The notes below the pieces were generated by a model. The model ran no database searches, was not told the DNA's origin, and saw only the letters and a list, made by a program, of their open reading frames with translations. The translations under genes were made by a program, and so were the position numbers. Below are positions 1-64,000 of a DNA stretch of 64,000 nucleotides, one piece after another. The first letter of the stretch is position 1, and each line of letters begins with the position of its first letter. The stretch comes from Rhizobium favelukesii (lineage in GTDB: Bacteria; Pseudomonadota; Alphaproteobacteria; Rhizobiales; Rhizobiaceae): assembly GCF_000577275.2 (NCBI RefSeq), contig NZ_HG916852.1, positions 4,040,001 to 4,104,000 of the forward strand. The letters run 5' to 3'.

Positions 1-1310
1 TGAACGATGAAAGCCGGCTCGAGGACGCGCATCACAAAGGGCAGGGACATCAACGCGTTGATCGCGACAATCAGCAGCGGAGCGAACACGCTCACGTCGC
101 CGAAATTTGTCAGTGCAAGAAACCATCCCGTCGCAAGGACGATCGGCGGCACCAGCAACACCAGCGACGACGCGCCACCCGTGGCAGCAAAAAATGCTCT
201 CGCGCCGGGGGCCGCTGAACCTCGGAGAAGTACTGCGCGGCGCGCGCTCACCAGTGTCATCGAGATCAGCAAAGCGAGAACCGCTGCGGAGATCGAAATG
301 GCAAGGCTGGTCGCAGCCGACTGCCAGAAAATGCGTTCGCTCAGGAGCTTCATCAGATCGGACCGAAGTCCCGCCAGGACGACGGACATCAATGGTAGCC
401 CCAGAAACAGCGCGGCGAGCATCACGACGCTGCCATCTGCAAGCCGCGCTGTCAGCAGTTGGCCATCCGGACGCCTGACGGCCTTACCTGCCGTCATACC
501 TTCGTCCTCCGGAGCGGGAAGAAGCGACAGGCCGCCAAGAATTACAGCGGTCAGGACGATCTGGAGCAGGGAGAGAGCGACGGCCCTGCCCGGGTCGAAA
601 TCAAAGCGAAGCGATTGATAGATGGCAACCTCGACCGTCGTTGCCGCAGGCCCGCCACCCAATGTCAGCACGAGCGTGAAGCTCGTGGCGCACAGCATGA
701 AGATCAGGCCCGCGATACCAGGAATGACCGAGCGCAGAACCGGCCATTCGATGAAGCGGAAAATCGAACCGGGCCGCATGCCGAGACCACTCGCCATCAG
801 CCAATATTCCGCTGGCACACGCTCCAGCGCCGCCAGCATCAAGCGGCACGCAAGCGGCATGTTAAAGAACACATGCGCCAGCAAGATCCCGGAAAGCCCG
901 TAGATGCTGATCGGTTCCGCCATGCCGAGCTCGAGCAACAACGAGTTCAGTATCCCCAGCCGCCCCCAGATTCCGATCAATCCGAGCGCTCCGATCAGAA
1001 CAGGAAGCCCCATCGGCACAGCCATGAGGCGAATGATCCAAATACGGCCGGGGAAATGCCGCTGACGTGCTAGGGCCTGTGCGACTGGAATGGCAAAAAC
1101 GACGGACAGGAGTGTCGAAAGCAGAGCCTGCAGCAAGGTGAACCGCAGGACCCGCAAAATGTAGGGTTCGAACACCGCCGTCAGAATGGACGAAGTTCCG
1201 CTCGAAAGAAGCAAGGCAAAGGTTGCAAGGCCCACGAAACCGGCGATGCCGACGAGGCTCACGGCCCCGCCCAGTATCACCTGCCGTATCTCAGCCTTTG
1301 TCAAAAGCAT
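1..1310 (-). CDS. thiP: Thiamine/TPP ABC transporter permease ThiP (3' end missing)
   Basis: Inner-membrane permease of the ThiBPQ importer for thiamine and its phosphates. The reading frame runs leftward out of the window: about 436 residues are present of a family length near 530, so the C-terminus is missing. It shows repeated hydrophobic segments and a binding-protein-dependent permease loop in each half. An inner hydrophilic stretch near residue 270 separates the two permease-like halves, which is the duplicated layout typical of ThiP. The start ATG at 1310 overlaps the thiB stop codon (TGATG), indicating translational coupling. Expression should fall under the TPP riboswitch upstream of thiB. 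The ATPase gene thiQ is expected beyond the left edge. Confidence 0.93.
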   Translation of the reverse strand, partial: MLLTKAEIRQVILGGAVSLVGIAGFVGLATFALLLSSGTSSILTAVFEPYILRVLRFTLLQALLSTLLSVVFAIPVAQALARQRHFPGRIWIIRLMAVPMGLPVLIGALGLIGIWGRLGILNSLLLELGMAEPISIYGLSGILLAHVFFNMPLACRLMLAALERVPAEYWLMASGLGMRPGSIFRFIEWPVLRSVIPGIAGLIFMLCATSFTLVLTLGGGPAATTVEVAIYQSLRFDFDPGRAVALSLLQIVLTAVILGGLSLLPAPEDEGMTAGKAVRRPDGQLLTARLADGSVVMLAALFLGLPLMSVVLAGLRSDLMKLLSERIFWQSAATSLAISISAAVLALLISMTLVSARRAVLLRGSAAPGARAFFAATGGASSLVLLVPPIVLATGWFLALTNFGDVSVFAPLLIVAINALMSLPFVMRVLEPAFIV

Positions 1311-2338
1311 CAGTTCATGCTCATGGCGGCCAACCACTCGTCGATCCAGGCCTTGCGGTTCTCGGCGACTTCATCCGAGCTCATCAAGAAGGTCTTTGAG
1401 GGGCTCACAAGCTTGCCGAATGCGTCGGGCAGCGGTTGCGATGTCGCCGAAACCGGCATCATCCAGTTGTTGGTCGGGATGGTATCCTGGAAGCCCGGCG
1501 TCACCATGAATTTCAGGAAATCGCGCGCAAGCTCCTTGTCGTGCGCATTCTTCAGCAGGCCGGCCACTTCGATCTGTATGTAATGGCCCTCTGAAAATGC
1601 CGCAGCCTGATAGCGGTCCGTATTTTCCGTGACCATATGGTAGGCGGGCGAGGTCGTGTAGGAGAGCACCATGGGTGCCTCGCCCTTGGTGAACAGCCCA
1701 TAGGCCTCAGACCAGCCGGGAGTTACCGTCAGCACGCGCTTCTTGAGTTTTGCCCAAGCTTCGGGCGACTTGTCGCCATAAACAGACTTTACCCACAGCA
1801 AGAGCCCGAGCCCGGGCGTCGAGGTGCGCGGATCCTCTATGACTATCTTCTGCGAAGGGTCGCCTTCGACCAGCTCCTTCATGCTTTGCGGTGGGTTCTT
1901 GATTGTCTGCGTGTCGTAGACGACGGCGAAGTGGCCATAATCATAAGGCACGAACACGTCGTCCCTGTAGTCGCCCGGCACCTCAAGCGCGGTGACATCG
2001 ACACCACTTGCCTCGAACAGGCCGGTTGCTTTCGCTTCCGTAGTCAGGTTCGTGTCCAGGCCGAGCACGACGTCTGCCTTCGTAGTGGCGCCTTCGAGCT
2101 TGAGACGCGACAACAGCGCCACGCCATCGGCCACGCTGACGAAATTGACGCTGCAGCCGCAGGTCTTCTCGAATGCTTCCTTGACCTTCGGCCCCGGTCC
2201 CCATTCGGATGTGAAGCTCTCGTAGGTGTAGACGGTGAGTGTCTTGTCCGCTGCCTGCGCGCTTACGCCGGCAAGGCCGACAGACGCGACAAAGGCCGCA
2301 GCAAGCAGCGAACGGCTCGTCAATATGTGTTCGAACAT
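1310..2338 (-). CDS. thiB: Thiamine/TPP-binding periplasmic protein ThiB
   Basis: Periplasmic solute receptor of the thiamine ABC importer. The 342-residue product starts with a signal peptide (hydrophobic residues about 10-25, likely cleavage after AQA near residue 29). The mature part begins [18 protein letters not shown], the normal N-terminus of the ThiB/iron-type extracellular solute-binding fold. A GGAGAGG Shine-Dalgarno lies just upstream of the ATG at 2338. The gene leads the thiB-thiP operon and is preceded by a TPP riboswitch, so uptake is repressed when TPP is plentiful. Confidence 0.95.
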
Positions 2339-2393
2339 GGCACCTCTCCTCTGGTTTGCTTGAAGGGGAAAAGGGCGGTGCCAGATGTCACGC

Positions 2394-2489
2394 GTCTAAT
2401 CCCTCCGCCGGTGTTAGCCGGATCAGGTTCCGCGGGTTGGCTTTCAGCCTCTCAGCCGCGCACCGAATGGCACGAGGCACCCCGTTAGA
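2394..2489 (-). promoter_or_regulatory. TPP riboswitch (THI element)
   Basis: Read on the minus strand, this leader contains the conserved TPP aptamer blocks in order: GGGGTGCC, CTGAGA, ACCC followed by GAACCTGATC, and GGCGGAGGGA. They enclose the expected P3 and P4/P5 arms. It lies about 55 bases upstream of the thiB start codon, so it should reduce thiB-thiP expression when TPP binds. No long T-tract terminator is evident between aptamer and gene. Control by hiding the ribosome binding site is therefore more likely than attenuation, though this last point is inference. Confidence 0.95.
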
Positions 2490-2554
2490 GCGTTTGAAGA
2501 TGTATCGCCACGCTTGGTCTCTTGCAAGTGGCGGCCTCAGTCCGCCACCGGCAT

Positions 2555-4087
2555 TTACTCCGCTGCCTCGGCACTGGCAGCCGGCCGTACCTCGGCCACG
2601 CGAGGCAACTGCGTCGGCTTCAGCATCAAGGCGGCACAAAGGCCGATGAGAGCGATCGCGCAGGAAGCCATGAAAAGCGGAATGAAGGCATTGGCATAGG
2701 CTTCGGCCACAGCCTGACGCGCAACCTCCGGCAAAGCTGCCAGCATCTTCGGCGTCAGCTGCTCGATATCGGTCACGCCGGGAATGGAAAGTCCCGTCTT
2801 GCCGAGCTGTGAGCCAACGATCGCGCCATAAATGGAGATGGCGATCGATGCGCCGCCCATGCGCGAGAGCGTTACCGACCCGGTCGCCGCGCCGACGTCG
2901 CGAGCGGGCGCCGCATTCTGAACGCCAACGACGGGCACCTGTTGTGCGAGGCCCACACCAAAGCCGTGCAGCGCCATCACCGCCCCGATAAGCAAGACCG
3001 GCGTTCCTGCATGAACCTGAGTGAGCAGCACGAATGCGATGGCACTGCAGGTCAAGCTTGCTATTGCAAACGGCTTGTAGCGCCCGGTGATGGAGATGAT
3101 GCGCCCGGCCGAGAGCGACCCGCAAACGATGCCGCCGGTCAGGAGAATAAAGAACGCTCCGGCTGCCGACGGTGAAAGGCCGGTCGTCGTCTGCAGGAAC
3201 AGCGCAAAATAATTGACCATGCCAATGCCGATCGCGCCGCTCATGATCGACATCACAAGCAACAGGCTGAACGTGGAATTGCGGAACAGCGACAGAGGAA
3301 CAATCGGTTCGGCGGCGCGACGCTCGACGAAAACCCATCCGATTACTGCAGCGACGCCGAGCACCACCATGGCGAGGTTCTGCGGTGCCACCAGCGAACC
3401 GAAGAGCTGAGCGCCATCGGCGGCCAGCACGATGCTTGCGGTCGTCAAGGCGAGCAGCAGAGCGCCGGCATAATCGATCCTCGGACGACGATTCGGCTTT
3501 CGGTAAGGCAGCATCACAGCCAGACCGACAAGGACAACAAAACCGATCGGAACGTTGACGAGGAAGATCGAGCGCCAACCGAAGAGATCGCTCATCGCAC
3601 CACCGAGCACCGGTCCGATAGCGCCGGACGCCATCAACACAAGGCTCGAATAGCTCTGGTAACGCGCGCGTTCGCGGGGCTCAAACAAATCTGCGTTGAC
3701 CGCAAAGATCGATACCATGATCCCACCCCCGCCAAGCCCCTGCAGCACGCGGGCCGCAATCAGCGTGTTCATGGATATAGCCAGTCCGCAGACGGCGGAG
3801 CCGACCGTGAAGATCATGATCGCGGCCATCATCACATACTTGCGGCCGAAGAGATCACCAAGCTTGCCGTAAAGCGGCATCACTGCGCTCACAGCGAGAA
3901 GATAGGCCGAGCCGATCCAGCCAAACCGCTCGAGATGACCGAACTCGCCGACGATCGTCGGCAGGGCCGTTGCAACGATCTGGTTGTCGAGCGTCGCCAT
4001 GAACATGGCTGCCATCAGGAAAAGGAAGAGGATGAACCGCCGACGATGATCTGTCACAAGCGGCGCCGCGGCAATTTGAGTGTTCAT
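2555..4087 (-). CDS. MFS multidrug efflux transporter, DHA2 (EmrB/QacA) type
   Basis: Drug:proton antiporter of the 14-helix DHA2 group, about 510 residues. The MFS motif A sequence YGKLGDLFGRKY follows helix 2, there is a motif-C-like GAIGPVLGG segment, and hydrophobic segments continue to the C-terminus. The ATG at 4087 (MNTQIAAAPL) is chosen because the first helix follows it at the usual distance and a GGAA lies upstream; an earlier in-frame ATG at 4123 is possible. It is divergent from a MarR-type regulator, with about 120 bases and dyad symmetry between them, which suggests local repression relieved by a substrate. The substrate cannot be read from sequence. Confidence 0.88.
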   Translation of the reverse strand: MNTQIAAAPLVTDHRRRFILFLFLMAAMFMATLDNQIVATALPTIVGEFGHLERFGWIGSAYLLAVSAVMPLYGKLGDLFGRKYVMMAAIMIFTVGSAVCGLAISMNTLIAARVLQGLGGGGIMVSIFAVNADLFEPRERARYQSYSSLVLMASGAIGPVLGGAMSDLFGWRSIFLVNVPIGFVVLVGLAVMLPYRKPNRRPRIDYAGALLLALTTASIVLAADGAQLFGSLVAPQNLAMVVLGVAAVIGWVFVERRAAEPIVPLSLFRNSTFSLLLVMSIMSGAIGIGMVNYFALFLQTTTGLSPSAAGAFFILLTGGIVCGSLSAGRIISITGRYKPFAIASLTCSAIAFVLLTQVHAGTPVLLIGAVMALHGFGVGLAQQVPVVGVQNAAPARDVGAATGSVTLSRMGGASIAISIYGAIVGSQLGKTGLSIPGVTDIEQLTPKMLAALPEVARQAVAEAYANAFIPLFMASCAIALIGLCAALMLKPTQLPRVAEVRPAASAEAAE

Positions 4088-4124
4088 GAAGCGTCGTTCC
4101 GAATGGATGTTGAGACAACTCATG

Positions 4125-4199
4125 TGCTATTAGCATATATTTGTCAATGTCACTTGATTGACCTCGGCATATTCTCAATCGACATATGACATGCTATAT
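4125..4199. promoter_or_regulatory. Candidate MarR operator between the MFS pump and marR genes
   Basis: The divergent intergenic region holds a perfect 11-base palindrome TGCTATTAGCA (4125-4135). A partly matching inverted half-site, ATGCTATAT, sits at 4191-4199. The arms TAGCATATATTTGTCAATG (4131-4149) and, on the other strand, TAGCATGTCATATGTCGATTG-like sequence (4196 downward) resemble one another. MarR proteins typically bind AT-rich dyads of this size, so this is a plausible autoregulatory operator. The assignment is inferred from position and symmetry. Confidence 0.45.
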
Positions 4200-4206
4200 T
4201 TCCGGA

Positions 4207-4737
4207 ATGAACGAGAGCTTGATAAACCTCACCAACACGGACCCCGCCACCAACGAACCGGGCATTCTGCGCATCGGTCAAAGCATGACACGCATGCGCC
4301 TCATGACCGGGCGCCGACTGATCGGGCGGCTCGCCATCCAGAGTGTGGCTCCCGGTCTTGAGCTATCGCACCTTGACGTACTGGACGCTGTGCGGCGCGC
4401 TCAGGAGACCGGTGAAGTAACAGTCGGGACGATCGCCGAGATGATGCGGATCGATCCGTCGCGCGCAAGCCGCATCGTCGCGGATATGGTCGGACGCAAT
4501 ATTCTGCGGCGAAAGGCATCACAGACCGACGCGCGACGGATCATTGTGGTGATGACCCCACTCGGACAGAGGCTGTTGTCGGAGATACGCGCGCAGAAGC
4601 TCACGTTCGTTTCCGAAGTGGTCAAAGACTGGAAACCGGAAGAGATCGAGGCGTTCGGGGAGCTGTTCGAGAAGTTCATTTCCGGCTACGAGGACGTTTT
4701 TCAAGCGCGCATCAAGGATATCGTCGACGAAGCCTGA
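4207..4737 (+). CDS. MarR-family transcriptional regulator
   Basis: Dimeric winged-helix regulator of about 176 residues. The winged-helix region spans roughly residues 45-125, with EMMRIDPSRASRIVADMVGRNILRRKAS forming the recognition helix and wing, and helical dimerisation segments on both sides. It is divergent from the EmrB-type pump gene, the standard arrangement for a local repressor of efflux. The start could be the ATG at 4207 or an in-frame ATG at 4186. The first is preferred because the second would put the candidate operator inside the coding sequence. The ligand is unknown. Confidence 0.9.
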   Translation: MNESLINLTNTDPATNEPGILRIGQSMTRMRLMTGRRLIGRLAIQSVAPGLELSHLDVLDAVRRAQETGEVTVGTIAEMMRIDPSRASRIVADMVGRNILRRKASQTDARRIIVVMTPLGQRLLSEIRAQKLTFVSEVVKDWKPEEIEAFGELFEKFISGYEDVFQARIKDIVDEA

Positions 4738-4779
4738 ACGGCGGCCCTTTCCCTTCCCCCCCGCTTTGCGCTATGGGCA

Positions 4780-5436
4780 ATGCGCATGAGCCAATCCACC
4801 TACACCATTCTGCTTGGCGGCGAGTTGCAGGTAACCGATCGTCTGCGCGACGCCATCTCGGACAGCCGTTTCATTGCGGCCGACGGGGGAATGCGTCATG
4901 CGGCTGCGCTCGGCGTCGTTCCGGAGCTCTGGGTCGGTGATTTCGACTCGACGCCGGTTGATCTTGCGGGCGCCTTTCCGGCTGTGCCGAGACAACCCTA
5001 CCCCGCAGCAAAGGCTTCCACCGATGGTGAGATCGCCGTCTCCGAAGCGATCGCACGTGGGGCGAAACGACTTATTTTGGCAGGCGCCCTCGCGGGTGAG
5101 CGTTCCGACCATGCCATCCAGCACCTGCTCTATGCCGTCAGTCTTGCAGAACAGGGCTATGACATGCTTCTGACGTCGGGCCGGGAGGAGGCTGTGCCAC
5201 TGGTTGCCGGTGCAATCGAGTTGGACCTGCCCCCTGACAGTCTCTTTTCGGTTCCCGGTTTCAGCGAACTTCGCGGCCTGACGATCGAGAACGCGCGCTA
5301 CCCGCTGGCCGATTTCCATTTGCCCTTCGGCTCGTCGCGCACCATTTCCAATGTCGCGAAGGGCAAGGTGCGCTTTTCGCTCGAGAGCGGTCGGGCCATT
5401 GTGCTCGCCCGCCCCTATGACCTTTCCGGAGTCTGA
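4780..5436 (+). CDS. thiN: Thiamine diphosphokinase
   Basis: Transfers pyrophosphate from ATP to thiamine to give TPP. The 218-residue product has the TPK catalytic-domain motifs in order: FIAADGGMRHA, WVGDFDST, KASTDGEIAV (equivalent to the usual K-D-x-T-D-x-E), and a GALAGERSDH segment for the GG(R)xDH motif. The C-terminal half has the beta-rich thiamine-binding region. An internal ATG two codons later could also serve as start. The gene ends three bases before the ABC-F gene, so the two are probably co-transcribed. It lies close to the thiamine uptake genes but on the other strand. Confidence 0.92.
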   Translation: MRMSQSTYTILLGGELQVTDRLRDAISDSRFIAADGGMRHAAALGVVPELWVGDFDSTPVDLAGAFPAVPRQPYPAAKASTDGEIAVSEAIARGAKRLILAGALAGERSDHAIQHLLYAVSLAEQGYDMLLTSGREEAVPLVAGAIELDLPPDSLFSVPGFSELRGLTIENARYPLADFHLPFGSSRTISNVAKGKVRFSLESGRAIVLARPYDLSGV

Positions 5437-5439
5437 TCT

Positions 5440-7266
5440 TTGGCGCCCCCCATTCTGAAACTCGATGACGTCTTTCTCAGCTTCGGCGGCACCCCATTGC
5501 TTGCCGGCGCCGCCCTGCAGGTGGAGCCTGGAGACAAGATCTGTCTCGTCGGCCGCAACGGCTCTGGAAAGTCGACGCTTCTCAAAATCGCCGCCGGCAT
5601 CGTCGAAGCGCAGTCGGGCGAGGTCTTCCGCCACCCGTCGTCAACGGTGCGCTACCTCGAACAGGCCCCTGATTTCGCAGGCTACAAGACCGTCCAGGCC
5701 TATGCCGAAGCGGGGCTTGGTCCTGGCGACGACCACTATCGTGTTACCTATCTCCTCTCGCACCTCGGGCTCACCGGCGACGAGGATCCCAACAACCTCT
5801 CAGGAGGCGAGGCGCGCCGCGCCGCCCTGGCACGTGTCCTGGCGCCCGAGCCCGATATCCTGCTCCTCGACGAGCCGACCAACCATCTCGACCTGCCGAC
5901 CATCGAATGGCTGGAAAGCGAACTGCAGAAGAGCCGCAGTGCGCTCGTCCTGATCTCCCACGACCGGCGCTTCCTCGAGAAGGTTTCGACGGCGACCGTC
6001 TGGCTGGACCGCGGCACCTCGCGGCGGCTCGACAAGGGCTTCGCCCATTTCGAAGCCTGGCGTGACCAGGTGCTGGAAGCGGAAGAACTTGAACAGCACA
6101 AGCTCGGCAAGGCAATCGAGCGCGAAGAGCACTGGCTGCGTTACGGTGTCACCGCACGGCGAAAGCGCAACATGCGCCGCCTCGGCGAACTGCAGACCAT
6201 GCGCACGCAATATCGCGGCCACAAAGGCCCGCAAGGGACCGTGCAGGCCACGGTTTCCGACGCGCAGGAATCCGGCAAACTCGTTATCGAGGCCGACAAG
6301 ATCACGAAGACCTTCGGGGATAGGCCCATTGTCGCACCCTTCTCCATCCGCGTGCATCGCGGGGATTGCATCGGTCTCGTCGGCCCGAACGGCGCCGGCA
6401 AGACGACGCTCCTGAAGATGCTGACCGGACAACTCGCGCCGGACAGCGGCACGATAAAACTCGGGACCAATCTGGAAATCGCGACCCTGGATCAGAAGCG
6501 CGAAGACCTCGATCCCGACGAAACGCTCGCCCACTACCTGACAGATGGCCGCGGCGAGAATCTGATTGTCAACGGTGAACAGAGGCACGTGACCGGCTAC
6601 ATGAAGGAGTTCCTGTTCCAGCCTGAACAGACGCGTACGCCGATCAGGAATCTATCCGGTGGCGAGCGCGCGCGACTGATGCTGGCGCGGATCATGTCGC
6701 GTCCGGCAAACCTATTTATCCTCGACGAGCCGACCAACGATCTAGATATCGAGACGCTGGATCTGCTGCAGGAAATCGTTGCAGGCTTCCCCGGCACCGT
6801 CATCCTCGTCAGCCACGACCGCGACTTTCTCGACCGCACGGTAACGTCGACGATCGCTCCGGCGGTCCCGGATGCGCCTGATGGACGTTGGATCGAATAT
6901 GCGGGCGGCTATTCGGACATGCTCGCGCAACGAAAGGGCATCGCCGACGAGCGAAGGAAGGCCGAGAAGGCGGCGCAACGATCGAAACCGCAGGAAGCAA
7001 CTGCCCCGGCCGAGACGGCGAAAGGAAGGGCTAAGCTGTCCTTCAAGCAGAAGTTCGCGCTCGAAAATCTCCCGAAGGAAATGGCCAAGGCCGAAGCCGA
7101 GATCGCAAAACGGGAGGAGCGGATGACGGACTCCGGCCTGTTCACCAAGGACCCCACCACATTCAACCGTCTGGCAGCGGAGATGGAGAAGCTCCGGGAC
7201 AGCCTGACGAAAATGGAAGAGGAATGGCTGGAACTCGAGATGCTGCGGGAGGAATTGGAGGGCTAA
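5440..7266 (+). CDS. ABC-F family ATPase, Uup-like
   Basis: Soluble duplicated-ATPase protein of 608 residues with no membrane segments. The first domain has Walker A GRNGSGKST (about residue 37) and signature LSGGEARR; the second has GPNGAGKTT (about residue 315) and LSGGERAR. Both Walker B stretches end in LDEPTN. The C-terminal 100 residues are charged and predicted coiled coil (KQKFALENLPKEMAKAEAEI), as in Uup. ABC-F proteins act on ribosomes, and Uup also affects DNA transactions. The start is TTG at 5440, three bases after the thiN stop and followed directly by MAPPILKLDD. Confidence 0.93.
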   Translation: MAPPILKLDDVFLSFGGTPLLAGAALQVEPGDKICLVGRNGSGKSTLLKIAAGIVEAQSGEVFRHPSSTVRYLEQAPDFAGYKTVQAYAEAGLGPGDDHYRVTYLLSHLGLTGDEDPNNLSGGEARRAALARVLAPEPDILLLDEPTNHLDLPTIEWLESELQKSRSALVLISHDRRFLEKVSTATVWLDRGTSRRLDKGFAHFEAWRDQVLEAEELEQHKLGKAIEREEHWLRYGVTARRKRNMRRLGELQTMRTQYRGHKGPQGTVQATVSDAQESGKLVIEADKITKTFGDRPIVAPFSIRVHRGDCIGLVGPNGAGKTTLLKMLTGQLAPDSGTIKLGTNLEIATLDQKREDLDPDETLAHYLTDGRGENLIVNGEQRHVTGYMKEFLFQPEQTRTPIRNLSGGERARLMLARIMSRPANLFILDEPTNDLDIETLDLLQEIVAGFPGTVILVSHDRDFLDRTVTSTIAPAVPDAPDGRWIEYAGGYSDMLAQRKGIADERRKAEKAAQRSKPQEATAPAETAKGRAKLSFKQKFALENLPKEMAKAEAEIAKREERMTDSGLFTKDPTTFNRLAAEMEKLRDSLTKMEEEWLELEMLREELEG

Positions 7267-7407
7267 GATCCTTTCGCGCCCGCTCAATCCGACCCGTCTT
7301 TGCCGCGCGAACTGGCTTTCACGTTTCATTGATTCGTCAGCGTTCGACCGGCAGGACTAAGCTGCGCCCCGTATCCGCAGCTTGCACGACGGCAAGGAAA
7401 GCAGACT

Positions 7408-8025
7408 ATGCCACACAATCTCAAAGCATCTACCGCGCTCGTCTGGGCCGCGGGTTTCCTCGTTATTACGTCGCACGGCGCGCTTGCCCAGGAAGCGCAA
7501 CGCGTGCGTGGCGCGATTGAAAGCCTGAGCGGCGACACGTTGGTGGTCAAAACACGAGAAGGCACCGAGCAAACGGTGACATTGAAGCCAGACTGGAAGG
7601 TGCGCGGCATCAAGAAGGCCGCCGTGGAAGATATCAAGCCGGGCGATTTCGTTGGGGTTGCATCACTGCCAAAAGCTGATGGCGGCGATGGCGCTCTCGA
7701 AGTGCTGATCTTTCCAGGAGCGATGAAGGGCACCGGAGAAGGCAGTCGCCCTTGGGACTTGAGGCCAAACAGCACGATGACCAACGCGACGGTCGCGAAA
7801 GCCGTCAAGGCAGTCGATGGCCACACCATCACGCTGACATATCAGGGCAAGGAAAAGACGATATCGATCGCCGACGATACACCGATCGTCACCTTCGCCC
7901 CTGCCGGAAAGGCAGACCTTGTCGCAGGAGCGCGCGTGATCGTGATGGGAGAAAGAGCTGCAGACGGCACGGTGTCCGCAGCAAACGTCACAGTCGGTAA
8001 AAACGGCGTCGTGCCGCCGATGTAA
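7408..8025 (+). CDS. Exported protein of unknown function (DUF5666-like)
   Basis: A 205-residue protein with an N-terminal signal peptide (hydrophobic residues 8-24, likely cleavage after ALA at residue 27). The mature part looks like two copies of a small beta module, one starting VRGAIESLSGDTLVVKT and one starting VAKAVKAVDGHTITLTY, each followed by an aspartate-rich turn. This resembles DUF5666-type periplasmic proteins, whose role is not established. A good AAGGA ribosome site precedes the ATG. It is convergent with the SbmA/BacA-like gene, four bases apart. Confidence 0.78.
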   Translation: MPHNLKASTALVWAAGFLVITSHGALAQEAQRVRGAIESLSGDTLVVKTREGTEQTVTLKPDWKVRGIKKAAVEDIKPGDFVGVASLPKADGGDGALEVLIFPGAMKGTGEGSRPWDLRPNSTMTNATVAKAVKAVDGHTITLTYQGKEKTISIADDTPIVTFAPAGKADLVAGARVIVMGERAADGTVSAANVTVGKNGVVPPM

Positions 8026-8029
8026 GCCG

Positions 8030-9856
8030 TCAGAGCGCGGGTGCGGGTGCGTTTGGCGCTTTTGCCACGACCTTCACTTCCGGCTTCGCATGCAGAGCTT
8101 CCAGATGCAGCACGCGGGGCTTGAAAGTGTCGACGAAGGCGTCCGAGCGACCGATGTAGATCATCGTGGTGTCAGGCATCGAAGCCAGGACGTCCATCAT
8201 CGATGATTGCCATTCCGGCTCCATGCCTTCCAGCACTTCGTCGAACACGATCCATTTCGGTCGTACGAGAAGCAGGCGAGCAAAACCGATCGCGCGCTGC
8301 TCGTCGGAATCGAGCAGCTTGTCCCACCGGGCCCGGGTATCGAGCCGGGAAACCAGATGGTGGAGGCCTGCCTTCTCCAGTGCTGCCACAACGTCGGCAT
8401 TCTGATAGGTGTCCGCAGACTCGGGAAACGCCAGCGCTTCGCGGAGCGAACCCCCGGGGATGTAGGCCGATTGCGCGACGAAAAGCATGTCGTCCGTGGG
8501 CGGCAAGCCGATCTTACCGCCCCCGCATGGCCAAAGCTCGGAGAGTGCAAGGAAGAGCAGTTTGCGGTTCACGTTGTGATCGCCGTTGATCATGACCTTT
8601 TCGCCGGCCTTGATCGTCACGGCGCCTTCGTGGACGCGGAACCCGCCGCACTGGTCGATCTCTTCGCCAATCTTAGAAGCGATCCGTACATGGTCCAGCG
8701 TCAGTGTTCCAGGCGGGTTGCGCTCGTAGCTAATCGTGCCCCTGAGATTGATCTCGTCGCTCATGGTGGTGAGCGCTTGACGAAAATCGGTGACACGCAT
8801 CAGTGTGGCGCGCCATTCGGCAATGGGACCGAAGTTCGCCACATACCAGCGAAGGGCCGTGTTGACCTGGTTGAAAGCACCGACCGATACCATCAGCTCG
8901 CCAAACGTCAGGCCGCCGGAGAAGTATGCCGGTGCGGCTACAATGATCGGGATGACCACGACAAGCCAGCCGTAGCCGGCTGACACCCAGGTGAGGTTGA
9001 CGTTGGCCATCGCCACCCGCTTGATGACGGCGAGCACCGCGCTGATGTCGGTATTGATACGCTGCTGCTCATTCTCCTCGCCGCGCGCCACCGTGATCGC
9101 CGGCATGTTCTCGTTGGCATGCATCAGCGCAAAGCGAAGTTCCGCCTCCTTCGAGAAACGATCCGCATTGAGCTTCACAAGCTTGCGGCCTACCAGCTGG
9201 CTGAGAATCGATGCGGACGCCGCATAGAAGATTGCGGCCCAAACCATATAGCCCGGAATGGAGAAGGCATAGGTGCCGAAACGGAAGATAAAGCCGCTGG
9301 ACAATTCCCATAGCACGCCGATGAAACTGATCAGCAAGATCGTCGCCTGCACCAGCCCGATCATCAGGGTCGTCGTGCTTTCCGCGAGGTTGCGGGCATC
9401 TTCGTGTAGGCGCTGATCGGGATTGACGCCGATGAGGCCGCTGGCCGAAAGCCGCAGCGCACGCTTGCGCTGGAGCCATTGGTTGACGAGATCGCGCGTC
9501 AGACCTTCGCGCATGTAGAGCGCGGTCATCTGGTTCAGCCAGGCCTGCACGACGTTGAGCAAGAGCAGCATGCCCGCGATCAGCGCGAAGACCTTCAGCT
9601 GATGAAAGAACCCATGCAAATCGCGCCGAGCGATGCTGTCGTAAAAGGGCGCGTTCCACTGGTTGAGGATGACGGTCGCATAGGCGGTGGCGAGAATGAT
9701 GGCGATCAGCGCCGTTGCGATCAGCAAGACCCTTCCGCGCACGGGTGAATGCCAGAAAGCCGAGAACATGACCTTCAAGCGATAGCCCAGGCTCAGATCG
9801 TATCCTACTCTGTCTTGCCCTTGAATGCTTGGCCTGCCTTCGAGGTCATCTGCCAT
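8030..9856 (-). CDS. SbmA/BacA-like ABC transporter with fused, degenerate ATPase domain
   Basis: A 608-residue protein with an SbmA/BacA-type membrane domain (about residues 30-350: NQWNAPFYDSIARRD, several helices, then NADRFSKEAELRFALMH). An ABC-type domain follows from about residue 390. SbmA/BacA relatives carry peptides or very-long-chain lipid intermediates across the inner membrane, and BacA matters in legume symbiosis. The Walker A position reads GDHNVNRKLL (about 422-431) instead of GxxGxGKS/T, and the signature reads SDEQRAIGFARLL. Walker B (IVFDEV) has its D and E. ATP use is therefore doubtful and coupling may be to proton flow, as in SbmA. Confidence 0.87.
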   Translation of the reverse strand: MADDLEGRPSIQGQDRVGYDLSLGYRLKVMFSAFWHSPVRGRVLLIATALIAIILATAYATVILNQWNAPFYDSIARRDLHGFFHQLKVFALIAGMLLLLNVVQAWLNQMTALYMREGLTRDLVNQWLQRKRALRLSASGLIGVNPDQRLHEDARNLAESTTTLMIGLVQATILLISFIGVLWELSSGFIFRFGTYAFSIPGYMVWAAIFYAASASILSQLVGRKLVKLNADRFSKEAELRFALMHANENMPAITVARGEENEQQRINTDISAVLAVIKRVAMANVNLTWVSAGYGWLVVVIPIIVAAPAYFSGGLTFGELMVSVGAFNQVNTALRWYVANFGPIAEWRATLMRVTDFRQALTTMSDEINLRGTISYERNPPGTLTLDHVRIASKIGEEIDQCGGFRVHEGAVTIKAGEKVMINGDHNVNRKLLFLALSELWPCGGGKIGLPPTDDMLFVAQSAYIPGGSLREALAFPESADTYQNADVVAALEKAGLHHLVSRLDTRARWDKLLDSDEQRAIGFARLLLVRPKWIVFDEVLEGMEPEWQSSMMDVLASMPDTTMIYIGRSDAFVDTFKPRVLHLEALHAKPEVKVVAKAPNAPAPAL

Positions 9857-10009
9857 TACGCGTCCCTAGCCGTCATTCTACTTCAATAAACATCGTGATT
9901 CGTTGTGTCCACCAACAGATTCTAGCAGTCATTAACGTGGGAGTGACTTCGCATCGACCCCTCCGTTCGTTTGGGCAATTGATTCGCAGGTCGACTAACG
10001 CTATTTAGA

Positions 10010-10070
10010 ACGCTCCGTGGTGATTTGGCCGGCCGGCTTGCAGCCACGTTAAAGAAGTCGCTAAAGGGCC
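10010..10070 (+). promoter_or_regulatory. SAM-II riboswitch
   Basis: The leader upstream of metA matches the alphaproteobacterial SAM-II (metA) motif. The P1 stem is CGTGG (10016-10020) pairing with CCACG (10044-10048). The conserved TGATTT follows the first strand, and the loop contains GGCTTGCAGCCACGTTAAAG. The 3' pseudoknot strand includes GTCGCTAAAGGG (ending at 10068). It ends about 50 bases before the metA start codon. S-adenosylmethionine binding should lower translation of metA, closing a feedback loop on methionine synthesis. Confidence 0.93.
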
Positions 10071-10119
10071 GCGTGCGGACCGATAGCGATGTATTCGTTG
10101 TTTTGATCGAGTGACCGCA

Positions 10120-11043
10120 ATGCCCATCAAGATCCCCGATACCTTGCCTGCATTTGAAACCCTGGTTCAGGAAGGCGTGCGCGTGATGACCGAGACGGTG
10201 GCTATCCGTCAGGACATCCGACCGCTGCAGATCGGGCTTCTCAACCTCATGCCGAACAAGATCAAGACGGAATTGCAGATGGCCCGCCTGGTCGGCGCGT
10301 CTCCACTGCAGGTGGAGCTTTCGCTCATCCGCGTGGGTAACCACAAAGCAAAGAACACCTCGGAAGACCATCTTCTCGCCTTCTACCAGACGTGGGAGGA
10401 AGTGAAGCACCGCAAGTTCGATGGCTTCATCACTACCGGCGCGCCGATCGAGACGCTGCCCTACGAGGACGTGAACTATTGGCGCGAAATGCAGCAGATT
10501 TTCGACTGGACGGAAACCAACGTCCATTCGTCGATGAACGTCTGCTGGGGCGCGATGGCCGCGATCTATCATTTCCACGGTGTTGCGAAGTATGAGCTCA
10601 AGGAGAAGGCCTTCGGCGTCTACCGGCACCGGAACCTGAAGCCGTCATCCGTTTACCTGAACGGTTTCTCGGACAATTTCGAAGTGCCGGTGTCGCGCTG
10701 GACCGAAGTCCGCCGCGGCGACATCGAAAAGTCGGAAAGCCTTGAGATCCTGATGGAATCCAACGAAATGGGCGTCTGCCTCGTGCATGAGCGGAAGGGC
10801 AAGCGGCTCTATATGTTCAATCATGTGGAATATGATTCAACGTCGCTTTCCGACGAATATTTCCGCGACGTGAATGCCGGCGTTCCGATCAAGATGCCGC
10901 ACAACTACTTCCCGCACAACGATCCGTCGCTGACGCCGCAAAACCGCTGGCGCAGCCACGCGCACCTGTTGTTCGGCAACTGGATCAACGAGATCTACCA
11001 GACCACGCCGTACGATCTCAACGATATCGGCAAGAGCGACTGA
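10120..11043 (+). CDS. metA: Homoserine O-acyltransferase MetA, probably acetyl-CoA dependent
   Basis: First committed step of methionine synthesis: acylation of homoserine. The 307-residue product aligns with E. coli MetA from [11 protein letters not shown] onward, so the ATG at 10120 is preferred over a GTG three codons earlier. Catalytic Cys142 (NVCWGAM), His235 and Glu237 (FNHVEYDS) are all present at the family positions. Residue 111 is Glu (TGAPIET), where succinyl-CoA-using E. coli MetA has Gly. In studied MetA proteins, Glu111 goes with acetyl-CoA. The product is therefore probably O-acetylhomoserine despite the usual succinyltransferase label. It is under a SAM-II riboswitch and followed by a terminator. 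Confidence 0.95.
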
Positions 11044-11053
11044 CACGAGCAAC

Positions 11054-11105
11054 GCCAGGCCACTGGGCGGAGCGTGTCCCCGGCCTGGCAGCGTTTCTTT
11101 TTTGC
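11054..11105 (+). terminator. Rho-independent terminator of metA
   Basis: Inverted repeat GCCAGGCC (11054-11061) and GGCCTGGC (11082-11089), extended by one or two pairs, is followed by a T-rich run (TTTCTTTTTT) ending near 11103. It lies 10 bases after the metA stop. Confidence 0.8.
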
Positions 11106-11179
11106 GGCACACCGTTGCGGTTTGCGGCAAATGGGGGCAGGTTCGCTGCCTCACTCGAAGATAGATCTGGACGGTCGTT

Positions 11180-12202
11180 ATGGCGGAATTGTTGAAACGG
11201 GAAGTTTTTGGGCAAACCAAGTCGGGAGAAACTGTCTATCGGATCGAGATCAAAGGTGGCGGGCTAACAGCCAAGATCATCACCTGGGGTGCCGTCATTC
11301 AGGATCTCCGCCTCGACGACCACGATGCCCCGCTTCTGCTCGGCTTCGACGATTTCGACAGCTACCCCGCTCACTCCTCCTACTTTGGCGCAACGCCCGG
11401 GCGCTGCGCAAACCGCATCGGCGGCGGCAGGTTCACGCTGGATGGCAAGAACTATCAGCTCGATCTCAACGAGAAGGGCGTGACCCATCTTCATGGCGGC
11501 AGCGACAACATCGCCAAGCAGAACTGGACAATCGTCGAGCATGATGTCGACCGCGTTGTGCTGAAGATCGTCGATCCGGACGGCCGCGCCGGCTATCCGG
11601 GCAACTGCACCATCCAGGCAACCTACTGGGTGCATGGCAACGGCGAATTCTCCGTCGTCTACGAATCGACCAGTGATCAGCCGACGATCGCCAACGTTTG
11701 CCAGCATGCCTATTTCAACCTCGACGGCCGCGACGATGCGCTCGGCCACGACATCATGATCGCAGCCGACGGCTACCTCGTCACCGATGAACTGCAGGTC
11801 CCGACGGGTGAGATCCGACCCGTCGCCGGAACTGTCTTCGACTTCCGCGAGATGTCGCCGATGAAGCGGTTCGACGGCAGCGAGCAGGCGCTCTACGATC
11901 ACAATTTCTGCCTTTCCGACGACCGGACCGCCAAGCGGTCCGTCGCGCTTGCCCGCAGCCTGAACTCGGGCGTTTCGCTGGAAGTACGCACCACGGAGCC
12001 CGGCGTCCAGTTCTATGCCGCCTTCAAGCTCAACGTGCCTGTGCCCGGCCTCGGCGGACGCAAGTATGGTCCGTTCGCCGGCTTCTGCCTGGAAACGCAG
12101 ATCTGGCCTGATGCAATCAATCACGAGGGATTTCCGGACGCCGTTCTGCGCCCGGGCGAAGTCCTGCGTCAGGAAACGGACTACGTTTTCACGAAGAGTT
12201 GA
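11180..12202 (+). CDS. galM: Aldose 1-epimerase (mutarotase)
   Basis: Interconverts alpha and beta anomers of aldoses such as galactose and glucose. The 340-residue product has the galactose-mutarotase fold markers: GATPGRCANRI near residue 74, GVTHLHGG, the catalytic histidine region CQHAYFNL (about residue 176), and the catalytic glutamate in GFCLETQIWPDA (about residue 306). There is no signal peptide, so it is cytoplasmic. It stands alone between two terminators, just before the amino-sugar operon, which it does not appear to share. Confidence 0.94.
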   Translation: MAELLKREVFGQTKSGETVYRIEIKGGGLTAKIITWGAVIQDLRLDDHDAPLLLGFDDFDSYPAHSSYFGATPGRCANRIGGGRFTLDGKNYQLDLNEKGVTHLHGGSDNIAKQNWTIVEHDVDRVVLKIVDPDGRAGYPGNCTIQATYWVHGNGEFSVVYESTSDQPTIANVCQHAYFNLDGRDDALGHDIMIAADGYLVTDELQVPTGEIRPVAGTVFDFREMSPMKRFDGSEQALYDHNFCLSDDRTAKRSVALARSLNSGVSLEVRTTEPGVQFYAAFKLNVPVPGLGGRKYGPFAGFCLETQIWPDAINHEGFPDAVLRPGEVLRQETDYVFTKS

Positions 12203-12231
12203 CGCTCTGATCTTGTGCTCGAATGAACAAA

Positions 12232-12264
12232 CCCTCGCAGGCCGCCTGCGAGGGTTTTTCTTTT
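12232..12264 (+). terminator. Rho-independent terminator of galM
   Basis: An 11-base arm CCCTCGCAGGC (12232-12242) is followed by GCCTGCGAGGG (12244-12254), then TTTTTCTTTTT. It separates galM from the downstream GntR-led operon. Confidence 0.88.
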
Positions 12265-12288
12265 TGGAGTTATTTCCCGCTTGCGATT

Positions 12289-12328
12289 GGTTCTAAATAG
12301 GTTCTATTACTGGAACATGGATAGAACC
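12289..12328. promoter_or_regulatory. Candidate GntR operator overlapping the regulator start codon
   Basis: The element contains GGTTCTAA (12289-12296), GGTTCTAT (12300-12307) and ATAGAACC (12321-12328). The last two form a perfect 8-base inverted repeat with a 13-base spacer. The likely ATG (12317-12319) of the GntR gene lies inside the repeat. GntR/HutC-type regulators of N-acetylglucosamine genes bind palindromes of the ACTGGTCTAGACCAGT style, which these half-sites resemble. The inference is autoregulation of the whole operon. Confidence 0.6.
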
Positions 12329-13090
12329 AGTTTGATAGCCGAGCTGAACAGCCGTGGTCTGCGCGACGAGGCGTTGACGGGACCGCTTTACAAGCGGCTG
12401 GCGCAGGCCTTGACTGGCCTGGTTCAGGAAGGATTGCTGAAGCCTGGAACGGCACTCCCCGGCGAGCGCGATATGGCCGAAGCGCTGAAGGTCGGACGCG
12501 TGACTGTTCGAACCGCCTATCGTGACCTGATGAACGCTGGCACGCTCGAGTCTCGGCACGGGAGCGGCACCTTCGTTTCCAGCAAGGTCGAACGCATGGA
12601 ACAATCGCTGTGGCGGCTCTCTTCGTTCTCCGCCGACATGCGCTTGCGCGGTCGCGCCCCTGCCGCAAGGATCTTGTCTCGGACGGTCAATACGCCATCT
12701 CCTGAGGAGGCGTTCCTGCTTGGCCTCGGCCTTGATGAACCCGTCCTTCGCCTCGATCGTCTGCGTCTTGCCGACGGGCTGCCGCTTGCGATCGAACGCG
12801 CTGTCGTGCCGATAAAATTCCTTGGAGAAAATGGTGGTGGAGAGGGATCTCTTTACGAAGCACTCGCGGCAAACGGCCACCGGCCCGTTCGGGCGCTGCA
12901 GAGATTGACGGCGGTCACGCTCGATCCATCATCGGCCGCCGCGCTGCACGTGAATGCCGGCGCGCCCGCGCTACTGATTGAACGCGTCTCGCGCCTGGAA
13001 GACCAGCGTGTCGTCGAATACACCCGCTCCCACTATCGTGGCGATGCATATGATTTTGTTGCGGAATTGAGAATTGGAGATGACCTATGA
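12317..13090 (+). CDS. GntR-family (HutC-type) regulator of amino-sugar use
   Basis: A 257-residue protein with an N-terminal winged helix (LYKRLAQALTGLVQEGLL, then LPGERDMAEALKVGRVTVRTAYRDL, then SRHGSGTFV as the wing). A UTRA-type ligand domain follows from about residue 100. UTRA domains of the DasR/NagR/NagQ group sense glucosamine-6-phosphate or N-acetylglucosamine-6-phosphate, which fits the downstream genes. The ATG at 12317 is used; it has little Shine-Dalgarno and sits in a candidate operator. A TTG at 12281 is an alternative. The stop overlaps the next start (ATGA), so the operon is tightly coupled. Confidence 0.9.
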   Translation: MDRTSLIAELNSRGLRDEALTGPLYKRLAQALTGLVQEGLLKPGTALPGERDMAEALKVGRVTVRTAYRDLMNAGTLESRHGSGTFVSSKVERMEQSLWRLSSFSADMRLRGRAPAARILSRTVNTPSPEEAFLLGLGLDEPVLRLDRLRLADGLPLAIERAVVPIKFLGENGGGEGSLYEALAANGHRPVRALQRLTAVTLDPSSAAALHVNAGAPALLIERVSRLEDQRVVEYTRSHYRGDAYDFVAELRIGDDL

Positions 13091-14118
13091 GTGAAAGCCA
13101 GTCGCTAATGTTGCAGGAAGCCGGCCAATCGCCGGAGGTCGTCGCAACCTTGCTTCAGAAAGAAAAGTCCGCCTTCGATGAAATCGCGAAGCTGTTTGCA
13201 TCGGGCGCTCCGACCGTGGTGACGACGGCAGCGCGCGGGTCGTCGGACCATGCCGCGACCTTCTTCAAATACCTGTTCGAGATCACCTGTGGCGTGCCGG
13301 TCGCATCGCTTGGCCCATCGATCGCGTCGGTCTATGGTGCGTCTCTGCATCTGAAGGGGGGCATCCACTTCACGGTGTCGCAATCCGGCGCAAGCCCCGA
13401 CATCATTGCCCTGCAGGATGCGGCAAAGCATGGCGGCGCAACGACGATCGCCGTCGTCAACGTCACCGACAGCCCGCTCGCCAAGCAGGCCGACATCGTT
13501 CTCGGCCTCAATGCTGGCCCGGAGAAGAGCGTGGCAGCGACCAAGTCCTTCATCGCCTCGGTCGCCGCGCTTTCCGGTGTCACGGCTGCCATCAGCGGCA
13601 AGCGCGATCTGCATGCCTCCTTGGAAAAGCTGCCGGAAGCCCTCCAGGCGACCAGTGGGATCGATACGAAGGCAGCAGAGGACGTTCTTTTCGACGCCAG
13701 CTCACTTTATACGGCCGGTCGCGGCCCCGCTTTCGCCATTGCGCTCGAGGCAGCATTGAAAGCCAAGGAGACGGCCAGCTTGCACGCGGAAGCCTTCTCG
13801 CTTGCCGAACTGATGCATGGGCCGATGCGTCTTGTTCAGCCGGGCTTCCCGATCGTCGCCTTCACGCCTGATGATCCGGCATTCAGCAACAACGTCCAAG
13901 CACTTGAGCGGCTGCGGAAGCTCGGCGCAACCACCGTGCCGTTCTCGGGCCAGCCGGTCTCCGGCATCAATTTGCAGGTGCCGACGACGGGCAGCGGTCT
14001 GCTCGACCCGCTCGTTTCGCTGCTCGTCTACTATCGGCTGATCGAGTCAGTCACGCGTCGCAAGGGCTTCGACCCGGACAAGCCGGCCAATCTGCTCAAG
14101 GTCACGGAGACGATGTGA
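13087..14118 (+). CDS. SIS-domain glucosamine-6-phosphate deaminase, NagB-II type
   Basis: A 343-residue protein with two sugar-isomerase (SIS) domains and no glutaminase domain, so it is not GlmS. The first SIS domain has TAARGSSDHAATFFKY and FTVSQSGASPD. The second has AGRGPAFAIALEAALKAKET and AEAFSLAELMHGPMRL, as in GlmS and NagB-II. Placed between a GntR regulator and nagA, it is best read as the deaminase that turns glucosamine-6-phosphate into fructose-6-phosphate and ammonia. It starts inside the regulator's stop codon and itself overlaps nagA (TGATG). Confidence 0.85.
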   Translation: MSESQSLMLQEAGQSPEVVATLLQKEKSAFDEIAKLFASGAPTVVTTAARGSSDHAATFFKYLFEITCGVPVASLGPSIASVYGASLHLKGGIHFTVSQSGASPDIIALQDAAKHGGATTIAVVNVTDSPLAKQADIVLGLNAGPEKSVAATKSFIASVAALSGVTAAISGKRDLHASLEKLPEALQATSGIDTKAAEDVLFDASSLYTAGRGPAFAIALEAALKAKETASLHAEAFSLAELMHGPMRLVQPGFPIVAFTPDDPAFSNNVQALERLRKLGATTVPFSGQPVSGINLQVPTTGSGLLDPLVSLLVYYRLIESVTRRKGFDPDKPANLLKVTETM

Positions 14119-15269
14119 TGGTTCGCAAGATCTTCTCCGGCGCCCGGATCTTCGACGGCCAACGCTTCCACGACGATAAGGCACTCATTGTGTCGGACGG
14201 GCGCGTTGAGGCCATTGCGACGGCAAGCGAACTGCCCGACGGCGAGCACACGCGGTTCGAAGGCGGCGTTCTTTCGGCAGGCTTCATCGATGCGCAGGTA
14301 AATGGGGGTGGCGGGCGAATGCTCAACGACGAGCCCTCTGCAGCCTCCATGTACATGATTGCCGACGGTCATCGGCCCTATGGCACGACTGCGCTGCTGC
14401 CGACGCTGATCACCGATACGGCGGACGCGACGGAGGCGGCGATCGAGGCGGCCAAGGAAGCCGTCAAGACGAATCGCGGCGTGTCGGGTCTCCATCTTGA
14501 AGGCCCACATCTGGCGCCGGCCCGCAAGGGGGCACATCTTGCCGAACTCATGCGCCCCGTTGAAGGCAAGGACGTGACAGCCTTCATTGCGGCCAAGGAA
14601 GCAATCGGTACCTTGCTGGTAACGATGGCGGCCGAGCAAGTAACCTCAAAACAGGTACGCGAACTCAGCGAAGCCGGCGTCACCATCAGCATTGGCCATT
14701 CCGATTGTTCCAGCGAGGTGGCGGAGGCTCGCTTCGACGCCGGCGCGCGAGGTGTCACCCATCTTTTCAACGCCATGAGCCAACTCGGCCACCGGGCACC
14801 CGGCCTCGTCGGTGCCGCCATCGATCATCCTTCGGTCTGGTGCGGCATCATTGCCGATGGCCATCATGTTGATCCGAAGGCGCTTCGAACCGCTCTTCGC
14901 GCCAAACGGGGTGAAGGCAGGCTCTTTTTCGTCACCGACGCGATGTCGCTGGTTGGATCGGAGCAAGACTCCTTCACGTTGAATGGCCGCACCGTCCGAC
15001 GCGAGAGAGGTGGCTTCTGCTCGAAGCTGGTTCTGTCCGACGGCACGCTTGCCGGCTCCGACGTGGATATGGCGTCGACTATCCGCTATGGCGTTACCTA
15101 TCTGGAACTGCCGCTCGCAGAGGCCCTTCGCATGGCGACGCTCTACCCGGCGCGCTTCCTGCGGCTTGAAGACCACGGCCACCTTTCGCCGGGTGCCCGA
15201 GCCGATCTGGTGCATCTGACCGATGCTCTCGAGGTCACTCGGACCTTCATCAGCGGCGAAGCGGCTTAG
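14118..15269 (+). CDS. nagA: N-acetylglucosamine-6-phosphate deacetylase
   Basis: Removes acetate from N-acetylglucosamine-6-phosphate. The 383-residue amidohydrolase-fold protein shows [12 protein letters not shown] near residue 56, [16 protein letters not shown] (metal-binding Glu-Gly-Pro motif), ISIGHSDC and [15 protein letters not shown] (metal ligands), and [10 protein letters not shown] with the catalytic aspartate. It overlaps the upstream SIS gene by one base and is followed 14 bases later by a second SIS gene. The N-terminal bidentate metal-site HxH of some amidohydrolases is not present, which is normal for NagA. Confidence 0.94.
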
Positions 15270-15283
15270 AAATCGAGGACGTG

Positions 15284-16012
15284 ATGACAGCGATCACCGA
15301 TGCTTACTTCTCCAATCTGATTGGCCGACTCGAGACTTTGAAGACGGAGCTCGCTGAGCCCATGGCTTTGGCGGCCAATGCGATCCTAGAAGCCGCACGC
15401 AATGACAAGCGGGTCTATGTGTTCGGCACCGGACACTCACATATGCTGGCAGAAGAGGTGCACTATCGGGCAGGTGGCCTCGCTTTCACCGTTCCGATTC
15501 TCGTTGGCTCCGCGATGCTGCACGAGGGCGCGGTGATCAGCTCCGTCTATGAGCGGACAGAAGGATTGGTGCGGCCGGTGCTGGAACGCTACGGCATGCA
15601 GCCGGGCGATGTCATCATCATCGCATCGAACTCCGGCGTGAACGCAGCGCCGATCGAAGCCGCCGATTATGGCCGCGAGATCGGCGCCAAGGTGATCGCG
15701 ATCACGTCTGTCTCCTATTCGAGTGCGGTCGCGAACGGCCGACGCCGCCTTGCGGACATCGCCGATGTCGTGTTGGACAACGGTCTTCCTCCCGGCGATG
15801 CAGTGATTGCGCTCCCAGGCACGGAGCTAAAAGTCGGCCCGGTTTCGACCGCAATCGGCGCGACGGTGCTCAACGCCATCTTCGCTGACGTCGCTTTGGA
15901 GCTGTCGAAAGGCGGCGACGCACCGATTTATCTCAGTGCCAATATGCCTGGCGCTGCCGCGGTGAATCAGCGACTGGTGACGAAATATCGGCCGCGCAAT
16001 CCTCATCTCTAA
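15284..16012 (+). CDS. SIS-domain sugar-phosphate-binding protein (UPF0309-like)
   Basis: A single SIS domain in 242 residues, with [21 protein letters not shown] near residue 43 and [25 protein letters not shown] near residue 108. The latter matches the phosphosugar-binding loop. UPF0309-type proteins sit in amino-sugar operons; the reaction is not established. It is the last gene of the GntR-led operon, starting 14 bases after nagA. A TGATG cluster gives an ATG at 15284 with a GTG one codon earlier. A strong hairpin follows the stop. Confidence 0.82.
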
Positions 16013-16014
16013 GA

Positions 16015-16051
16015 GCGACCGATTGTCAACGCCACGCTGACAGTCGGTCGC
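16015..16051 (+). terminator. Strong 3' hairpin after the amino-sugar operon
   Basis: A 14-base stem, GCGACCGATTGTCA (16015-16028) with TGACAGTCGGTCGC (16038-16051), has one G-T pair and a nine-base loop. It begins two bases after the operon's last stop codon. No T-run follows, so it is either a weak or factor-dependent terminator or an mRNA 3'-end stabiliser. Confidence 0.5.
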
Positions 16052-16149
16052 CAAAGTTCAATCTACCGGGCTGTGAGGGCGAGGCGCATATTTCTTTCAA
16101 GAACAGCGGCGGAGGCTAAGCCCCGCCAGACTTTGAAAGGAACGGTCGC

Positions 16150-16296
16150 ATGACTGAGATCATCTTGAATTCAGCGGTTGCCATCCTCATTGCGGCCGCC
16201 TTCGTAACCACAGCCACCGCCGCTCTTCGCGGCGAAGGCCGTGCAATGCAGAAGGTGCCGGTCAGGGCTAAAACAAAGCGCCACCCAAAGGGCTGA
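16150..16296 (+). CDS. Small membrane protein of unknown function, 48 residues
   Basis: A short frame starting ATG at 16150 with a well-placed AAAGGAA ribosome site about 8 bases upstream. The product has one hydrophobic helix (about residues 5-27, rich in Ala, Val and Ile) followed by a basic tail ending KTKRHPKG. That is consistent with a single-pass inner-membrane protein with a positively charged cytoplasmic end. No family is recognised. It lies in the gap between the amino-sugar operon and phbB, next to another short membrane-type frame. Confidence 0.5.
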   Translation: MTEIILNSAVAILIAAAFVTTATAALRGEGRAMQKVPVRAKTKRHPKG

Positions 16297-16385
16297 AAGA
16301 CAGCCAAATAATTCCTCAAATCGGCCCCAATATCGACACCAGGTTGAACGACCAATGCGTCGTGGGGAATTTGGAGTGCAGGGCA

Positions 16386-16538
16386 ATGACGAGAATTATC
16401 GGTGCGGCCGCAATGTTGACAATCGCCATGGCGGCCTATGCGGCATACTTGAATCCATACGATACGCGTAGCCAGCAAGGCCGCTATTCGCAGCAGATCG
16501 AGAGCCACGATAACGGCCTTACGGCGTCCATCCGCTAA
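16386..16538 (+). CDS. Small membrane or exported protein of unknown function, 50 residues
   Basis: A 50-residue frame with a basic start (MTRIIG), a hydrophobic segment (about residues 5-21) and a polar C-terminus (YDTRSQQGRYSQQIESHDNG). A GGAG lies 10-13 bases before the ATG at 16386. It overlaps the convergent phbB stop region by four bases. The hydrophobic segment could be an uncleaved signal anchor. No homologous family is recognised; coding status rests on composition and the ribosome site. Confidence 0.45.
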   Translation: MTRIIGAAAMLTIAMAAYAAYLNPYDTRSQQGRYSQQIESHDNGLTASIR

Positions 16539-17260
16539 ACGAACAACTGACCGCCATTGGCGCTTAGCGTCGATCCGGTGATGAAACCTGCGTCGTCGGA
16601 AACCAGGAAGACGACACAGCGCGCCACCTCTTCCGGTTCGCCGAGACGGCCAACCGGAATCTGCGGAATGATCCGCTCGTTCAGCACTTTCTCCGGCACT
16701 GCAAGAACCATTTCCGTACCGATATAGCCTGGGCAGATCGCGTTCACGGTGATGTTCTTGGCAGCACCTTCCTGCGCAAGCGCCTTGGTGAAGCCGAGGT
16801 CTCCGGCCTTCGCAGCCGAATAGTTCGCCTGTCCCATCTGACCCTTTTGGCCGTTGATCGAGGAAATGTTGACGATCCGCCCGTAGCTTCGGTCGCGCAT
16901 GCCGCCCCAGACCTGGTGTGTCATGTTGAAGAGACCGGTGAGGTTGGTGTTGACGACCTCGTGCCACTGCTGCGGTGTCATCTTGTGGAACATTGCGTCC
17001 CGGGTGATGCCGGCGTTATTGACAAGGACATCGATCACACCCAGTTCGGCCTCGACCTTCGCGATGCCTTCGCCGCATGACGCATAGTCGGAAACATCCC
17101 ATTTGAAGACCGGAATGCCTGTGGCGCCGTGAAAGGCGCTCGCCTTTTCGTCGTTGCCAGCGTAGTTGGCGGCAACCGTATAGCCGGCATTCTTCAGCGC
17201 GAGAGAAATCGCGGCGCCAATGCCGCGGGTACCACCTGTGACAACAGCCACCCTGCTCAT
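16535..17260 (-). CDS. phbB: Acetoacetyl-CoA reductase
   Basis: NADPH-dependent reduction of acetoacetyl-CoA to (R)-3-hydroxybutyryl-CoA, the second step of polyhydroxybutyrate synthesis. This 241-residue short-chain dehydrogenase has the cofactor loop VTGGTRGIGAA, the NNAGITRD motif, the catalytic serine in NISSINGQ and YSAAK (YxxxK). The C-terminus ITGSTLSANGGQLFV is typical of PhaB/PhbB. It is downstream of phbA on the same strand, 68 bases apart, with a small GC hairpin in the gap. Confidence 0.96.
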   Translation of the reverse strand: MSRVAVVTGGTRGIGAAISLALKNAGYTVAANYAGNDEKASAFHGATGIPVFKWDVSDYASCGEGIAKVEAELGVIDVLVNNAGITRDAMFHKMTPQQWHEVVNTNLTGLFNMTHQVWGGMRDRSYGRIVNISSINGQKGQMGQANYSAAKAGDLGFTKALAQEGAAKNITVNAICPGYIGTEMVLAVPEKVLNERIIPQIPVGRLGEPEEVARCVVFLVSDDAGFITGSTLSANGGQLFV

Positions 17261-17278
17261 GTTCCGCTCCCTTATTTG

Positions 17279-17303
17279 AGGGCCCCGCTATGCTGCGGGG
17301 CTC
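17279..17303 (-). other. GC hairpin between phbA and phbB
   Basis: Arms GCCCCGC (17282-17288) and GCGGGGC (17295-17301) form a compact stem in the 68-base phbA-phbB gap. There is no T-tract on the minus strand. It may modulate read-through or RNA processing between the two genes; that role is inferred. Confidence 0.4.
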
Positions 17304-17328
17304 AGGTTCTAGTTGGACTGCCTGCTAT

Positions 17329-18510
17329 TCAAAGAGCTTCGAAACACATTGCGACGCCCATCCCGCCACCGATGCAGAGCGTCGCCAATCCCTTCTTCGC
17401 GCCACGGCGCTTCATCTCGAAAAGGAGCGTATTGAGCACCCGCGCGCCGGAAGCGCCGATTGGATGGCCGATCGCGATCGCACCACCGTTGACGTTGACA
17501 ATCGAAGGATCCCAGCCGAGGTCCTTGTTGACCGCACAGGCCTGCGCGGCGAAGGCTTCGTTCGCTTCGACGAGATCGAGATCGCCGACAGACCAGCCCG
17601 CCTTCTCCAGCGCCTTGCGCGACGCCGGGATCGGGCCGGTTCCCATGAGCTGCGGATCAACGCCTGCTGTCGCCCAGGAGACAACGCGGACGAGCGGCTG
17701 GATGCCCCGACGGGAGGCTTCGGCCTCGGTCATCAGCACGGCTGCGGCGGCGCCATCGTTCAGGCCGGAGGCATTCGCTGCGGTAACCGTGCCGTCCTTG
17801 TCGAAAGCCGGGCGCAGTTTGGCCATCGAGTCCAACGTCGCGCCGTAGCGGATGTACTCGTCGGCATCAACCGTCACGTCGCCCTTTCGTGTCTGGATGA
17901 CGAAGGGGATGATTTCATCGCTGAATCGGCCGGCCTTTTGCGCGGCTTCCGCCTTATTCTGCGACGCGACGGCAAATCGGTCCTGCTCCTCGCGGGAGAG
18001 CTGCCACTGGCGCGCGATGTTCTCGGCGGTGATGCCCATGTGATAGCCATAGAAGGCATCTGTCAGGCCGTCCTTGATCATGGTGTCGACCATCTTCATG
18101 TCGCCCATTTTCACGCCGCCTCGCAAATGCGCCGCATGCGGCGCCATCGACATCGACTCTTGGCCGCCCGCGACGATGATCTTTGCATCACCGAGCGCGA
18201 TCTGCTGCATGCCGAGCGCGACGGCGCGAAGACCCGAGCCACAGAGCTGGTTGACGCCCCATGCGGTCGCTTCCTTGGGAACGCCGGCCTTCATGGCCGC
18301 CTGGCGGGCGGGGTTCTGGCCTTCGCCGGCCGGAAGAACCTGACCGAGAATGACTTCATCGACTTCGCCGGCCTCGACACCTGCACGCTCCAGCGCGCCC
18401 TTGACCGCAGCCGCACCCAGTTCATGGGCCGGAACGGTGGCGAAGGCGCCATTGAATGAGCCAACGGCAGTGCGACCTGCACTAGCGATGACGATGGATG
18501 AACTCGACAT
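17329..18510 (-). CDS. phbA: Acetyl-CoA acetyltransferase (beta-ketothiolase)
   Basis: Condenses two acetyl-CoA into acetoacetyl-CoA for polyhydroxybutyrate synthesis. The 393-residue thiolase has the acylated cysteine in [11 protein letters not shown] (about residue 89), the [17 protein letters not shown] histidine motif (about residue 349) and the second catalytic cysteine in [10 protein letters not shown] (about residue 379). It heads phbA-phbB and is divergent from phaR across 235 bases, the standard Rhizobiaceae arrangement. Confidence 0.97.
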
Positions 18511-18604
18511 GACGATCTCCTCGTTAACTCCACCAGATACATCGAAACTGACAAAGCTTCATCGCCAAGTCAAACGACAAGACTCTACCATTGCATTTTA
18601 GGGA

Positions 18605-18660
18605 TTGCTTACGCTGAGGCAAATTATCTCTGACTTAAAAGGGGTTGCCGCATCGCACAA
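18605..18660. promoter_or_regulatory. TTGC/GCAA dyads between phbA and phaR
   Basis: The divergent promoter region holds TTGC-N10-GCAA (18605-18622) and TTGCCGCATCGCACAA (18645-18660), both dyads built on TTGC/GCAA arms. Known PhaR operators in other alphaproteobacteria are TGC/GCA-rich dyads, so these are candidates for PhaR binding and autoregulation. This is inference from pattern and position. Confidence 0.3.
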
Positions 18661-18745
18661 AGAGATTGTCACTGGGCTTCGTTTGCGTCTACATTCCTCG
18701 GTGGAGGAATTTCCATAACAATCAGACGGGCTTCGGGAGACTGAT

Positions 18746-19318
18746 ATGGCGAAGAATGACGGGCAGATCGTAATCAAGAAATACGCCAATCGCCGCCTCT
18801 ATAACACAGGCACCAGCACTTACGTGACGTTGGAAGACCTGGCGGAGATGGTGAAGAAGGGTGAGGATTTTACAGTCCAGGATGCAAAGAGCGGCGACGA
18901 CATTACCCACTCGGTACTGACGCAAATCATTTTCGAACAGGAATCCAAGACGGGCAACACGCTCCTGCCGATCTCGTTCCTCCGCCAGCTGATTACCTAC
19001 TACGGCGACCAGATGCAGATGGTCGTTCCGAGCTTCCTGGAACATTCCATGCGCGCCTTTACCGAACAGCAGGCGCAGATGCGCGAGCAGGTCACGCGCG
19101 CTTTCGGCGAAACGCCTATCGGCAAGAACCTGCAACTACCGATGCAGATGGTCGAAGACCAGGTCCGTCGCAATACCGAGATGTTCCAGCAAGCGATGCA
19201 GATGTTCTCGCCGTTCATGACACCGCCGGCTAAGGAGAGCCGCAAGGCGGAGGCAAAAGACATCGACGAGCTGAAAGAACAGCTGCGCGCGCTTCAGAAC
19301 AAACTCGACAATCTATGA
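18746..19318 (+). CDS. phaR: Polyhydroxybutyrate regulator PhaR (AniA-type)
   Basis: DNA-binding repressor that also binds the polymer and controls phasin and carbon storage. The 190-residue product begins with the PHB/PHA accumulation regulator DNA-binding domain (IVIKKYANRRLYNTGTSTYVTLEDLAEMV, residues 8-36). Two PHB-accumulation regulatory domains follow (about residues 65-150, including SFLRQLITYYGDQMQMVVPSFLEHSM). A coiled-coil end follows (DELKEQLRALQNKLDNL). A GGGAG ribosome site precedes the ATG. It is divergent from phbA. Confidence 0.95.
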   Translation: MAKNDGQIVIKKYANRRLYNTGTSTYVTLEDLAEMVKKGEDFTVQDAKSGDDITHSVLTQIIFEQESKTGNTLLPISFLRQLITYYGDQMQMVVPSFLEHSMRAFTEQQAQMREQVTRAFGETPIGKNLQLPMQMVEDQVRRNTEMFQQAMQMFSPFMTPPAKESRKAEAKDIDELKEQLRALQNKLDNL

Positions 19319-19321
19319 GCT

Positions 19322-19729
19322 TCAGAGCCCGATCGAAACATCGCGCCCGGCGGTGCGAATAGATACGGCAAAGCCGCCAATCACATCGATCAACGCAATC
19401 GTCATCAGGATGAAGAAAACCTGGGTGGCTGCATCTTGGACGAGAAGAAACTCGACCAGGAAGGCTATGAAGACGAGCATTGACAGCATGTGATTGGCCA
19501 GGCTGCCGCCAGCATTGCGCGTCGCCCTCAGTATTTCGAAGAATAGCACCGCAAGTGCGATGACGATGAAAAGATCGCCAAGCGACATGCTCCACATGGC
19601 TCCCGAAATCATCGACAAAACGATGACGTCGTTTTGCAACGAGGGAAGCCCGCCGCCGCCCATCAAGCCCAGCATCGACATATTGTAAAGAATGAATGGA
19701 ATAATCATCAGCGGCACAGCATTGAACAT
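19322..19729 (-). CDS. Conserved small integral membrane protein, function unknown
   Basis: A 135-residue protein with four hydrophobic segments (about residues 4-24, 33-62, 78-98 and 100-122) separated by short loops. No catalytic motif or named family is evident. It is convergent with phaR, three bases apart, and lies alone on the minus strand before the rpmF terminator. The strong hydrophobic pattern and codon use support it as a real gene. Confidence 0.75.
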   Translation of the reverse strand: MFNAVPLMIIPFILYNMSMLGLMGGGGLPSLQNDVIVLSMISGAMWSMSLGDLFIVIALAVLFFEILRATRNAGGSLANHMLSMLVFIAFLVEFLLVQDAATQVFFILMTIALIDVIGGFAVSIRTAGRDVSIGL

Positions 19730-19811
19730 CTGGCATATCTCCCCTCAGCGAGAGAATAGTGCCGTAAACAGCCGCATCACTTCAAGGCATCAAAAGAATG
19801 TATTTTTCGCG

Positions 19812-19843
19812 GGAAAAAGCAAAAGGCCGGCACAGGGCCGACC
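19812..19843 (-). terminator. Terminator of rpmF
   Basis: On the minus strand, GGTCGGC (19843-19837) and GCCGGCC (19831-19825) form a stem with one G-T pair, followed by TTTTGCTTTTT. It sits about 35 bases after the rpmF stop. Confidence 0.7.
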
Positions 19844-19876
19844 TCGCAAATCCTACTCAGGCAGAACGCAAATGTA

Positions 19877-20062
19877 TTATGCGCTTTCCTTCGGCGTCAG
19901 AACCTGACGGCCGCGATACATACCGGTCTTCAGATCGATATGGTGGGGGCGGCGCAGTTCGCCGGAGTTCTTGTCTTCAACGTAGGTCGGAGCCTTCAGT
20001 GCGTCTGCAGAGCGGCGCATACCGCGCTTGGACGGGCTCGTTTTTCTCTTCGGTACAGCCAT
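19877..20062 (-). CDS. rpmF: 50S ribosomal protein L32
   Basis: Ribosomal large-subunit protein of 61 residues beginning [20 protein letters not shown], the universal L32 start. It ends with a basic GMYRGRQVL segment. Like other alphaproteobacterial L32 proteins it lacks the four zinc-ligand cysteines seen in some Gram-positive versions. It is preceded by 156 bases without a gene, and a terminator follows. Confidence 0.98.
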
Positions 20063-20160
20063 TTTTCTTACTCCACTTCACGGGCAAACACATCCAACGG
20101 CCAGACTGGCGGCCGAAACGACGGATCGCGATTTCGGAAATTTTTCGCGCTTATACATGC

Positions 20161-20197
20161 CTTGGGGGAGCTTGACCAGTCCCCAAGCTTATTTTTT
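20161..20197 (+). terminator. Orphan plus-strand terminator-like hairpin in the rpmF/GST gap
   Basis: CTTGGGG (20161-20167) and CCCCAAG (20181-20187) are followed by CTTATTTTTT on the plus strand. No plus-strand gene precedes it, and on the minus strand no T-run follows the stem. The rest of the 20063-20218 gap shows no frame with coding character. Confidence 0.4.
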
Positions 20198-20218
20198 GAG
20201 ATTCACGCGATTCAGAGG

Positions 20219-20866
20219 TCAGACCTCGTCTTCCTCGACGATCCAGGCCTCGGCCCGCGCCGCCTCTTCCCACTTCTTCCAGGCCGGATGCCCCTTGACG
20301 GCGGCGATATAGCTCAGAGTATCGCTGGCAGAGACCAGGTCGTAGACGTCGAAGCGGTTGACAACAGGCGCGAACATCGCATCGGCGCCGGAAAAATCGC
20401 CAAAAAGGAACGGTCCGCCGGAGTGAGCGCGCAGGTCACGCCAGATCGTCTCGATGCGGGCGACGTCGGCCATGACGCCGTCAGCGAGCGCGATCTTGCC
20501 CTTCCTCCGCCGGATATTCATCGGACAAGCGTTGCGCAAGGCCCTGAAACCCGAAAGCATCTCCATGGAAACAGCGCGCGCCACCGCTCTCTTGTCGCGC
20601 TCCTTTGGCCAGATCCCGGCTTCCGGGAAAAGCTCGGCAACATACTCGATGATCGCCAGCGACTGCCAGACACGAACGTCGCTGTGCTGGAGCACCGGCA
20701 CCTGACCCGTTGGCGAGAACTCCTTGAAGTGCAGATTGCCGGCCGCGAAATCGAAAGGGACAAGCACTTCCTCGAAAGGAACACCCGCGGCCGTCATGGC
20801 GATCCATGGCCGAAACGACCACGACGAATAGTTCTTGTTGCCGATATAGAGCGTCAGCTTGTCCAA
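20219..20866 (-). CDS. Glutathione S-transferase family protein
   Basis: Cytosolic GST-fold protein of about 215 residues. The thioredoxin-like N-terminal domain reads LTLYIGNKNYSSWSFRPW, with the SxxS region expected to contact glutathione, then TGQVPVLQHSDVRVWQSLAIIEYV (cis-proline and the glutathione-binding Ser). The C-terminal helical domain includes FGDFSGADAMFAPVVNRF, the N-capping box. It resembles the YfcF-type subgroup. A TTG at 20866 with AAGAAG upstream is preferred; an ATG at 20902 would overlap the upstream gene by 23 bases. The substrate is unknown. Confidence 0.86.
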   Translation of the reverse strand: MDKLTLYIGNKNYSSWSFRPWIAMTAAGVPFEEVLVPFDFAAGNLHFKEFSPTGQVPVLQHSDVRVWQSLAIIEYVAELFPEAGIWPKERDKRAVARAVSMEMLSGFRALRNACPMNIRRRKGKIALADGVMADVARIETIWRDLRAHSGGPFLFGDFSGADAMFAPVVNRFDVYDLVSASDTLSYIAAVKGHPAWKKWEEAARAEAWIVEEDEV

Positions 20867-20879
20867 TAGGGTCTTCTTT

Positions 20880-21599
20880 TTAGGCTGCGGGCGCGAGCAC
20901 AAGCCGCTCCTCGAAATGGTTCATATCGTCGAAAGTGCAGAAGGCCGGCGGCTTCAATCTTATCACGGGAGCGTTTTCGCGCAGCGCCGCGAGCGTGCTG
21001 TCGATCATCGCCTGCCATTCCGGGAGCGCTGCTTCCGGCAGTCGAATGATTGGATAGCAGAATGTGATGTGGAACGCATAGGCATCATGGTCCGGGTGCC
21101 GGTAGCGAAAGACATGCGCAAGAGCGTCCCGCCATTCCTTCATGGTTTGCCGATCTGCGACCGTAGCACCGTTGACTGTAAGCCCCACCGGCGTCACTTC
21201 GGTAACTTCAACATCGAAGGGGCCGAGCGGGTCGAAGGATTGCAATCGATCCAGATACATTTCGCTCATGTGCTCGATCGCAGTATCAAGCGCTACATCC
21301 TGCGGCCAGTAGGGCAACCTGCGGCGATACTCGATAATGCCCTGAAAAAGCGTCATGTGCAGACTGGAGATCGGAGTGAAGGCGAACCGAGATGCTTCCG
21401 GCGTCTCTAGAAAGCGCCGGCGCGCTTCAATGATCATCTGCTGCGCTGGCGATCCCTCGATCAGATGGCACACGACGGTATTGCCCGGCTCGCGCAGAAA
21501 CGTGCCGGTTGCGTCGTAGCGCGTCCCGAAATGACTTGGCGGAGTAGGGTTATGGGTGGCGGAATAAGTCAGAAGTGCGGGCGAAAAGGCAGAAATCAT
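20880..21599 (-). CDS. DUF1868 protein, 2H-phosphoesterase fold
   Basis: About 239 residues. Two His-x-Thr motifs, SSLHMTLFQG and AFHITFCYP, are spaced as in the 2H phosphoesterase superfamily, which includes RNA-ligase-like and cyclic phosphodiesterase enzymes. That supports a hydrolase acting on a cyclic phosphate or related bond; the real substrate is unknown. The start is uncertain: an ATG at 21599 follows no clear ribosome site, and an in-frame start at 21668 is possible. The stop lies 13 bases before the GST start on the same strand, so the two are likely co-transcribed. Confidence 0.75.
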   Translation of the reverse strand: MISAFSPALLTYSATHNPTPPSHFGTRYDATGTFLREPGNTVVCHLIEGSPAQQMIIEARRRFLETPEASRFAFTPISSLHMTLFQGIIEYRRRLPYWPQDVALDTAIEHMSEMYLDRLQSFDPLGPFDVEVTEVTPVGLTVNGATVADRQTMKEWRDALAHVFRYRHPDHDAYAFHITFCYPIIRLPEAALPEWQAMIDSTLAALRENAPVIRLKPPAFCTFDDMNHFEERLVLAPAA

Positions 21600-21696
21600 T
21601 GCTGGTAGTCTAGTCGTTAGTGGCGGGATTTCCGTCCATACTTTTAAAGCACGAATGCCAGATGACACTCATGAACACCAACGACTTATTGCGATC

Positions 21697-22443
21697 TCAA
21701 TCATAAATGCATCTGATGTAATCGCCCGACCCTCGCGCGCGCCGCTCGATGAGGCTGGCGAGCCGTCGCAATCCCCGCCCGGGCTTGCCGGCATTGCGAT
21801 CAAAGGGGTTGGGAAGCGCCACGGCGAGAAGGGCAGCCTGCCGGCTGGTCAACTTCGATGCCGGCACTTTGAAATGGTGGCGCGCGGCAGCCTCGATGCC
21901 ATAGATCCCGGGCCCCCATTCGGCAATGTTGAGGTAGATTTCCATCAGCCGTCGCTTTGACCAGATAACGTCTGCCGTCACAGCCAATGGCAGCTCCAGC
22001 GCCTTGCGAACGAAGGAACGGCTATTCCACAAAAACAGGTTCTTTGCCGTCTGCATCGGGATCGTGCTGCCGCCACGGGTGGAGTGACCGCTTAGCGTAT
22101 CCTCCAAGAGCATGCGCATCTCACCCCAATCGACGCCACCATGGAAGCAGTACTGTCCGTCTTCGGACATCATTACCGACTGAACAAGAACCGGTGAGAT
22201 ATTATCGATTGAGACCCATTGCCGGTCGTAACCGCGCAGCAGCACCAGATCGCGAAGCATGAGCGTGGAAACCGGGTGGATGAAGGGCAGCAGGTAAAGG
22301 ACGATCAAGACGTACGGAAGGATGACGAGCGCCGCCAGCGCGACAACGATGCGCATGATCACAGGGCGACCTTTAAGCCAAAGAAACACGTGCCTGTGAA
22401 ACGGCACGGTAATGCGATCCTCTGTCTCCGGCGTTATGTCCAA
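21697..22443 (-). CDS. mtgA: Monofunctional biosynthetic peptidoglycan transglycosylase
   Basis: Polymerises lipid II into glycan strands at the inner membrane. One N-terminal membrane helix ([22 protein letters not shown]) precedes a GT51 domain. The catalytic glutamate is in [19 protein letters not shown], and the second motif is [17 protein letters not shown]. The [25 protein letters not shown] signature follows. About 248 residues from a TTG at 22443, near the family length. An ATG at 22356 would remove the short cytoplasmic tail and is the main alternative. It is divergent from ispA. Confidence 0.93.
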
Positions 22444-22577
22444 TTCCCCGACCCAGTCTCTTGCCCTTCTCCTCCATACCGTTTGCGAACTGGCATTGCC
22501 AGAGACAAAGGAAATCTTCGCCGCACCATCGACAATTCCGTTGCAAGCAGAAGGCGGCTCATGCCAAACAGCGCGCC

Positions 22578-23492
22578 ATGGACGCAAGCTCTGAAACATT
22601 CGAAGCCAGACTGGCCGCCACCGCGCGCGAGGTCGAGGCTGTGCTCGACATCCTGCTGTCACCGGCTGCGCTGAACGACGAAATCGCTCGGCCGGAGAGC
22701 CTGTGTTCGGCGATGCACTATGCCGTCCTGAACGGCGGCAAGCGACTGCGGCCTTTCCTTGTTGCGGAAACGGCATCATTGCTCGGCGGCAACAGGAGCA
22801 CGGCGCTGAGGGTGGGAGCGGCACTCGAATGCGTGCACTGTTATTCGCTCGTTCACGATGATTTGCCGGCGATGGACGATGACGACCTGCGCCGAGGCAA
22901 GCCGACGGTGCACATCGCATACGACGAAGCGACTGCCATTCTCGCTGGGGACAGCCTGCTGACCTATGCCTTTGACATCATCGCAGCGCCTGAAACGAGC
23001 TTGCCGGACACAGCCAAAGTGGCGTTGACGCTGGCCCTTGCGCGCGCCGCCGGAATTGGAGGCATGGCAGGCGGCCAGGCTCTCGACCTTGCTGCCGAAA
23101 AGCAGGTCCCGGACGAACAAGGCATCGTTACGCTGCAAGCCATGAAGACAGGCGCACTTATCCGCTTCGCCTGCGAGGCAGGCGCCATCATCGCCGGTGC
23201 GTCGGCAGAGGATCGCGCGCGATTGCGCCAGTTCGGCGAGAGGATCGGCCTCGCCTTCCAGCTCGCCGACGACATTCTTGATCTCACCTCCGATGCCGCC
23301 ACAATGGGCAAGGCGACAGGCAAGGATGCCGGTCGCGGAAAAGGCACGCTGGTGGCACTGCATGGTATCGCATGGGCGGAAACCAAGCTTGCCGAGCATG
23401 TGCGCGAAGCCGAAGCATTGCTGTCTACCTACGCCGAGCGCAGCATCATTCTCGCCGAAGCTGCTCGCTTCATTGCGGGACGCAAGAACTGA
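22578..23492 (+). CDS. ispA: Polyprenyl (farnesyl) diphosphate synthase
   Basis: Builds farnesyl diphosphate from isopentenyl and dimethylallyl diphosphates. The 304-residue trans-prenyltransferase has GGKRLRPFL, the first aspartate-rich motif [20 protein letters not shown] (about residue 84) and the second, [11 protein letters not shown] (about residue 227). The insertion of two residues in the first motif (DDLPAMDD) is the bacterial type II form. The ATG at 22578 is chosen by similarity to the usual N-terminus; the upstream frame lacks a better start. It supplies the isoprenoid pathway that also uses ispG nearby. Confidence 0.94.
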
Positions 23493-23609
23493 AAAAGCGT
23501 CACCGGGACAATATTTCCGCCACCACACGAGACACAGTCTCTTGTCGATCGCCGGGAACCGCGCCTAAGAAACGAGGCCAAGATCCACCGACCGAATAAG
23601 AGACGTAAG

Positions 23610-24248
23610 ATGCACGAGATCCTGACCTACCTACCGCAGATCCTGCCTGCCTACGTCGCTTATTTGATCGCCGTCATCAGCCCCGGCCCGGCAATCATGG
23701 CAATCGTGTCGACGTCGATGACGCATGGCCGGAAGGCAGGCATGACCATCTCGCTCGGCATCTTTGCGGGCTCGTTCACCTGGGCTTGTGCTGCCGCTCT
23801 TGGCCTGGCAACCATCCTCCAGACCTACGCCATCGCGCTCGAGATCCTGAAGATTTTCGGCGGCATCTATCTGCTATATCTCGCCTACAAGGCCTTCAAG
23901 GCCGTACGCGCCAACGATGGCCTGCCGCAGGCTGTCGTGCAAAAGAGCCTTACGGCGCGCGCCCTGCTGCTGCGCGGCTACGGCATTCACGTTACCAATC
24001 CGAAGGCCATCTTTGCGTGGCTGGCGATCATAGCGCTCGGCATGCCGCAGGGCGCCCGAGCATCCGTCGTCGGCCTCATCATCGGCGTCTGCATGGCAAC
24101 AGGTTTTACCATCTTCATGGGCTACGCAGTATTGTTCTCGACACCGCACGCACTGAAGATTTACCGCAGCCTGCGCCGCTGGATCGAAGGGGCTATGGCC
24201 GCCTTCTACTGTGTTGCGGGGCTGAAGCTTCTGGCCAGCCGAATCTGA
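23610..24248 (+). CDS. LysE/RhtB-family amino-acid exporter
   Basis: Inner-membrane exporter of 212 residues. LysE fold markers are AYLIAVISPGPAIMAIVSTSMTHGRKAGM near the N-terminus, then FGGIYLLYLAYKAFKA, then HVTNPKAIFAWLAI. Six hydrophobic segments can be seen. Family members export amino acids such as lysine, homoserine lactone or threonine; the substrate here cannot be told. It is convergent with ispG, 17 bases apart. Confidence 0.92.
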   Translation: MHEILTYLPQILPAYVAYLIAVISPGPAIMAIVSTSMTHGRKAGMTISLGIFAGSFTWACAAALGLATILQTYAIALEILKIFGGIYLLYLAYKAFKAVRANDGLPQAVVQKSLTARALLLRGYGIHVTNPKAIFAWLAIIALGMPQGARASVVGLIIGVCMATGFTIFMGYAVLFSTPHALKIYRSLRRWIEGAMAAFYCVAGLKLLASRI

Positions 24249-24265
24249 GTGTTTTCGACCGCGCC

Positions 24266-25516
24266 TTATTCCGCGGCCGTCTTCTGCCCAAATCGCTTTT
24301 CGATGTAGTCGGCGACAAGCGCCTCGAAGTCGGAAGCGATGTTCGGTCCGCGTAGCGTCAATGCCTTGCTGCCATCGATGAACACAGGCGCAGCCGGCGT
24401 TTCACCGGTGCCAGGCAATGAAATGCCGATGTCAGCGTGCTTGCTTTCACCCGGCCCGTTGACGATGCAGCCCATGACCGCAACGTTTAGCGCTTCGACG
24501 CCCGGATATTTCTCGCGCCAGACCGGCATGTTCTTGCGGATGTCGTTCTGGATGTTCTGCGCCAATTCCTGGAAAACGGTCGAGGTCGTGCGCCCGCAGC
24601 CGGGACAAGCGGCAACGACAGGGATAAACTGGCGGAAGCCCATCACCTGCAGCAGCTCTTGGGCGACCTGTACTTCGCGCGTCCTGTCGCCATTCGGCTC
24701 CGGCGTCAACGACACGCGGATGGTATCGCCGATCCCCTGTTGCAGCACATAACCCATGGCAGCCGATGAGGCGACAATCCCCTTGCTGCCCATGCCGGCC
24801 TCGGTAAGACCGAGATGCAACGCATGATCAGAGCGTTCGGAGAGCATCGAATAGACGGCGATCAGATCCTGTACCTGGCTAACCTTGGCCGACAGGATGA
24901 TGCGGTTGCGCGGCAGACCTATCTCTTCGGCAAGATTGGCCGAAATCAACGCGGACTGCACGATCGCTTCGCGAGTCACTTGGCGCGCCGATAGCGGTGA
25001 GCCAGCTTCCGCGTTCCGATCCATCAGCGTCGTGAGTAGCTCCTGATCGAGCGAACCCCAGTTGACGCCGATGCGCACCGGCTTGTCGTAGCGGATCGCC
25101 ATCTCAATGATGTCGCCGAACTGCTTGTCCTTCTTGTCCTTGAAGCCGACATTGCCCGGGTTGATACGGTATTTCGCCAACGCCTCGGCACAGGCCGGAT
25201 GATCGGCAAGAAGCTTGTGGCCAATGTAGTGAAAATCGCCGAGGAGCGGCACGTCCATGCCAAGCCGCAACAGCCGCTCGCGAATCTTGGGAACCGCAGC
25301 CGCACTTTCGTCGCGATCCACGGTGATCCGGACAAGCTCCGAACCCGCCTTGAAGAGAGCCGCCACCTGCGTGACGGTCGCGTCGACATCCGCCGTATCG
25401 GTATTCGTCATCGACTGGACGACAACGGGCGCGCCGCCGCCCACGATGACGCCGCCAACATCGACGGCGACGGATGCGCGGCGCGGTTTCGGATCAAAAT
25501 CTGCAGAAGAAGACAT
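24266..25516 (-). CDS. ispG: 4-hydroxy-3-methylbut-2-en-1-yl diphosphate synthase (flavodoxin)
   Basis: Iron-sulfur enzyme of the methylerythritol phosphate pathway making HMBPP. The 416-residue product starts with the TIM-barrel segment [15 protein letters not shown]. The 4Fe-4S ligands are in ACPGCGRT (about residue 307) and the [10 protein letters not shown] motif (about residue 352), with a conserved glutamate following. The last residues ([13 protein letters not shown]) are typical of alphaproteobacterial GcpE. It is downstream of an MFS gene on the same strand, with 97 bases between. Confidence 0.96.
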
Positions 25517-25613
25517 ATAGAGTTCTTGAACCCCTGAAATTCGTGTCTTTCAGGTGGATCATGCCCGCTTTGTTGTCAACCGCCCCGCACATCACTTTTG
25601 CTTGGAACCTGCT

Positions 25614-26807
25614 TCAGTGCCCGCCGCCCGATATGCCGTCAGCATAGCGCGCCAGATTGGAAAACAGCAATACGACCACCAAGAGCACCGGCAGTGCCAT
25701 GAACACGACGGTGAAGCCAATATGCTCGGCCACGAAGCCGATTGCCGACGGCGCGACCAGCATGCCGGAATAACCCATGGTGGTGACGACAGAGAGCCCG
25801 ATCCCGGCTTTCAGACCTGGAATGTTGCCGGCGGCGGAAAAGGCGATCGGCACCATATTGGAAATGCCGATGCCACACAGGGCAAAGCCGACGATCGCCG
25901 TTTCGGCATCGGGCGCAAAGGCTGCAAGCAACATGCCGGCGATGGCAAAAAGCGTGCAGATGCGCAACGTTTTCACTCCACCCAGGCGATCACGAACGAG
26001 ATCCCCCGCAAATCGCATGATGGCCATCGTCAGCGAAAACGCCGCAAAGCCAAAGCCGGAAAGGGCAATCGAGGCATCCAGCTCCTGCCGAAGATACAGA
26101 GCGCCCCAATCGAGCACTGCGCCTTCCGGAACCATTGAAAACAACGCCATGAGGCCGAGTAGCCAAGGAAGCGGTACAAGCGGCAGCCGCGCCTTCTCTT
26201 TCCTCTCGTCAGGATGCGGCGGATCGGCAAGGATCATCGGCCAGGCGACGCCCAGGAAGATTGCCGCAAGCAATGTTGCCAACTCGGCATGCCCGAGCAC
26301 GCCGAGCTTGGCGATCAGCAGGCCACCGAGGCCCGAACCGATCAAGCCGCCCAGGCTCCAGAAGGCATGGCAGGACGACATGATCGCGCGCCGCATCGAT
26401 TTCTCGACGGCGACGGCATTGGCATTCATCGCAACATCCATTGCGCCGATGAAGCCACCGAACAGAAAGAGCGAAACCGCTCCCGTAGCAATATTGGGCG
26501 CCAGAGTGAGCGCCAGAAGGATCGGCAGCAGGCAAAAGGCGGCCGCTTGCACGACGAGCCGCGAGCCATGGCGTGCAATTTGCGCGCCGGCAATCGGCAT
26601 CATTGTCAGTGAGCCCAGACCGAAGACCAGGATCATGAGTCCAAGCTGGAACTTGCTCAGCTGCAGGCGTTCAGCAAACTCCGGGATCTTTGGCGCCCAG
26701 CAGCCGACAAGGAAACCGTTCATCAGGAAGAGCAGCGAAACGGCCGCTCTATTCTTCGTTACAAAACCGGTTCTGACGGCCGACGCCATTTTCGTCTGAG
26801 TATCCAT
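25614..26807 (-). CDS. MFS transporter, YbjJ-like
   Basis: A 12-helix major-facilitator protein of 397 residues. The ATG at 26807 (MDTQTKMASAV) has a GGAAG ribosome site ten bases upstream, so a much longer upstream extension of the frame is rejected. Segments NGFLVGCWAPKIPEFAERL and LVFGLGSLTMMPIAGAQIARHGSR are MFS-like and resemble the YbjJ/sugar-permease group. It lies 58 bases after a DeoR-type gene on the same strand, suggesting sugar or sugar-phosphate-linked control. The substrate is unknown. Confidence 0.86.
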   Translation of the reverse strand: MDTQTKMASAVRTGFVTKNRAAVSLLFLMNGFLVGCWAPKIPEFAERLQLSKFQLGLMILVFGLGSLTMMPIAGAQIARHGSRLVVQAAAFCLLPILLALTLAPNIATGAVSLFLFGGFIGAMDVAMNANAVAVEKSMRRAIMSSCHAFWSLGGLIGSGLGGLLIAKLGVLGHAELATLLAAIFLGVAWPMILADPPHPDERKEKARLPLVPLPWLLGLMALFSMVPEGAVLDWGALYLRQELDASIALSGFGFAAFSLTMAIMRFAGDLVRDRLGGVKTLRICTLFAIAGMLLAAFAPDAETAIVGFALCGIGISNMVPIAFSAAGNIPGLKAGIGLSVVTTMGYSGMLVAPSAIGFVAEHIGFTVVFMALPVLLVVVLLFSNLARYADGISGGGH

Positions 26808-26865
26808 CTCTTCTTCCGATATCCCACGAGCATCCGGCTTAAGGCCGATTGCCGCTTTGAATGAA

Positions 26866-27642
26866 TTACGCCGCCTCGCCAGCGACAATCGTTCTGCACC
26901 CACGGTCGCGATATTGCGCAAGCACGTCAGGCTCGACATCGCGCTCGACAACCAGGCATTCGCAATGGGCCACCGGCAGCACCGCATGAGGCGCCGCCGT
27001 CCCGAATTTTTCTGACGTGGCGGCAACCATAACCTTCCGGCTCCTTGACGTCGCAAAGCGCTTGAATTCGGCGTCCTCGAAACCGAATGTGGTCACTCCC
27101 GCAGCCAGGTCGATGCCGCAAGCTCCAAGAATACAGAGATCCGGCGACAGGGATTCCATATCGCGCATCGCCTTGGCGCCCAGCGCGCCGCCAACCTGTC
27201 GATCGATCATCCCGCCAATGAGGATGACACTGATCGCAGGTTTCTCGATCAGCGCCGCGGCGATTGCGGGTGCGTTTGTCGCCGCGGTCAGCGTCATGTC
27301 CGGAGGTAGCGCGGCCGCAATGGCAAGGTTAGTGCTTCCCGCATCGAAGAAAACCATTGAACCAGGCGTAATCTGTGACACTGCAGCCAGCGCCAGCGCG
27401 CGTTTCCGATCACTTGCAACACCCATGCGATGCTTCATGCTGCCACCAGCCGAAGAAACCGGCAACGCGCCCCGGTATACACGTTCGCAAAGGCCCGCAG
27501 CCGCCATCTCGCGAAGGTCACGGCGTACCGTATCCTCGGACACGCCGAACTCTACCGCCAGTGTGGCAGCCAGAACGCGCCCATCGGTTTGCAGCTTGCG
27601 GGAAATGGCGCTTTGCCGCTCTTGCATCAGAAGTTCGTTCAT
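26866..27642 (-). CDS. DeoR-family transcriptional regulator
   Basis: A 258-residue regulator. The N-terminal DeoR winged helix reads RQSAISRKLQTDGRVLAATLAVEFGVSEDTVRRDLREMAAAGLCERVYRGA. The C-terminal sensor domain has FFDAGSTNLAIAAAL and MDIRQVGG-type phosphosugar-binding features, with DLCILGACGID near residue 178. The effector is probably a phosphorylated sugar. The ATG at 27642 (MNELLMQERQ) is the standard family start. The gene probably controls the MFS permease that follows it. Confidence 0.9.
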   Translation of the reverse strand: MNELLMQERQSAISRKLQTDGRVLAATLAVEFGVSEDTVRRDLREMAAAGLCERVYRGALPVSSAGGSMKHRMGVASDRKRALALAAVSQITPGSMVFFDAGSTNLAIAAALPPDMTLTAATNAPAIAAALIEKPAISVILIGGMIDRQVGGALGAKAMRDMESLSPDLCILGACGIDLAAGVTTFGFEDAEFKRFATSRSRKVMVAATSEKFGTAAPHAVLPVAHCECLVVERDVEPDVLAQYRDRGCRTIVAGEAA

Positions 27643-27888
27643 GTTCGTGCCGGTTCTGTCGATCTCGCCCTCAATTGTGTATAAATACGCATAAACAAGT
27701 ATGATCGCGCACGCAAGACCCGTCACTGACACGTTTCCTCGCAGCCTGAAACAAGCCGCGCCAAACTCGCCATAAATGAGAAAAATATTCGCACGTGCCC
27801 ATTTTCTTTGCAGTTTTCTACGCTTCCCCTCACATGCTTTTCTGCGATTTTCGAAACATCGAACACACCGGGTGAATTGGATACAAAA

Positions 27889-28662
27889 ATGAACCTTCTG
27901 AAGACCATCGCCGCCGCAGCGCTCATTCAGGCCGCCGCGCTTCTTCCTGCCGTTGCCGGCGAAAACCTCGCCGCCATCAAATCATCAGGCGTCTTCAAGA
28001 TCGGCACCGAGGGAACCTACGCTCCGTTCACCTATCATGACGACAGCAGCAAGCTCGTCGGCTTCGACGTGGAGATCGGCGAAGCGGTTGCTGCCAAGCT
28101 TGGCGTCAAGGCAGAATTCGTCGAAGGCAAATGGGACGGGCTGATCGCCGGTCTCGATGCGAAGCGCTACGACACCGTCATCAACCAGGTCGGTATTACC
28201 GAGGCGCGCAAGCAGAAATACGACTTCTCCGAGCCGTATATTGCGTCAAAGGCCGTCCTCATCGTCCGCGATGGCGACGACAGCATTAAGGGCTTTGCAG
28301 ACCTCAAGGGCAAGAAGTCGGCTCAGTCGCTGACCAGCAACTTCGGCAAGCTCGCCGAGCAGTCCGGCGCCGAACTCGTCGGCACCGATGGCTTCGACCA
28401 ATCGATCCAACTCGTAATAACCAAGCGCGCAGACGCGACGATCAACGACAGCCTTTCCTTCCTCGACTTCAAAAAGCACAAGCCGGAAGCTCCGGTGAAG
28501 ATCGTCGCCCAGCAGGAAAATGCCGACTATTCCGGTATCATCATCCGCAAGAGCGAGCCGGAACTGCTGGAAGCAATCAACAAGGCGCTTGCCGACATCA
28601 AGGCTGACGGCACCTACAAAAAGATCTCCGACAAATACTTCGGCCAGGACGTTTCGAAGTAA
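27889..28662 (+). CDS. Amino-acid ABC transporter substrate-binding protein, cystine type
   Basis: Periplasmic receptor of 257 residues with a signal peptide (hydrophobic residues 5-20, cleavage after VAG or nearby). The SBP_bac_3 fold shows FKIGTEGTYAPFTYHDDSSKLVGFDVEIGEAVAAKLG and YDTVINQVGITEARKQKYDFSEPY. These closely resemble the cystine receptors FliY/TcyJ, so cystine or a close relative is the likely ligand. It begins a three-gene importer operon, with a 103-base gap to the permease. Confidence 0.9.
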   Translation: MNLLKTIAAAALIQAAALLPAVAGENLAAIKSSGVFKIGTEGTYAPFTYHDDSSKLVGFDVEIGEAVAAKLGVKAEFVEGKWDGLIAGLDAKRYDTVINQVGITEARKQKYDFSEPYIASKAVLIVRDGDDSIKGFADLKGKKSAQSLTSNFGKLAEQSGAELVGTDGFDQSIQLVITKRADATINDSLSFLDFKKHKPEAPVKIVAQQENADYSGIIIRKSEPELLEAINKALADIKADGTYKKISDKYFGQDVSK

Positions 28663-28765
28663 GTCATACCGCCGGCGGCTTGCTGCCGCCGCCACATCCT
28701 TTATATGTGCCTGAAAAGCGTTCAGCGAAATCTCGCTGGACGCATCTTTCTTTGGGGATTGCACC

Positions 28766-29446
28766 GTGCCGAACTGGCTTCAATTGATGGCGGATTCGCT
28801 CGGACCGCTCCTCTGGGCCGGCCTGATCTTCACGATCCCGCTGACACTCCTTTCCTTTGCGTTCGGCCTGATCCTCGGGCTGATCACCGCAATCGGGCGG
28901 CTCTTCGGACCAGCGCCGGTTGCCGCGATCGCCCGCTTCTATGTCTGGGCTATCAGAGGCACGCCGCTTCTGGTGCAGCTTTTCGTGATCTTCTATGGAC
29001 TGCCGAGCATCGGCATCCTGCTCGATGCCTTTCCGGCAGCACTGATCGGCTTCACCCTCAACATCGGCGCCTACAGCTCCGAGATCATCCGCGCCGTCAT
29101 CTCCTCCGTACCGAAGGGGCAGTGGGAAGCGGCCTACTCGATCGGCATGAGCTGGCGTCAGGCAATGAGCCGCACGATCCTGCCGCAGGCCGGGCGCGTT
29201 GCGGTGCCGCCACTTTCCAACACGTTCATTTCGCTGGTGAAGGATACCTCGCTTGCAGCCGCCATTACGGTCCCGGAGCTGTTCCAGGCTGCGCAGCGCA
29301 TCGTCGCGACCACTTACGAGCCGCTGATCCTCTACATCGAGGCTGCATTGATATACCTTGCATTGAGCTCCGTCCTATCAGCGCTGCAGGTCCGCCTCGA
29401 GCGTCGCTTTGCGCGCTACGGCGGTATGCTGGAGGCAAACGCATGA
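28766..29446 (+). CDS. Amino-acid ABC transporter permease, cystine type
   Basis: Inner-membrane subunit of 226 residues with five hydrophobic segments. The permease EAA loop is GQWEAAYSIGMSWRQAMSRTILPQAGRVAVPP near residues 116-147. RGTPLLVQLFVIFYGLP is characteristic of HisM/YecS-type permeases. It starts at GTG 28766 with GGGGA eight bases before. The stop overlaps the ATPase start (ATGA). Confidence 0.93.
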   Translation: MPNWLQLMADSLGPLLWAGLIFTIPLTLLSFAFGLILGLITAIGRLFGPAPVAAIARFYVWAIRGTPLLVQLFVIFYGLPSIGILLDAFPAALIGFTLNIGAYSSEIIRAVISSVPKGQWEAAYSIGMSWRQAMSRTILPQAGRVAVPPLSNTFISLVKDTSLAAAITVPELFQAAQRIVATTYEPLILYIEAALIYLALSSVLSALQVRLERRFARYGGMLEANA

Positions 29447-30204
29447 TCGAGCTTTCCCACATCGAAAAGCGCTTCGGCGACGCCGTCATCTTGAAAGATA
29501 TCAGCATCCGCATTCCGGAAGGTAGCGTTACGGCCCTCGTCGGCCCGTCAGGTGGTGGCAAGAGCACGCTGCTGCGCTGCATCAACCTGCTCGAAATCCC
29601 GACAGCAGGCATGATCCGCCTCGGCGAGGAGAAGCTGAGCTTTGCGCCGGGCCAGAAGACCGGCTGGCAGGCGATCCAGAAGATCCGCCGGCAGACCGGC
29701 ATGGTATTCCAGAACTTCCAGCTCTTTCCGCATCAGACAACCATCGAGAATGTGATGGAAGGGCTCGTCACGGTTCTGAGGTGGCCGAAGGAGAAGGCAC
29801 GGGAGCGGGCAATGGAATTGCTGACGAAGGTCGGAATGGCGCACAAGGCCGATGCCTGGCCCTCGACGCTCTCGGGTGGTCAGCAACAGCGTGTTGCAAT
29901 CGCCCGCGCGCTTGCCCCGTCTCCGCGCGTTCTTCTCTGCGATGAACCGACATCGGCGCTCGACCCCGAACTCTCCGCCGAAGTCGTCGACGTTCTCGGT
30001 CGTCTCGCCCGCGAAGGCACAACCATGGTGATGGCGACGCATGACCTGCGCCTCGCCTCCAAGATCGCCAACGACGTGGTCTTCCTCGAGGCCGGCAGCG
30101 TGGTGGAGACGGGAAGCGCAAGGAACATCTTCACGGCGCCGGAGCGCGAGCGCACCAAGCGCTTCATCTCGACGATCAACGCCGCCCATACCTACGACAT
30201 ATAG
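29443..30204 (+). CDS. Amino-acid ABC transporter ATP-binding protein, cystine type
   Basis: A 253-residue ATPase that energises the cystine-type importer. Walker A is GPSGGGKSTLLRC (residues about 33-45), the signature is LSGGQQQRVAIARAL, and Walker B is VLLCDEPTSALDPE, followed by the switch histidine in MATHDLRLA. It starts within the stop of the permease gene. It is convergent with the FMN reductase gene, 22 bases apart. Confidence 0.95.
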   Translation: MIELSHIEKRFGDAVILKDISIRIPEGSVTALVGPSGGGKSTLLRCINLLEIPTAGMIRLGEEKLSFAPGQKTGWQAIQKIRRQTGMVFQNFQLFPHQTTIENVMEGLVTVLRWPKEKARERAMELLTKVGMAHKADAWPSTLSGGQQQRVAIARALAPSPRVLLCDEPTSALDPELSAEVVDVLGRLAREGTTMVMATHDLRLASKIANDVVFLEAGSVVETGSARNIFTAPERERTKRFISTINAAHTYDI

Positions 30205-30226
30205 GCATGCGCGGCGACAGGATCCT

Positions 30227-30787
30227 TTAGACCGCGCGCGCCGCCTTCAGCGCCTTGCCCCACCAGATAAGCTGGTCGATTTGGTTCTTGGCGGCCTCGA
30301 CGAGATGCGCGTAGTCGTTCAAGCTCTTTGCCTCCTTGGCGACCGAGAGATATTCCGGGAAAGATATGTGAACGCCCGTCTTCACGGAAACGGCGCTCAT
30401 TTCCACGAAAATCAGCCGCAGCTGCTCGACTGCGCGGGCGCCCCCGACACCGCCATAGCCGACGAAAGCGACTGGCTTATGCACGAACTCCCCTAGATCG
30501 ATCGCATTCTTGAGAACTGCGGTCGGGCCGTGGTTGTACTCGGCGGCTGTGAAGATATAGCCGTCGAACGCGCGCAGCTTCTTCTTCCAGCGCTCCGCCG
30601 TTTCGTTTTCAGCCGAGCTCGCGCTCGCCTGCCCGAGGAAAGACATCGGGTAATCCAACAGATCGAGAACTTCAACCTCGAGTTCGGGGCGGCTTACGGC
30701 AATTTCGGCAATCCAATTGGCGGGGTGCTCCGCAAAGCGGCCGATTCGTGTGCTTCCGACGATAACGGCAATCTTGAGCTTACTCAT
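30227..30787 (-). CDS. NAD(P)H-dependent FMN reductase family protein
   Basis: Flavodoxin-fold reductase of 186 residues. The flavin phosphate loop reads IVGSTRIGRFAEHPANWI, and the second FMN motif is FTAAEYNHGPTAVLKNAIDLG. This is the NADPH-dependent FMN reductase/SsuE-like group, which reduces flavin, quinone or metal. The ATG at 30787 has AAGGG nearby, so a longer upstream frame is rejected. It lies just downstream of the pyc terminator on the same strand. Confidence 0.9.
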   Translation of the reverse strand: MSKLKIAVIVGSTRIGRFAEHPANWIAEIAVSRPELEVEVLDLLDYPMSFLGQASASSAENETAERWKKKLRAFDGYIFTAAEYNHGPTAVLKNAIDLGEFVHKPVAFVGYGGVGGARAVEQLRLIFVEMSAVSVKTGVHISFPEYLSVAKEAKSLNDYAHLVEAAKNQIDQLIWWGKALKAARAV

Positions 30788-30801
30788 ATCAACCCTTTCA
30801 T

Positions 30802-30829
30802 GAAAAAAAGGCGGCCCCGAAGGCCGCCC
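30802..30829 (-). terminator. Rho-independent terminator of pyc
   Basis: On the minus strand GGCGGCC (30828-30822) and GGCCGCC (30816-30810) close a short loop and are followed by seven T residues. It lies about 20 bases after the pyc stop and upstream of the FMN reductase start. Confidence 0.88.
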
Positions 30830-30850
30830 CTCGGTCATTCTAAATGTTGG

Positions 30851-34315
<3,465 letters not shown>

Positions 34316-34431
34316 TGCAGTCTCCTCACGGCATCGAAACGGGCAATGCTGCACCCGCGAAGAGAAGTCTTAACGCGCTGTCACGGAAAGTTCAATTTCT
34401 TGAACCGCCCCAAAATAGAATTTCTCTAAGA

Positions 34432-35172
34432 CTAGGTGATGAGCCCATGCCGGAAGGCGACAGCAACTGCATGCTGCCTATTTTTGGCTTTCAGCTTGTC
34501 TTGCAGGCCATTCATGTACCAGTCGACAGTGTGGTTTGAAATCGTGAGGCGTTTGCCGATCTCCACCGACGTCATGCCTTCCGCAAGGTATTGAAGTATT
34601 TCCATCTCGCGGCGCGTCAAGCGCGTGTCGATGCCTGAGACGTCTTCAAGTGTCTGCGCCTCCCCCTTCAGATCAAGCAGACGCCAGAACGCCTTTCGGG
34701 CAACGGCATCAAAAAGGGAGATCTCGACAGGAGACAGGTCCACCGGCGTTCCGCCGACGCTCATGTTGCCGAGGATGCCGTTTCGGCCGTGGATGGGGAA
34801 AATGTAGCCATCCTTCAGGCCATGGCTATGTGCGTCCGCCATCATTTGCTCCATACGGCGGTGGTGCGGATCCTTGCGGAAAGCCGCCAGACTGTCCTTC
34901 CAACGAAATGGTCTTTGCGCATATGCGAGATAGCGTATCGTCGGATCGGTCAGAACGTATTTCTTCGAAATATAGATCTGTGGCCATTTCTCTGGCCAAT
35001 GGCCGGCCAACATAAGACTGATTGGATCTTCAGTCGCTTTCAGATGTCGCAAAAGACCGTAATACTGGAAGCCGTAGGAGCGGATGATATGCTCCAGTTC
35101 GCCGACGACTCGCTCGGGCCTCCGACACTCTTCCAGAACGACAAGCAATTGAATTAATGAATGAATATTCAC
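34432..35172 (-). CDS. expR: LuxR-family quorum-sensing regulator, ExpR-like
   Basis: A 246-residue regulator. The autoinducer-binding domain spans about residues 15-165 and contains the conserved W, Y, D, P and W positions (WPQIYISKKYVLTDPTIRYL, then FRWKD). The C-terminal LuxR helix-turn-helix is LTRREMEILQYLAEGMTSVEIGKRLTISNHTVDWYMNGLQDKL. Position between pyc and ndvA matches ExpR of Sinorhizobium, which responds to long-chain acyl-homoserine lactones. No luxI-type synthase is in the window. It starts with GTG at 35172 after GTAGGGG, and a perfect palindrome lies immediately upstream. Confidence 0.87.
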   Translation of the reverse strand: MNIHSLIQLLVVLEECRRPERVVGELEHIIRSYGFQYYGLLRHLKATEDPISLMLAGHWPEKWPQIYISKKYVLTDPTIRYLAYAQRPFRWKDSLAAFRKDPHHRRMEQMMADAHSHGLKDGYIFPIHGRNGILGNMSVGGTPVDLSPVEISLFDAVARKAFWRLLDLKGEAQTLEDVSGIDTRLTRREMEILQYLAEGMTSVEIGKRLTISNHTVDWYMNGLQDKLKAKNRQHAVAVAFRHGLIT

Positions 35173-35186
35173 AGAAATGCCCCTAC

Positions 35187-35196
35187 CCCAATTGGG
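35187..35196. promoter_or_regulatory. Palindrome CCCAATTGGG upstream of the ExpR-like gene
   Basis: A perfect 10-base palindrome lies 15-24 bases before the GTG start of the LuxR-type gene, next to its Shine-Dalgarno. LuxR-type proteins bind short palindromes, so this could be an autoregulatory site or reflect control of ndvA. The rest of the 322-base expR-ndvA gap shows an inverted repeat near 35408-35437. Confidence 0.35.
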
Positions 35197-35407
35197 CTCC
35201 GTGCCGAATGGTCACGACTAATGGACGTGCCTGGTTTGGGCGCCCTTCGACGCAATCAAAATGTCAATCTATGGTGTGCCAACGCGGCCTCGCAGCGCAA
35301 GTGAAAATTGCGAAAATCACGATACGCCCCAAAAAATTTCGGAGCGGTCCCTGGAATGGATCACTGCGGGCGCTGCAGGCGCAAAAGAATCCGGCCACCG
35401 GTGCCTG

Positions 35408-35446
35408 CCTGAACGCTCTGTTAATCGCTGGTTCAGGTACCTTTTT
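35408..35446 (+). promoter_or_regulatory. Leader hairpin with T-tract before ndvA
   Basis: CCTGAAC (35408-35414) and GTTCAGG (35431-35437) form a 7-base stem with a 16-base loop, followed by TACCTTTTTG, 50-odd bases before the ndvA start. It looks like a weak intrinsic terminator and could act as an attenuator. No antiterminator partner was identified. Confidence 0.35.
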
Positions 35447-35494
35447 GTAGCGTTGCAGCGTCCCTTATTTCGCAAATGCACAAGAGGTATCGCC

Positions 35495-37258
35495 GTGTCG
35501 CTATTCAAGGTCTATGCAAGAGCTTTGCGCTATCTTGGCGCCTACAAGCTCCGCGTATCCCTGGTCATTATCGCGAACATCGTGCTTGCCGCGATCACAA
35601 TTGCCGAACCGATTTTGTTCGGCCGCATCATCGATGCGATCTCCGGCAAGGGCGAAGTCAAACCCATCCTTTTCATGTGGGCCGGCTTTGCGGTATTCAA
35701 CACGATAGCATTTGTTCTTGTCGCTCGTGAGGCTGACCGGCTGGCGCATGGTCGCCGCGCGACGCTTCTGACTGAGGCCTTCGGCCGTATCATTTCGATG
35801 CCGCTTTCCTGGCATCACCAGCGCGGCACCTCAAATGCGCTGCACACACTTCTTCGTGCATGTGAAACGTTGTTCGGCCTCTGGCTGGAATTCATGCGCA
35901 ATCACTTGGCCACCGCCGTTGCGATCGTCATCCTAATCCCGACCGCGATGTCGATGGACCTTCGTCTTTCGGGCGTGCTCGTCGTGCTCGGCGTGGCCTA
36001 CTGGCTGATCGGTCGTCTTGTCATGAGCCGTACCAAGGATGGCCAGGCGTCGGTCGAAAACCACTACCATTCGGTCTTTTCGCATGTCAGCGACTCGATC
36101 AGCAACGTATCGGTCCTGCATAGCTACAACCGCATCGAAGCGGAAACCAAAGCGCTGAAGTCCTTTGCGGAGCGCCTGCTGCAGGCTCAGTATCCGGTTC
36201 TAGACTGGTGGGCTCTGGCTGGCGCCATGAACCGCATGGCATCGACCATCGCCATGATGATCATTCTGGTGATCGGCACGCTGATGGTTCAGTCCGGTGA
36301 ACTCCGCATCGGTGACGTCATTGCCTTCATCGGCTTTGCCAACCTGCTGATCTCGCGTCTCGACCAGATGCGCCAGTTCGCAACGCAGATTTTCGAGGCC
36401 CGCTCGAAACTCCAGGACTTCTACTCGCTCGAAGACTCGGTGCGTGAGCGCGAAGAACCGGCCGGCAATTCCGATATCGCCGACGTCAAGGGTGAAGTCG
36501 AATTCCGCAACGTGTCGTTCCGCTTCGGCAACACCGCGCATGGCCTGCACAACGTGTCTTTCACCGCCAAGGCTGGCCAGACGGTTGCGATCGTCGGCCC
36601 GACCGGCTCGGGCAAGACCACGATGATCAACCTGCTGCAGCGTGTCTATGACCCGGACAGTGGCCAGATCTTGGTCGATGGCCACGATACGACGAAGATC
36701 ACCCGCAAGTCGCTTCGCCGCTATATCGCAACCGTGTTCCAGGATGCCGGCCTGCTCAACCGCTCGATCAGCGACAACATTCGCCTCGGCCGGGAAGGTG
36801 CTTCTGATGAAGACATGCGTCGCGCCGCAGAAGCCGCTGCTGCCGCCGACTTCATCGAGACACGCGAAGATCAGTACGACACCCATGTCGGTGAGCGCGG
36901 CAACAAGCTCTCGGGCGGTGAACGCCAGCGTGTGGCGATTGCCCGCGCCATCCTCAAGGATGCGCCGATCCTGGTACTCGACGAAGCCACAAGCGCGCTC
37001 GACGTCGAAACGGAGAACCGCGTGAAGGCCGCAATCGACAATCTGCGCCAGAACCGCACGACCTTCATTATCGCCCACCGTCTTTCGACGGTTCGTGAAG
37101 CGGACAAGGTCTTGTTCCTGGACGGCGGCCGGGTCGTTGAAGAAGGCAGCTTCGAAGAACTCAGCCATAGCAACGGCCGCTTCGCGGCATTGCTCCGTGC
37201 CAGCGGCATTCTCACCGACGAGGAAGTCCGCAAGGCACATACGACTGAAGCCGCCTGA
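35495..37258 (+). CDS. ndvA: Cyclic beta-1,2-glucan exporter NdvA
   Basis: Membrane-embedded ABC exporter that moves cyclic beta-1,2-glucan to the periplasm. This is needed for osmotic adaptation, motility and, in rhizobia, nodule invasion. The 587-residue protein has six N-terminal membrane segments and a C-terminal ATPase. Walker A is GPTGSGKTTMINL near residue 370, the signature LSGGERQRVAIARAI, and Walker B ILVLDEATSALD. GTG at 35495 is used, with AGAGGT 7-12 bases before it and the protein beginning SLFKVYARALRYLG. A terminator follows at once. The neighbour is expR. Confidence 0.97.
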   Translation: MSLFKVYARALRYLGAYKLRVSLVIIANIVLAAITIAEPILFGRIIDAISGKGEVKPILFMWAGFAVFNTIAFVLVAREADRLAHGRRATLLTEAFGRIISMPLSWHHQRGTSNALHTLLRACETLFGLWLEFMRNHLATAVAIVILIPTAMSMDLRLSGVLVVLGVAYWLIGRLVMSRTKDGQASVENHYHSVFSHVSDSISNVSVLHSYNRIEAETKALKSFAERLLQAQYPVLDWWALAGAMNRMASTIAMMIILVIGTLMVQSGELRIGDVIAFIGFANLLISRLDQMRQFATQIFEARSKLQDFYSLEDSVREREEPAGNSDIADVKGEVEFRNVSFRFGNTAHGLHNVSFTAKAGQTVAIVGPTGSGKTTMINLLQRVYDPDSGQILVDGHDTTKITRKSLRRYIATVFQDAGLLNRSISDNIRLGREGASDEDMRRAAEAAAAADFIETREDQYDTHVGERGNKLSGGERQRVAIARAILKDAPILVLDEATSALDVETENRVKAAIDNLRQNRTTFIIAHRLSTVREADKVLFLDGGRVVEEGSFEELSHSNGRFAALLRASGILTDEEVRKAHTTEAA

Positions 37259-37283
37259 TCAAGGCATGCAACCCAATCGATCC

Positions 37284-37315
37284 AAGCCGGATGGTTCTGC
37301 CATCCGGCTTTTTTC
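37284..37315 (+). terminator. Rho-independent terminator of ndvA
   Basis: AAGCCGGATGG (37284-37294) and CCATCCGGCTT (37300-37310) form an 11-base stem with a 5-base loop, followed by TTTTCTT. It begins 25 bases after the ndvA stop. Confidence 0.93.
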
Positions 37316-37370
37316 TTGCCCGGCGAGAGCCATCTCCTAAAATATCTGAAGCGAAGACGCGGGAGGTCGC

Positions 37371-37724
37371 ATGCAAGTCAGGCGAATTGTCGTCAATCTC
37401 GAAACCCCTGATCCGGCTGCCGCAAGGGAATTCTATCAGGGTATCCTCGGACTGGAGCTCCTAATGGATCACGGCTGGATCGTGACCTATGGCTCAAGCC
37501 AGCAGATGTCGGTACAGGTAAGCTTCGCGAGCGAGGGCGGCTCGGGCACACCGGTTCCGGGCCTTTCGATCGAGGTCGATGATGTCGATGAGGTCTTCGC
37601 AGCCATGAGTGCATCGGCCTTCGAAATCGTCTACGGGCCGACCAACGAGCCTTGGGGTGTTCGACGCTTCTATGTGCGCGACCCCTTCGGAACAATCGTA
37701 AATATTCTTTCGCATAGGCCGTGA
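37371..37724 (+). CDS. VOC-superfamily (glyoxalase/bleomycin-resistance fold) protein
   Basis: A 117-residue protein with the paired beta-alpha-beta-beta-beta units of the vicinal-oxygen-chelate fold: RIVVNLETPDPAAAREFYQGILGLELLMDHG, then LSIEVDDVDEVFAAM, then WGVRRFYVRDPFGTIVNILSH. A glutamate is not obvious at the first metal-ligand position, so the activity (lyase, dioxygenase or binding only) cannot be assigned. A GGGAGG-type ribosome site precedes the ATG. The 220 bases after it up to 37944 hold no recognisable feature. Confidence 0.85.
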   Translation: MQVRRIVVNLETPDPAAAREFYQGILGLELLMDHGWIVTYGSSQQMSVQVSFASEGGSGTPVPGLSIEVDDVDEVFAAMSASAFEIVYGPTNEPWGVRRFYVRDPFGTIVNILSHRP

Positions 37725-37944
37725 AGCCGGAATCGCCCCGACCAATCGGGCGATATTGCGAGGCCGCCGCCATCCAGGGACAATCCGTGCAGGCGTTAGA
37801 CTAAAGTCATAATCCCAAAGCCGCTCTCTGTATGGATGAGCTTTTCTGTCACACTCTCGTCAGGCGAACCGCGACCCCGGGGGTATGCTTTGAGGAGAGT
37901 ATGGGCGCGCGCCGCGTTTCAAATCGTTCTGTGGAGGACAGAAA

Positions 37945-39831
37945 ATGGCAAATATCACAAGCGTCGACGGCGCCAAGGCCGGTCCGATGACGGGCGAGGA
38001 GAAGAAGGTTATCTTCGCCTCATCGCTCGGCACGGTTTTCGAATGGTATGACTTCTATCTTTACGGTTCGCTCGCAACCTATATCGGCGCGACCTACTTC
38101 ACCCAGTATCCGGAAGCAACGCGAAACATCTTCACGCTTTTGGCCTTTGCCGCCGGCTTCTTGGTGCGCCCGTTCGGCGCGCTCGTCTTCGGCCGCCTCG
38201 GCGACCTCGTCGGGCGCAAGTACACGTTCCTGGTGACGATCCTCATCATGGGCCTCTCGACGTTCCTCGTCGGCATTCTTCCCGGTGCGGCGACGATTGG
38301 CATCGCAGCGCCGATCATCCTGATCGGGCTTCGCCTGCTGCAGGGTCTTGCACTCGGCGGTGAATATGGCGGTGCGGCAACCTATGTGGCCGAACACGCG
38401 CCACATGGGCGGCGCGGCTACTTCACTTCATGGATCCAAACCACTGCAACGCTCGGCCTGTTCCTGTCGCTGATCGTCATCGTCGGTGTTCAGTTCCTGA
38501 TGGGCAAGGAAGCCTTTGCCGCATGGGGCTGGCGCATTCCGTTCCTGGTCTCCGTCGTGCTTCTCGGCGTCTCCGTCTGGATCCGTCTGAAGATGAACGA
38601 GTCACCGGCGTTCCAGAGAATGAAGGCGGAAGGCAAGGGCTCCAAAGCTCCGCTCACCGAAGCCTTCGGCCAATGGAAGAATGCCAAGATCGCGCTGATC
38701 GCGCTTCTCGGCGCCACCATGGGTCAGGCAGTCGTCTGGTACGGCGGCCAGTTCTACGCTCTGTTCTTCTTGCAGAACGTGCTCAAGGTCGATCTGCAAT
38801 CGGCAAACATCATGGTGGCCATTGCCCTTATCCTCGGCACGCCCTTCTTCGTCGTCTTCGGCGGCCTCTCCGACAAGATCGGCCGCAAGCCGATCATCAT
38901 GGCCGGCCTGCTGATTGCAGCGGTGACCTACAACCCGCTGTTCAAGGCCATGACCTGGACGGCCAACCCGGCGCTTGCCGAAGCCCAAGCATCGGTCCGC
39001 GCAACCGTGACGGCCGACCCGGCTGACTGCAAATTCCAGTTCAACCCGACAGGAACGTCGAAGTTCACCAGTTCCTGCGACGTGGCGACGGCCTTCCTGA
39101 CCAAGAACTCGGTGCCTTACGATGTCGTCCCCGGCCCGGCCGGTCAGCCTGCAACCGTCAAGATCGGCGATGAAACCATCACCAGCTTCGACGCCATTGC
39201 GGCCGGCGACAAGGCAAAGGGCCTGACTTCAGCTTTCGAAAAGAGCATCAATATTGCCCTTCATGACGGCGGCTATCCGCTGAACCGCGGCGCCGTCAAG
39301 GTCCCGGATGCCAAACTGGAAGCGTTCATTGCCGCCAATCCCGAGCTTGCGCTAAACGCAGATGCGATCCGCGCCGGCACCAAGGACACCATGCCTGCCG
39401 ACAAGCTCGTGGCCGGCAAGCTTCTGACGGCGGATGAGACAAAGAGCGTCACCGACATGGCGGTCTACAACATTGCCAAGGGCGGCACCTTCGCCATGAC
39501 GGCCGACCCGGCTCGCGTCAACTGGATCGGCACGATCGCCATTCTGTTCGTGCTCGTTCTCTACGTGACGATGGTCTACGGTCCGATCGCCGCGCTTCTG
39601 GTCGAACTCTTCCCGACCCGCATCCGTTACACCGGCATGTCGCTACCGTATCATATCGGCAACGGCTGGTTCGGTGGTCTGTTGCCCGCGACGGCCTTCG
39701 CAATGAGTGCCGCAACCGGCGATATCTACTTTGGCCTCTGGTATCCGATCGTCTTCGCAGCGATCACGCTGGTCATCGGTCTCATCTTCCTGCCGGAAAC
39801 GAAGGACCGCGATATCCACGCCATGGATTGA
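37945..39831 (+). CDS. MHS-family MFS transporter with large periplasmic insert
   Basis: A 628-residue transporter of the metabolite:H+ symporter group. The N-terminus FEWYDFYLYG, then FGALVFGRLGDLVGRKYTF, then LQGLALGGEYGGAATYVAE are MHS signatures. The second copy of motif A is GLSDKIGRKP near residue 306. After helix 9 comes a hydrophilic insert of about 185 residues (about 340-523) with two cysteines near 361 and 377 before helix 10 (NWIGTIAILFVLVLYVTMVYGP). By MFS topology it faces the periplasm. The substrate may be a dicarboxylate or osmolyte. A GGAGGA ribosome site precedes the ATG and a terminator follows. Confidence 0.87.
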   Translation: MANITSVDGAKAGPMTGEEKKVIFASSLGTVFEWYDFYLYGSLATYIGATYFTQYPEATRNIFTLLAFAAGFLVRPFGALVFGRLGDLVGRKYTFLVTILIMGLSTFLVGILPGAATIGIAAPIILIGLRLLQGLALGGEYGGAATYVAEHAPHGRRGYFTSWIQTTATLGLFLSLIVIVGVQFLMGKEAFAAWGWRIPFLVSVVLLGVSVWIRLKMNESPAFQRMKAEGKGSKAPLTEAFGQWKNAKIALIALLGATMGQAVVWYGGQFYALFFLQNVLKVDLQSANIMVAIALILGTPFFVVFGGLSDKIGRKPIIMAGLLIAAVTYNPLFKAMTWTANPALAEAQASVRATVTADPADCKFQFNPTGTSKFTSSCDVATAFLTKNSVPYDVVPGPAGQPATVKIGDETITSFDAIAAGDKAKGLTSAFEKSINIALHDGGYPLNRGAVKVPDAKLEAFIAANPELALNADAIRAGTKDTMPADKLVAGKLLTADETKSVTDMAVYNIAKGGTFAMTADPARVNWIGTIAILFVLVLYVTMVYGPIAALLVELFPTRIRYTGMSLPYHIGNGWFGGLLPATAFAMSAATGDIYFGLWYPIVFAAITLVIGLIFLPETKDRDIHAMD

Positions 39832-39857
39832 TCCTTGGAATCGAGATCTGAACAATG

Positions 39858-39886
39858 GCCCGGCGCTCGCAAAGCGCCGGGTTTTT
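39858..39886 (+). terminator. Rho-independent terminator of the MHS transporter gene
   Basis: CCCGGCGCT (39858-39866) and AGCGCCGGG (39872-39880) are followed by TTTTTT. It lies between the MHS transporter and the convergent PAP2 gene. Confidence 0.92.
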
Positions 39887-39903
39887 TCGTGCCAGGCAAT
39901 GAC

Positions 39904-40662
39904 CTAAAGAACGCGGCTGAGCCGCGGTGTCGGCCAACCATCACGACCGATCGAGAACACCAGTCCGAAGCGCGCGAACAGGATGGATGTTGCGAAAGCC
40001 AGCCAGCCCCCCAATGCGAGGCCGGCTGCGACGTCGCTCGGATAATGCACACCGATGATGACGCGCGTGGCGCCCAGCCAGAGGCCAATACCGATGAAAC
40101 CGAGCCGGAATCGAGGAAAGAGGAGCGCCAGGGCCATGAACAACGCGCCGATATTGGAGGAATGGCCCGACGGAAAGCTCTGGTGCAGGAAGTCCGTAGT
40201 GAAGGGCGAGAAGCTGAAGATGCCCTCCTGATCATAAAGCAATGGTCGAGCGCGGCCGAGGGCGAACTTCAGCAGATTGGAAATGACGCTGGCAAACAAC
40301 ACCGACAGACCGACATAAGCGGTCATCTGTCCAAGATAGACGAGCCGGAAGCGTCGGCGGACCTTCCATAATCGCCGGCGGACGAAATAGCCCGTAGCCA
40401 GGATCGTCGAAAGTCCCACCAGAATCCAGACGAGCCTGCCGATGTCGGTGACATCGCCGGCAATCGATACCAGCGGAGGCGAAAGACTTGTGACCGCCTG
40501 CCCCAGCGGCCGGTCGAAGACAAGGAAAGCGATGGCGACCGCGTTGACGGCGAAAAGCGTGAAGCCCTTCCAGGGAACCCGACGATGGATCGAGCGCCGC
40601 GCGTCGTAGCGCTTTCGCAGATAGCTCCGGCAGTTCGGCTTGCGATCGATGACTTCGTTCAT
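39904..40662 (-). CDS. PAP2-superfamily phosphatase, membrane-bound
   Basis: A 252-residue integral membrane protein with a type 2 phosphatidic acid phosphatase active site in three parts: KFALGRARP (KxxxxxxRP), SFPSGHSSN (PSGH) and TRVIIGVHYPSD (the final xRxxxxxH, with Thr in place of the usual Ser). Several helices surround it. Family roles include dephosphorylating phosphatidylglycerol phosphate, undecaprenyl diphosphate or lipid A; the substrate here is not determined. It is convergent with the MHS transporter and not in an obvious operon. Confidence 0.88.
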   Translation of the reverse strand: MNEVIDRKPNCRSYLRKRYDARRSIHRRVPWKGFTLFAVNAVAIAFLVFDRPLGQAVTSLSPPLVSIAGDVTDIGRLVWILVGLSTILATGYFVRRRLWKVRRRFRLVYLGQMTAYVGLSVLFASVISNLLKFALGRARPLLYDQEGIFSFSPFTTDFLHQSFPSGHSSNIGALFMALALLFPRFRLGFIGIGLWLGATRVIIGVHYPSDVAAGLALGGWLAFATSILFARFGLVFSIGRDGWPTPRLSRVL

Positions 40663-40780
40663 TCTGCTCCCGCTCTTTGCTCAGTGCAGAACGGAAATAG
40701 GATCGGCATCAGTCGCCTTCAAGCAAAGGCCTTCCGCAGCAATCGATGCGGAAGGCTCGAGACGTGTTTCACGTGAAATA

Positions 40781-41893
40781 TCAGATAGAAAGCGCCTTGA
40801 ACTCAGCGAGGATCGCGTCGCCCATCTCTGTCGTGCCGACCTTTTTGCAGCCTTCGGCCATGATGTCGCCGGTGCGGATGCCCTTGTCGAGCACGTTGGC
40901 GATCGCCTTTTCCAGATTGTCGGCTTCATTCACGAGGTTGAAGGAATAGCGCAGGCACATGGCGAAAGAAGCAATCATCGCGATCGGATTGGCAATGCCC
41001 TTGCCGGCGATATCGGGTGCCGACCCATGTACCGGCTCGTAGAGCGCCTTGCGCTTGCCGGTCTTGGCGTCCGGTGCTCCGAGCGAGGCCGACGGCAGCA
41101 TGCCGAGCGAACCGGTCAGCATGGCGGCAACGTCGGACAGCATGTCGCCGAAAAGGTTATCGGTAACAATGACATCGAACTGCTTCGGCTGGCGAACGAG
41201 CTGCATGCCGCCGGCATCAGCCAGCATATGCTCGAGCTGGACGTCCGAATACTTGGCCTTGTGCGTTTCCGTCACGACCTGGTTCCAAAGCACACCCGAC
41301 TTCATGACGTTGCGTTTTTCCATCGAGCAAACGCGGTTCTGGCGGGTACGCGCCATTTCGAAGGCGACACCGGCGATCCGCTCGATCTCGTAAGTGTCGT
41401 AGACCTGCGTATCGATGCCGCGCTTCTGGCCATTGCCAAGATCGATGATCTCCTTCGGCTCGCCGAAATAGACGCCGCCGGTCAGCTCGCGGATGATGAG
41501 GATGTCGAGACCTTCAACCAGCTCCGGCTTCAGCGACGAAGCTGATGCAAGTGCAGGGTAGCAGATGGCCGGACGCAGGTTCGCAAACAGCTGCAAATCC
41601 TTGCGCAGGCGCAGCAGGCCGGCCTCCGGGCGCACCTCATAGGGAACACTATCCCACGTCGGGCCGCCGACGGCGCCGAAGAGAACGGCGTCCGCTGCAA
41701 GCGCCTTCTGCATGTCGGCTTCGGAGATCGCAGCACCATGCGCGTCATAGGCGCTGCCGCCGACCAGGCCTTCGTCCGTGACGAAGCCGGCATTCATCGC
41801 CTCGTTCATATAGGCAATGATCTTGCGGACCTCACCCATGGCTTCTGGGCCGATGCCGTCACCCGGCAACAGGAAAAGATTGCGCGTTGTCAT
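40781..41893 (-). CDS. leuB: 3-isopropylmalate dehydrogenase
   Basis: NAD-dependent oxidative decarboxylation in leucine synthesis. The 370-residue product starts [19 protein letters not shown], a family hallmark. It has [10 protein letters not shown], the [12 protein letters not shown] segment and [12 protein letters not shown], then [31 protein letters not shown] ribosome site precedes the ATG. leuD lies about 1.2 kb to the right on the same strand, but a plus-strand dehydratase gene separates them, so leuB and leuD are not directly co-transcribed. Confidence 0.97.
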
Positions 41894-42073
41894 GAAACCC
41901 TCCGCGGAAAAACAAGTTGCGGCTTCTTAGACCCGCAAAAACGGCATTTCAAGCGAGCGGGAGGCCGATTCGGTACGGTTGCGGAATTACTGCCGACATC
42001 TCGCGTTGACCAATCGGCGCATGAGGGTCCACACAAGGAGAACCTGTATCGACACGCTCACCTGGATACCATC

Positions 42074-43006
42074 ATGCCATCTACGCCCCTGCATCTCGAC
42101 ACTCCGCTTTTCCGCACATCAGCCGGCTACAGCGCGAGCAACAAGCCGCTATGGCTGAAGCTCGATGCACTGCAGCCATCTGGAAGCTTCAAGCTCCGCG
42201 GTGTCGGCCGGCTTTGTCAGCATGAGATCGGGAACGGCGCCCGCGAGATTTTCTGCGCCTCGGGCGGCAATGCCGGGATCGCCGCCGCTTATGCCGGACG
42301 TGCACTCGGCATTCCGGTTACGATCGTGGTGCCTGAGACGACATCGCCAGAAGTCCGCCAATCTATCGAGGCAACCGGCGCGACTGTCCTCGTGCATGGA
42401 TCAGTGTTCGACGAAGCCAATGCCTACGCAATCGAACGCGCGAATGCCAGGAAGGCAGCCTATGTGCACCCGTTCGACCATCCGCTTCTGTGGGAAGGGC
42501 ACGGCACATTGATCGACGAGGTTGTCGCAAAGGGCGCCGACTTTGATTGCGTCATCACGAGCGTCGGCGGTGGCGGCTTGCTTGCGGGCATCGTTGCCGG
42601 TCTCAAGCGAAACGGCTTGTCGCATGTGCCCGTCATAGCCGTCGAAACCGAAGGAGCCGAGTCGCTTCATGCGAGCCTCGCGGCCAACGAACGCATCATC
42701 TTGCCGGCGATCACCTCAATCGCCAGTTCGCTCGGTGCGCGCCAGGTGGCGCAGCATGTCTTCGATCTGCCGAAGCACCACGCGATCGAAAGCGTCACGG
42801 TCACGGATGCACAGGCGCTCGCCGCCTGCCTGAAGTTCGCCGATGCCTATCGCATTCTGGTGGAGCCCGCCTGCGGGGCTGCGCTGGCAGTCGCCGACGT
42901 GCATGCCGACATCCTCGCCCGATTCAACAACCCGCTGATCGAAGTCTGCGGCGGCATCGGCGTCTCGCTGGAAAAGCTGAAAGCCTGGAAAGAACGGCTG
43001 CTGTAA
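42074..43006 (+). CDS. PLP-dependent serine/threonine dehydratase-like protein
   Basis: Fold-type II pyridoxal-phosphate enzyme of 310 residues. The PLP lysine is in QPSGSFKLRGVG (about residue 35), the phosphate-binding SGGNAG follows at about residue 60, and the glycine-rich SVGGGGLLAG is near 173. This matches serine or threonine dehydratase (deaminase) and similar racemases. The ATG at 42074 is used, with only a weak ribosome site. It sits between leuB and leuD on the opposite strand and shares a terminator with leuD. Confidence 0.87.
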   Translation: MPSTPLHLDTPLFRTSAGYSASNKPLWLKLDALQPSGSFKLRGVGRLCQHEIGNGAREIFCASGGNAGIAAAYAGRALGIPVTIVVPETTSPEVRQSIEATGATVLVHGSVFDEANAYAIERANARKAAYVHPFDHPLLWEGHGTLIDEVVAKGADFDCVITSVGGGGLLAGIVAGLKRNGLSHVPVIAVETEGAESLHASLAANERIILPAITSIASSLGARQVAQHVFDLPKHHAIESVTVTDAQALAACLKFADAYRILVEPACGAALAVADVHADILARFNNPLIEVCGGIGVSLEKLKAWKERLL

Positions 43007-43015
43007 GCCAACCAA

Positions 43016-43043
43016 AGAAAAAGCCGGGCAAAAGCCCGGCTTT
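43016..43043. terminator. Bidirectional terminator between the dehydratase and leuD
   Basis: AAGCCGGGC (43021-43029) and GCCCGGCTT (43034-43042) form a stem with an AAAA loop. It is flanked by T on the plus strand and by GAAA (TTTC on the minus strand), so it can end both the plus-strand dehydratase and the minus-strand leuD transcripts. Confidence 0.85.
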
Positions 43044-43063
43044 GAGGCTTGCGCCTTTAAGAC

Positions 43064-43672
43064 TTACGCAGCCCAGGGGTGCGACGCCGCGTTCTGCGCT
43101 TCGAAGTTGTCGATCGCCTTGCCCTTTTCGAGCGTCAGGCCGATATCATCGAGGCCGTTCAGCAGGCAGTGGCGCTTGAACTCGTCGAGATCAAACTTGA
43201 TCGAACCGCCGTCCGGGCCGGTGATCTCAAAATTTTCCAGGTCGATCGTCAGGATCGCGTTGGAACCGCGCGAGGCGTCGTCCATCAGCTTGTCGAGGTT
43301 TTCCTGGCTGACCATGATCGGCAAAATGCCGTTCTTGAAACAGTTGTTGTAGAAAATGTCGGCGAAGCTGGTCGAGATGACGCAACGGATGCCGAAGTCG
43401 AGAAGCGCCCACGGCGCATGCTCGCGCGAGGAGCCGCAACCGAAATTGTCGCCGGCAACAAGGATCTTCGCATTCTGGTAGGCCGGCTTGTTCAGCACGA
43501 AATCCGGGTTCGGGGAACCGTCCTCATTGTAGCGGGCTTCGGCGAAAAGGCCCTTGCCAAGACCGGTGCGTTTGATCGTCTTCAGGTAATCCTTCGGAAT
43601 GATCATGTCGGTATCGATGTTGACAACCGGCAGAGGGGCAGCGACGCCCGTCAGCTTTACGAATTTGTCCAT
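43064..43672 (-). CDS. leuD: 3-isopropylmalate dehydratase, small subunit
   Basis: Swivelling-domain subunit of isopropylmalate isomerase, pairing with LeuC (not in the window). The 202-residue protein begins [33 protein letters not shown]. It has the substrate-site signature [21 protein letters not shown] and the conserved [15 protein letters not shown]. The start ATG at 43672 has a TGGAG site upstream. It is convergent with the PLP dehydratase. Confidence 0.97.
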
Positions 43673-43811
43673 GGCCTGGCTCCAATGTCAGCAGACGTAG
43701 TTTTGTTGATCAGCGTTTTAGTCCAGATTTCGACCGAAATGAAGGAAAATTTGCATCGTAGGAGAGGCCGCGCGCGGATTCGACGCGCAGCCAGCCATGG
43801 TCATTGTGAGA

Positions 43812-44240
43812 TCAATTTGCATTCGCTGGCGCATTCATCGCCCAGAGAACCCCGAACGGGTCGCGAAGCTGGCCATATCGATCACCCCAGAACATCAGTT
43901 GGACGGGAAGGATCACCTCGGCGCCGGCAGCGACGGCACGGTCCCACCAGAAATCGATGTCGTCGACGACCAACTGAAGGGCGAAGCCCTGATGCTTTTC
44001 GAAGGGATGACCATGTTCGGGATAGGCATCGCACAACATCAACGAGCTTCCGTTGATGTAAAGATGGACATGCATCGTCCGTCCGTTTTCGTCCACGGGG
44101 ACCACAAACGCCTCTTCGGCGCCGAAAGCACGCTTGTAAAATTCCGCGGCCTTCAACGCACCATCGACCGTGATATACGGCAGCAAGCCATTCTTGACCG
44201 GCGGCATCTTCATTGTGCCCGTTTCCGTTGTGGTATCCAT
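43812..44240 (-). CDS. VOC-superfamily PhnB-like protein
   Basis: A 142-residue protein with the PhnB/glyoxalase-type pattern: LLPYITVDGALKAAEFYKRAFGAEEA, then MHVHLYINGSSLMLCDAYPEHG, then FALQLVVDDIDFWWDRAVAAGAE, and DRYGQLRDPFGVLWAM. It may bind a metal or small molecule; the role is unknown. GGAGGACAGC immediately before the ATG at 44240 decides the start, since an in-frame ATG four codons earlier lies in that ribosome site. Confidence 0.88.
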   Translation of the reverse strand: MDTTTETGTMKMPPVKNGLLPYITVDGALKAAEFYKRAFGAEEAFVVPVDENGRTMHVHLYINGSSLMLCDAYPEHGHPFEKHQGFALQLVVDDIDFWWDRAVAAGAEVILPVQLMFWGDRYGQLRDPFGVLWAMNAPANAN

Positions 44241-44351
44241 GCTGTCCTCCATTGCTTGATTTGGTTCGGGCAGAAGCCCTGGCCTTCCAAAGACGCAGGA
44301 AGATCAGACGAGCCGACAGCGATGCCGAAAATTTTCTGGAAAACGATCCGG

Positions 44352-44594
44352 TCAGAGATCGATGATCGTGCCGCGGCCGTCATTCCAGATTCGCATGTTC
44401 TCGGCGGAATGAGGCTTGGTCTTGGGAGTAGCGCGGACCGGGGCAGGTTTCATCTTCAGTGAAAGCGCGCGGCCGGCCATAAGCACCGTCAGAATGCCGC
44501 CGACGGCAAGCGTCACCGAAAAGGTGAAGACTGCCAGCGCGACGAAGGCGGTGATGCCTGCGAGCAGGAGGAAGATGGAACGGATGCTTTGCAT
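44352..44594 (-). CDS. Small membrane protein of unknown function
   Basis: An 80-residue frame with hydrophobic residues about 5-26 and 27-42, probably one long or two short membrane segments. A basic proline-rich tail follows (KMKPAPVRATPKTKPHS). No family is recognised. It is divergent from the CitE-like gene at 44708. Confidence 0.6.
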   Translation of the reverse strand: MQSIRSIFLLLAGITAFVALAVFTFSVTLAVGGILTVLMAGRALSLKMKPAPVRATPKTKPHSAENMRIWNDGRGTIIDL

Positions 44595-44707
44595 GAGCTT
44601 TAGACCTTTCTTCGGAAAGGAATGTGGTCCTTCACTTTCTTCTCTGCAAGATAAGCATGGCTTTTTGTTGTCTTGCTACTTGCCGCAAAGCTTGGCACAG
44701 ATGCGTG

Positions 44708-45616
44708 ATGAGCTCAAATTCCATGCCCCGCTCCGTCAGCCTGCGTCGTTCGGTGTTGAGTGTCCCCGCCATCAATAGCCGTGCCTTGGAGAAGACCCAT
44801 GGACTGGATTGCGATGCGATCATCTTCGACCTGGAGGATTCGGTCGCTCCCGAGAAAAAGGCGGAAGCGCGCGAGAAGCTGAAGGCTTTCTTTTCCGGCA
44901 AGCCGCTCGCAAACAAAGAGCGGATCATACGTATCAACACACTCTCTTCGACCTTTGGCCATGCCGACATGGAACTGGTGCGAACCTTGGAACCTGATGC
45001 CGTTCTTTTGCCGAAGGTGAACGAGCCGCAGGACGTGATGTCGGTCGGCGATCTTCTCGCTGATGCAGATGCGCCGGAGAGCCTGCGCATCTGGGCAATG
45101 ATCGAAACGCCGCGCGGCATCCTGAATGCTGCCGCCATCGCCGAGGCGGGGCGCACCCAGGGTTCAAGGCTCGATTGCTTTGTCCTCGGCCTCAACGATC
45201 TTCGCAAGGAAACGGGCGTCCTGCCGCAGCCAGGCCGCACCTATCTCGTGCCCTGGCTGATGCAGGTCGTTCTTGCTGTCCGTGCCTATGGCCTCGACGC
45301 AATCGACAGTGTCTTCAATGATTTCAGGGACGCCGATGCCTTCGATGCCGAATGCGCGCATGCCCGGGCCATGGGCTTCGATGGCAAGATGCTGATCCAT
45401 CCGGCCCAGATCGATGCGGCAAACCGGCATTTTGGCCCGGACGCGTCGGCAATTGCCGAGGCGGAGGCGATCATCGCCGCCTTTGCCGACCCCGCTGCCG
45501 AAGGCCTCAACGTCATCAATGTCAATGGCCGGATGATCGAGCGGCTGCATCTTGTCCAGGCGGAAGGTCTGGTTCATAAAGCCCGGCTGATTGCAGAACG
45601 CCAAACGGCGAAGTGA
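44708..45616 (+). CDS. CitE/HpcH-type CoA-ester lyase
   Basis: A TIM-barrel lyase of 302 residues in the citrate-lyase beta subunit/malyl-CoA lyase family. Markers are RRSVLSVPAINSRALEKTHGLDCDAIIFDLEDSVAPEKK (the aspartate-glutamate metal motif), PKVNEPQDV, AMIETPRGILNAAAIA (metal-binding Glu) and HPAQIDAANR at about residue 240. It could cleave malyl-CoA, citramalyl-CoA or a related ester; substrate not determined. The ATG at 44708 is preferred. A DUF1737 gene follows 13 bases later. Confidence 0.86.
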   Translation: MSSNSMPRSVSLRRSVLSVPAINSRALEKTHGLDCDAIIFDLEDSVAPEKKAEAREKLKAFFSGKPLANKERIIRINTLSSTFGHADMELVRTLEPDAVLLPKVNEPQDVMSVGDLLADADAPESLRIWAMIETPRGILNAAAIAEAGRTQGSRLDCFVLGLNDLRKETGVLPQPGRTYLVPWLMQVVLAVRAYGLDAIDSVFNDFRDADAFDAECAHARAMGFDGKMLIHPAQIDAANRHFGPDASAIAEAEAIIAAFADPAAEGLNVINVNGRMIERLHLVQAEGLVHKARLIAERQTAK

Positions 45617-45629
45617 AAGACGACTTTAG

Positions 45630-45836
45630 ATGAAGCTTTATCGCCTTCTGACCGGCCAGGATGATGCCGCTTTCTGCCACCGCGTGACCGACGCCCTCAA
45701 CAAGGGTTGGTCGTTGAACGGCTCGCCGTCGCTAACCTTCAATACCCAGACCGGCCAGGTGATGTGCGCTCAGGCGATCGTCAAGGAGGTCGAAGGCAAG
45801 GACTACCACCCGGACATGAAGCTGTCCGAACAATAG
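45630..45836 (+). CDS. DUF1737 protein
   Basis: A 68-residue protein beginning MKLYRLLTGQDDAAFCHRVTDALNKGWSLNGSPS. The small conserved DUF1737 fold is found with metabolic genes in alphaproteobacteria; function unknown. It follows the CitE-like gene closely and probably shares its transcript. It is convergent with the zincin gene, 14 bases apart. Confidence 0.85.
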   Translation: MKLYRLLTGQDDAAFCHRVTDALNKGWSLNGSPSLTFNTQTGQVMCAQAIVKEVEGKDYHPDMKLSEQ

Positions 45837-45850
45837 CGCGGGCGAGCAGC

Positions 45851-46288
45851 TTAACGCTCTGCCGCCTCTTCGGCGCTCGCCTCGATCCGCTCCATGTCGT
45901 CGTCGCTGAGACCGAAGTGGTGGCCGATCTCATGGATGAGGACATGGGTGATGATATCACCCAGCGTCTCGTCGTTCTCGGCCCAATAGTCGAGGATCGG
46001 CCGCCGGTAGAGGCGGATGCGGTTCGGCAGTTCGCCGGTTTCCATCGTGAAACGCTCCGAGATGCCCCGGCCTTCAAAGAGGCCGAGAAGGTCGAATGGC
46101 GTTTCCAACGCCATGTCCTCGAACACGTCGTCGTCTGGGAAATCCTCGATCTCAATCGTCAGATTGGTGGTCAGCGAGCGGAATTCTTCCGGCAGGTGGC
46201 TATACGCCTCCATCGCCAACGACTCGAAAGTGCTGATCGTCGGCGCGTGGCGGTCCCGCCAATCCTCGCTCTGGTCTATGCGGGCCAT
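45851..46288 (-). CDS. Zincin-type metallopeptidase family protein
   Basis: A 145-residue protein with the HExxH motif in HVLIHEIGHHFGLSDDDMERIE (about residue 118), as in the small MMP-like (DUF1025) zincin family of proteobacteria. The upstream ELPNRIRLYRRPILDYW matches the family core. A third histidine (HEIGHHFGLSD) gives the three-ligand zinc site. The ATG at 46288 with GGAAT before it is preferred over a longer upstream frame. Target unknown. Confidence 0.88.
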   Translation of the reverse strand: MARIDQSEDWRDRHAPTISTFESLAMEAYSHLPEEFRSLTTNLTIEIEDFPDDDVFEDMALETPFDLLGLFEGRGISERFTMETGELPNRIRLYRRPILDYWAENDETLGDIITHVLIHEIGHHFGLSDDDMERIEASAEEAAER

Positions 46289-46413
46289 AAATATTCCTTC
46301 CTTTGCGGCCCATATAGAACCTTTGCGCACGATTTTCGAGAGCGGAATCAATGGCAGGAATAAATTCACATCAAATGCCTGTTGACTCTTTCATCTGCCT
46401 CTGGAATCCATAA

Positions 46414-46428
46414 GAACATAACAGGAAC
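46414..46428 (-). promoter_or_regulatory. LexA (SOS) box before imuA
   Basis: GAAC-ATAACAG-GAAC on the plus strand equals GTTC-N7-GTTC on the minus strand, exactly the alphaproteobacterial LexA consensus. It is 21 bases before the imuA ATG, so the imuA-imuB-dnaE2 operon is expected to be repressed by LexA and induced by DNA damage. Confidence 0.92.
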
Positions 46429-46449
46429 ATTTAAGAGTTGGAGAACGTC

Positions 46450-47397
46450 ATGGCACAGCCGGCCGTGGCGCGCGAGCGGCTTTTTGCACTCCGCGAAACC
46501 ATTGCAAAGCTTGAAGGAAAGCCCGCGCCGGCTCTGGCAGCAGCGGAAAGCCAAGCCTTGGCTGAAAGCGGCCTCGCCGCGAAAAACGAAGGTGTCTTAC
46601 GTCTTCCCCTTAAAATCCCCGCGCTCGACGAGGCGATTGATGGCGGCTTGCCGCTCGATGGAATTACCGAGGTTCGCTCCGACCTCTTGCGGGAGGCCGG
46701 TGCCGGCAGCGGCTTTGTGTTGGCGCTTGCCGCCACGCTGCAGCGTCAGGCCGAAGACAACCAAAATGCCTCGCTACCGGTCCTCTGGATTGCCGACACG
46801 GTGTCCACGATGGAGGCGGGAGAGCCCTACGCCGTGGGCCTGCGGGATTTTGGCCTGAAGCCGGACCTGTTCTTCTATGCCAGTCCGCGCAAGCTTGAAG
46901 ACGCCCTCTGGCTTGCGGAAGCGGCAGTCGAAAGCGGCGTCTTTGCCGCGACGATTCTGGAGGTCCGGGGCAACCCGAAGCTCTTCGGCCTGACGGAGAG
47001 CCGTCGTTTGAGTTTGCGGGCAAAGGCATCCAGACGCCCGCTTTTCCTGTTGCGGCAGGCTGGAGAGGAAGAAGCCAGCAGCGCTTGTTTCCGCTTCCTT
47101 GCAGCACCCGCGCCGGCACAGGCGCGCCCCTTGCCGGATGGCACGATGCTGGGCGGCAGCATCGGCAATCCGGCTTTTCATCTCACCCTGGAGAAGAGCC
47201 GCAATCCGGCTCTCCTCTCCTTTCTGCTGGAGTGGAACCCCCATGACCGCCGTTTTTTTGCCGTCTCCCGATCAGCCGACCCTCGCCTTCCAGACGAACG
47301 CGCAGCGCATTCTGGCGCTCCATTTTCCGCATCTCCCGACCGACCGGATCGCAAGAAAGAAATGGGGTCTCTCCTGGCGTTCGCGCGGACGTCCTGA
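46450..47397 (+). CDS. imuA: ImuA, RecA-like SOS mutagenesis accessory protein
   Basis: First gene of the damage-inducible mutagenesis cassette. The 315-residue RecA-fold-related protein starts with MAQPAVARERLFALRETIAKLEG. It carries LKIPALDEAIDGGLPLDGITEV, where RecA has its Walker loop but here without a GKT, and [24 protein letters not shown] near the end, typical of the family. The ATG at 46450 has GGAG eight bases before. The 3' end overlaps imuB by 155 bases in another frame. Confidence 0.92.
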   Translation: MAQPAVARERLFALRETIAKLEGKPAPALAAAESQALAESGLAAKNEGVLRLPLKIPALDEAIDGGLPLDGITEVRSDLLREAGAGSGFVLALAATLQRQAEDNQNASLPVLWIADTVSTMEAGEPYAVGLRDFGLKPDLFFYASPRKLEDALWLAEAAVESGVFAATILEVRGNPKLFGLTESRRLSLRAKASRRPLFLLRQAGEEEASSACFRFLAAPAPAQARPLPDGTMLGGSIGNPAFHLTLEKSRNPALLSFLLEWNPHDRRFFAVSRSADPRLPDERAAHSGAPFSASPDRPDRKKEMGSLLAFARTS

Positions 47398-48853
47398 GGC
47401 GCCGCCAATCGTCTGTTCCAGTCGCCTCAACAATACGATGCGGCTGACGGCGCTGGATGAGGCGGCAGAAGCCCTCAATCTGAGAAAGAGTATGGGCGTC
47501 GCCGAGGCCCGCGCCATCTACCCCAAGCTCGATGTGATTGAGGACGACCCGGCCGCCAACCGACGCTTCCTGGAAGCGATTGCCGACTGGTGTGATCGCT
47601 ATACCCCGCTTGTCGCGCTCGACAGGGTTGACGGCCTGTTTCTCGACATCACCGGCTGTGCCCATCTGTTCGGCGGCGAGACGGCACTTCTCAAGGATAT
47701 TCTCGCCAGACTTTTCCAGATGGGGATTGACGCACGCGGCGCCGTCTCTTCGTCGCCGGGATTGTCCTGGGCTATCAGCCGTTTCGGTCCAGGCGGGATC
47801 ATCGAACACGGGGAAGCCGAGCAAGCTCTGGCCTCTTTGCCGGTCGCGGCCCTCCGCCTCCAAGAAGAAATCGTGGGCGCCCTGAATAAAATGGGGCTCA
47901 AATATGTGGGCGACCTGCTGGACGCACCACGCGCCCCGCTTGCCCGCCGCTTCGGAGGAGCCTTGCTCTTGAGGCTCGATCAGGCGCTTGGGACAGATGA
48001 AGAGCCTGTATCTCCGCGGCTGCCAGTCGCGAGCCTCTCGGTCGAACGTCGCCTGATCGAACCGATCGGAGCCGAAGACGATATTCTCGCGCTCACCGGT
48101 CAGGTCGCTGTCTCCCTGAAGCCCTCGCTGGAAGCCCGTGGCGTCGGAGGTCGTATCTTCGAACTGGTCCTGTTCCGCGTCGATGGAAAGGTTTTCCGTA
48201 TTTCCGCAGGGACGGCCCAGCCCCTGAGAGAGCCCAAGCGTATCGCCGCTCTCTTTGCTGAGCGCCTGCAGGCAATCCACGATGATTTCGATGCAGGCTA
48301 CGGATTCGAAATCCTTCGTCTCAACGTGCTCCTCCACGAAGATTTCGTGACGTCGCAAGGCGACTTCGAAGCTTGCCAACAAAAGGATGCATCGCTTGCT
48401 GCCTTCGTGGATCGGGTTTCCGCCCGCCTTGGGCAAGACTGCCTGCAGACCTTTCAATTGCGGGAAAGCCACGTTCCGGAAAGAGCCGTCATTGCCGTAC
48501 CCGTAATCGATCACCTATCCGCGCCAGAGATCAGGGAAGGACATCCTCCACCGGCCAGGAGCGAGCGGCCTATCCGATTGCTGCGCAAGCCGGAACGAAT
48601 GGACGCCTTTGCCGTCGAAGTCCCCGATGGTGCACCCGCCAGCTTTTGCTGGCGACGCATGCAGCATCGGGTCCTGAAGAGCGAAGGGCCTGAACGGCTG
48701 GCAATGGAATGGTGGCTCGATGGGTCGGATGCGCGGGATAGGGATTATTTCCGTATCGAAGACGAGCAGGGACGCCGCTTCTGGATCTATCGGCATGGTC
48801 ACTATGAGCGTGACGCAACACAGAACTGGTACATGCATGGAGTTATTGCCTGA
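47243..48853 (+). CDS. imuB: ImuB, inactive Y-family-like SOS mutagenesis factor
   Basis: A 536-residue DinB/UmuC-fold protein that bridges the beta clamp, ImuA and DnaE2. The palm region reads [16 protein letters not shown], then [15 protein letters not shown]. The catalytic acidic pairs of true Y-family polymerases are missing, as in known ImuB. The C-terminus is a separate helical region. ATG 47243 is used, inside imuA; conserved ImuB sequence begins before the imuA stop, so the overlap is real and not a misplaced start. TGATG couples it to dnaE2. Confidence 0.92.
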
Positions 48854-51800
48854 TGCCCGCGTTCTTCGAGATCGGCGCCAAGACCAATTTTTCGTTTCTG
48901 GAGGGTGCATCCAAGCCCGAAGAAATGATCGTCCAGGCTGCAGTTCTGAAGCTTGGAGGACTTGGCATTGCCGACCGCAATTCGGTTGCAGGCGTTGTCA
49001 GGGCGCATGCCCAGTCAAAGGCGATCCAACAGAAATTCGAGCGAATGAAAGCCGGGCTTCTGGAGGAGCATGAAAAGAAGGACGTCATTCTCGATCCGAT
49101 CCGTTTTCAGCCGGGCGTCCGCCTGGTCTTCGCGGATGGAACGCCGGAGATCCTTGCCTATCCGCAGGATCGCAAAGGCTGGGCACATCTCTGCCGATTG
49201 CTGAGCGCTGGCAACCTAAGAGCCGAAAAGGGAAAGTGCATCCTGACGGAAGCGGATCTGATGGAATGGGGGGACAACATGATGCTCGCGCTCGTTCCCG
49301 ATCCGTCCATTGCCGATGATGGCAATCACGCGGCGTTCGAAGCCTGCTTGGAACGCTTCCGAAAGCGTTTCCGAAAAAAATTCCACATGGCGCTCGCCCC
49401 CGCCTACGACGGCCGCGACAAGCGCATGTTCGCGACCATCTCCATGCTGGCCGACCGCAATCGCATCCCGCTGATCGCCACCAACCAGCCGCTCTACCAC
49501 GACGCCAGCCGTCGCCCCCTCGCTGACATCGTAACATCGATCCGGGAACACGTTCCGATTCCCCAGGCCGGCTTTCATCTCGCGCCGAATGCCGAGCGCT
49601 ATCTCAAGGAGGGGGACGAAATCCTGCGGCTCTTCAGAGACTGTTCGCATGCCATAACCAACACGGAAAAGTTCTTTGGCAGCCTTTCGTTTTCACTTGA
49701 CGAACTGGAACACAACTATCCCCCCGAGAATGACGAGGGGGAGACGCCTTATGAAACCCTGGAACGCCTTACCAAAACCGGCGCGGCAAAACGCTTCCCC
49801 GGCGGCATACCGGAGAAAGTCCGGCGGAACATCGAATACGAACTGAGCCTCGTTCGCCAGAAGCAATATGAACCATACTTCCTGACGGTCCACCGGATCA
49901 TCCAACACGCTCGCCATGAGAAGAAGATCCTCTGCCAGGGTCGCGGCTCTGCGGCAAACTCGGTCATTTGCTATTGCCTTGAAATAACGGAGGTCAATCC
50001 GGAGAAGAGCACGCTGCTCTTCGATAGATTTCTGTCGATGGATCGTGACGAGCCCCCGGATATCGATGTCGATTTTGAACACGAGAGGCGCGAAGAGGTC
50101 ATCCAGCATATCTACGAGAAATACGGCAAGGAACATGCCGGCCTGACGGCAGGGGTGACGACCTACCGCACCCGGTCCGCCGGACGCGAAGTCTCGAAAG
50201 CCTTTGGCCTTTCGGAGGACGTCCAGTCCGCGATTGGCAGTCTGGTCTGGGGTTGGTCGGAGGAGAAACTATCCGAGCGGGAGGCAAAGGCCGCCGGGCT
50301 CGACATTTTCGACCCCATGACTAAGAACGTGCTGAAATACGCATCGGAACTTCTTGGCTTTCCCCGCCACCTCACCCAGCATGTCGGAGGCTTCGTCATC
50401 ACCAGGGACAGGCTGGATGAAGTCGTTCCAATCATGAAGACGGCAATGCCGGGGCGCTACATGGTCGAGTGGGACAAGGATGACCTCGACAATCTGAAGA
50501 TCCTCAAGGTCGACATTCTGGCGCTTGGAATGCTGACCGCACTGAAGCGGGCATTCGATCTGCTTCTCCTGCATTACGACGTCAAGAAGACGCTTGCCGA
50601 TCTCGGCAACGACAAGCATGAAGACGAAGAGCCCGTCTACGAGATGATATGCCGGGCCGATACGCTTGGCGTCTTCCAGATCGAGAGCCGGGCGCAGATG
50701 AGTATGCTACCGCGCCTGAAGCCCAAAAAATTCTACGACCTCGTCATCGAGGTCGCCATCGTTCGGCCCGGCCCCATCCAGGGCGACATGGTCCACCCAT
50801 ACCTGAAACGCAGAGAAGAAAAGGCGCGCGGTATCCCAATAGCATATCCAAGCAAGGAGTTGGAAAGTGTCCTGGAGCGAACGCTTGGCGTACCGCTCTT
50901 TCAGGAACAGGCGATGCAAATCGCGATCACAGCGGCTGATTTCATGCCGGCCGAAGCCGATCAGCTGAGGCGGGCCATGGCGACCTTCAAACGGACGGGC
51001 ACCATCGGCAATTTCGAGAAGCGATTCATTGAGGGCATGGTTAAGAAACAATACCCGCGCGATTTCGCCCAGCAATGCTTCAATCAGATAAAGGGTTTTG
51101 GCGAATACGGTTTCCCGGAAAGCCACGCCGCCTCATTCGCGCTACTCGTCTACGCCTCGTCCTGGGTAAAGGCTTACTATCCCGACGTCTTCTGCGCCGC
51201 GATGCTGAATTCGCAGCCGATGGGCTTTTATGCCCCCGCCCAGCTCGTCAGGGATGCCCGGGAACATGGCGTTGAGATCAGGCCGGTCGATATCAACGAG
51301 TCGAACTGGGATTGTCTGCTGGAAGAGGCCGAATTCGACAAAGGCGCAATTGATTTCCGGTATGCCGCCATGCGGGAGGTCATCCAGACAATGCGAGCGG
51401 TTCGGCTTGGGTTTCGGCAGATAAAAGGGCTGTCGGAAGCGAACATGCAGCAGCTGGTCGCCAACAAAGGCAAGGGCTATTCCTCGATCCGCGATCTCTG
51501 GCTGCGGTCGGGCCTGCAAAAGGCAGATATAGAGCGACTTGCCGATGCAGATGCCTTTCAATCCATCGGACTGTCGCGGCGGGAGGCACTCTGGGCTGTG
51601 CGGGCGCTCGATGCGAAGAGTGCTGCCGAAAAGCTCCCTCTGTTCGACCAGGTAAGCCACATCGACCTGCAGGTCGAGCCTGAAACACAGCTGCCGGAAA
51701 TGCTGCCAGGCGAACAGGTCATTGAGGACTACCGTTATCTCTCGCTCTCCTTGAAGGGCCACCCCGTCTCATTCCTTCGCGATGAATTCCGCAAAGCCGG

Positions 51801-52281
51801 GGTCGTTCGGAATGTCGATCTTCTCACCGTCCCGAACGGCACAAGGGTGACGATCGCCGGCCTGGTCTTGGTGCGTCAGCGACCGGGCTCGGCCAAGGGC
51901 GTCATCTTCATGACATTGGAAGACGAGACGGGCGTTGCCAACGCCATTGTCTGGAAGAAGGCATTCGAAAGATACCGCGCGATCGTCATGGGAGCACGGC
52001 TCGTGAAGATTCATGGCAAGCTTCAGAGCCAGAGCGGCGTGATCCACACTGTCGTTGACCATATCGAGGATATGACGCATGCGCTTGGTATCCTGCAGAA
52101 GGAAGCCCGTCGATTCGGCGTTAGCGATCGTTCGGATGAAGCGCTGAATCCGACAATGGATCCTCGCCAAAGGAAAATCGCAAACTCACTTGAAAAGGCA
52201 GTCATGGAGAAGAGGCTGATTTCAAGCAGCCTTTCTGGAGAAACAACTCAAGTCATGCCGAAAGGCCGCAATTTTCATTGA
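48853..52281 (+). CDS. dnaE2: Error-prone DNA polymerase DnaE2
   Basis: C-family DNA polymerase for damage-induced translesion synthesis. The 1142-residue product has an N-terminal PHP domain ([22 protein letters not shown], then [17 protein letters not shown]), a palm with the catalytic [12 protein letters not shown] at about residue 398, and QGRGSAANS nearby. A C-terminal OB-fold region ([29 protein letters not shown]) follows. It lacks the extra length of replicative DnaE1. It starts one base into the imuB stop, completing the LexA-controlled operon. Confidence 0.96.
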
Positions 52282-52451
52282 GGACAGCTCATCAAGCTGC
52301 GACCTACTGGATTGCATCATACCTGAAGAGCTTCCTTTTCATTTTCGCAACATGCGACGAATGGTCTAGTCCACGGTTCGATTTTTTCTTGACACTCGCC
52401 GTCTTCTTTTGCAGAAAAGACGATAGTGAATGTCATGTTTGGAATGACGCC

Positions 52452-52763
52452 GTGCTTGTCTGCAGCTGCAACTACATAACTGATCACGAAATCCGGGAAG
52501 TCATCAACGAGCTTCTCGAGCAGGACTGTTGGCAGCTCATCGTGCCTGCAAAGGTATACCACGCCATGGAAAAACGGGGCCGCTGCTGTGGCTGCTTCCC
52601 GAACGTGGTCGATATTATCATCCAGACAACCGAGGAATATCACGCCCGTCACCACTCGACGGAAGACGAAATATTTGATTTCATGTCCCGCCTGAGAAAA
52701 TTCCATGAAGAAACCAGGAGAGTGGACATTGAAAGGCGACAAAAAAGTCATCGAGCGGCTTAA
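52452..52763 (+). CDS. bfd: Bacterioferritin-associated ferredoxin
   Basis: 2Fe-2S protein that reduces the bacterioferritin core to release iron. The 103-residue product begins [21 protein letters not shown], with Cys-x-Cys and later RCCGCFPNV to complete the cluster ligands. GTG at 52452 with GGAA about 8 bases upstream gives the family N-terminus; an upstream in-frame extension is unsupported. The gene overlaps the bfr start by 35 bases. A TTGACA lies at 52389, about 60 bases upstream, and an imperfect dyad CGTCTT/AAAAGACG follows it, a possible Fur/Irr/RirA-class site. Confidence 0.9.
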
Positions 52764-53214
52764 CGAGGCCCTCTTTCTCGAACTCGGCGCCGTAAACCAA
52801 TACTGGGTCCATTACCGACTTCTTGAAGATTGGGGCTATACCAAGCTTGCCAAGAGGGAACGGGCGGAATCCATCGAGGAAATGCATCACGCCGACCGCC
52901 TGGTCGCACGCATCATCTTCCTCGAAGGTCATCCCAACCTCCAGACCCTTGCACCGCTTCGCATCGGCCAGAACGTCAAGGAAGTTCTGGAAGCCGATCT
53001 TGCCGGCGAATACGATGCGCGTACCGCCTACAAGAAATCACGCGACATCTGTCATGAGGCCGGCGACTATGTCTCGATGAAGCTGTTCGAGGAGCTTCTG
53101 GCCGACGAGGAAGGTCACATCGACTTCCTCGAAACGCAGCTCGATCTGCTCGGCAAGATCGGCGAATCGAAGTACGGCCAGCTCAACGCCGACTCCGCCG
53201 ACGAGGCCGAATAA
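52729..53214 (+). CDS. bfr: Bacterioferritin
   Basis: Haem-binding 24-subunit iron store of 161 residues. All ferroxidase ligands are in place (E18, E51, H54, E94, E127, H130), and the haem ligand is M52 in EEMHH. The start is TTG at 52729, giving [26 protein letters not shown], with AGGAG eight bases upstream. An in-frame ATG at 52705 lacks a ribosome site. The start lies inside the 3' end of bfd, so translation of the two is likely coupled. Confidence 0.97.
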
Positions 53215-53250
53215 GATCGCCAATGACCGGCAGCCTTGGCCGCCGGTCGT

Positions 53251-53784
53251 TCACTCTGCGGCACTCAGGTCAGCCAGGTGCCTGAACTCATCGACGACCT
53301 GCTCGTAGACAGCCCGTTTGAAGGGCACGATGAGACCGGGCAGGCTTTCCATCGGCTTCCAATCCCAGGCATCGAATTCAGCGGCATGGCCCCCAGGTGG
53401 CGGATTGATCGCGATCTCGCTCTCGTCTCCATCGAAACGGAACGCGAACCAGCGCTGTGTTTGGCCGCGGAACTTTCCCTTCAGCCCGATGCCGACCAAT
53501 TGCGGCGGCAAATCGTAGTTGATCCAGTTCTTGGCTTCCGCGAGCAGCGTCACAGTGCGAATCCCTGTTTCCTCGTAAAGTTCGCGGTAGGCGGCCTGGA
53601 GCGGATCCTCGCCCTTGTCCATGCCGCCCTGCGGCATCTGCCAAAGCTGCGGCGATCCATCATACTCGGAATTCTCTTCCGGAATCCTTCGCCCCGCCCA
53701 TACGAGGCCCTGGCGGTTGAGGATCATAACGCCGACGCAGGGGCGATACGGAAGGTCCTCGGCTTTAGCGATCGGCTTGCTCAT
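53251..53784 (-). CDS. rppH: RNA pyrophosphohydrolase (Nudix)
   Basis: Removes pyrophosphate from the 5' end of mRNA, opening the route to RNase E decay. The 177-residue product has the Nudix box [23 protein letters not shown] (GX5EX7REUXEEXGU satisfied), the N-terminal [18 protein letters not shown], and W-Q-M-P-Q-G-G. It is the most downstream gene of the ctpA-containing leftward operon, 13 bases after the YibQ-like gene. Confidence 0.94.
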
Positions 53785-53797
53785 CGGCTCTCTCTAT

Positions 53798-55003
53798 TCA
53801 AGGCCTTTTGGGATCGTTGGTCAGCGCGGCAACACCGACAATCTCAATTCCTCGCATGGCGGCTTCCTGCGTCCATTGCGCGATGGCATCAATGCTCTCA
53901 TCAAAGGCGGCGGCAACGCCGATTGCCTGGCCATTGCGCTTTGCGACGCGTTCAAGTTCGTCCAGCTTCCCGATGATGGCGTTCACGTCAAGCTGCTTGT
54001 CCAGCTGTACATCGGCAAAGGCATAGGGCATCTCCGTCCCCTTTGCGATCACCGCGGTCTTGGTCTGGGCCGAGGTTCCGTCGTCAAGAAACAGCAGCCC
54101 GCGCTTTCCGATATCTCGCATGACCGGCTCCATGGCGTTCGGGTCGGCAAGGAAGCGGCCACCCTGATAGTTCATGATGCCCGTATAATTGGTGATCTCG
54201 CCCATCGCCCGGTGCAGGCTTTCAATATTCTTCGCAACCGACTTCGACGTCAGAAGCGTGTCGGGTCCGGGATCGTTCGCCGGGTAATCAAAAGGCTCGA
54301 ATGGAACCTGCAGCAGGATCTCGTGGCCACCGCGGCGCGCTTCCTGCATCCAGCGCTGCAAACTGTTGCCGCTGGCGGCAAACGCGAACGTGACCTCCTC
54401 CGGCAATTGCTGGATGGCCCGCTGTGTACCGGTCTGGCTAAGTCCGAGGCCACTGACGACGATAGCGATGCGTGTTCCGTGCGCACCGGACCATGGTCGC
54501 GCATACTGGTCCATCGGGCGACGCCCGTCCGGCCCGACGATCGGCAGCCGTCCCAACTGCGTCTCTTCCAGAAGGGTGTCATTCGGTATCGCCGCCATCC
54601 GTGGATCCTGCCCGACCTGCGAGGCATCGACCAACACCGGGCCATTGCCGTCGCGTTGTCTCGGAGAGTACTTCGTGACGACAGATCCGTCGCCTGCGAC
54701 CATCTGCTCTACATTCGCACCCGATCTTGGATTGGAAGACACCACGCCATTGGGAGCAGCAGCGGATGGAGATTGCGGCGGCACCTGGTTCGGAGCGGCG
54801 TCTGAAGGTGGCGCGGCCGTCTGGTCTTGCGCCGACGGCGCCTCCCGCTTCAACCCGTCGCCGCGAAACGCCGTATAGAGAGACGAAGCCCCAATCAGGA
54901 CGAGGCAAATCCCGGCCACAACACGACCCGTACGCAGAATGCCGGGCCGCTGGCGCCTGGCCTTGCGATTCTGTCCCAGAGGTGCGTGCAAATCGGTATT
55001 CAA
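53798..55003 (-). CDS. YibQ-like divergent polysaccharide deacetylase family protein
   Basis: A 401-residue protein with one N-terminal membrane segment (about residues 24-45), a low-complexity Pro/Ala linker (about 50-120) and a C-terminal divergent polysaccharide-deacetylase domain (PF04748 type). That domain includes TRIAIVVSGLGLSQTGTQRAIQQLP, then GGHEILLQVPFEPFDYPANDPG and NYQGGRFLADPNAMEP. The fold suggests periplasmic cell-wall or glycan work; no substrate is established. It is between ctpA and rppH in the same operon, as in related genomes. Confidence 0.86.
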   Translation of the reverse strand: MNTDLHAPLGQNRKARRQRPGILRTGRVVAGICLVLIGASSLYTAFRGDGLKREAPSAQDQTAAPPSDAAPNQVPPQSPSAAAPNGVVSSNPRSGANVEQMVAGDGSVVTKYSPRQRDGNGPVLVDASQVGQDPRMAAIPNDTLLEETQLGRLPIVGPDGRRPMDQYARPWSGAHGTRIAIVVSGLGLSQTGTQRAIQQLPEEVTFAFAASGNSLQRWMQEARRGGHEILLQVPFEPFDYPANDPGPDTLLTSKSVAKNIESLHRAMGEITNYTGIMNYQGGRFLADPNAMEPVMRDIGKRGLLFLDDGTSAQTKTAVIAKGTEMPYAFADVQLDKQLDVNAIIGKLDELERVAKRNGQAIGVAAAFDESIDAIAQWTQEAAMRGIEIVGVAALTNDPKRP

Positions 55004-55084
55004 ACTTCTTTTCCGCTTCAGAATCAGGACAGCAAAAAGGCGTCAGGCCGGATACACCATTCGGCCTGACGCCTAAAATTGCAA

Positions 55085-56407
55085 TTACTTGGCGCTGACG
55101 GCCTTGTCCGGATTGGGCGGGAAGGACGGATCAGTCTTCTTGCCGCGAAGCAGGTCAAGTGCGTAGTTGAGCTGGACGTCGTCCTTCGGATCCGGAGGAA
55201 CATAGGCAACGGAACCGGAGCCCTCGTCCGTCTCGCTCTTACCCTTGATGTGCCCGCGCAGGCTGGACTCGCCTTCCGTGACCATCTTGCCCTTGAGGTC
55301 ATCCGGAAGGGGCTCCTCAACCTTGATATCAGGCGTGATGCCTGTGCCTTGGATCGAGCGGCCCGATGGCGTGTAGTACAGCGCCGTCGTCAGTCGCAGC
55401 GCTCCGTTTTCGCCGAGTGGGATGATCGTCTGAACCGACCCCTTGCCGAACGAGCGCGTACCGAGAACGGTGGCGCGGCGCAGATCCTGCAACGCACCGG
55501 CAACGATTTCCGAAGCAGATGCCGAACCGCCGTTGATAAGCACGATCACTGGCTTTCCATCGGTCAGGTCGCCCGGCCCGGCGTTGAAGCGGCGGGTCTC
55601 GTCCGCATTGCGGCCACGGGTGGAAACCACTTCGCCACGCTGCAGCAGCGCATCCGATACCTGGATTGCCTGATCGAGCAGACCGCCAGGGTTCAGACGC
55701 AGGTCGAGGACGTAGCCCTTCAGCTTGTCGGCTGGAACCGTCTTCTTGATCTTCTCGATCGCTTTTTCAAGATCGGGGTAGGTCTTTTCCGTAAACGAGA
55801 TAACGCGCAGGTAGCCGACATCGTCCTCGACGCGCGACTTGACTGCCTGAACCGCGACGACGTCGCGAACGATCGTCAACTCGATCGGTTTATCAGCACC
55901 CTTGCGGATCAGAGTGAGCTTGATAGGCGTGTTGACCGGGCCACGCATCTTTTCGACTGCATCTTCCAGCTTCAGGCCGCGGACCGACTGACCATCGATC
56001 TCGGAGATGTAATCACCAGCAAGCACGCCGGCCTTGGCTGCGGGCGTGTCGTCGATCGGGGTGATGACCTTGACAAGCTCGTCTTCCATAGTGACCTCGA
56101 TGCCGAGGCCGCCGAATTCGCCCTTCGTCTGGGTCTGCATATCGGCTGCATCCTTGGCATTCATGTAGCTCGAATGCGGATCCAGCGATGAAAGCATGCC
56201 GTTGATGGCATTTTCGATGAGCTTGTCCTCGGCCGGCGGTGTCACATACTGCGCGCGCACGCGCTCAAAGACGTCACCAAAAACGGAAAGCTCCTTGTAA
56301 GTGGAGGCTCCAGCCGCTTCCGCAGGAACACCCGCCGAATAGATAACGCTCATCGCGGTCGCACCCATCAATGCGCCGACCAGAACAAGAGAAGCCCTAC
56401 GAATCAT
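55085..56407 (-). CDS. ctpA: Carboxyl-terminal processing protease (S41)
   Basis: Periplasmic serine protease of 440 residues. An N-terminal hydrophobic leader is followed by a helical part (FERVRAQYVTPPAEDKLIENAINGMLSSLDPHSSYM), a PDZ domain (about residues 95-175, GGLGIEVTMEDELVKVITPI) and the S41 catalytic core. The nucleophile Ser is in NGGSASASEIVAGAL and the general-base Lys in SFGKGSVQT. AAAGG precedes the ATG at 56407. It overlaps the envC 3' end by 11 bases. It probably trims cell-wall or envelope proteins with EnvC. Confidence 0.95.
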   Translation of the reverse strand: MIRRASLVLVGALMGATAMSVIYSAGVPAEAAGASTYKELSVFGDVFERVRAQYVTPPAEDKLIENAINGMLSSLDPHSSYMNAKDAADMQTQTKGEFGGLGIEVTMEDELVKVITPIDDTPAAKAGVLAGDYISEIDGQSVRGLKLEDAVEKMRGPVNTPIKLTLIRKGADKPIELTIVRDVVAVQAVKSRVEDDVGYLRVISFTEKTYPDLEKAIEKIKKTVPADKLKGYVLDLRLNPGGLLDQAIQVSDALLQRGEVVSTRGRNADETRRFNAGPGDLTDGKPVIVLINGGSASASEIVAGALQDLRRATVLGTRSFGKGSVQTIIPLGENGALRLTTALYYTPSGRSIQGTGITPDIKVEEPLPDDLKGKMVTEGESSLRGHIKGKSETDEGSGSVAYVPPDPKDDVQLNYALDLLRGKKTDPSFPPNPDKAVSAK

Positions 56408-57911
56408 TGCGTGCCTTTCCAGTGTCTTTAGCGGTCCACCAAGGCCGGGAATCGACCGGTTTTCCATCTTTTCGAAATTCAATGTAAAGCGTTGGACGGT
56501 TGGTTTCCAGCGCCAATGCTGTTGCGCTCGCCACTCTTTTTGCGCCCATGGCAGCAAGCGGCTCGCCGGAGAAAACGAACTTGCCCTGGCGCGTGCTGAT
56601 CGTCTCCATTCCGGAGAGGACGAGGTGGTAGCCGTCGCCGGTGTCGAGGATGATCATTTGGCCGTAGCTGCGGAATGCGCCCGCATAGACAACAAGCCCG
56701 TCAGCGGGAGCGGTGACCACCGTTTCCGGATTGGTGGCAAGCGTCATTCCCATCGCCTCATGGCCGGTTCCGTCGGCATCGCCGAACTGGCGGAGGATAT
56801 CGCCTGCCACAGGCAATTCCAGCTTCGCCTTCAATTCTCCGAAGGGATATGCGGGCGCAATGCGGTTTTTATCAGGCACACCGCTCTCTGCGAGCGCCTT
56901 GGCTTGGGCGCGCTGCTCGTCGGTCAAGAGCTTGCGGTTCTCCTCGGCCTGGCGGGCTGCAGCGGCGGCTTCGCGAACCGATGCGATCTCGGTTTCCATC
57001 GATGCGACCAGACCCTCCAGGCTTGTCGCCTTGCTGGCAAGATCTTCCGAGCGTTTCCTCTCCGCATCCAGTTGCGCGGCGCTGCTGCGGCTCAGCTTTT
57101 CGTTCTCGGCGAGAAGCAGGTCCATGCGGCGCTCCTCCTCGATGCTGTTCGTCATCGTTGCGGTGAGGCTGGACTTCTCGGCAGCGCTTGCAGCCTGCAA
57201 CGAAGAAAGGTTGGCGAGATCGGCGGCGAGCTTGTCGGTCTCCTTCCGGATGCCGGGAACCACCGCGCCAAGCAGGATTGCGCTCCGTACCGAGGCAAGC
57301 GCGTCATCAGGCGTGACAAGTAGCGCCGGCGGCGGATTACGCCCCATGCGCTGCAAGGCACCCAGCACCTCGGCCAGCAAGCCGCGCCGTTCATGCAGCG
57401 ACCCCCGAACCGCATCTTCTTTTACGCCCAGATTGGCAAGCTTCTTTTCGCTCTCCAGGATCTGTTTCTCGAGCGACTTACGCCGCGTCGCCGAATCGAT
57501 CAGCGCCTGACGAACACTGCTGGTGCTCTTGTCCAAATCGGCGATGCTCTTCTGAAGCTCGGCAACCTTATCGGACGAGAGGCCAATCGTCTTCGACAAG
57601 GCTTCAAGCTGAGCCCTTGTCTCGTCCCGTTTCTTCGCCAGGTCGGCCGCCGGATCGGCGGGCGGTTGTGCCACCACGGTCGTCGTCGCAGCAGCCGCCC
57701 CGGATGCTGTCGAGGCCGGCGGTCCGGTATCTCTCGACGCGTCCTGCGCGAAGGCGCTGACGGCGAAGGGTCGGTTCGCAATTGCCGTCACAGAGACGCT
57801 CAAGCCTGCGGCCAAGGCCGACAGAATGACGTATTTTTGCTTGAACGCACGTGTCGGCATACGAGCTGCGAGATCCTTTAAAATCGCGCGGAGATTAAGC
57901 TGATTTGGCAT
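56397..57911 (-). CDS. EnvC-like murein hydrolase activator
   Basis: A 504-residue exported protein: hydrophobic leader, a long coiled-coil region (about residues 85-370, rich in E, K, L and Q), then a C-terminal LytM/M23 domain beginning near GHEAMGMTLATNPETVV. The M23 metal ligands are replaced (HEAMGM and YHLVLSGM instead of HxxxD and HxH), as in EnvC, which activates amidases rather than cutting peptidoglycan itself. It is adjacent to ctpA and rlmH in a conserved envelope/translation cluster. Confidence 0.88.
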   Translation of the reverse strand: MPNQLNLRAILKDLAARMPTRAFKQKYVILSALAAGLSVSVTAIANRPFAVSAFAQDASRDTGPPASTASGAAAATTTVVAQPPADPAADLAKKRDETRAQLEALSKTIGLSSDKVAELQKSIADLDKSTSSVRQALIDSATRRKSLEKQILESEKKLANLGVKEDAVRGSLHERRGLLAEVLGALQRMGRNPPPALLVTPDDALASVRSAILLGAVVPGIRKETDKLAADLANLSSLQAASAAEKSSLTATMTNSIEEERRMDLLLAENEKLSRSSAAQLDAERKRSEDLASKATSLEGLVASMETEIASVREAAAAARQAEENRKLLTDEQRAQAKALAESGVPDKNRIAPAYPFGELKAKLELPVAGDILRQFGDADGTGHEAMGMTLATNPETVVTAPADGLVVYAGAFRSYGQMIILDTGDGYHLVLSGMETISTRQGKFVFSGEPLAAMGAKRVASATALALETNRPTLYIEFRKDGKPVDSRPWWTAKDTGKARNDS

Positions 57912-57952
57912 GCTTTGCCAGATCGATTGATGATGCGCGCATACCGCACCGG

Positions 57953-58435
57953 CTAGGGGCGATGATATGGATGGCCCGAAAGGATCGTAACGGCTCGGTA
58001 CAACTGTTCTGCAATCAGCGTGCGAACCAACTGATGCGGCCAGGTCATCTTGCCGAGACAAAGGGTGGCATCGGCAAGGTCGTATAGCGACGGATCGAGA
58101 CCGTCGGCACCGCCGATAGCAATCGTCAGGTCGCGCTTTCCCTGATCGCGATAGTTTCCAAGGAGGCTGGCAAATCCTTCGCTATCCAATGCCTTGCCCC
58201 GCTCGTCCAACAGAATGAGAACGCTCCCATCGGCCAGCGACTTTTGCAGCATCGCCGCTTCGTCACGCTTGCGGGTATCGGCATTCGAGGCACGACTTTC
58301 GGCAACTTCGGCCACGCGGGAGAATTCGAGGCCAACCGCGGGGCCGGCCTTGGCAAAGCGATCGAAATAGCGGGCCGCAAGATCTTTCTCCGGGCCGGAC
58401 TTCAGCCGCCCCACTGCAAAAAGACCAACACGCAT
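57953..58435 (-). CDS. rlmH: 23S rRNA pseudouridine-1915 N3-methyltransferase
   Basis: SPOUT methyltransferase that modifies pseudouridine 1915 of 23S rRNA. The 160-residue product begins MRVGLFAVGRLKSGPEKDLAARYFDRFA. It has the knot segment TIAIGGADGLDPSLYDLADATLCLGKMTWPHQLVRTLIAEQLYRA and ends SGHPYHRP, the RlmH signature. Two adjacent ATGs (58435 and 58438) make the exact start uncertain by one residue. It follows rsfS on the same strand. Confidence 0.96.
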   Translation of the reverse strand: MRVGLFAVGRLKSGPEKDLAARYFDRFAKAGPAVGLEFSRVAEVAESRASNADTRKRDEAAMLQKSLADGSVLILLDERGKALDSEGFASLLGNYRDQGKRDLTIAIGGADGLDPSLYDLADATLCLGKMTWPHQLVRTLIAEQLYRAVTILSGHPYHRP

Positions 58436-58550
58436 CATCCGCTCCCGCAGTTCGGCATAAGGCGACACACACGTGCCGCTGGCCGGGTTCGATCATCCGG
58501 CCAATGAAATGCCGTCTATCAGGCGCCGGACGCAGCGTCCAGGCAGCCTG

Positions 58551-59000
58551 TTAGTGCACCGTTTCCTCGTCCATATCAGGCGCGGCCCACATCTTTTCGA
58601 TGTTGTAGAACTCGCGTATCTCAGGACGGAAGACATGGACGATGACATCGCCGGTGTCGATCAGGATCCAATCGCCGCCTTCCTGACCTTCGACACGGGC
58701 GCTTCCAAGGCCCTCGTCTTTGAGATCAGTCAGCAGGTGGTCAGAGATCGCCATGACATGCCTGTTCGAGCGCCCGGAGACGACGACCATGAAGTCCCCC
58801 AGTGCCGATTTTCCAGCGATGTCGATGGTGACGATATCTTCAGCCTTAGAGTCCTCGAGGCTTGTGAGGACGGCGTGCAGGGCGCGGGCGGCAGCATCGG
58901 CGCCACGTTCCGGGCTCTTTGGGACAACGGCAAGCGTTTTTCCCTTGGCGTGTACTGTTGTCAGCGCTTTCCCTTTCTCGGAATGACAAAACATGCACAT
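58551..59000 (-). CDS. rsfS: Ribosome silencing factor RsfS
   Basis: Binds ribosomal protein L14 and blocks subunit joining under starvation. The conserved part (about 130 residues) reads ALHAVLTSLEDSKAEDIVTIDIAGKSALGDFMVVVSGRSNRHVMAISDHLLTDLKDEG and DWILIDTGDVIVHVFRPEIREFYNIEKMW. The start is uncertain: ATG at 59000 or 58994, or a CTG near 58964 preceded by AAAGGGA that would give the usual short N-terminus. It is separated from nadD, its usual partner, by the mod cluster. Confidence 0.93.
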   Translation of the reverse strand: MCMFCHSEKGKALTTVHAKGKTLAVVPKSPERGADAAARALHAVLTSLEDSKAEDIVTIDIAGKSALGDFMVVVSGRSNRHVMAISDHLLTDLKDEGLGSARVEGQEGGDWILIDTGDVIVHVFRPEIREFYNIEKMWAAPDMDEETVH

Positions 59001-59097
59001 CACTGATTTGGTGACCAAATCATAGTTAAGATAGGCACCAAACCATTAACGTTTCAAGACGCGCACAATCACAAAGCGTGAATGTCCGTCTTAGTAA

Positions 59098-59111
59098 CAA
59101 ACCTTTGTTGA
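59098..59111. promoter_or_regulatory. Short palindrome upstream of the 12-codon ORF before modE
   Basis: AACAAA-CC-TTTGTT, a perfect 6+2+6 palindrome, sits about 13 bases before the ATG of a 12-codon ORF and 88 bases before modE. It might be an operator or a hairpin in the leader. Nothing else distinctive was seen in the rsfS-modE gap apart from that short ORF. Confidence 0.3.
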
Positions 59112-59123
59112 ATGGAGGACTGC

Positions 59124-59162
59124 ATGTCGCCGGCTGTGTACAGCCCCTATGACCGCACGTAA
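59124..59162 (+). CDS. Possible 12-residue leader peptide upstream of modE
   Basis: A frame ATG to TAA encoding MSPAVYSPYDRT, with a strong GGAGGAC ribosome site four bases upstream. It ends 36 bases before the modE ATG and is in the same frame as modE, so the stop codon is all that keeps it separate. That is compatible with a leader peptide, a chance ORF, or a former longer N-terminus of modE cut by a stop codon. No residue bias (such as runs of one amino acid) is visible. Confidence 0.3.
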   Translation: MSPAVYSPYDRT

Positions 59163-59198
59163 AGTAAGTTCCGTTTCCGACTACAAAAGACCCGTCCG

Positions 59199-59558
59199 AT
59201 GAAAAGCCCCGCCGCAGACACACTCACTCCGATTCTCCGCATCAGCTTTCCCCATCAAGACAGGCTTGGGCGCGGCAAGATGGAGCTGCTCGAACATATC
59301 AGGGACACGGGATCGATTTCCGCCGCCGGCAGAGCGATGGACATGTCCTATCGTCGCGCCTGGTTGCTTGTCAGCGACATGAACAGGATGTTCCGGGACC
59401 CCGTAGTCGAATCCCAGCGCGGTGGGCAGAAGGGAGGGGGTGCGGCTCTGACGCCGTTTGGCGATGAACTCCTTGCCCGCTTTCGAAAGATGGAGCGGAT
59501 GATGAAGTCCACGCTTGCGGAGGATCTGGCATGGCTGGAGGCCAACAGTAGTCGCTGA
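59199..59558 (+). CDS. ModE-like molybdenum regulator, DNA-binding domain only
   Basis: A 119-residue protein consisting of the ModE N-terminal winged helix: ISFPHQDRLGRGKMELLEHIRDTGSISAAGRAMDMSYRRAWLLVSDMNRMF, then GGQKGGGAALTPFGDELL. It lacks the C-terminal Mop/TOBE molybdate-binding domains of E. coli ModE, so it could sense molybdate through a partner (the ModC TOBE domain) or not at all. It is convergent with modC, with its stop immediately adjacent, and lies near the modABC genes it probably controls. Confidence 0.85.
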   Translation: MKSPAADTLTPILRISFPHQDRLGRGKMELLEHIRDTGSISAAGRAMDMSYRRAWLLVSDMNRMFRDPVVESQRGGQKGGGAALTPFGDELLARFRKMERMMKSTLAEDLAWLEANSSR

Positions 59559-60626
59559 TCATTGTTCCAGGGCGACAGTCTTTATGACGGCGAAGACCGG
59601 CGCCCCGATGCACACGCCCAGCCGCTCTGCCGAAAAGCTTGTAATCCGGGAAAGAATGATATCCCCGCCACAATCCATCAGAACATCGACCGTCGCGTCA
59701 TCAGCCTGCGTCATGTTCTGAACAGTGCCCTTCAGAATGTTCAACGCGCTTAGTGCCTCGGGCTCTCTCATCGCGAGCATGACATCACGGGAGGGGATCC
59801 GGACGCGAACGGCCTTGCCAGGTGTGAGCATCGCTCCCGGGACACGAAGCCGGGCCGATTTTAAGGCAATCGTCGCAATGCGATGCTGTGCGTCGACGCT
59901 TTCCACTTTACCTTCGAGGAGAGCACCAGTGTCACGCCGTTCGAACGAGGCGGGCGGATGGCTCAGCACATCCAAGGCTGAACCGACCGCCTCCACCTTG
60001 CCATCCTGCATGACCACGACCTGATTGGCGAGGCGCGCTACCTCGGTGATCGAATGGCTGACATAGACGATCGGAATATCCATCTCGTCGCGCAGCCGCT
60101 CGAGATAGGGCATGACCTCGGCCTTTCGGGCATCATCCAAAGCCGCCAGCGGCTCGTCCATCAATAGCAGACGCGGAGCAGAGAGCAGCGCCCGGCCAAT
60201 TGCCACGCGTTGCTTCTCGCCACCGGAGAGCTTTTCCGGCCTGCGCTCGAGCAAGTTTTCGATGCCGAGCAATGCAACAATTCGATCCAGGCTCTCCGCC
60301 GGACCGGCGGCTTTGGCAAACCACCGACCATAGGACAGGTTGTGACGGACGCTGAGGTGCGGAAACAGCCGCGCCTCCTGGAAGACATAACCGAACCTGC
60401 GGCGATGCTTCGCAACAAAGATTCGCCGGTCGGTATCCGTGACGACCTCGCCGTCGAGGATCACCTGTCCATCGTCGGGCCGCGCCAAACCGGCAATGAT
60501 ACGGATCATAGACGTCTTGCCGGAACCGGAACGACCGAAAAGCGCTGTGATACCGCACTCCGACGTAAAGGCGGCATCAAGCGCGAAGGCACCAAGCCGC
60601 TGCTTTGCTTTCACGACGAGCGTCAT
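59559..60626 (-). CDS. modC: Molybdate ABC transporter ATP-binding protein
   Basis: ATPase of the molybdate importer, 355 residues. Walker A is [13 protein letters not shown] near residue 31, the signature [16 protein letters not shown], and Walker [15 protein letters not shown]. The C-terminal part (about residues 285-350) is a TOBE/Mop-like molybdate-binding domain. It overlaps modB by four bases (ATGA) and is the last gene of modA-modB-modC. Confidence 0.95.
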
Positions 60627-61324
60627 TCCGGATCGATCCTCCGACCGGCGATGCGGGAGAGGAATTCCGAGGCAAGCAACGCGACCATCGAGATGGCGAT
60701 GGCGACGAGGGTCAATCGCAAAGCGCCGGCATCACCGCCCGGCACCTGCGTAAAGGAATAGATCGCGGACGAAAGCGTCTGCGTCTCGCCCGGAATGTTG
60801 GAGACGAACGTAATCGTCGCCCCGAACTCTCCCATCGCTTTGGCAAAGGAAAGAACCATGCCGGCAATGATCCCAGGGAGCGTCAGGGGTAGCGTGATCG
60901 TCAGAAAGACCCAGATTGGACTGGCTCCCAGCGTGCCGGCTGCCTCCTCCAATTTTCGATCGACCGCTTCGATCGAAAGCCGGATGCTGCGCACCATCAA
61001 GGGAAAGGCCATGACCGCGCAGGCAAGTGCTGCACCTGTCCAGCGGAAAGATAATACGATGCCGAAATACTGATCGAGAAAACTGCCGATCGGCCCGCGC
61101 CGCCCGAAGAGGATCAGTAAAATGAAGCCCGTGACGACAGGGGGCAGGATCAGCGGCAGGTGAACGACACCATTGAGAACCGACTTACCCCAAAACCGCC
61201 CGCGCGCGAGCAGAAGGGCGACCCCGATGCCAAACGGGAGACTCGCCAGCATCGCCACCACTGACACGCGCAGGCTGAGCAAGATCGCCGTCCATTCATC
61301 ATTGCTCAGGCCGAGCGCATCCAA
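60623..61324 (-). CDS. modB: Molybdate ABC transporter permease
   Basis: Inner-membrane subunit of 233 residues with five hydrophobic segments. The permease loop reads [46 protein letters not shown], the ModB/CysW-type EAA motif. It starts 74 bases after modA and overlaps modC. Confidence 0.95.
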
Positions 61325-61398
61325 GCTGTTTTCTCCAAAAATAGGAGGCCCTGTCGGACGGGCCTTCTCACGCTATGTCTTCATGCGAAAATTCGCAA

Positions 61399-62184
61399 TC
61401 ATTTCAAGATGGTGAAGCCTTGCTCGGTAAAAAAATGAGCCGCCTTTTCCGATTTCAGGAATTCCAGGTAAGCCCTAGCATCCGGGTTCTTGCTCTCGGA
61501 GAGAATGGCAATTGGATAAACGATCGGCGGATGCGAGTCCGCCGGGAACGTGCCGACGACAGCAACGCCCGTATCGGCGGCGGCGTCGGTCTGGTACACG
61601 ATGCCATAAGGCGCCTCGCCGCGCGATACCAGGGCGAGCGCGGCACGAACGCTCTCGGCACCGGCGACCTTGGCCGCAACCGAGGGCCACACGCCAAGCG
61701 CTTCGAGTGCAGCCTTGCCATACTTGCCGGCCGGCACAGACTTCACCTCGCCCATCGCGAGTTTGCCGTCACCGAGCAGAGCAGCGAGGTCAAAACCCTT
61801 TTTGATCTCGACCGGCTTGGCGTGATCCTTGGTTGCGACAAGTACGATCCGGTTACCCAACAGATTTGACCGGCCGTCGACCCTGATCAGGCTCTTCTTC
61901 GCAAGATAGTCCATCCAGTCCAGGTCGGCGGAGATGAAGATGTCGGCAGGCGCGCCGCCTTCGATCTGCTTTGCAAGCGCCGAGCTCGCAGCATAGGAGG
62001 CAACGGCTTCCTTACCGCCGTCCTTTGCCCACGCGGCGTTCGCTTCATCGAGCGCGTTCTTCAGGCTGGCCGCCGCAAAAACAGTGACCTTTTCCGCAGC
62101 TGCGGCAGGCGTTGCGGCAACACCCGTGAAGACTGCCGAAATGGCAGCGGCGGCAAATTTGATCCATTGGCGGCGACTGCGCAT
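61399..62184 (-). CDS. modA: Molybdate-binding periplasmic protein
   Basis: Solute receptor of 261 residues with a signal peptide (hydrophobic about residues 8-28, cleavage in the AAAA-type region). The mature fold begins VTVFAAASLKNALDEANAAWAKD, the usual oxyanion-binding N-terminus, then ASSALAKQIEGGAPADIFISADLDWMDYL, the conserved substrate-loop segment. GGGGAGAG lies seven bases upstream of the ATG at 62184. Two ModE-box-like sequences lie 30-90 bases before it. Confidence 0.96.
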   Translation of the reverse strand: MRSRRQWIKFAAAAISAVFTGVAATPAAAAEKVTVFAAASLKNALDEANAAWAKDGGKEAVASYAASSALAKQIEGGAPADIFISADLDWMDYLAKKSLIRVDGRSNLLGNRIVLVATKDHAKPVEIKKGFDLAALLGDGKLAMGEVKSVPAGKYGKAALEALGVWPSVAAKVAGAESVRAALALVSRGEAPYGIVYQTDAAADTGVAVVGTFPADSHPPIVYPIAILSESKNPDARAYLEFLKSEKAAHFFTEQGFTILK

Positions 62185-62216
62185 GATCTCTCCCCGAATC
62201 TTCGAAATATCCGGAG

Positions 62217-62269
62217 AAATATAACGTTGCCAGCGACTTGGCCAGCGTTATATTTTCGTGAGCATAACC
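62217..62269. promoter_or_regulatory. ModE-box-like elements before modA
   Basis: AAATATAACG (62217-62226) and CGTTATATTT (62246-62255) form a perfect 10-base inverted repeat spaced by 19 bases. The second half-site continues to CATAACC (62263-62269). Together CGTTATA...CATAACC resembles the CGnTATA...TATAnCG layout of molybdenum boxes bound by ModE. A weaker partner lies to the left of the first half-site. The expected effect is repression of modABC by ModE when molybdate is sufficient. Confidence 0.65.
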
Positions 62270-62433
62270 ATCTGGTCGCTCGCCAACCCCCGACTTCACG
62301 CATTCGTGATGTGCATGGCTGAGCAATGCTACTCCTTGAAAACGCGAAAGCGACCCTAAAATTCTAGGGGAAAGCTTGCAGAGATCGTGATGCTTCGGCA
62401 GAAATCGTTGAGAATGCAAAAGAAATGAGCAAA

Positions 62434-62450
62434 CTGGAAACGGTTTCCAG
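62434..62450. promoter_or_regulatory. 17-base palindrome upstream of the small RNA
   Basis: CTGGAAACGGTTTCCAG is a perfect palindrome with a single centre base, of the CG-centred kind bound by LacI-type regulators. It lies about 70-85 bases before the predicted start of the intergenic RNA and is a candidate operator for it. The remainder of 62270-62433 shows no gene. Confidence 0.4.
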
Positions 62451-62520
62451 CTACAGCTATGCTCATGACGCATTGCTGCAATGCAATGGACTCGCTTCAA
62501 AAATCCGAGGACTATGGTAC

Positions 62521-62650
62521 AACACTTTCATCGAACGGCGATCTCCTCCTCCCAAAGCCGTTGGATATGGATCGGCAACACTCCTCCTCCCAGTTGTCGA
62601 TCAAGTTTATGAAGCCCGACGGATCTCCTCCCCCGTCGGGCTTTTCATTT
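62521..62650 (+). ncRNA. Predicted trans-acting small RNA, alpha-r14/NfeR1 (cuckoo) type
   Basis: The intergenic plus-strand segment folds into three hairpins. Hairpin 1 has AACGGC (62534-62539) with GCCGTT (62557-62562) and a loop containing CTCCTCCTCCC. Hairpin 2 has GATCGGCAAC (62570-62579) with GTTGTCGATC (62593-62602), again with CTCCTCCTCCC in the loop. Hairpin 3 has AAGCCCGACGG (62612-62622) with CCGTCGGGCTT (62633-62643) followed by TT, an intrinsic terminator with CTCCTCCC in its loop. Three anti-Shine-Dalgarno loops plus a terminator are the hallmark of the alpha-r14 family (NfeR1, cuckoo RNAs), which repress translation by pairing with ribosome binding sites. The 5' end near 62521 is an estimate. 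Confidence 0.82.
62612..62648 (+). terminator. Intrinsic terminator of the small RNA
   Basis: An 11-base stem (AAGCCCGACGG with CCGTCGGGCTT) is followed by TTCATTT. The loop carries a third CUCCUCC motif. Confidence 0.85.
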
Positions 62651-62672
62651 GCGCTCTCACGGAAAATCGAAC

Positions 62673-63302
62673 TTATTTCAAGGCACCGTTCGTGGCGCGG
62701 ATGGCGGTCGAGCTGAGGCCGGATCGAGGACCGTGTATGAACGTCCAGGCTGGTGCCCGCCGCTTCCAGAGCGCGCGGGAATCGTCCTCATCGATGCGAG
62801 CGAAATCAAATGTCCTCGCCATCTTCGACGACAGAAACGACAGCGTGGAGCCCGGCCGGTCGATAACGGCAATCGGAAATGTGTTGACGATGTCCTGCCA
62901 GCGTTGCCACAGATGGAAAGTCTTCAGGCTGTCCGCCCCCATGATCCAGATGAAATGGACATGCGGGTTGCGCGCTTTGACGCGCGCCAACGTGTTCGCC
63001 GTGAAGCTCGTCGCGAAATCACGCTCGAACGCCGTGATCTTGATCGAGGGATGTCGGGCAAGCCGCTCGCTCAAAACGATGCGTTCGGCAAGCGGCAGCA
63101 GATGCCGCCGATCCTTCAGCGGATTGCCGGGAGTGACCATCCACCACAACTGGTCGAGGCCGAGACGCTTGATTGCGATTTCGGCGACCAGCGCGTGTCC
63201 CTCATGCGGCGGATTGAACGAACCGCCGAAAAGACCGACCACCATGCCCCGCTCGCTATGCGGCATGCGAAAGCAACGCCGGTCGATTTCGTCGTTGATC
63301 AC
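62673..63302 (-). CDS. nadD: Nicotinate-nucleotide adenylyltransferase
   Basis: Makes nicotinic acid adenine dinucleotide in NAD synthesis. The 209-residue product has the nucleotidyltransferase signature GLFGGSFNPPHEGH near residue 23, WWMVTPGNPLKD, HFIWIMGADSLKTFHLWQRW, and the ISSTAIR-type motif as GLSSTAIRA near the end. GTG at 63302 gives the normal N-terminal extension seen in Rhizobiaceae. It begins one base after the proA stop, so the two genes are coupled. Confidence 0.96.
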   Translation of the reverse strand: MINDEIDRRCFRMPHSERGMVVGLFGGSFNPPHEGHALVAEIAIKRLGLDQLWWMVTPGNPLKDRRHLLPLAERIVLSERLARHPSIKITAFERDFATSFTANTLARVKARNPHVHFIWIMGADSLKTFHLWQRWQDIVNTFPIAVIDRPGSTLSFLSSKMARTFDFARIDEDDSRALWKRRAPAWTFIHGPRSGLSSTAIRATNGALK

Positions 63303-63303
63303 G

Positions 63304-64000
63304 TCAGGGCCGGGTCTGTCCGGTGCCGTGCACGCGGTATTTGAAGGATGTCAGCTGCTCGACGCCCACAGGGCCGCGAGCGTGCATCTTGCCGGTCGCG
63401 ATGCCGATCTCGGCACCCATTCCGAACTCACCGCCATCGGCAAATTGCGTCGATGCATTGTGCAGCAGGATCGCCGAATCAACCTCGGTGAAGAACCTCT
63501 CCACCACGGTTGGATCCTCGGCAATCACGGCCTCGGTGTGGTTGGAGGAGTAGGTCTGGATATGCTGGATCGCGCCGGAAATGCCGTCGACGACGGCGAC
63601 CGAAACGATGGCATCCAGATACTCTGTCGACCAGTCTTCCTCCGTGGCGGGCTTCACGCCAGGCATTGCCTGAACAACGGCGGCCGAACCGCGGATCTCG
63701 CAACCGGCTCCCGCCACGGCTTCCAGCAGCGGACGAAGATGTGTATCGGCTGCAGCACTATCGACGAGAATCGTCTCCACTGCACCGCAGATACCCGTGC
63801 GCCGCATCTTCGCATTGACGACGATCTCCTTCGCCATACGGAGATCGGCGGACGCGTCCACATAAATATGGCAAAGCCCCTCGAGGTGCGCGAAGACGGG
63901 CACTCGGGCCTCATTCTGAACGCGCGCCACAAGACTCTTGCCGCCACGCGGAACGATAACGTCGATTGCACCATCCAGTCCGCGCAGCATCGCGCCGACG
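63304..64000 (-). CDS. proA: Gamma-glutamyl phosphate reductase (5' end missing)
   Basis: Second step of proline synthesis. The gene enters from the right edge, so only the C-terminal part (about 232 residues of a family length near 420) is present. It contains the catalytic cysteine in [18 protein letters not shown], then [33 protein letters not shown], the family C-terminal signature. It directly precedes nadD in the transcription direction. Confidence 0.96.

What the first reader, a model, noticed from the sequence alone, without database searches (positions are those of the whole stretch)
62521..62650. Unannotated anti-Shine-Dalgarno small RNA (alpha-r14/NfeR1-like) between modA and nadD
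The gap holds three adjacent hairpins whose loops all display CUCCUCC-type sequence complementary to ribosome binding sites, and the third hairpin is a T-tract terminator. The stems include G-T pairing in hairpin 2 (GATCGGCAAC with GTTGTCGATC), the kind of pairing that preserves structure over sequence. This architecture matches the Rhizobiales alpha-r14 (NfeR1/cuckoo) sRNAs, which are stress-regulated multi-target repressors. The locus next to molybdate uptake genes deserves attention.
Basis: partly seen in the sequence, partly recalled or inferred. Interest (0 to 1): 0.72.

Follow-up and report, generated by a model that had tools for sequence, protein, structure and literature searches.

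The report
Known rhizobial ar14 regulatory RNA
A short RNA gene between nadD and modA in a Rhizobium genome belongs to a well-described family of small RNAs thought to shut down many messenger RNAs by covering their ribosome-binding sites; the gene looks real and conserved, but its kind is already known.

Summary
Window 62525-62648 (+) matches Rfam family ar14 (RF02344) at 101.3 bits (cut-off 58.8) and folds into three hairpins with CUCCUCC loops, the last terminator-like. It is one of eight copies over the cut-off in its genome; 100 of 100 genus genomes have the family. Of 80 NadD-anchored Rhizobium-type loci, 79 carry CTCCTCC repeats there. In 68 distinct sequences loops stay fixed while stems covary (12 of 32 pairs changed on both sides). 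Upstream DNA repeats the published NfeR1 promoter plan: an NtrC-type motif (62415-62431) 45 nt before a TGC-N7-GCA box (from 62460) that overlaps an exact LsrB consensus (62470-62482). The likely mechanism is an LsrB-activated, NtrC-repressed, multi-target translation repressor. The molybdate link looks incidental: six loci keep the repeats with modA absent or farther off. The new detail is modest: 41 of 60 genus genomes hold two or three copies of the promoter 15-mer, and among 31 such loci the exact NtrC motif stood at the expected place only beside nadD (12 of 18 against 0 of 13). Expression, start site, protein binding and targets were not testable.

The parts
62525..62648 (+). ar14-family sRNA gene (whole Rfam model 1-123)
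   Evidence: cmscan RF02344, 101.3 bits, gathering 58.8; fold z -5.56
62530..62566 (+). hairpin 1; loop GATCTCCTCCTCCCAAA (aSDa)
   Evidence: MFE structure; 6 of 10 pairs have both-side changes among 68 sequences
62570..62602 (+). hairpin 2; loop ACTCCTCCTCCCA (aSDb)
   Evidence: MFE structure; 100% of cells paired, 4 of 10 pairs with both-side changes
62611..62644 (+). hairpin 3; loop ATCTCCTCCC (aSDc), terminator-like, followed by TTTTCATTT
   Evidence: MFE structure; innermost pair exchanged G-C 53, C-G 14, A-U 1; sequence
62415..62431 (+). NtrC-type motif TGC-N11-GCA
   Evidence: at the equivalent position in 56 of 80 sequences (79 loci plus the window); motif as published for the nfeR1 promoter (PMC10746234)
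62460..62473 (+). first LsrB/LysR-type box TGCT-N6-GCAT (T-N11-A)
   Evidence: TGC-N7-GCA at this position in 67 of 80; one of the four over-cut-off ar15 (AbcR-type) promoters of this genome, beside a LysR-type gene, has TGCA-N6-GCAT
62470..62482 (+). LsrB consensus GCAT-N3-TG-N3-T, overlapping the first box; within the 15-mer GCATTGCTGCAATGC
   Evidence: 77 of 80; consensus quoted in PMC8844928 (passage)
62512..62518 (+). possible -10 element CTATGGT; no good -35 match at the expected spacing
   Evidence: read from the sequence, compared with CTTAGAC-N17-CTATAT quoted in PMC10746234
61399..62184 (-). modA, neighbour, divergent from the sRNA
   Evidence: NCBIfam over cut-off
62673..63302 (-). 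nadD, neighbour, convergent with the sRNA
   Evidence: NCBIfam over cut-off

Best explanation
This is an independently transcribed trans-acting sRNA of the ar14 (NfeR1/cuckoo) family. Inferred mechanism: the LysR-type regulator LsrB binds the tandem boxes around -65 to -43 and recruits RNA polymerase to a weak sigma-70 promoter, while NtrC bound around -110 blocks this when nitrogen is ample. The roughly 124-nt RNA ends at hairpin 3. Its three single-stranded CUCCUCC loops pair redundantly with purine-rich ribosome-binding sites, keep 30S subunits off, and so repress many mRNAs, likely ABC-transporter mRNAs and ntrB. Shown here: family membership, predicted structure, covariation, and conservation of promoter motifs and locus. 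Inferred from S. meliloti NfeR1: transcription, regulator binding, targets and repression. The confidence given is for the identity as an ar14 sRNA gene with an NfeR1-type promoter plan; the mechanism in this organism is less certain.
For: RF02344 at 101.3 bits against 58.8. Fold z -5.56. 79 of 80 NadD-anchored loci carry CTCCTCC repeats after nadD. In 68 distinct sequences 96.3% of cells pair, 12 pairs change on both sides (shuffled mean 4.8), and covariation is 0.148 against 0.089 shuffled and at most 0.059 when slid. CCTCCTCCC (hairpins 1, 2) and TCCTCCC (hairpin 3) are invariant in 36 copies from this and other genera while stems differ. NtrC-type motif in 56 of 80, TGC-N7-GCA in 67 of 80, LsrB consensus in 77 of 80, each within a window of a few positions; of 51 sequences with both of the first two, 49 have 44 or 45 nt between them and 2 have 43. 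The 15-mer occurs in 55 of 60 genus genomes, with one hit for the reversed control, and is followed by aSD repeats in 29 of 31 loci examined. S. meliloti NfeR1 biology: PMC10746234 (abstract, passages, and sections 3, 5, 8, 12, 13 read).
Against: There is no RNA-seq, start-site or binding data for this gene. The -35 is poor and the -10 only partial. TGC-N11-GCA is missing at the equivalent position in 24 of 80 sequences, many of them R. tropici/rhizogenes-type loci, and the TGC-N7-GCA box in 13 of 80. Helix 1 is 93.7% paired, the outermost pair of helix 3 is unpaired in 38 of 68, and one of five covariation measures (further pair types, 24) is reached by 29 of 500 shuffles. In S. meliloti only one of six copies was reliably seen on northern blots (PMC7143759 passage), so this copy may be silent. 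The repeats in the 79 loci were found by pattern; only 3 of the 79 (L050, L055, L095) were put to Rfam, all positive.
Confidence: 0.9

Rival explanations
1. A local regulator of the molybdate system: the sRNA represses its divergent neighbour modA by pairing with GGGGAGAGAUC just before the modA start.
For: Duplexes with the window modA leader are -16.7 or -17.3 (aSDa, two cuts of the loop), -10.6 (aSDb) and -19.4 kcal/mol (aSDc); for the ntrB leader -12.3, -13.3 and -14.4. ModA matches in 76 of 80 loci and lies near the sRNA in 73.
Against: GAGAUC next to the start is present in only some of the closest relatives (L016, L017, L022 among the leaders printed); most other modA leaders printed carry ordinary Shine-Dalgarno runs. 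In the window modC scores as well (-21.4), and over loci modC averages -17.7 (75 loci) against -12.7 for modA (76 loci); some start codons there may be misplaced, for example L036. The repeats persist in L050, L055, L095 without modA in the stretch and in L060, L062, L064 with modA farther off.
Confidence: 0.1
2. A silent or redundant paralogue: the gene is a conserved ar14 copy but contributes little, the work being done by another of the eight copies, such as L001, which has the same LsrB-type promoter.
For: Eight copies over cut-off in this genome. L001 carries the TGC-N7-GCA box and the 15-mer. In S. meliloti one of six copies was reliably detected (PMC7143759 passage).
Against: The nadD copy keeps stem covariation and promoter motifs over the 79 loci, which argues for selection on this copy.
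Confidence: 0.15
3. Only a terminator or cis element of nadD, not a separate RNA.
For: The model match ends 24 bp from the nadD stop codon, and hairpin 3 could also slow transcription arriving from nadD.
Against: Full-length ar14 model match on the strand opposite to nadD, its own upstream motifs, and the same RNA family at other places in this genome and in other genera.
Confidence: 0.02

Closest known systems
ar14 sRNA family (Rfam RF02344), founding member S. meliloti NfeR1 (Smr14C2, SmelC397)
   Same: Three hairpins with CCUCCUCCC-type loops, variable covarying stems, about 120 nt, several copies per genome, LsrB- and NtrC-type promoter motifs with nearly the published spacing
   Different: Located between nadD and modA, a placement seen here only in Rhizobium-type loci; the third loop has UCUCCUCCC; both motifs sit about 6-7 nt closer to the model start than the S. 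meliloti positions are to its start site; not shown to be expressed
Cuckoo RNA family and the RFMSmelA075/RFMSmelA099 models (three and four hairpins; PMC3927594, passages and section 2.7 read; the cuckoo RNA paper itself is not held)
   Same: Repeated aSD hairpin modules, multi-copy, stress-linked
   Different: The window gene has three modules; L002, L003 and L008 of the same genome show a further upstream aSD motif, as in the four-hairpin model
CcsR1 (Rfam RF02791; Rhodobacter origin recalled and from listings only)
   Same: CCUCCUCCC hairpin loops
   Different: Scores 40.2 bits, below the 65.3 cut-off
AbcR1/AbcR2 (ar15, Rfam RF02345)
   Same: aSD loops; one ar15 promoter in this genome has the LsrB-type motif
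   Different: A separate Rfam family found at other loci; AbcR1/2 bind Hfq, NfeR1 is reported Hfq-independent (PMC8844928 passages; PMC10746234 section 3)

Membership tests
ar14 (RF02344) | Covariance-model score over the gathering cut-off, full length | tested here: met
   101.3 vs 58.8 bits, model 1-123
ar14 (RF02344) | Three hairpins each with an unpaired CCUCCUCCC loop | tested here: met
   Three hairpins; loops 1 and 2 exact, loop 3 UCUCCUCCC, 8 of 9 letters
ar14 (RF02344) | Stems variable in sequence but conserved in pairing | tested here: met
   12 of 32 pairs with both-side changes, 96.3% of cells paired; family-wide alignment
ar14 / NfeR1 | Sigma-70 promoter CTTAGAC-N17-CTATAT | tested here: inconclusive
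   CTATGGT at 62512-62518; the -35 at 62488-62494 (GGACTCG) is poor
NfeR1 | LsrB-type motif upstream of the core promoter | tested here: met
   TGCT-N6-GCAT 62460-62473 (published TGCA-N6-GCAT, one letter off) and GCAT-N3-TG-N3-T 62470-62482; TGC-N7-GCA in 67 and the consensus in 77 of 80. Motif only, binding not tested
NfeR1 | NtrC motif TGC-N11-GCA upstream of the LsrB motif | tested here: met
   62415-62431, 45 nt start to start; 56 of 80 at this position. Motif only
NfeR1 | Positional or phylogenetic orthology to S. meliloti nfeR1 | not tested
   The S. meliloti locus was not fetched; L001 is another candidate in this genome
NfeR1 | Represses ntrB via the aSD loops | tested here: inconclusive
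   Leader of the ntrB-like gene has GGGAGG, complementary to CCUCCC; duplexes -12.3 to -14.4 kcal/mol, no more than SD pairing
NfeR1 | Induction by nitrogen or salt stress; Hfq independence | not testable with these tools
   Needs RNA and protein experiments
CcsR1 (RF02791) | Score over the gathering cut-off | tested here: not met
   40.2 vs 65.3 bits

The most novel reading that the evidence does not exclude
Genus Rhizobium runs a doubled NfeR1 circuit. Many genomes keep two ar14 genes with the same LsrB-type promoter. The copy that entered the nadD-rsfS gap in the Rhizobium lineage carries the canonical NtrC site, the other a degenerate one, so the two RNAs with interchangeable loops would answer nitrogen status with different thresholds and together tune ntrBC and nutrient uptake.
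Probability: 0.3. Interest if true: 0.4.

Novelty: new member of a known kind. Interest (0 to 1): 0.22.

Why it matters
It fixes the identity of an intergenic gene present at this place in 79 of 80 Rhizobium-type loci examined. It also offers a testable point about sRNA family evolution: same loops and same activator motif, but an NtrC motif that differs between copies. If binding follows the motifs, the NtrC-NfeR1 loop described in S. meliloti may be spread over two genes in Rhizobium.

Tried and rejected
Molybdate link: tested by synteny and by leader complementarity over 76 loci with a modA match; not supported as a conserved feature. Coding reading: the overlapping ORF 62459-62716 (+) has no Pfam match and spans the three hairpins; rejected. 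CcsR1 membership: below cut-off. Four-hairpin novelty: L002, L003 and L008 have a further upstream CCTCCTCC, but four-hairpin members were described in 2011 (PMC3927594). The palindrome TGGAAACGGTTTCCA at 62435-62449 is in 2 of 80 sequences, the window and L016, so it was dropped. L001 flank proteins had no match in L002-L008 or L134-L162, so L001 synteny was not pursued. First alignments mixed strands and were replaced. Paper searches: 3 or more of the terms 'rhizobium', 'small rna', 'ar14', 'nadD' gave 0 papers; the R. etli tiling-array paper PMC2881028 has no main-text hit for modA, nadD, Smr14 and three further terms. These do not show that the locus is unreported: most subscription papers are not held and no supplement was read.

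Full report
What is there. Window 62525-62648 (+), between modA and nadD, matches the whole Rfam ar14 model (RF02344) at 101.3 bits, cut-off 58.8, E 1.6e-17 over the 64-kb window. Folded alone it gives three hairpins, -48.2 kcal/mol, z -5.56, 0 of 200 shuffles as stable. Loops 1 and 2 hold CCTCCTCCC exactly; loop 3 holds TCTCCTCCC. A related family, CcsR1, scores 40.2 bits, under its 65.3 cut-off. ModA, NadD and RsfS are over NCBIfam cut-offs; the 59199-59558 ORF matches the ModE repressor domain just under its cut-off (85.8 vs 98.5).

How common. The window's genome has 8 ar14 copies over the cut-off (L001-L008; L007 is this one) and 7 weaker matches up to E 10. In 100 genus genomes (this one included, drawn from a larger group) 100 have a match over the cut-off, 3 to 10 matches each. 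In a family-wide draw of 61 genomes (two of this genus) 59 have a match at E 1e-6 or better and 56 are over the cut-off.

This locus in relatives. CTCCTCC repeats lie downstream of nadD in 79 of 80. The exception, L094 (R. populisoli), has nadD followed by rsfS after 168 bp, no ModA match and no ar14 match in its 8.6 kb. ModA matches in 76 of 80 loci (not L050, L055, L094, L095); in L060, L062 and L064 it lies farther off. Of the 30 best NadD loci in a draw of 61 genomes of the family, 28 are from other genera: none of the 28 has an ar14 match or a ModA match within the fetched flanks (at most 1.5 kb), 18 show rsfS 76-303 bp after nadD, and in 10 rsfS was not found; the other genomes were not looked at. 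The simplest reading is that the sRNA and the mod genes entered the nadD-rsfS gap in the Rhizobium lineage and that the two are not functionally tied; this is inference from synteny, without a tree.

Structure under selection. I aligned the window copy with the 67 distinct sequences among the 79 (12 duplicates dropped). With the window's own fold plus one added pair, 96.3% of cells pair (shuffled mean 93.4), 12 of 32 pairs change on both sides (4.8), and covariation is 0.148 (0.089; slides at most 0.059); further pair types, 24, are reached by 29 of 500 shuffles. The structure came from one of the sequences, which favours it over the slides, and shuffles ignore relatedness, so I lean on the both-side changes (0 of 500 shuffles reach the count). 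Weak points: the outer pair of helix 3 is unpaired in 38 of 68, and helix 1 is 93.7% paired. Across 36 copies (the window, 6 other copies of this genome, and the best-match loci L134-L162, one of them from this genus) the loop letters CCTCCTCCC (hairpins 1 and 2) and TCCTCCC (hairpin 3) are invariant while stems differ; being high-scoring matches, they favour that result.

Promoter. In S. meliloti the nfeR1 promoter has an LsrB motif TGCA-N6-GCAT and an NtrC motif TGC-N11-GCA upstream, acting as activator and repressor sites (PMC10746234, sections 5 and 12). The window has TGC-N11-GCA at 62415-62431, TGCT-N6-GCAT at 62460-62473 and GCAT-N3-TG-N3-T, the LsrB consensus quoted in PMC8844928 (passage), at 62470-62482. 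The start-to-start distance of 45 nt fits the published coordinates, and the combination TGC-N11-GCA plus TGC-N7-GCA at this spacing occurs once in the window on both strands. Over 80 sequences (79 loci plus window) these motifs occur at the expected place in 56, 67 (TGC-N7-GCA) and 77, against backgrounds near 0.0005, 0.0003-0.0004 and 0.00008 per position; the sequences are related, so these are not independent events. Of 51 sequences with both of the first two, 49 have 44 or 45 nt between them, 2 have 43. The same genome has four ar15 (AbcR-type) RNAs over the cut-off; one of them, next to a LysR-type gene, carries TGCA-N6-GCAT in its promoter, the other three do not. Calling that gene lsrB rests on its place; it reaches no cut-off among the 25 NCBIfam models shown.

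Copies with one promoter plan. The 15-mer GCATTGCTGCANTGC, chosen from these alignments, is found in 55 of 60 genus genomes, twice or three times in 41 of 60, with one hit for the reversed control; in this genome the exact hits are at L001 and L007. Of 31 fetched loci with it (30 listed including L126, plus L127), 29 are followed by aSD repeats (not L208, L214). 18 have nadD in the fetched stretch and 13 do not. TGC-N11-GCA stands 40-49 nt before the TGC-N7-GCA position in 12 of 18 nadD copies and 0 of 13 others; in 9 of those 13 the best of ten offsets has one mismatch, 7 of them TGC-N11-GCG. So, in the loci examined, the canonical NtrC motif marks the nadD copy. Some other-genus ar14 copies also have TGC-N7-GCA near -66.

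How it most likely works. Inferred from S. meliloti NfeR1: LsrB activates, NtrC blocks, and the three redundant loops occupy Shine-Dalgarno sequences of many mRNAs. In this genome the kinase gene after a dus gene (best NCBIfam match nitrogen regulation protein NR(II), 195.2 bits, below that model's cut-off of 240) has leader GGGAGG and gives duplexes of -12.3 to -14.4 kcal/mol; modA gives -10.6 to -19.4. These are ordinary SD-type pairings; over loci modC scores better than modA. No target is established here.

Verdict. It is a conserved member of a known sRNA family, in a place so far seen only in this genus, with a published type of promoter. Interest is low to moderate.

Noticed in passing
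window 62217-62255: Inverted repeat AAATATAACG...CGTTATATTT upstream of modA, which looks like a molybdate-responsive ModE box (label recalled, not searched); a ModE-domain ORF lies at 59199-59558.
   Followed up: no
window 10007-10084 (+) and 2383-2494 (-): SAM_alpha riboswitch (81.6 bits) and TPP riboswitch (66.1 bits) matches over their Rfam cut-offs.
   Followed up: no
L002, L003, L008 (own genome): ar14 copies with a fourth aSD motif upstream of the Rfam model start; in L002/L003 the promoter-like palindrome is shifted upstream by about 38-39 nt, as expected if the extra hairpin is transcribed. L005 shows a similar CTCCTCCC upstream.
   Followed up: partly
L002 and L003 (contigs C61 and C62 of the own genome): The two ar14 copies are identical in the RNA and in 402 nt upstream, with only 27 nt identical downstream, suggesting a recent copy between contigs or replicons.
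   Followed up: partly
L094 (Rhizobium populisoli): nadD and rsfS are adjacent with neither mod genes nor the sRNA in the stretch, the arrangement also seen in other genera.
   Followed up: partly
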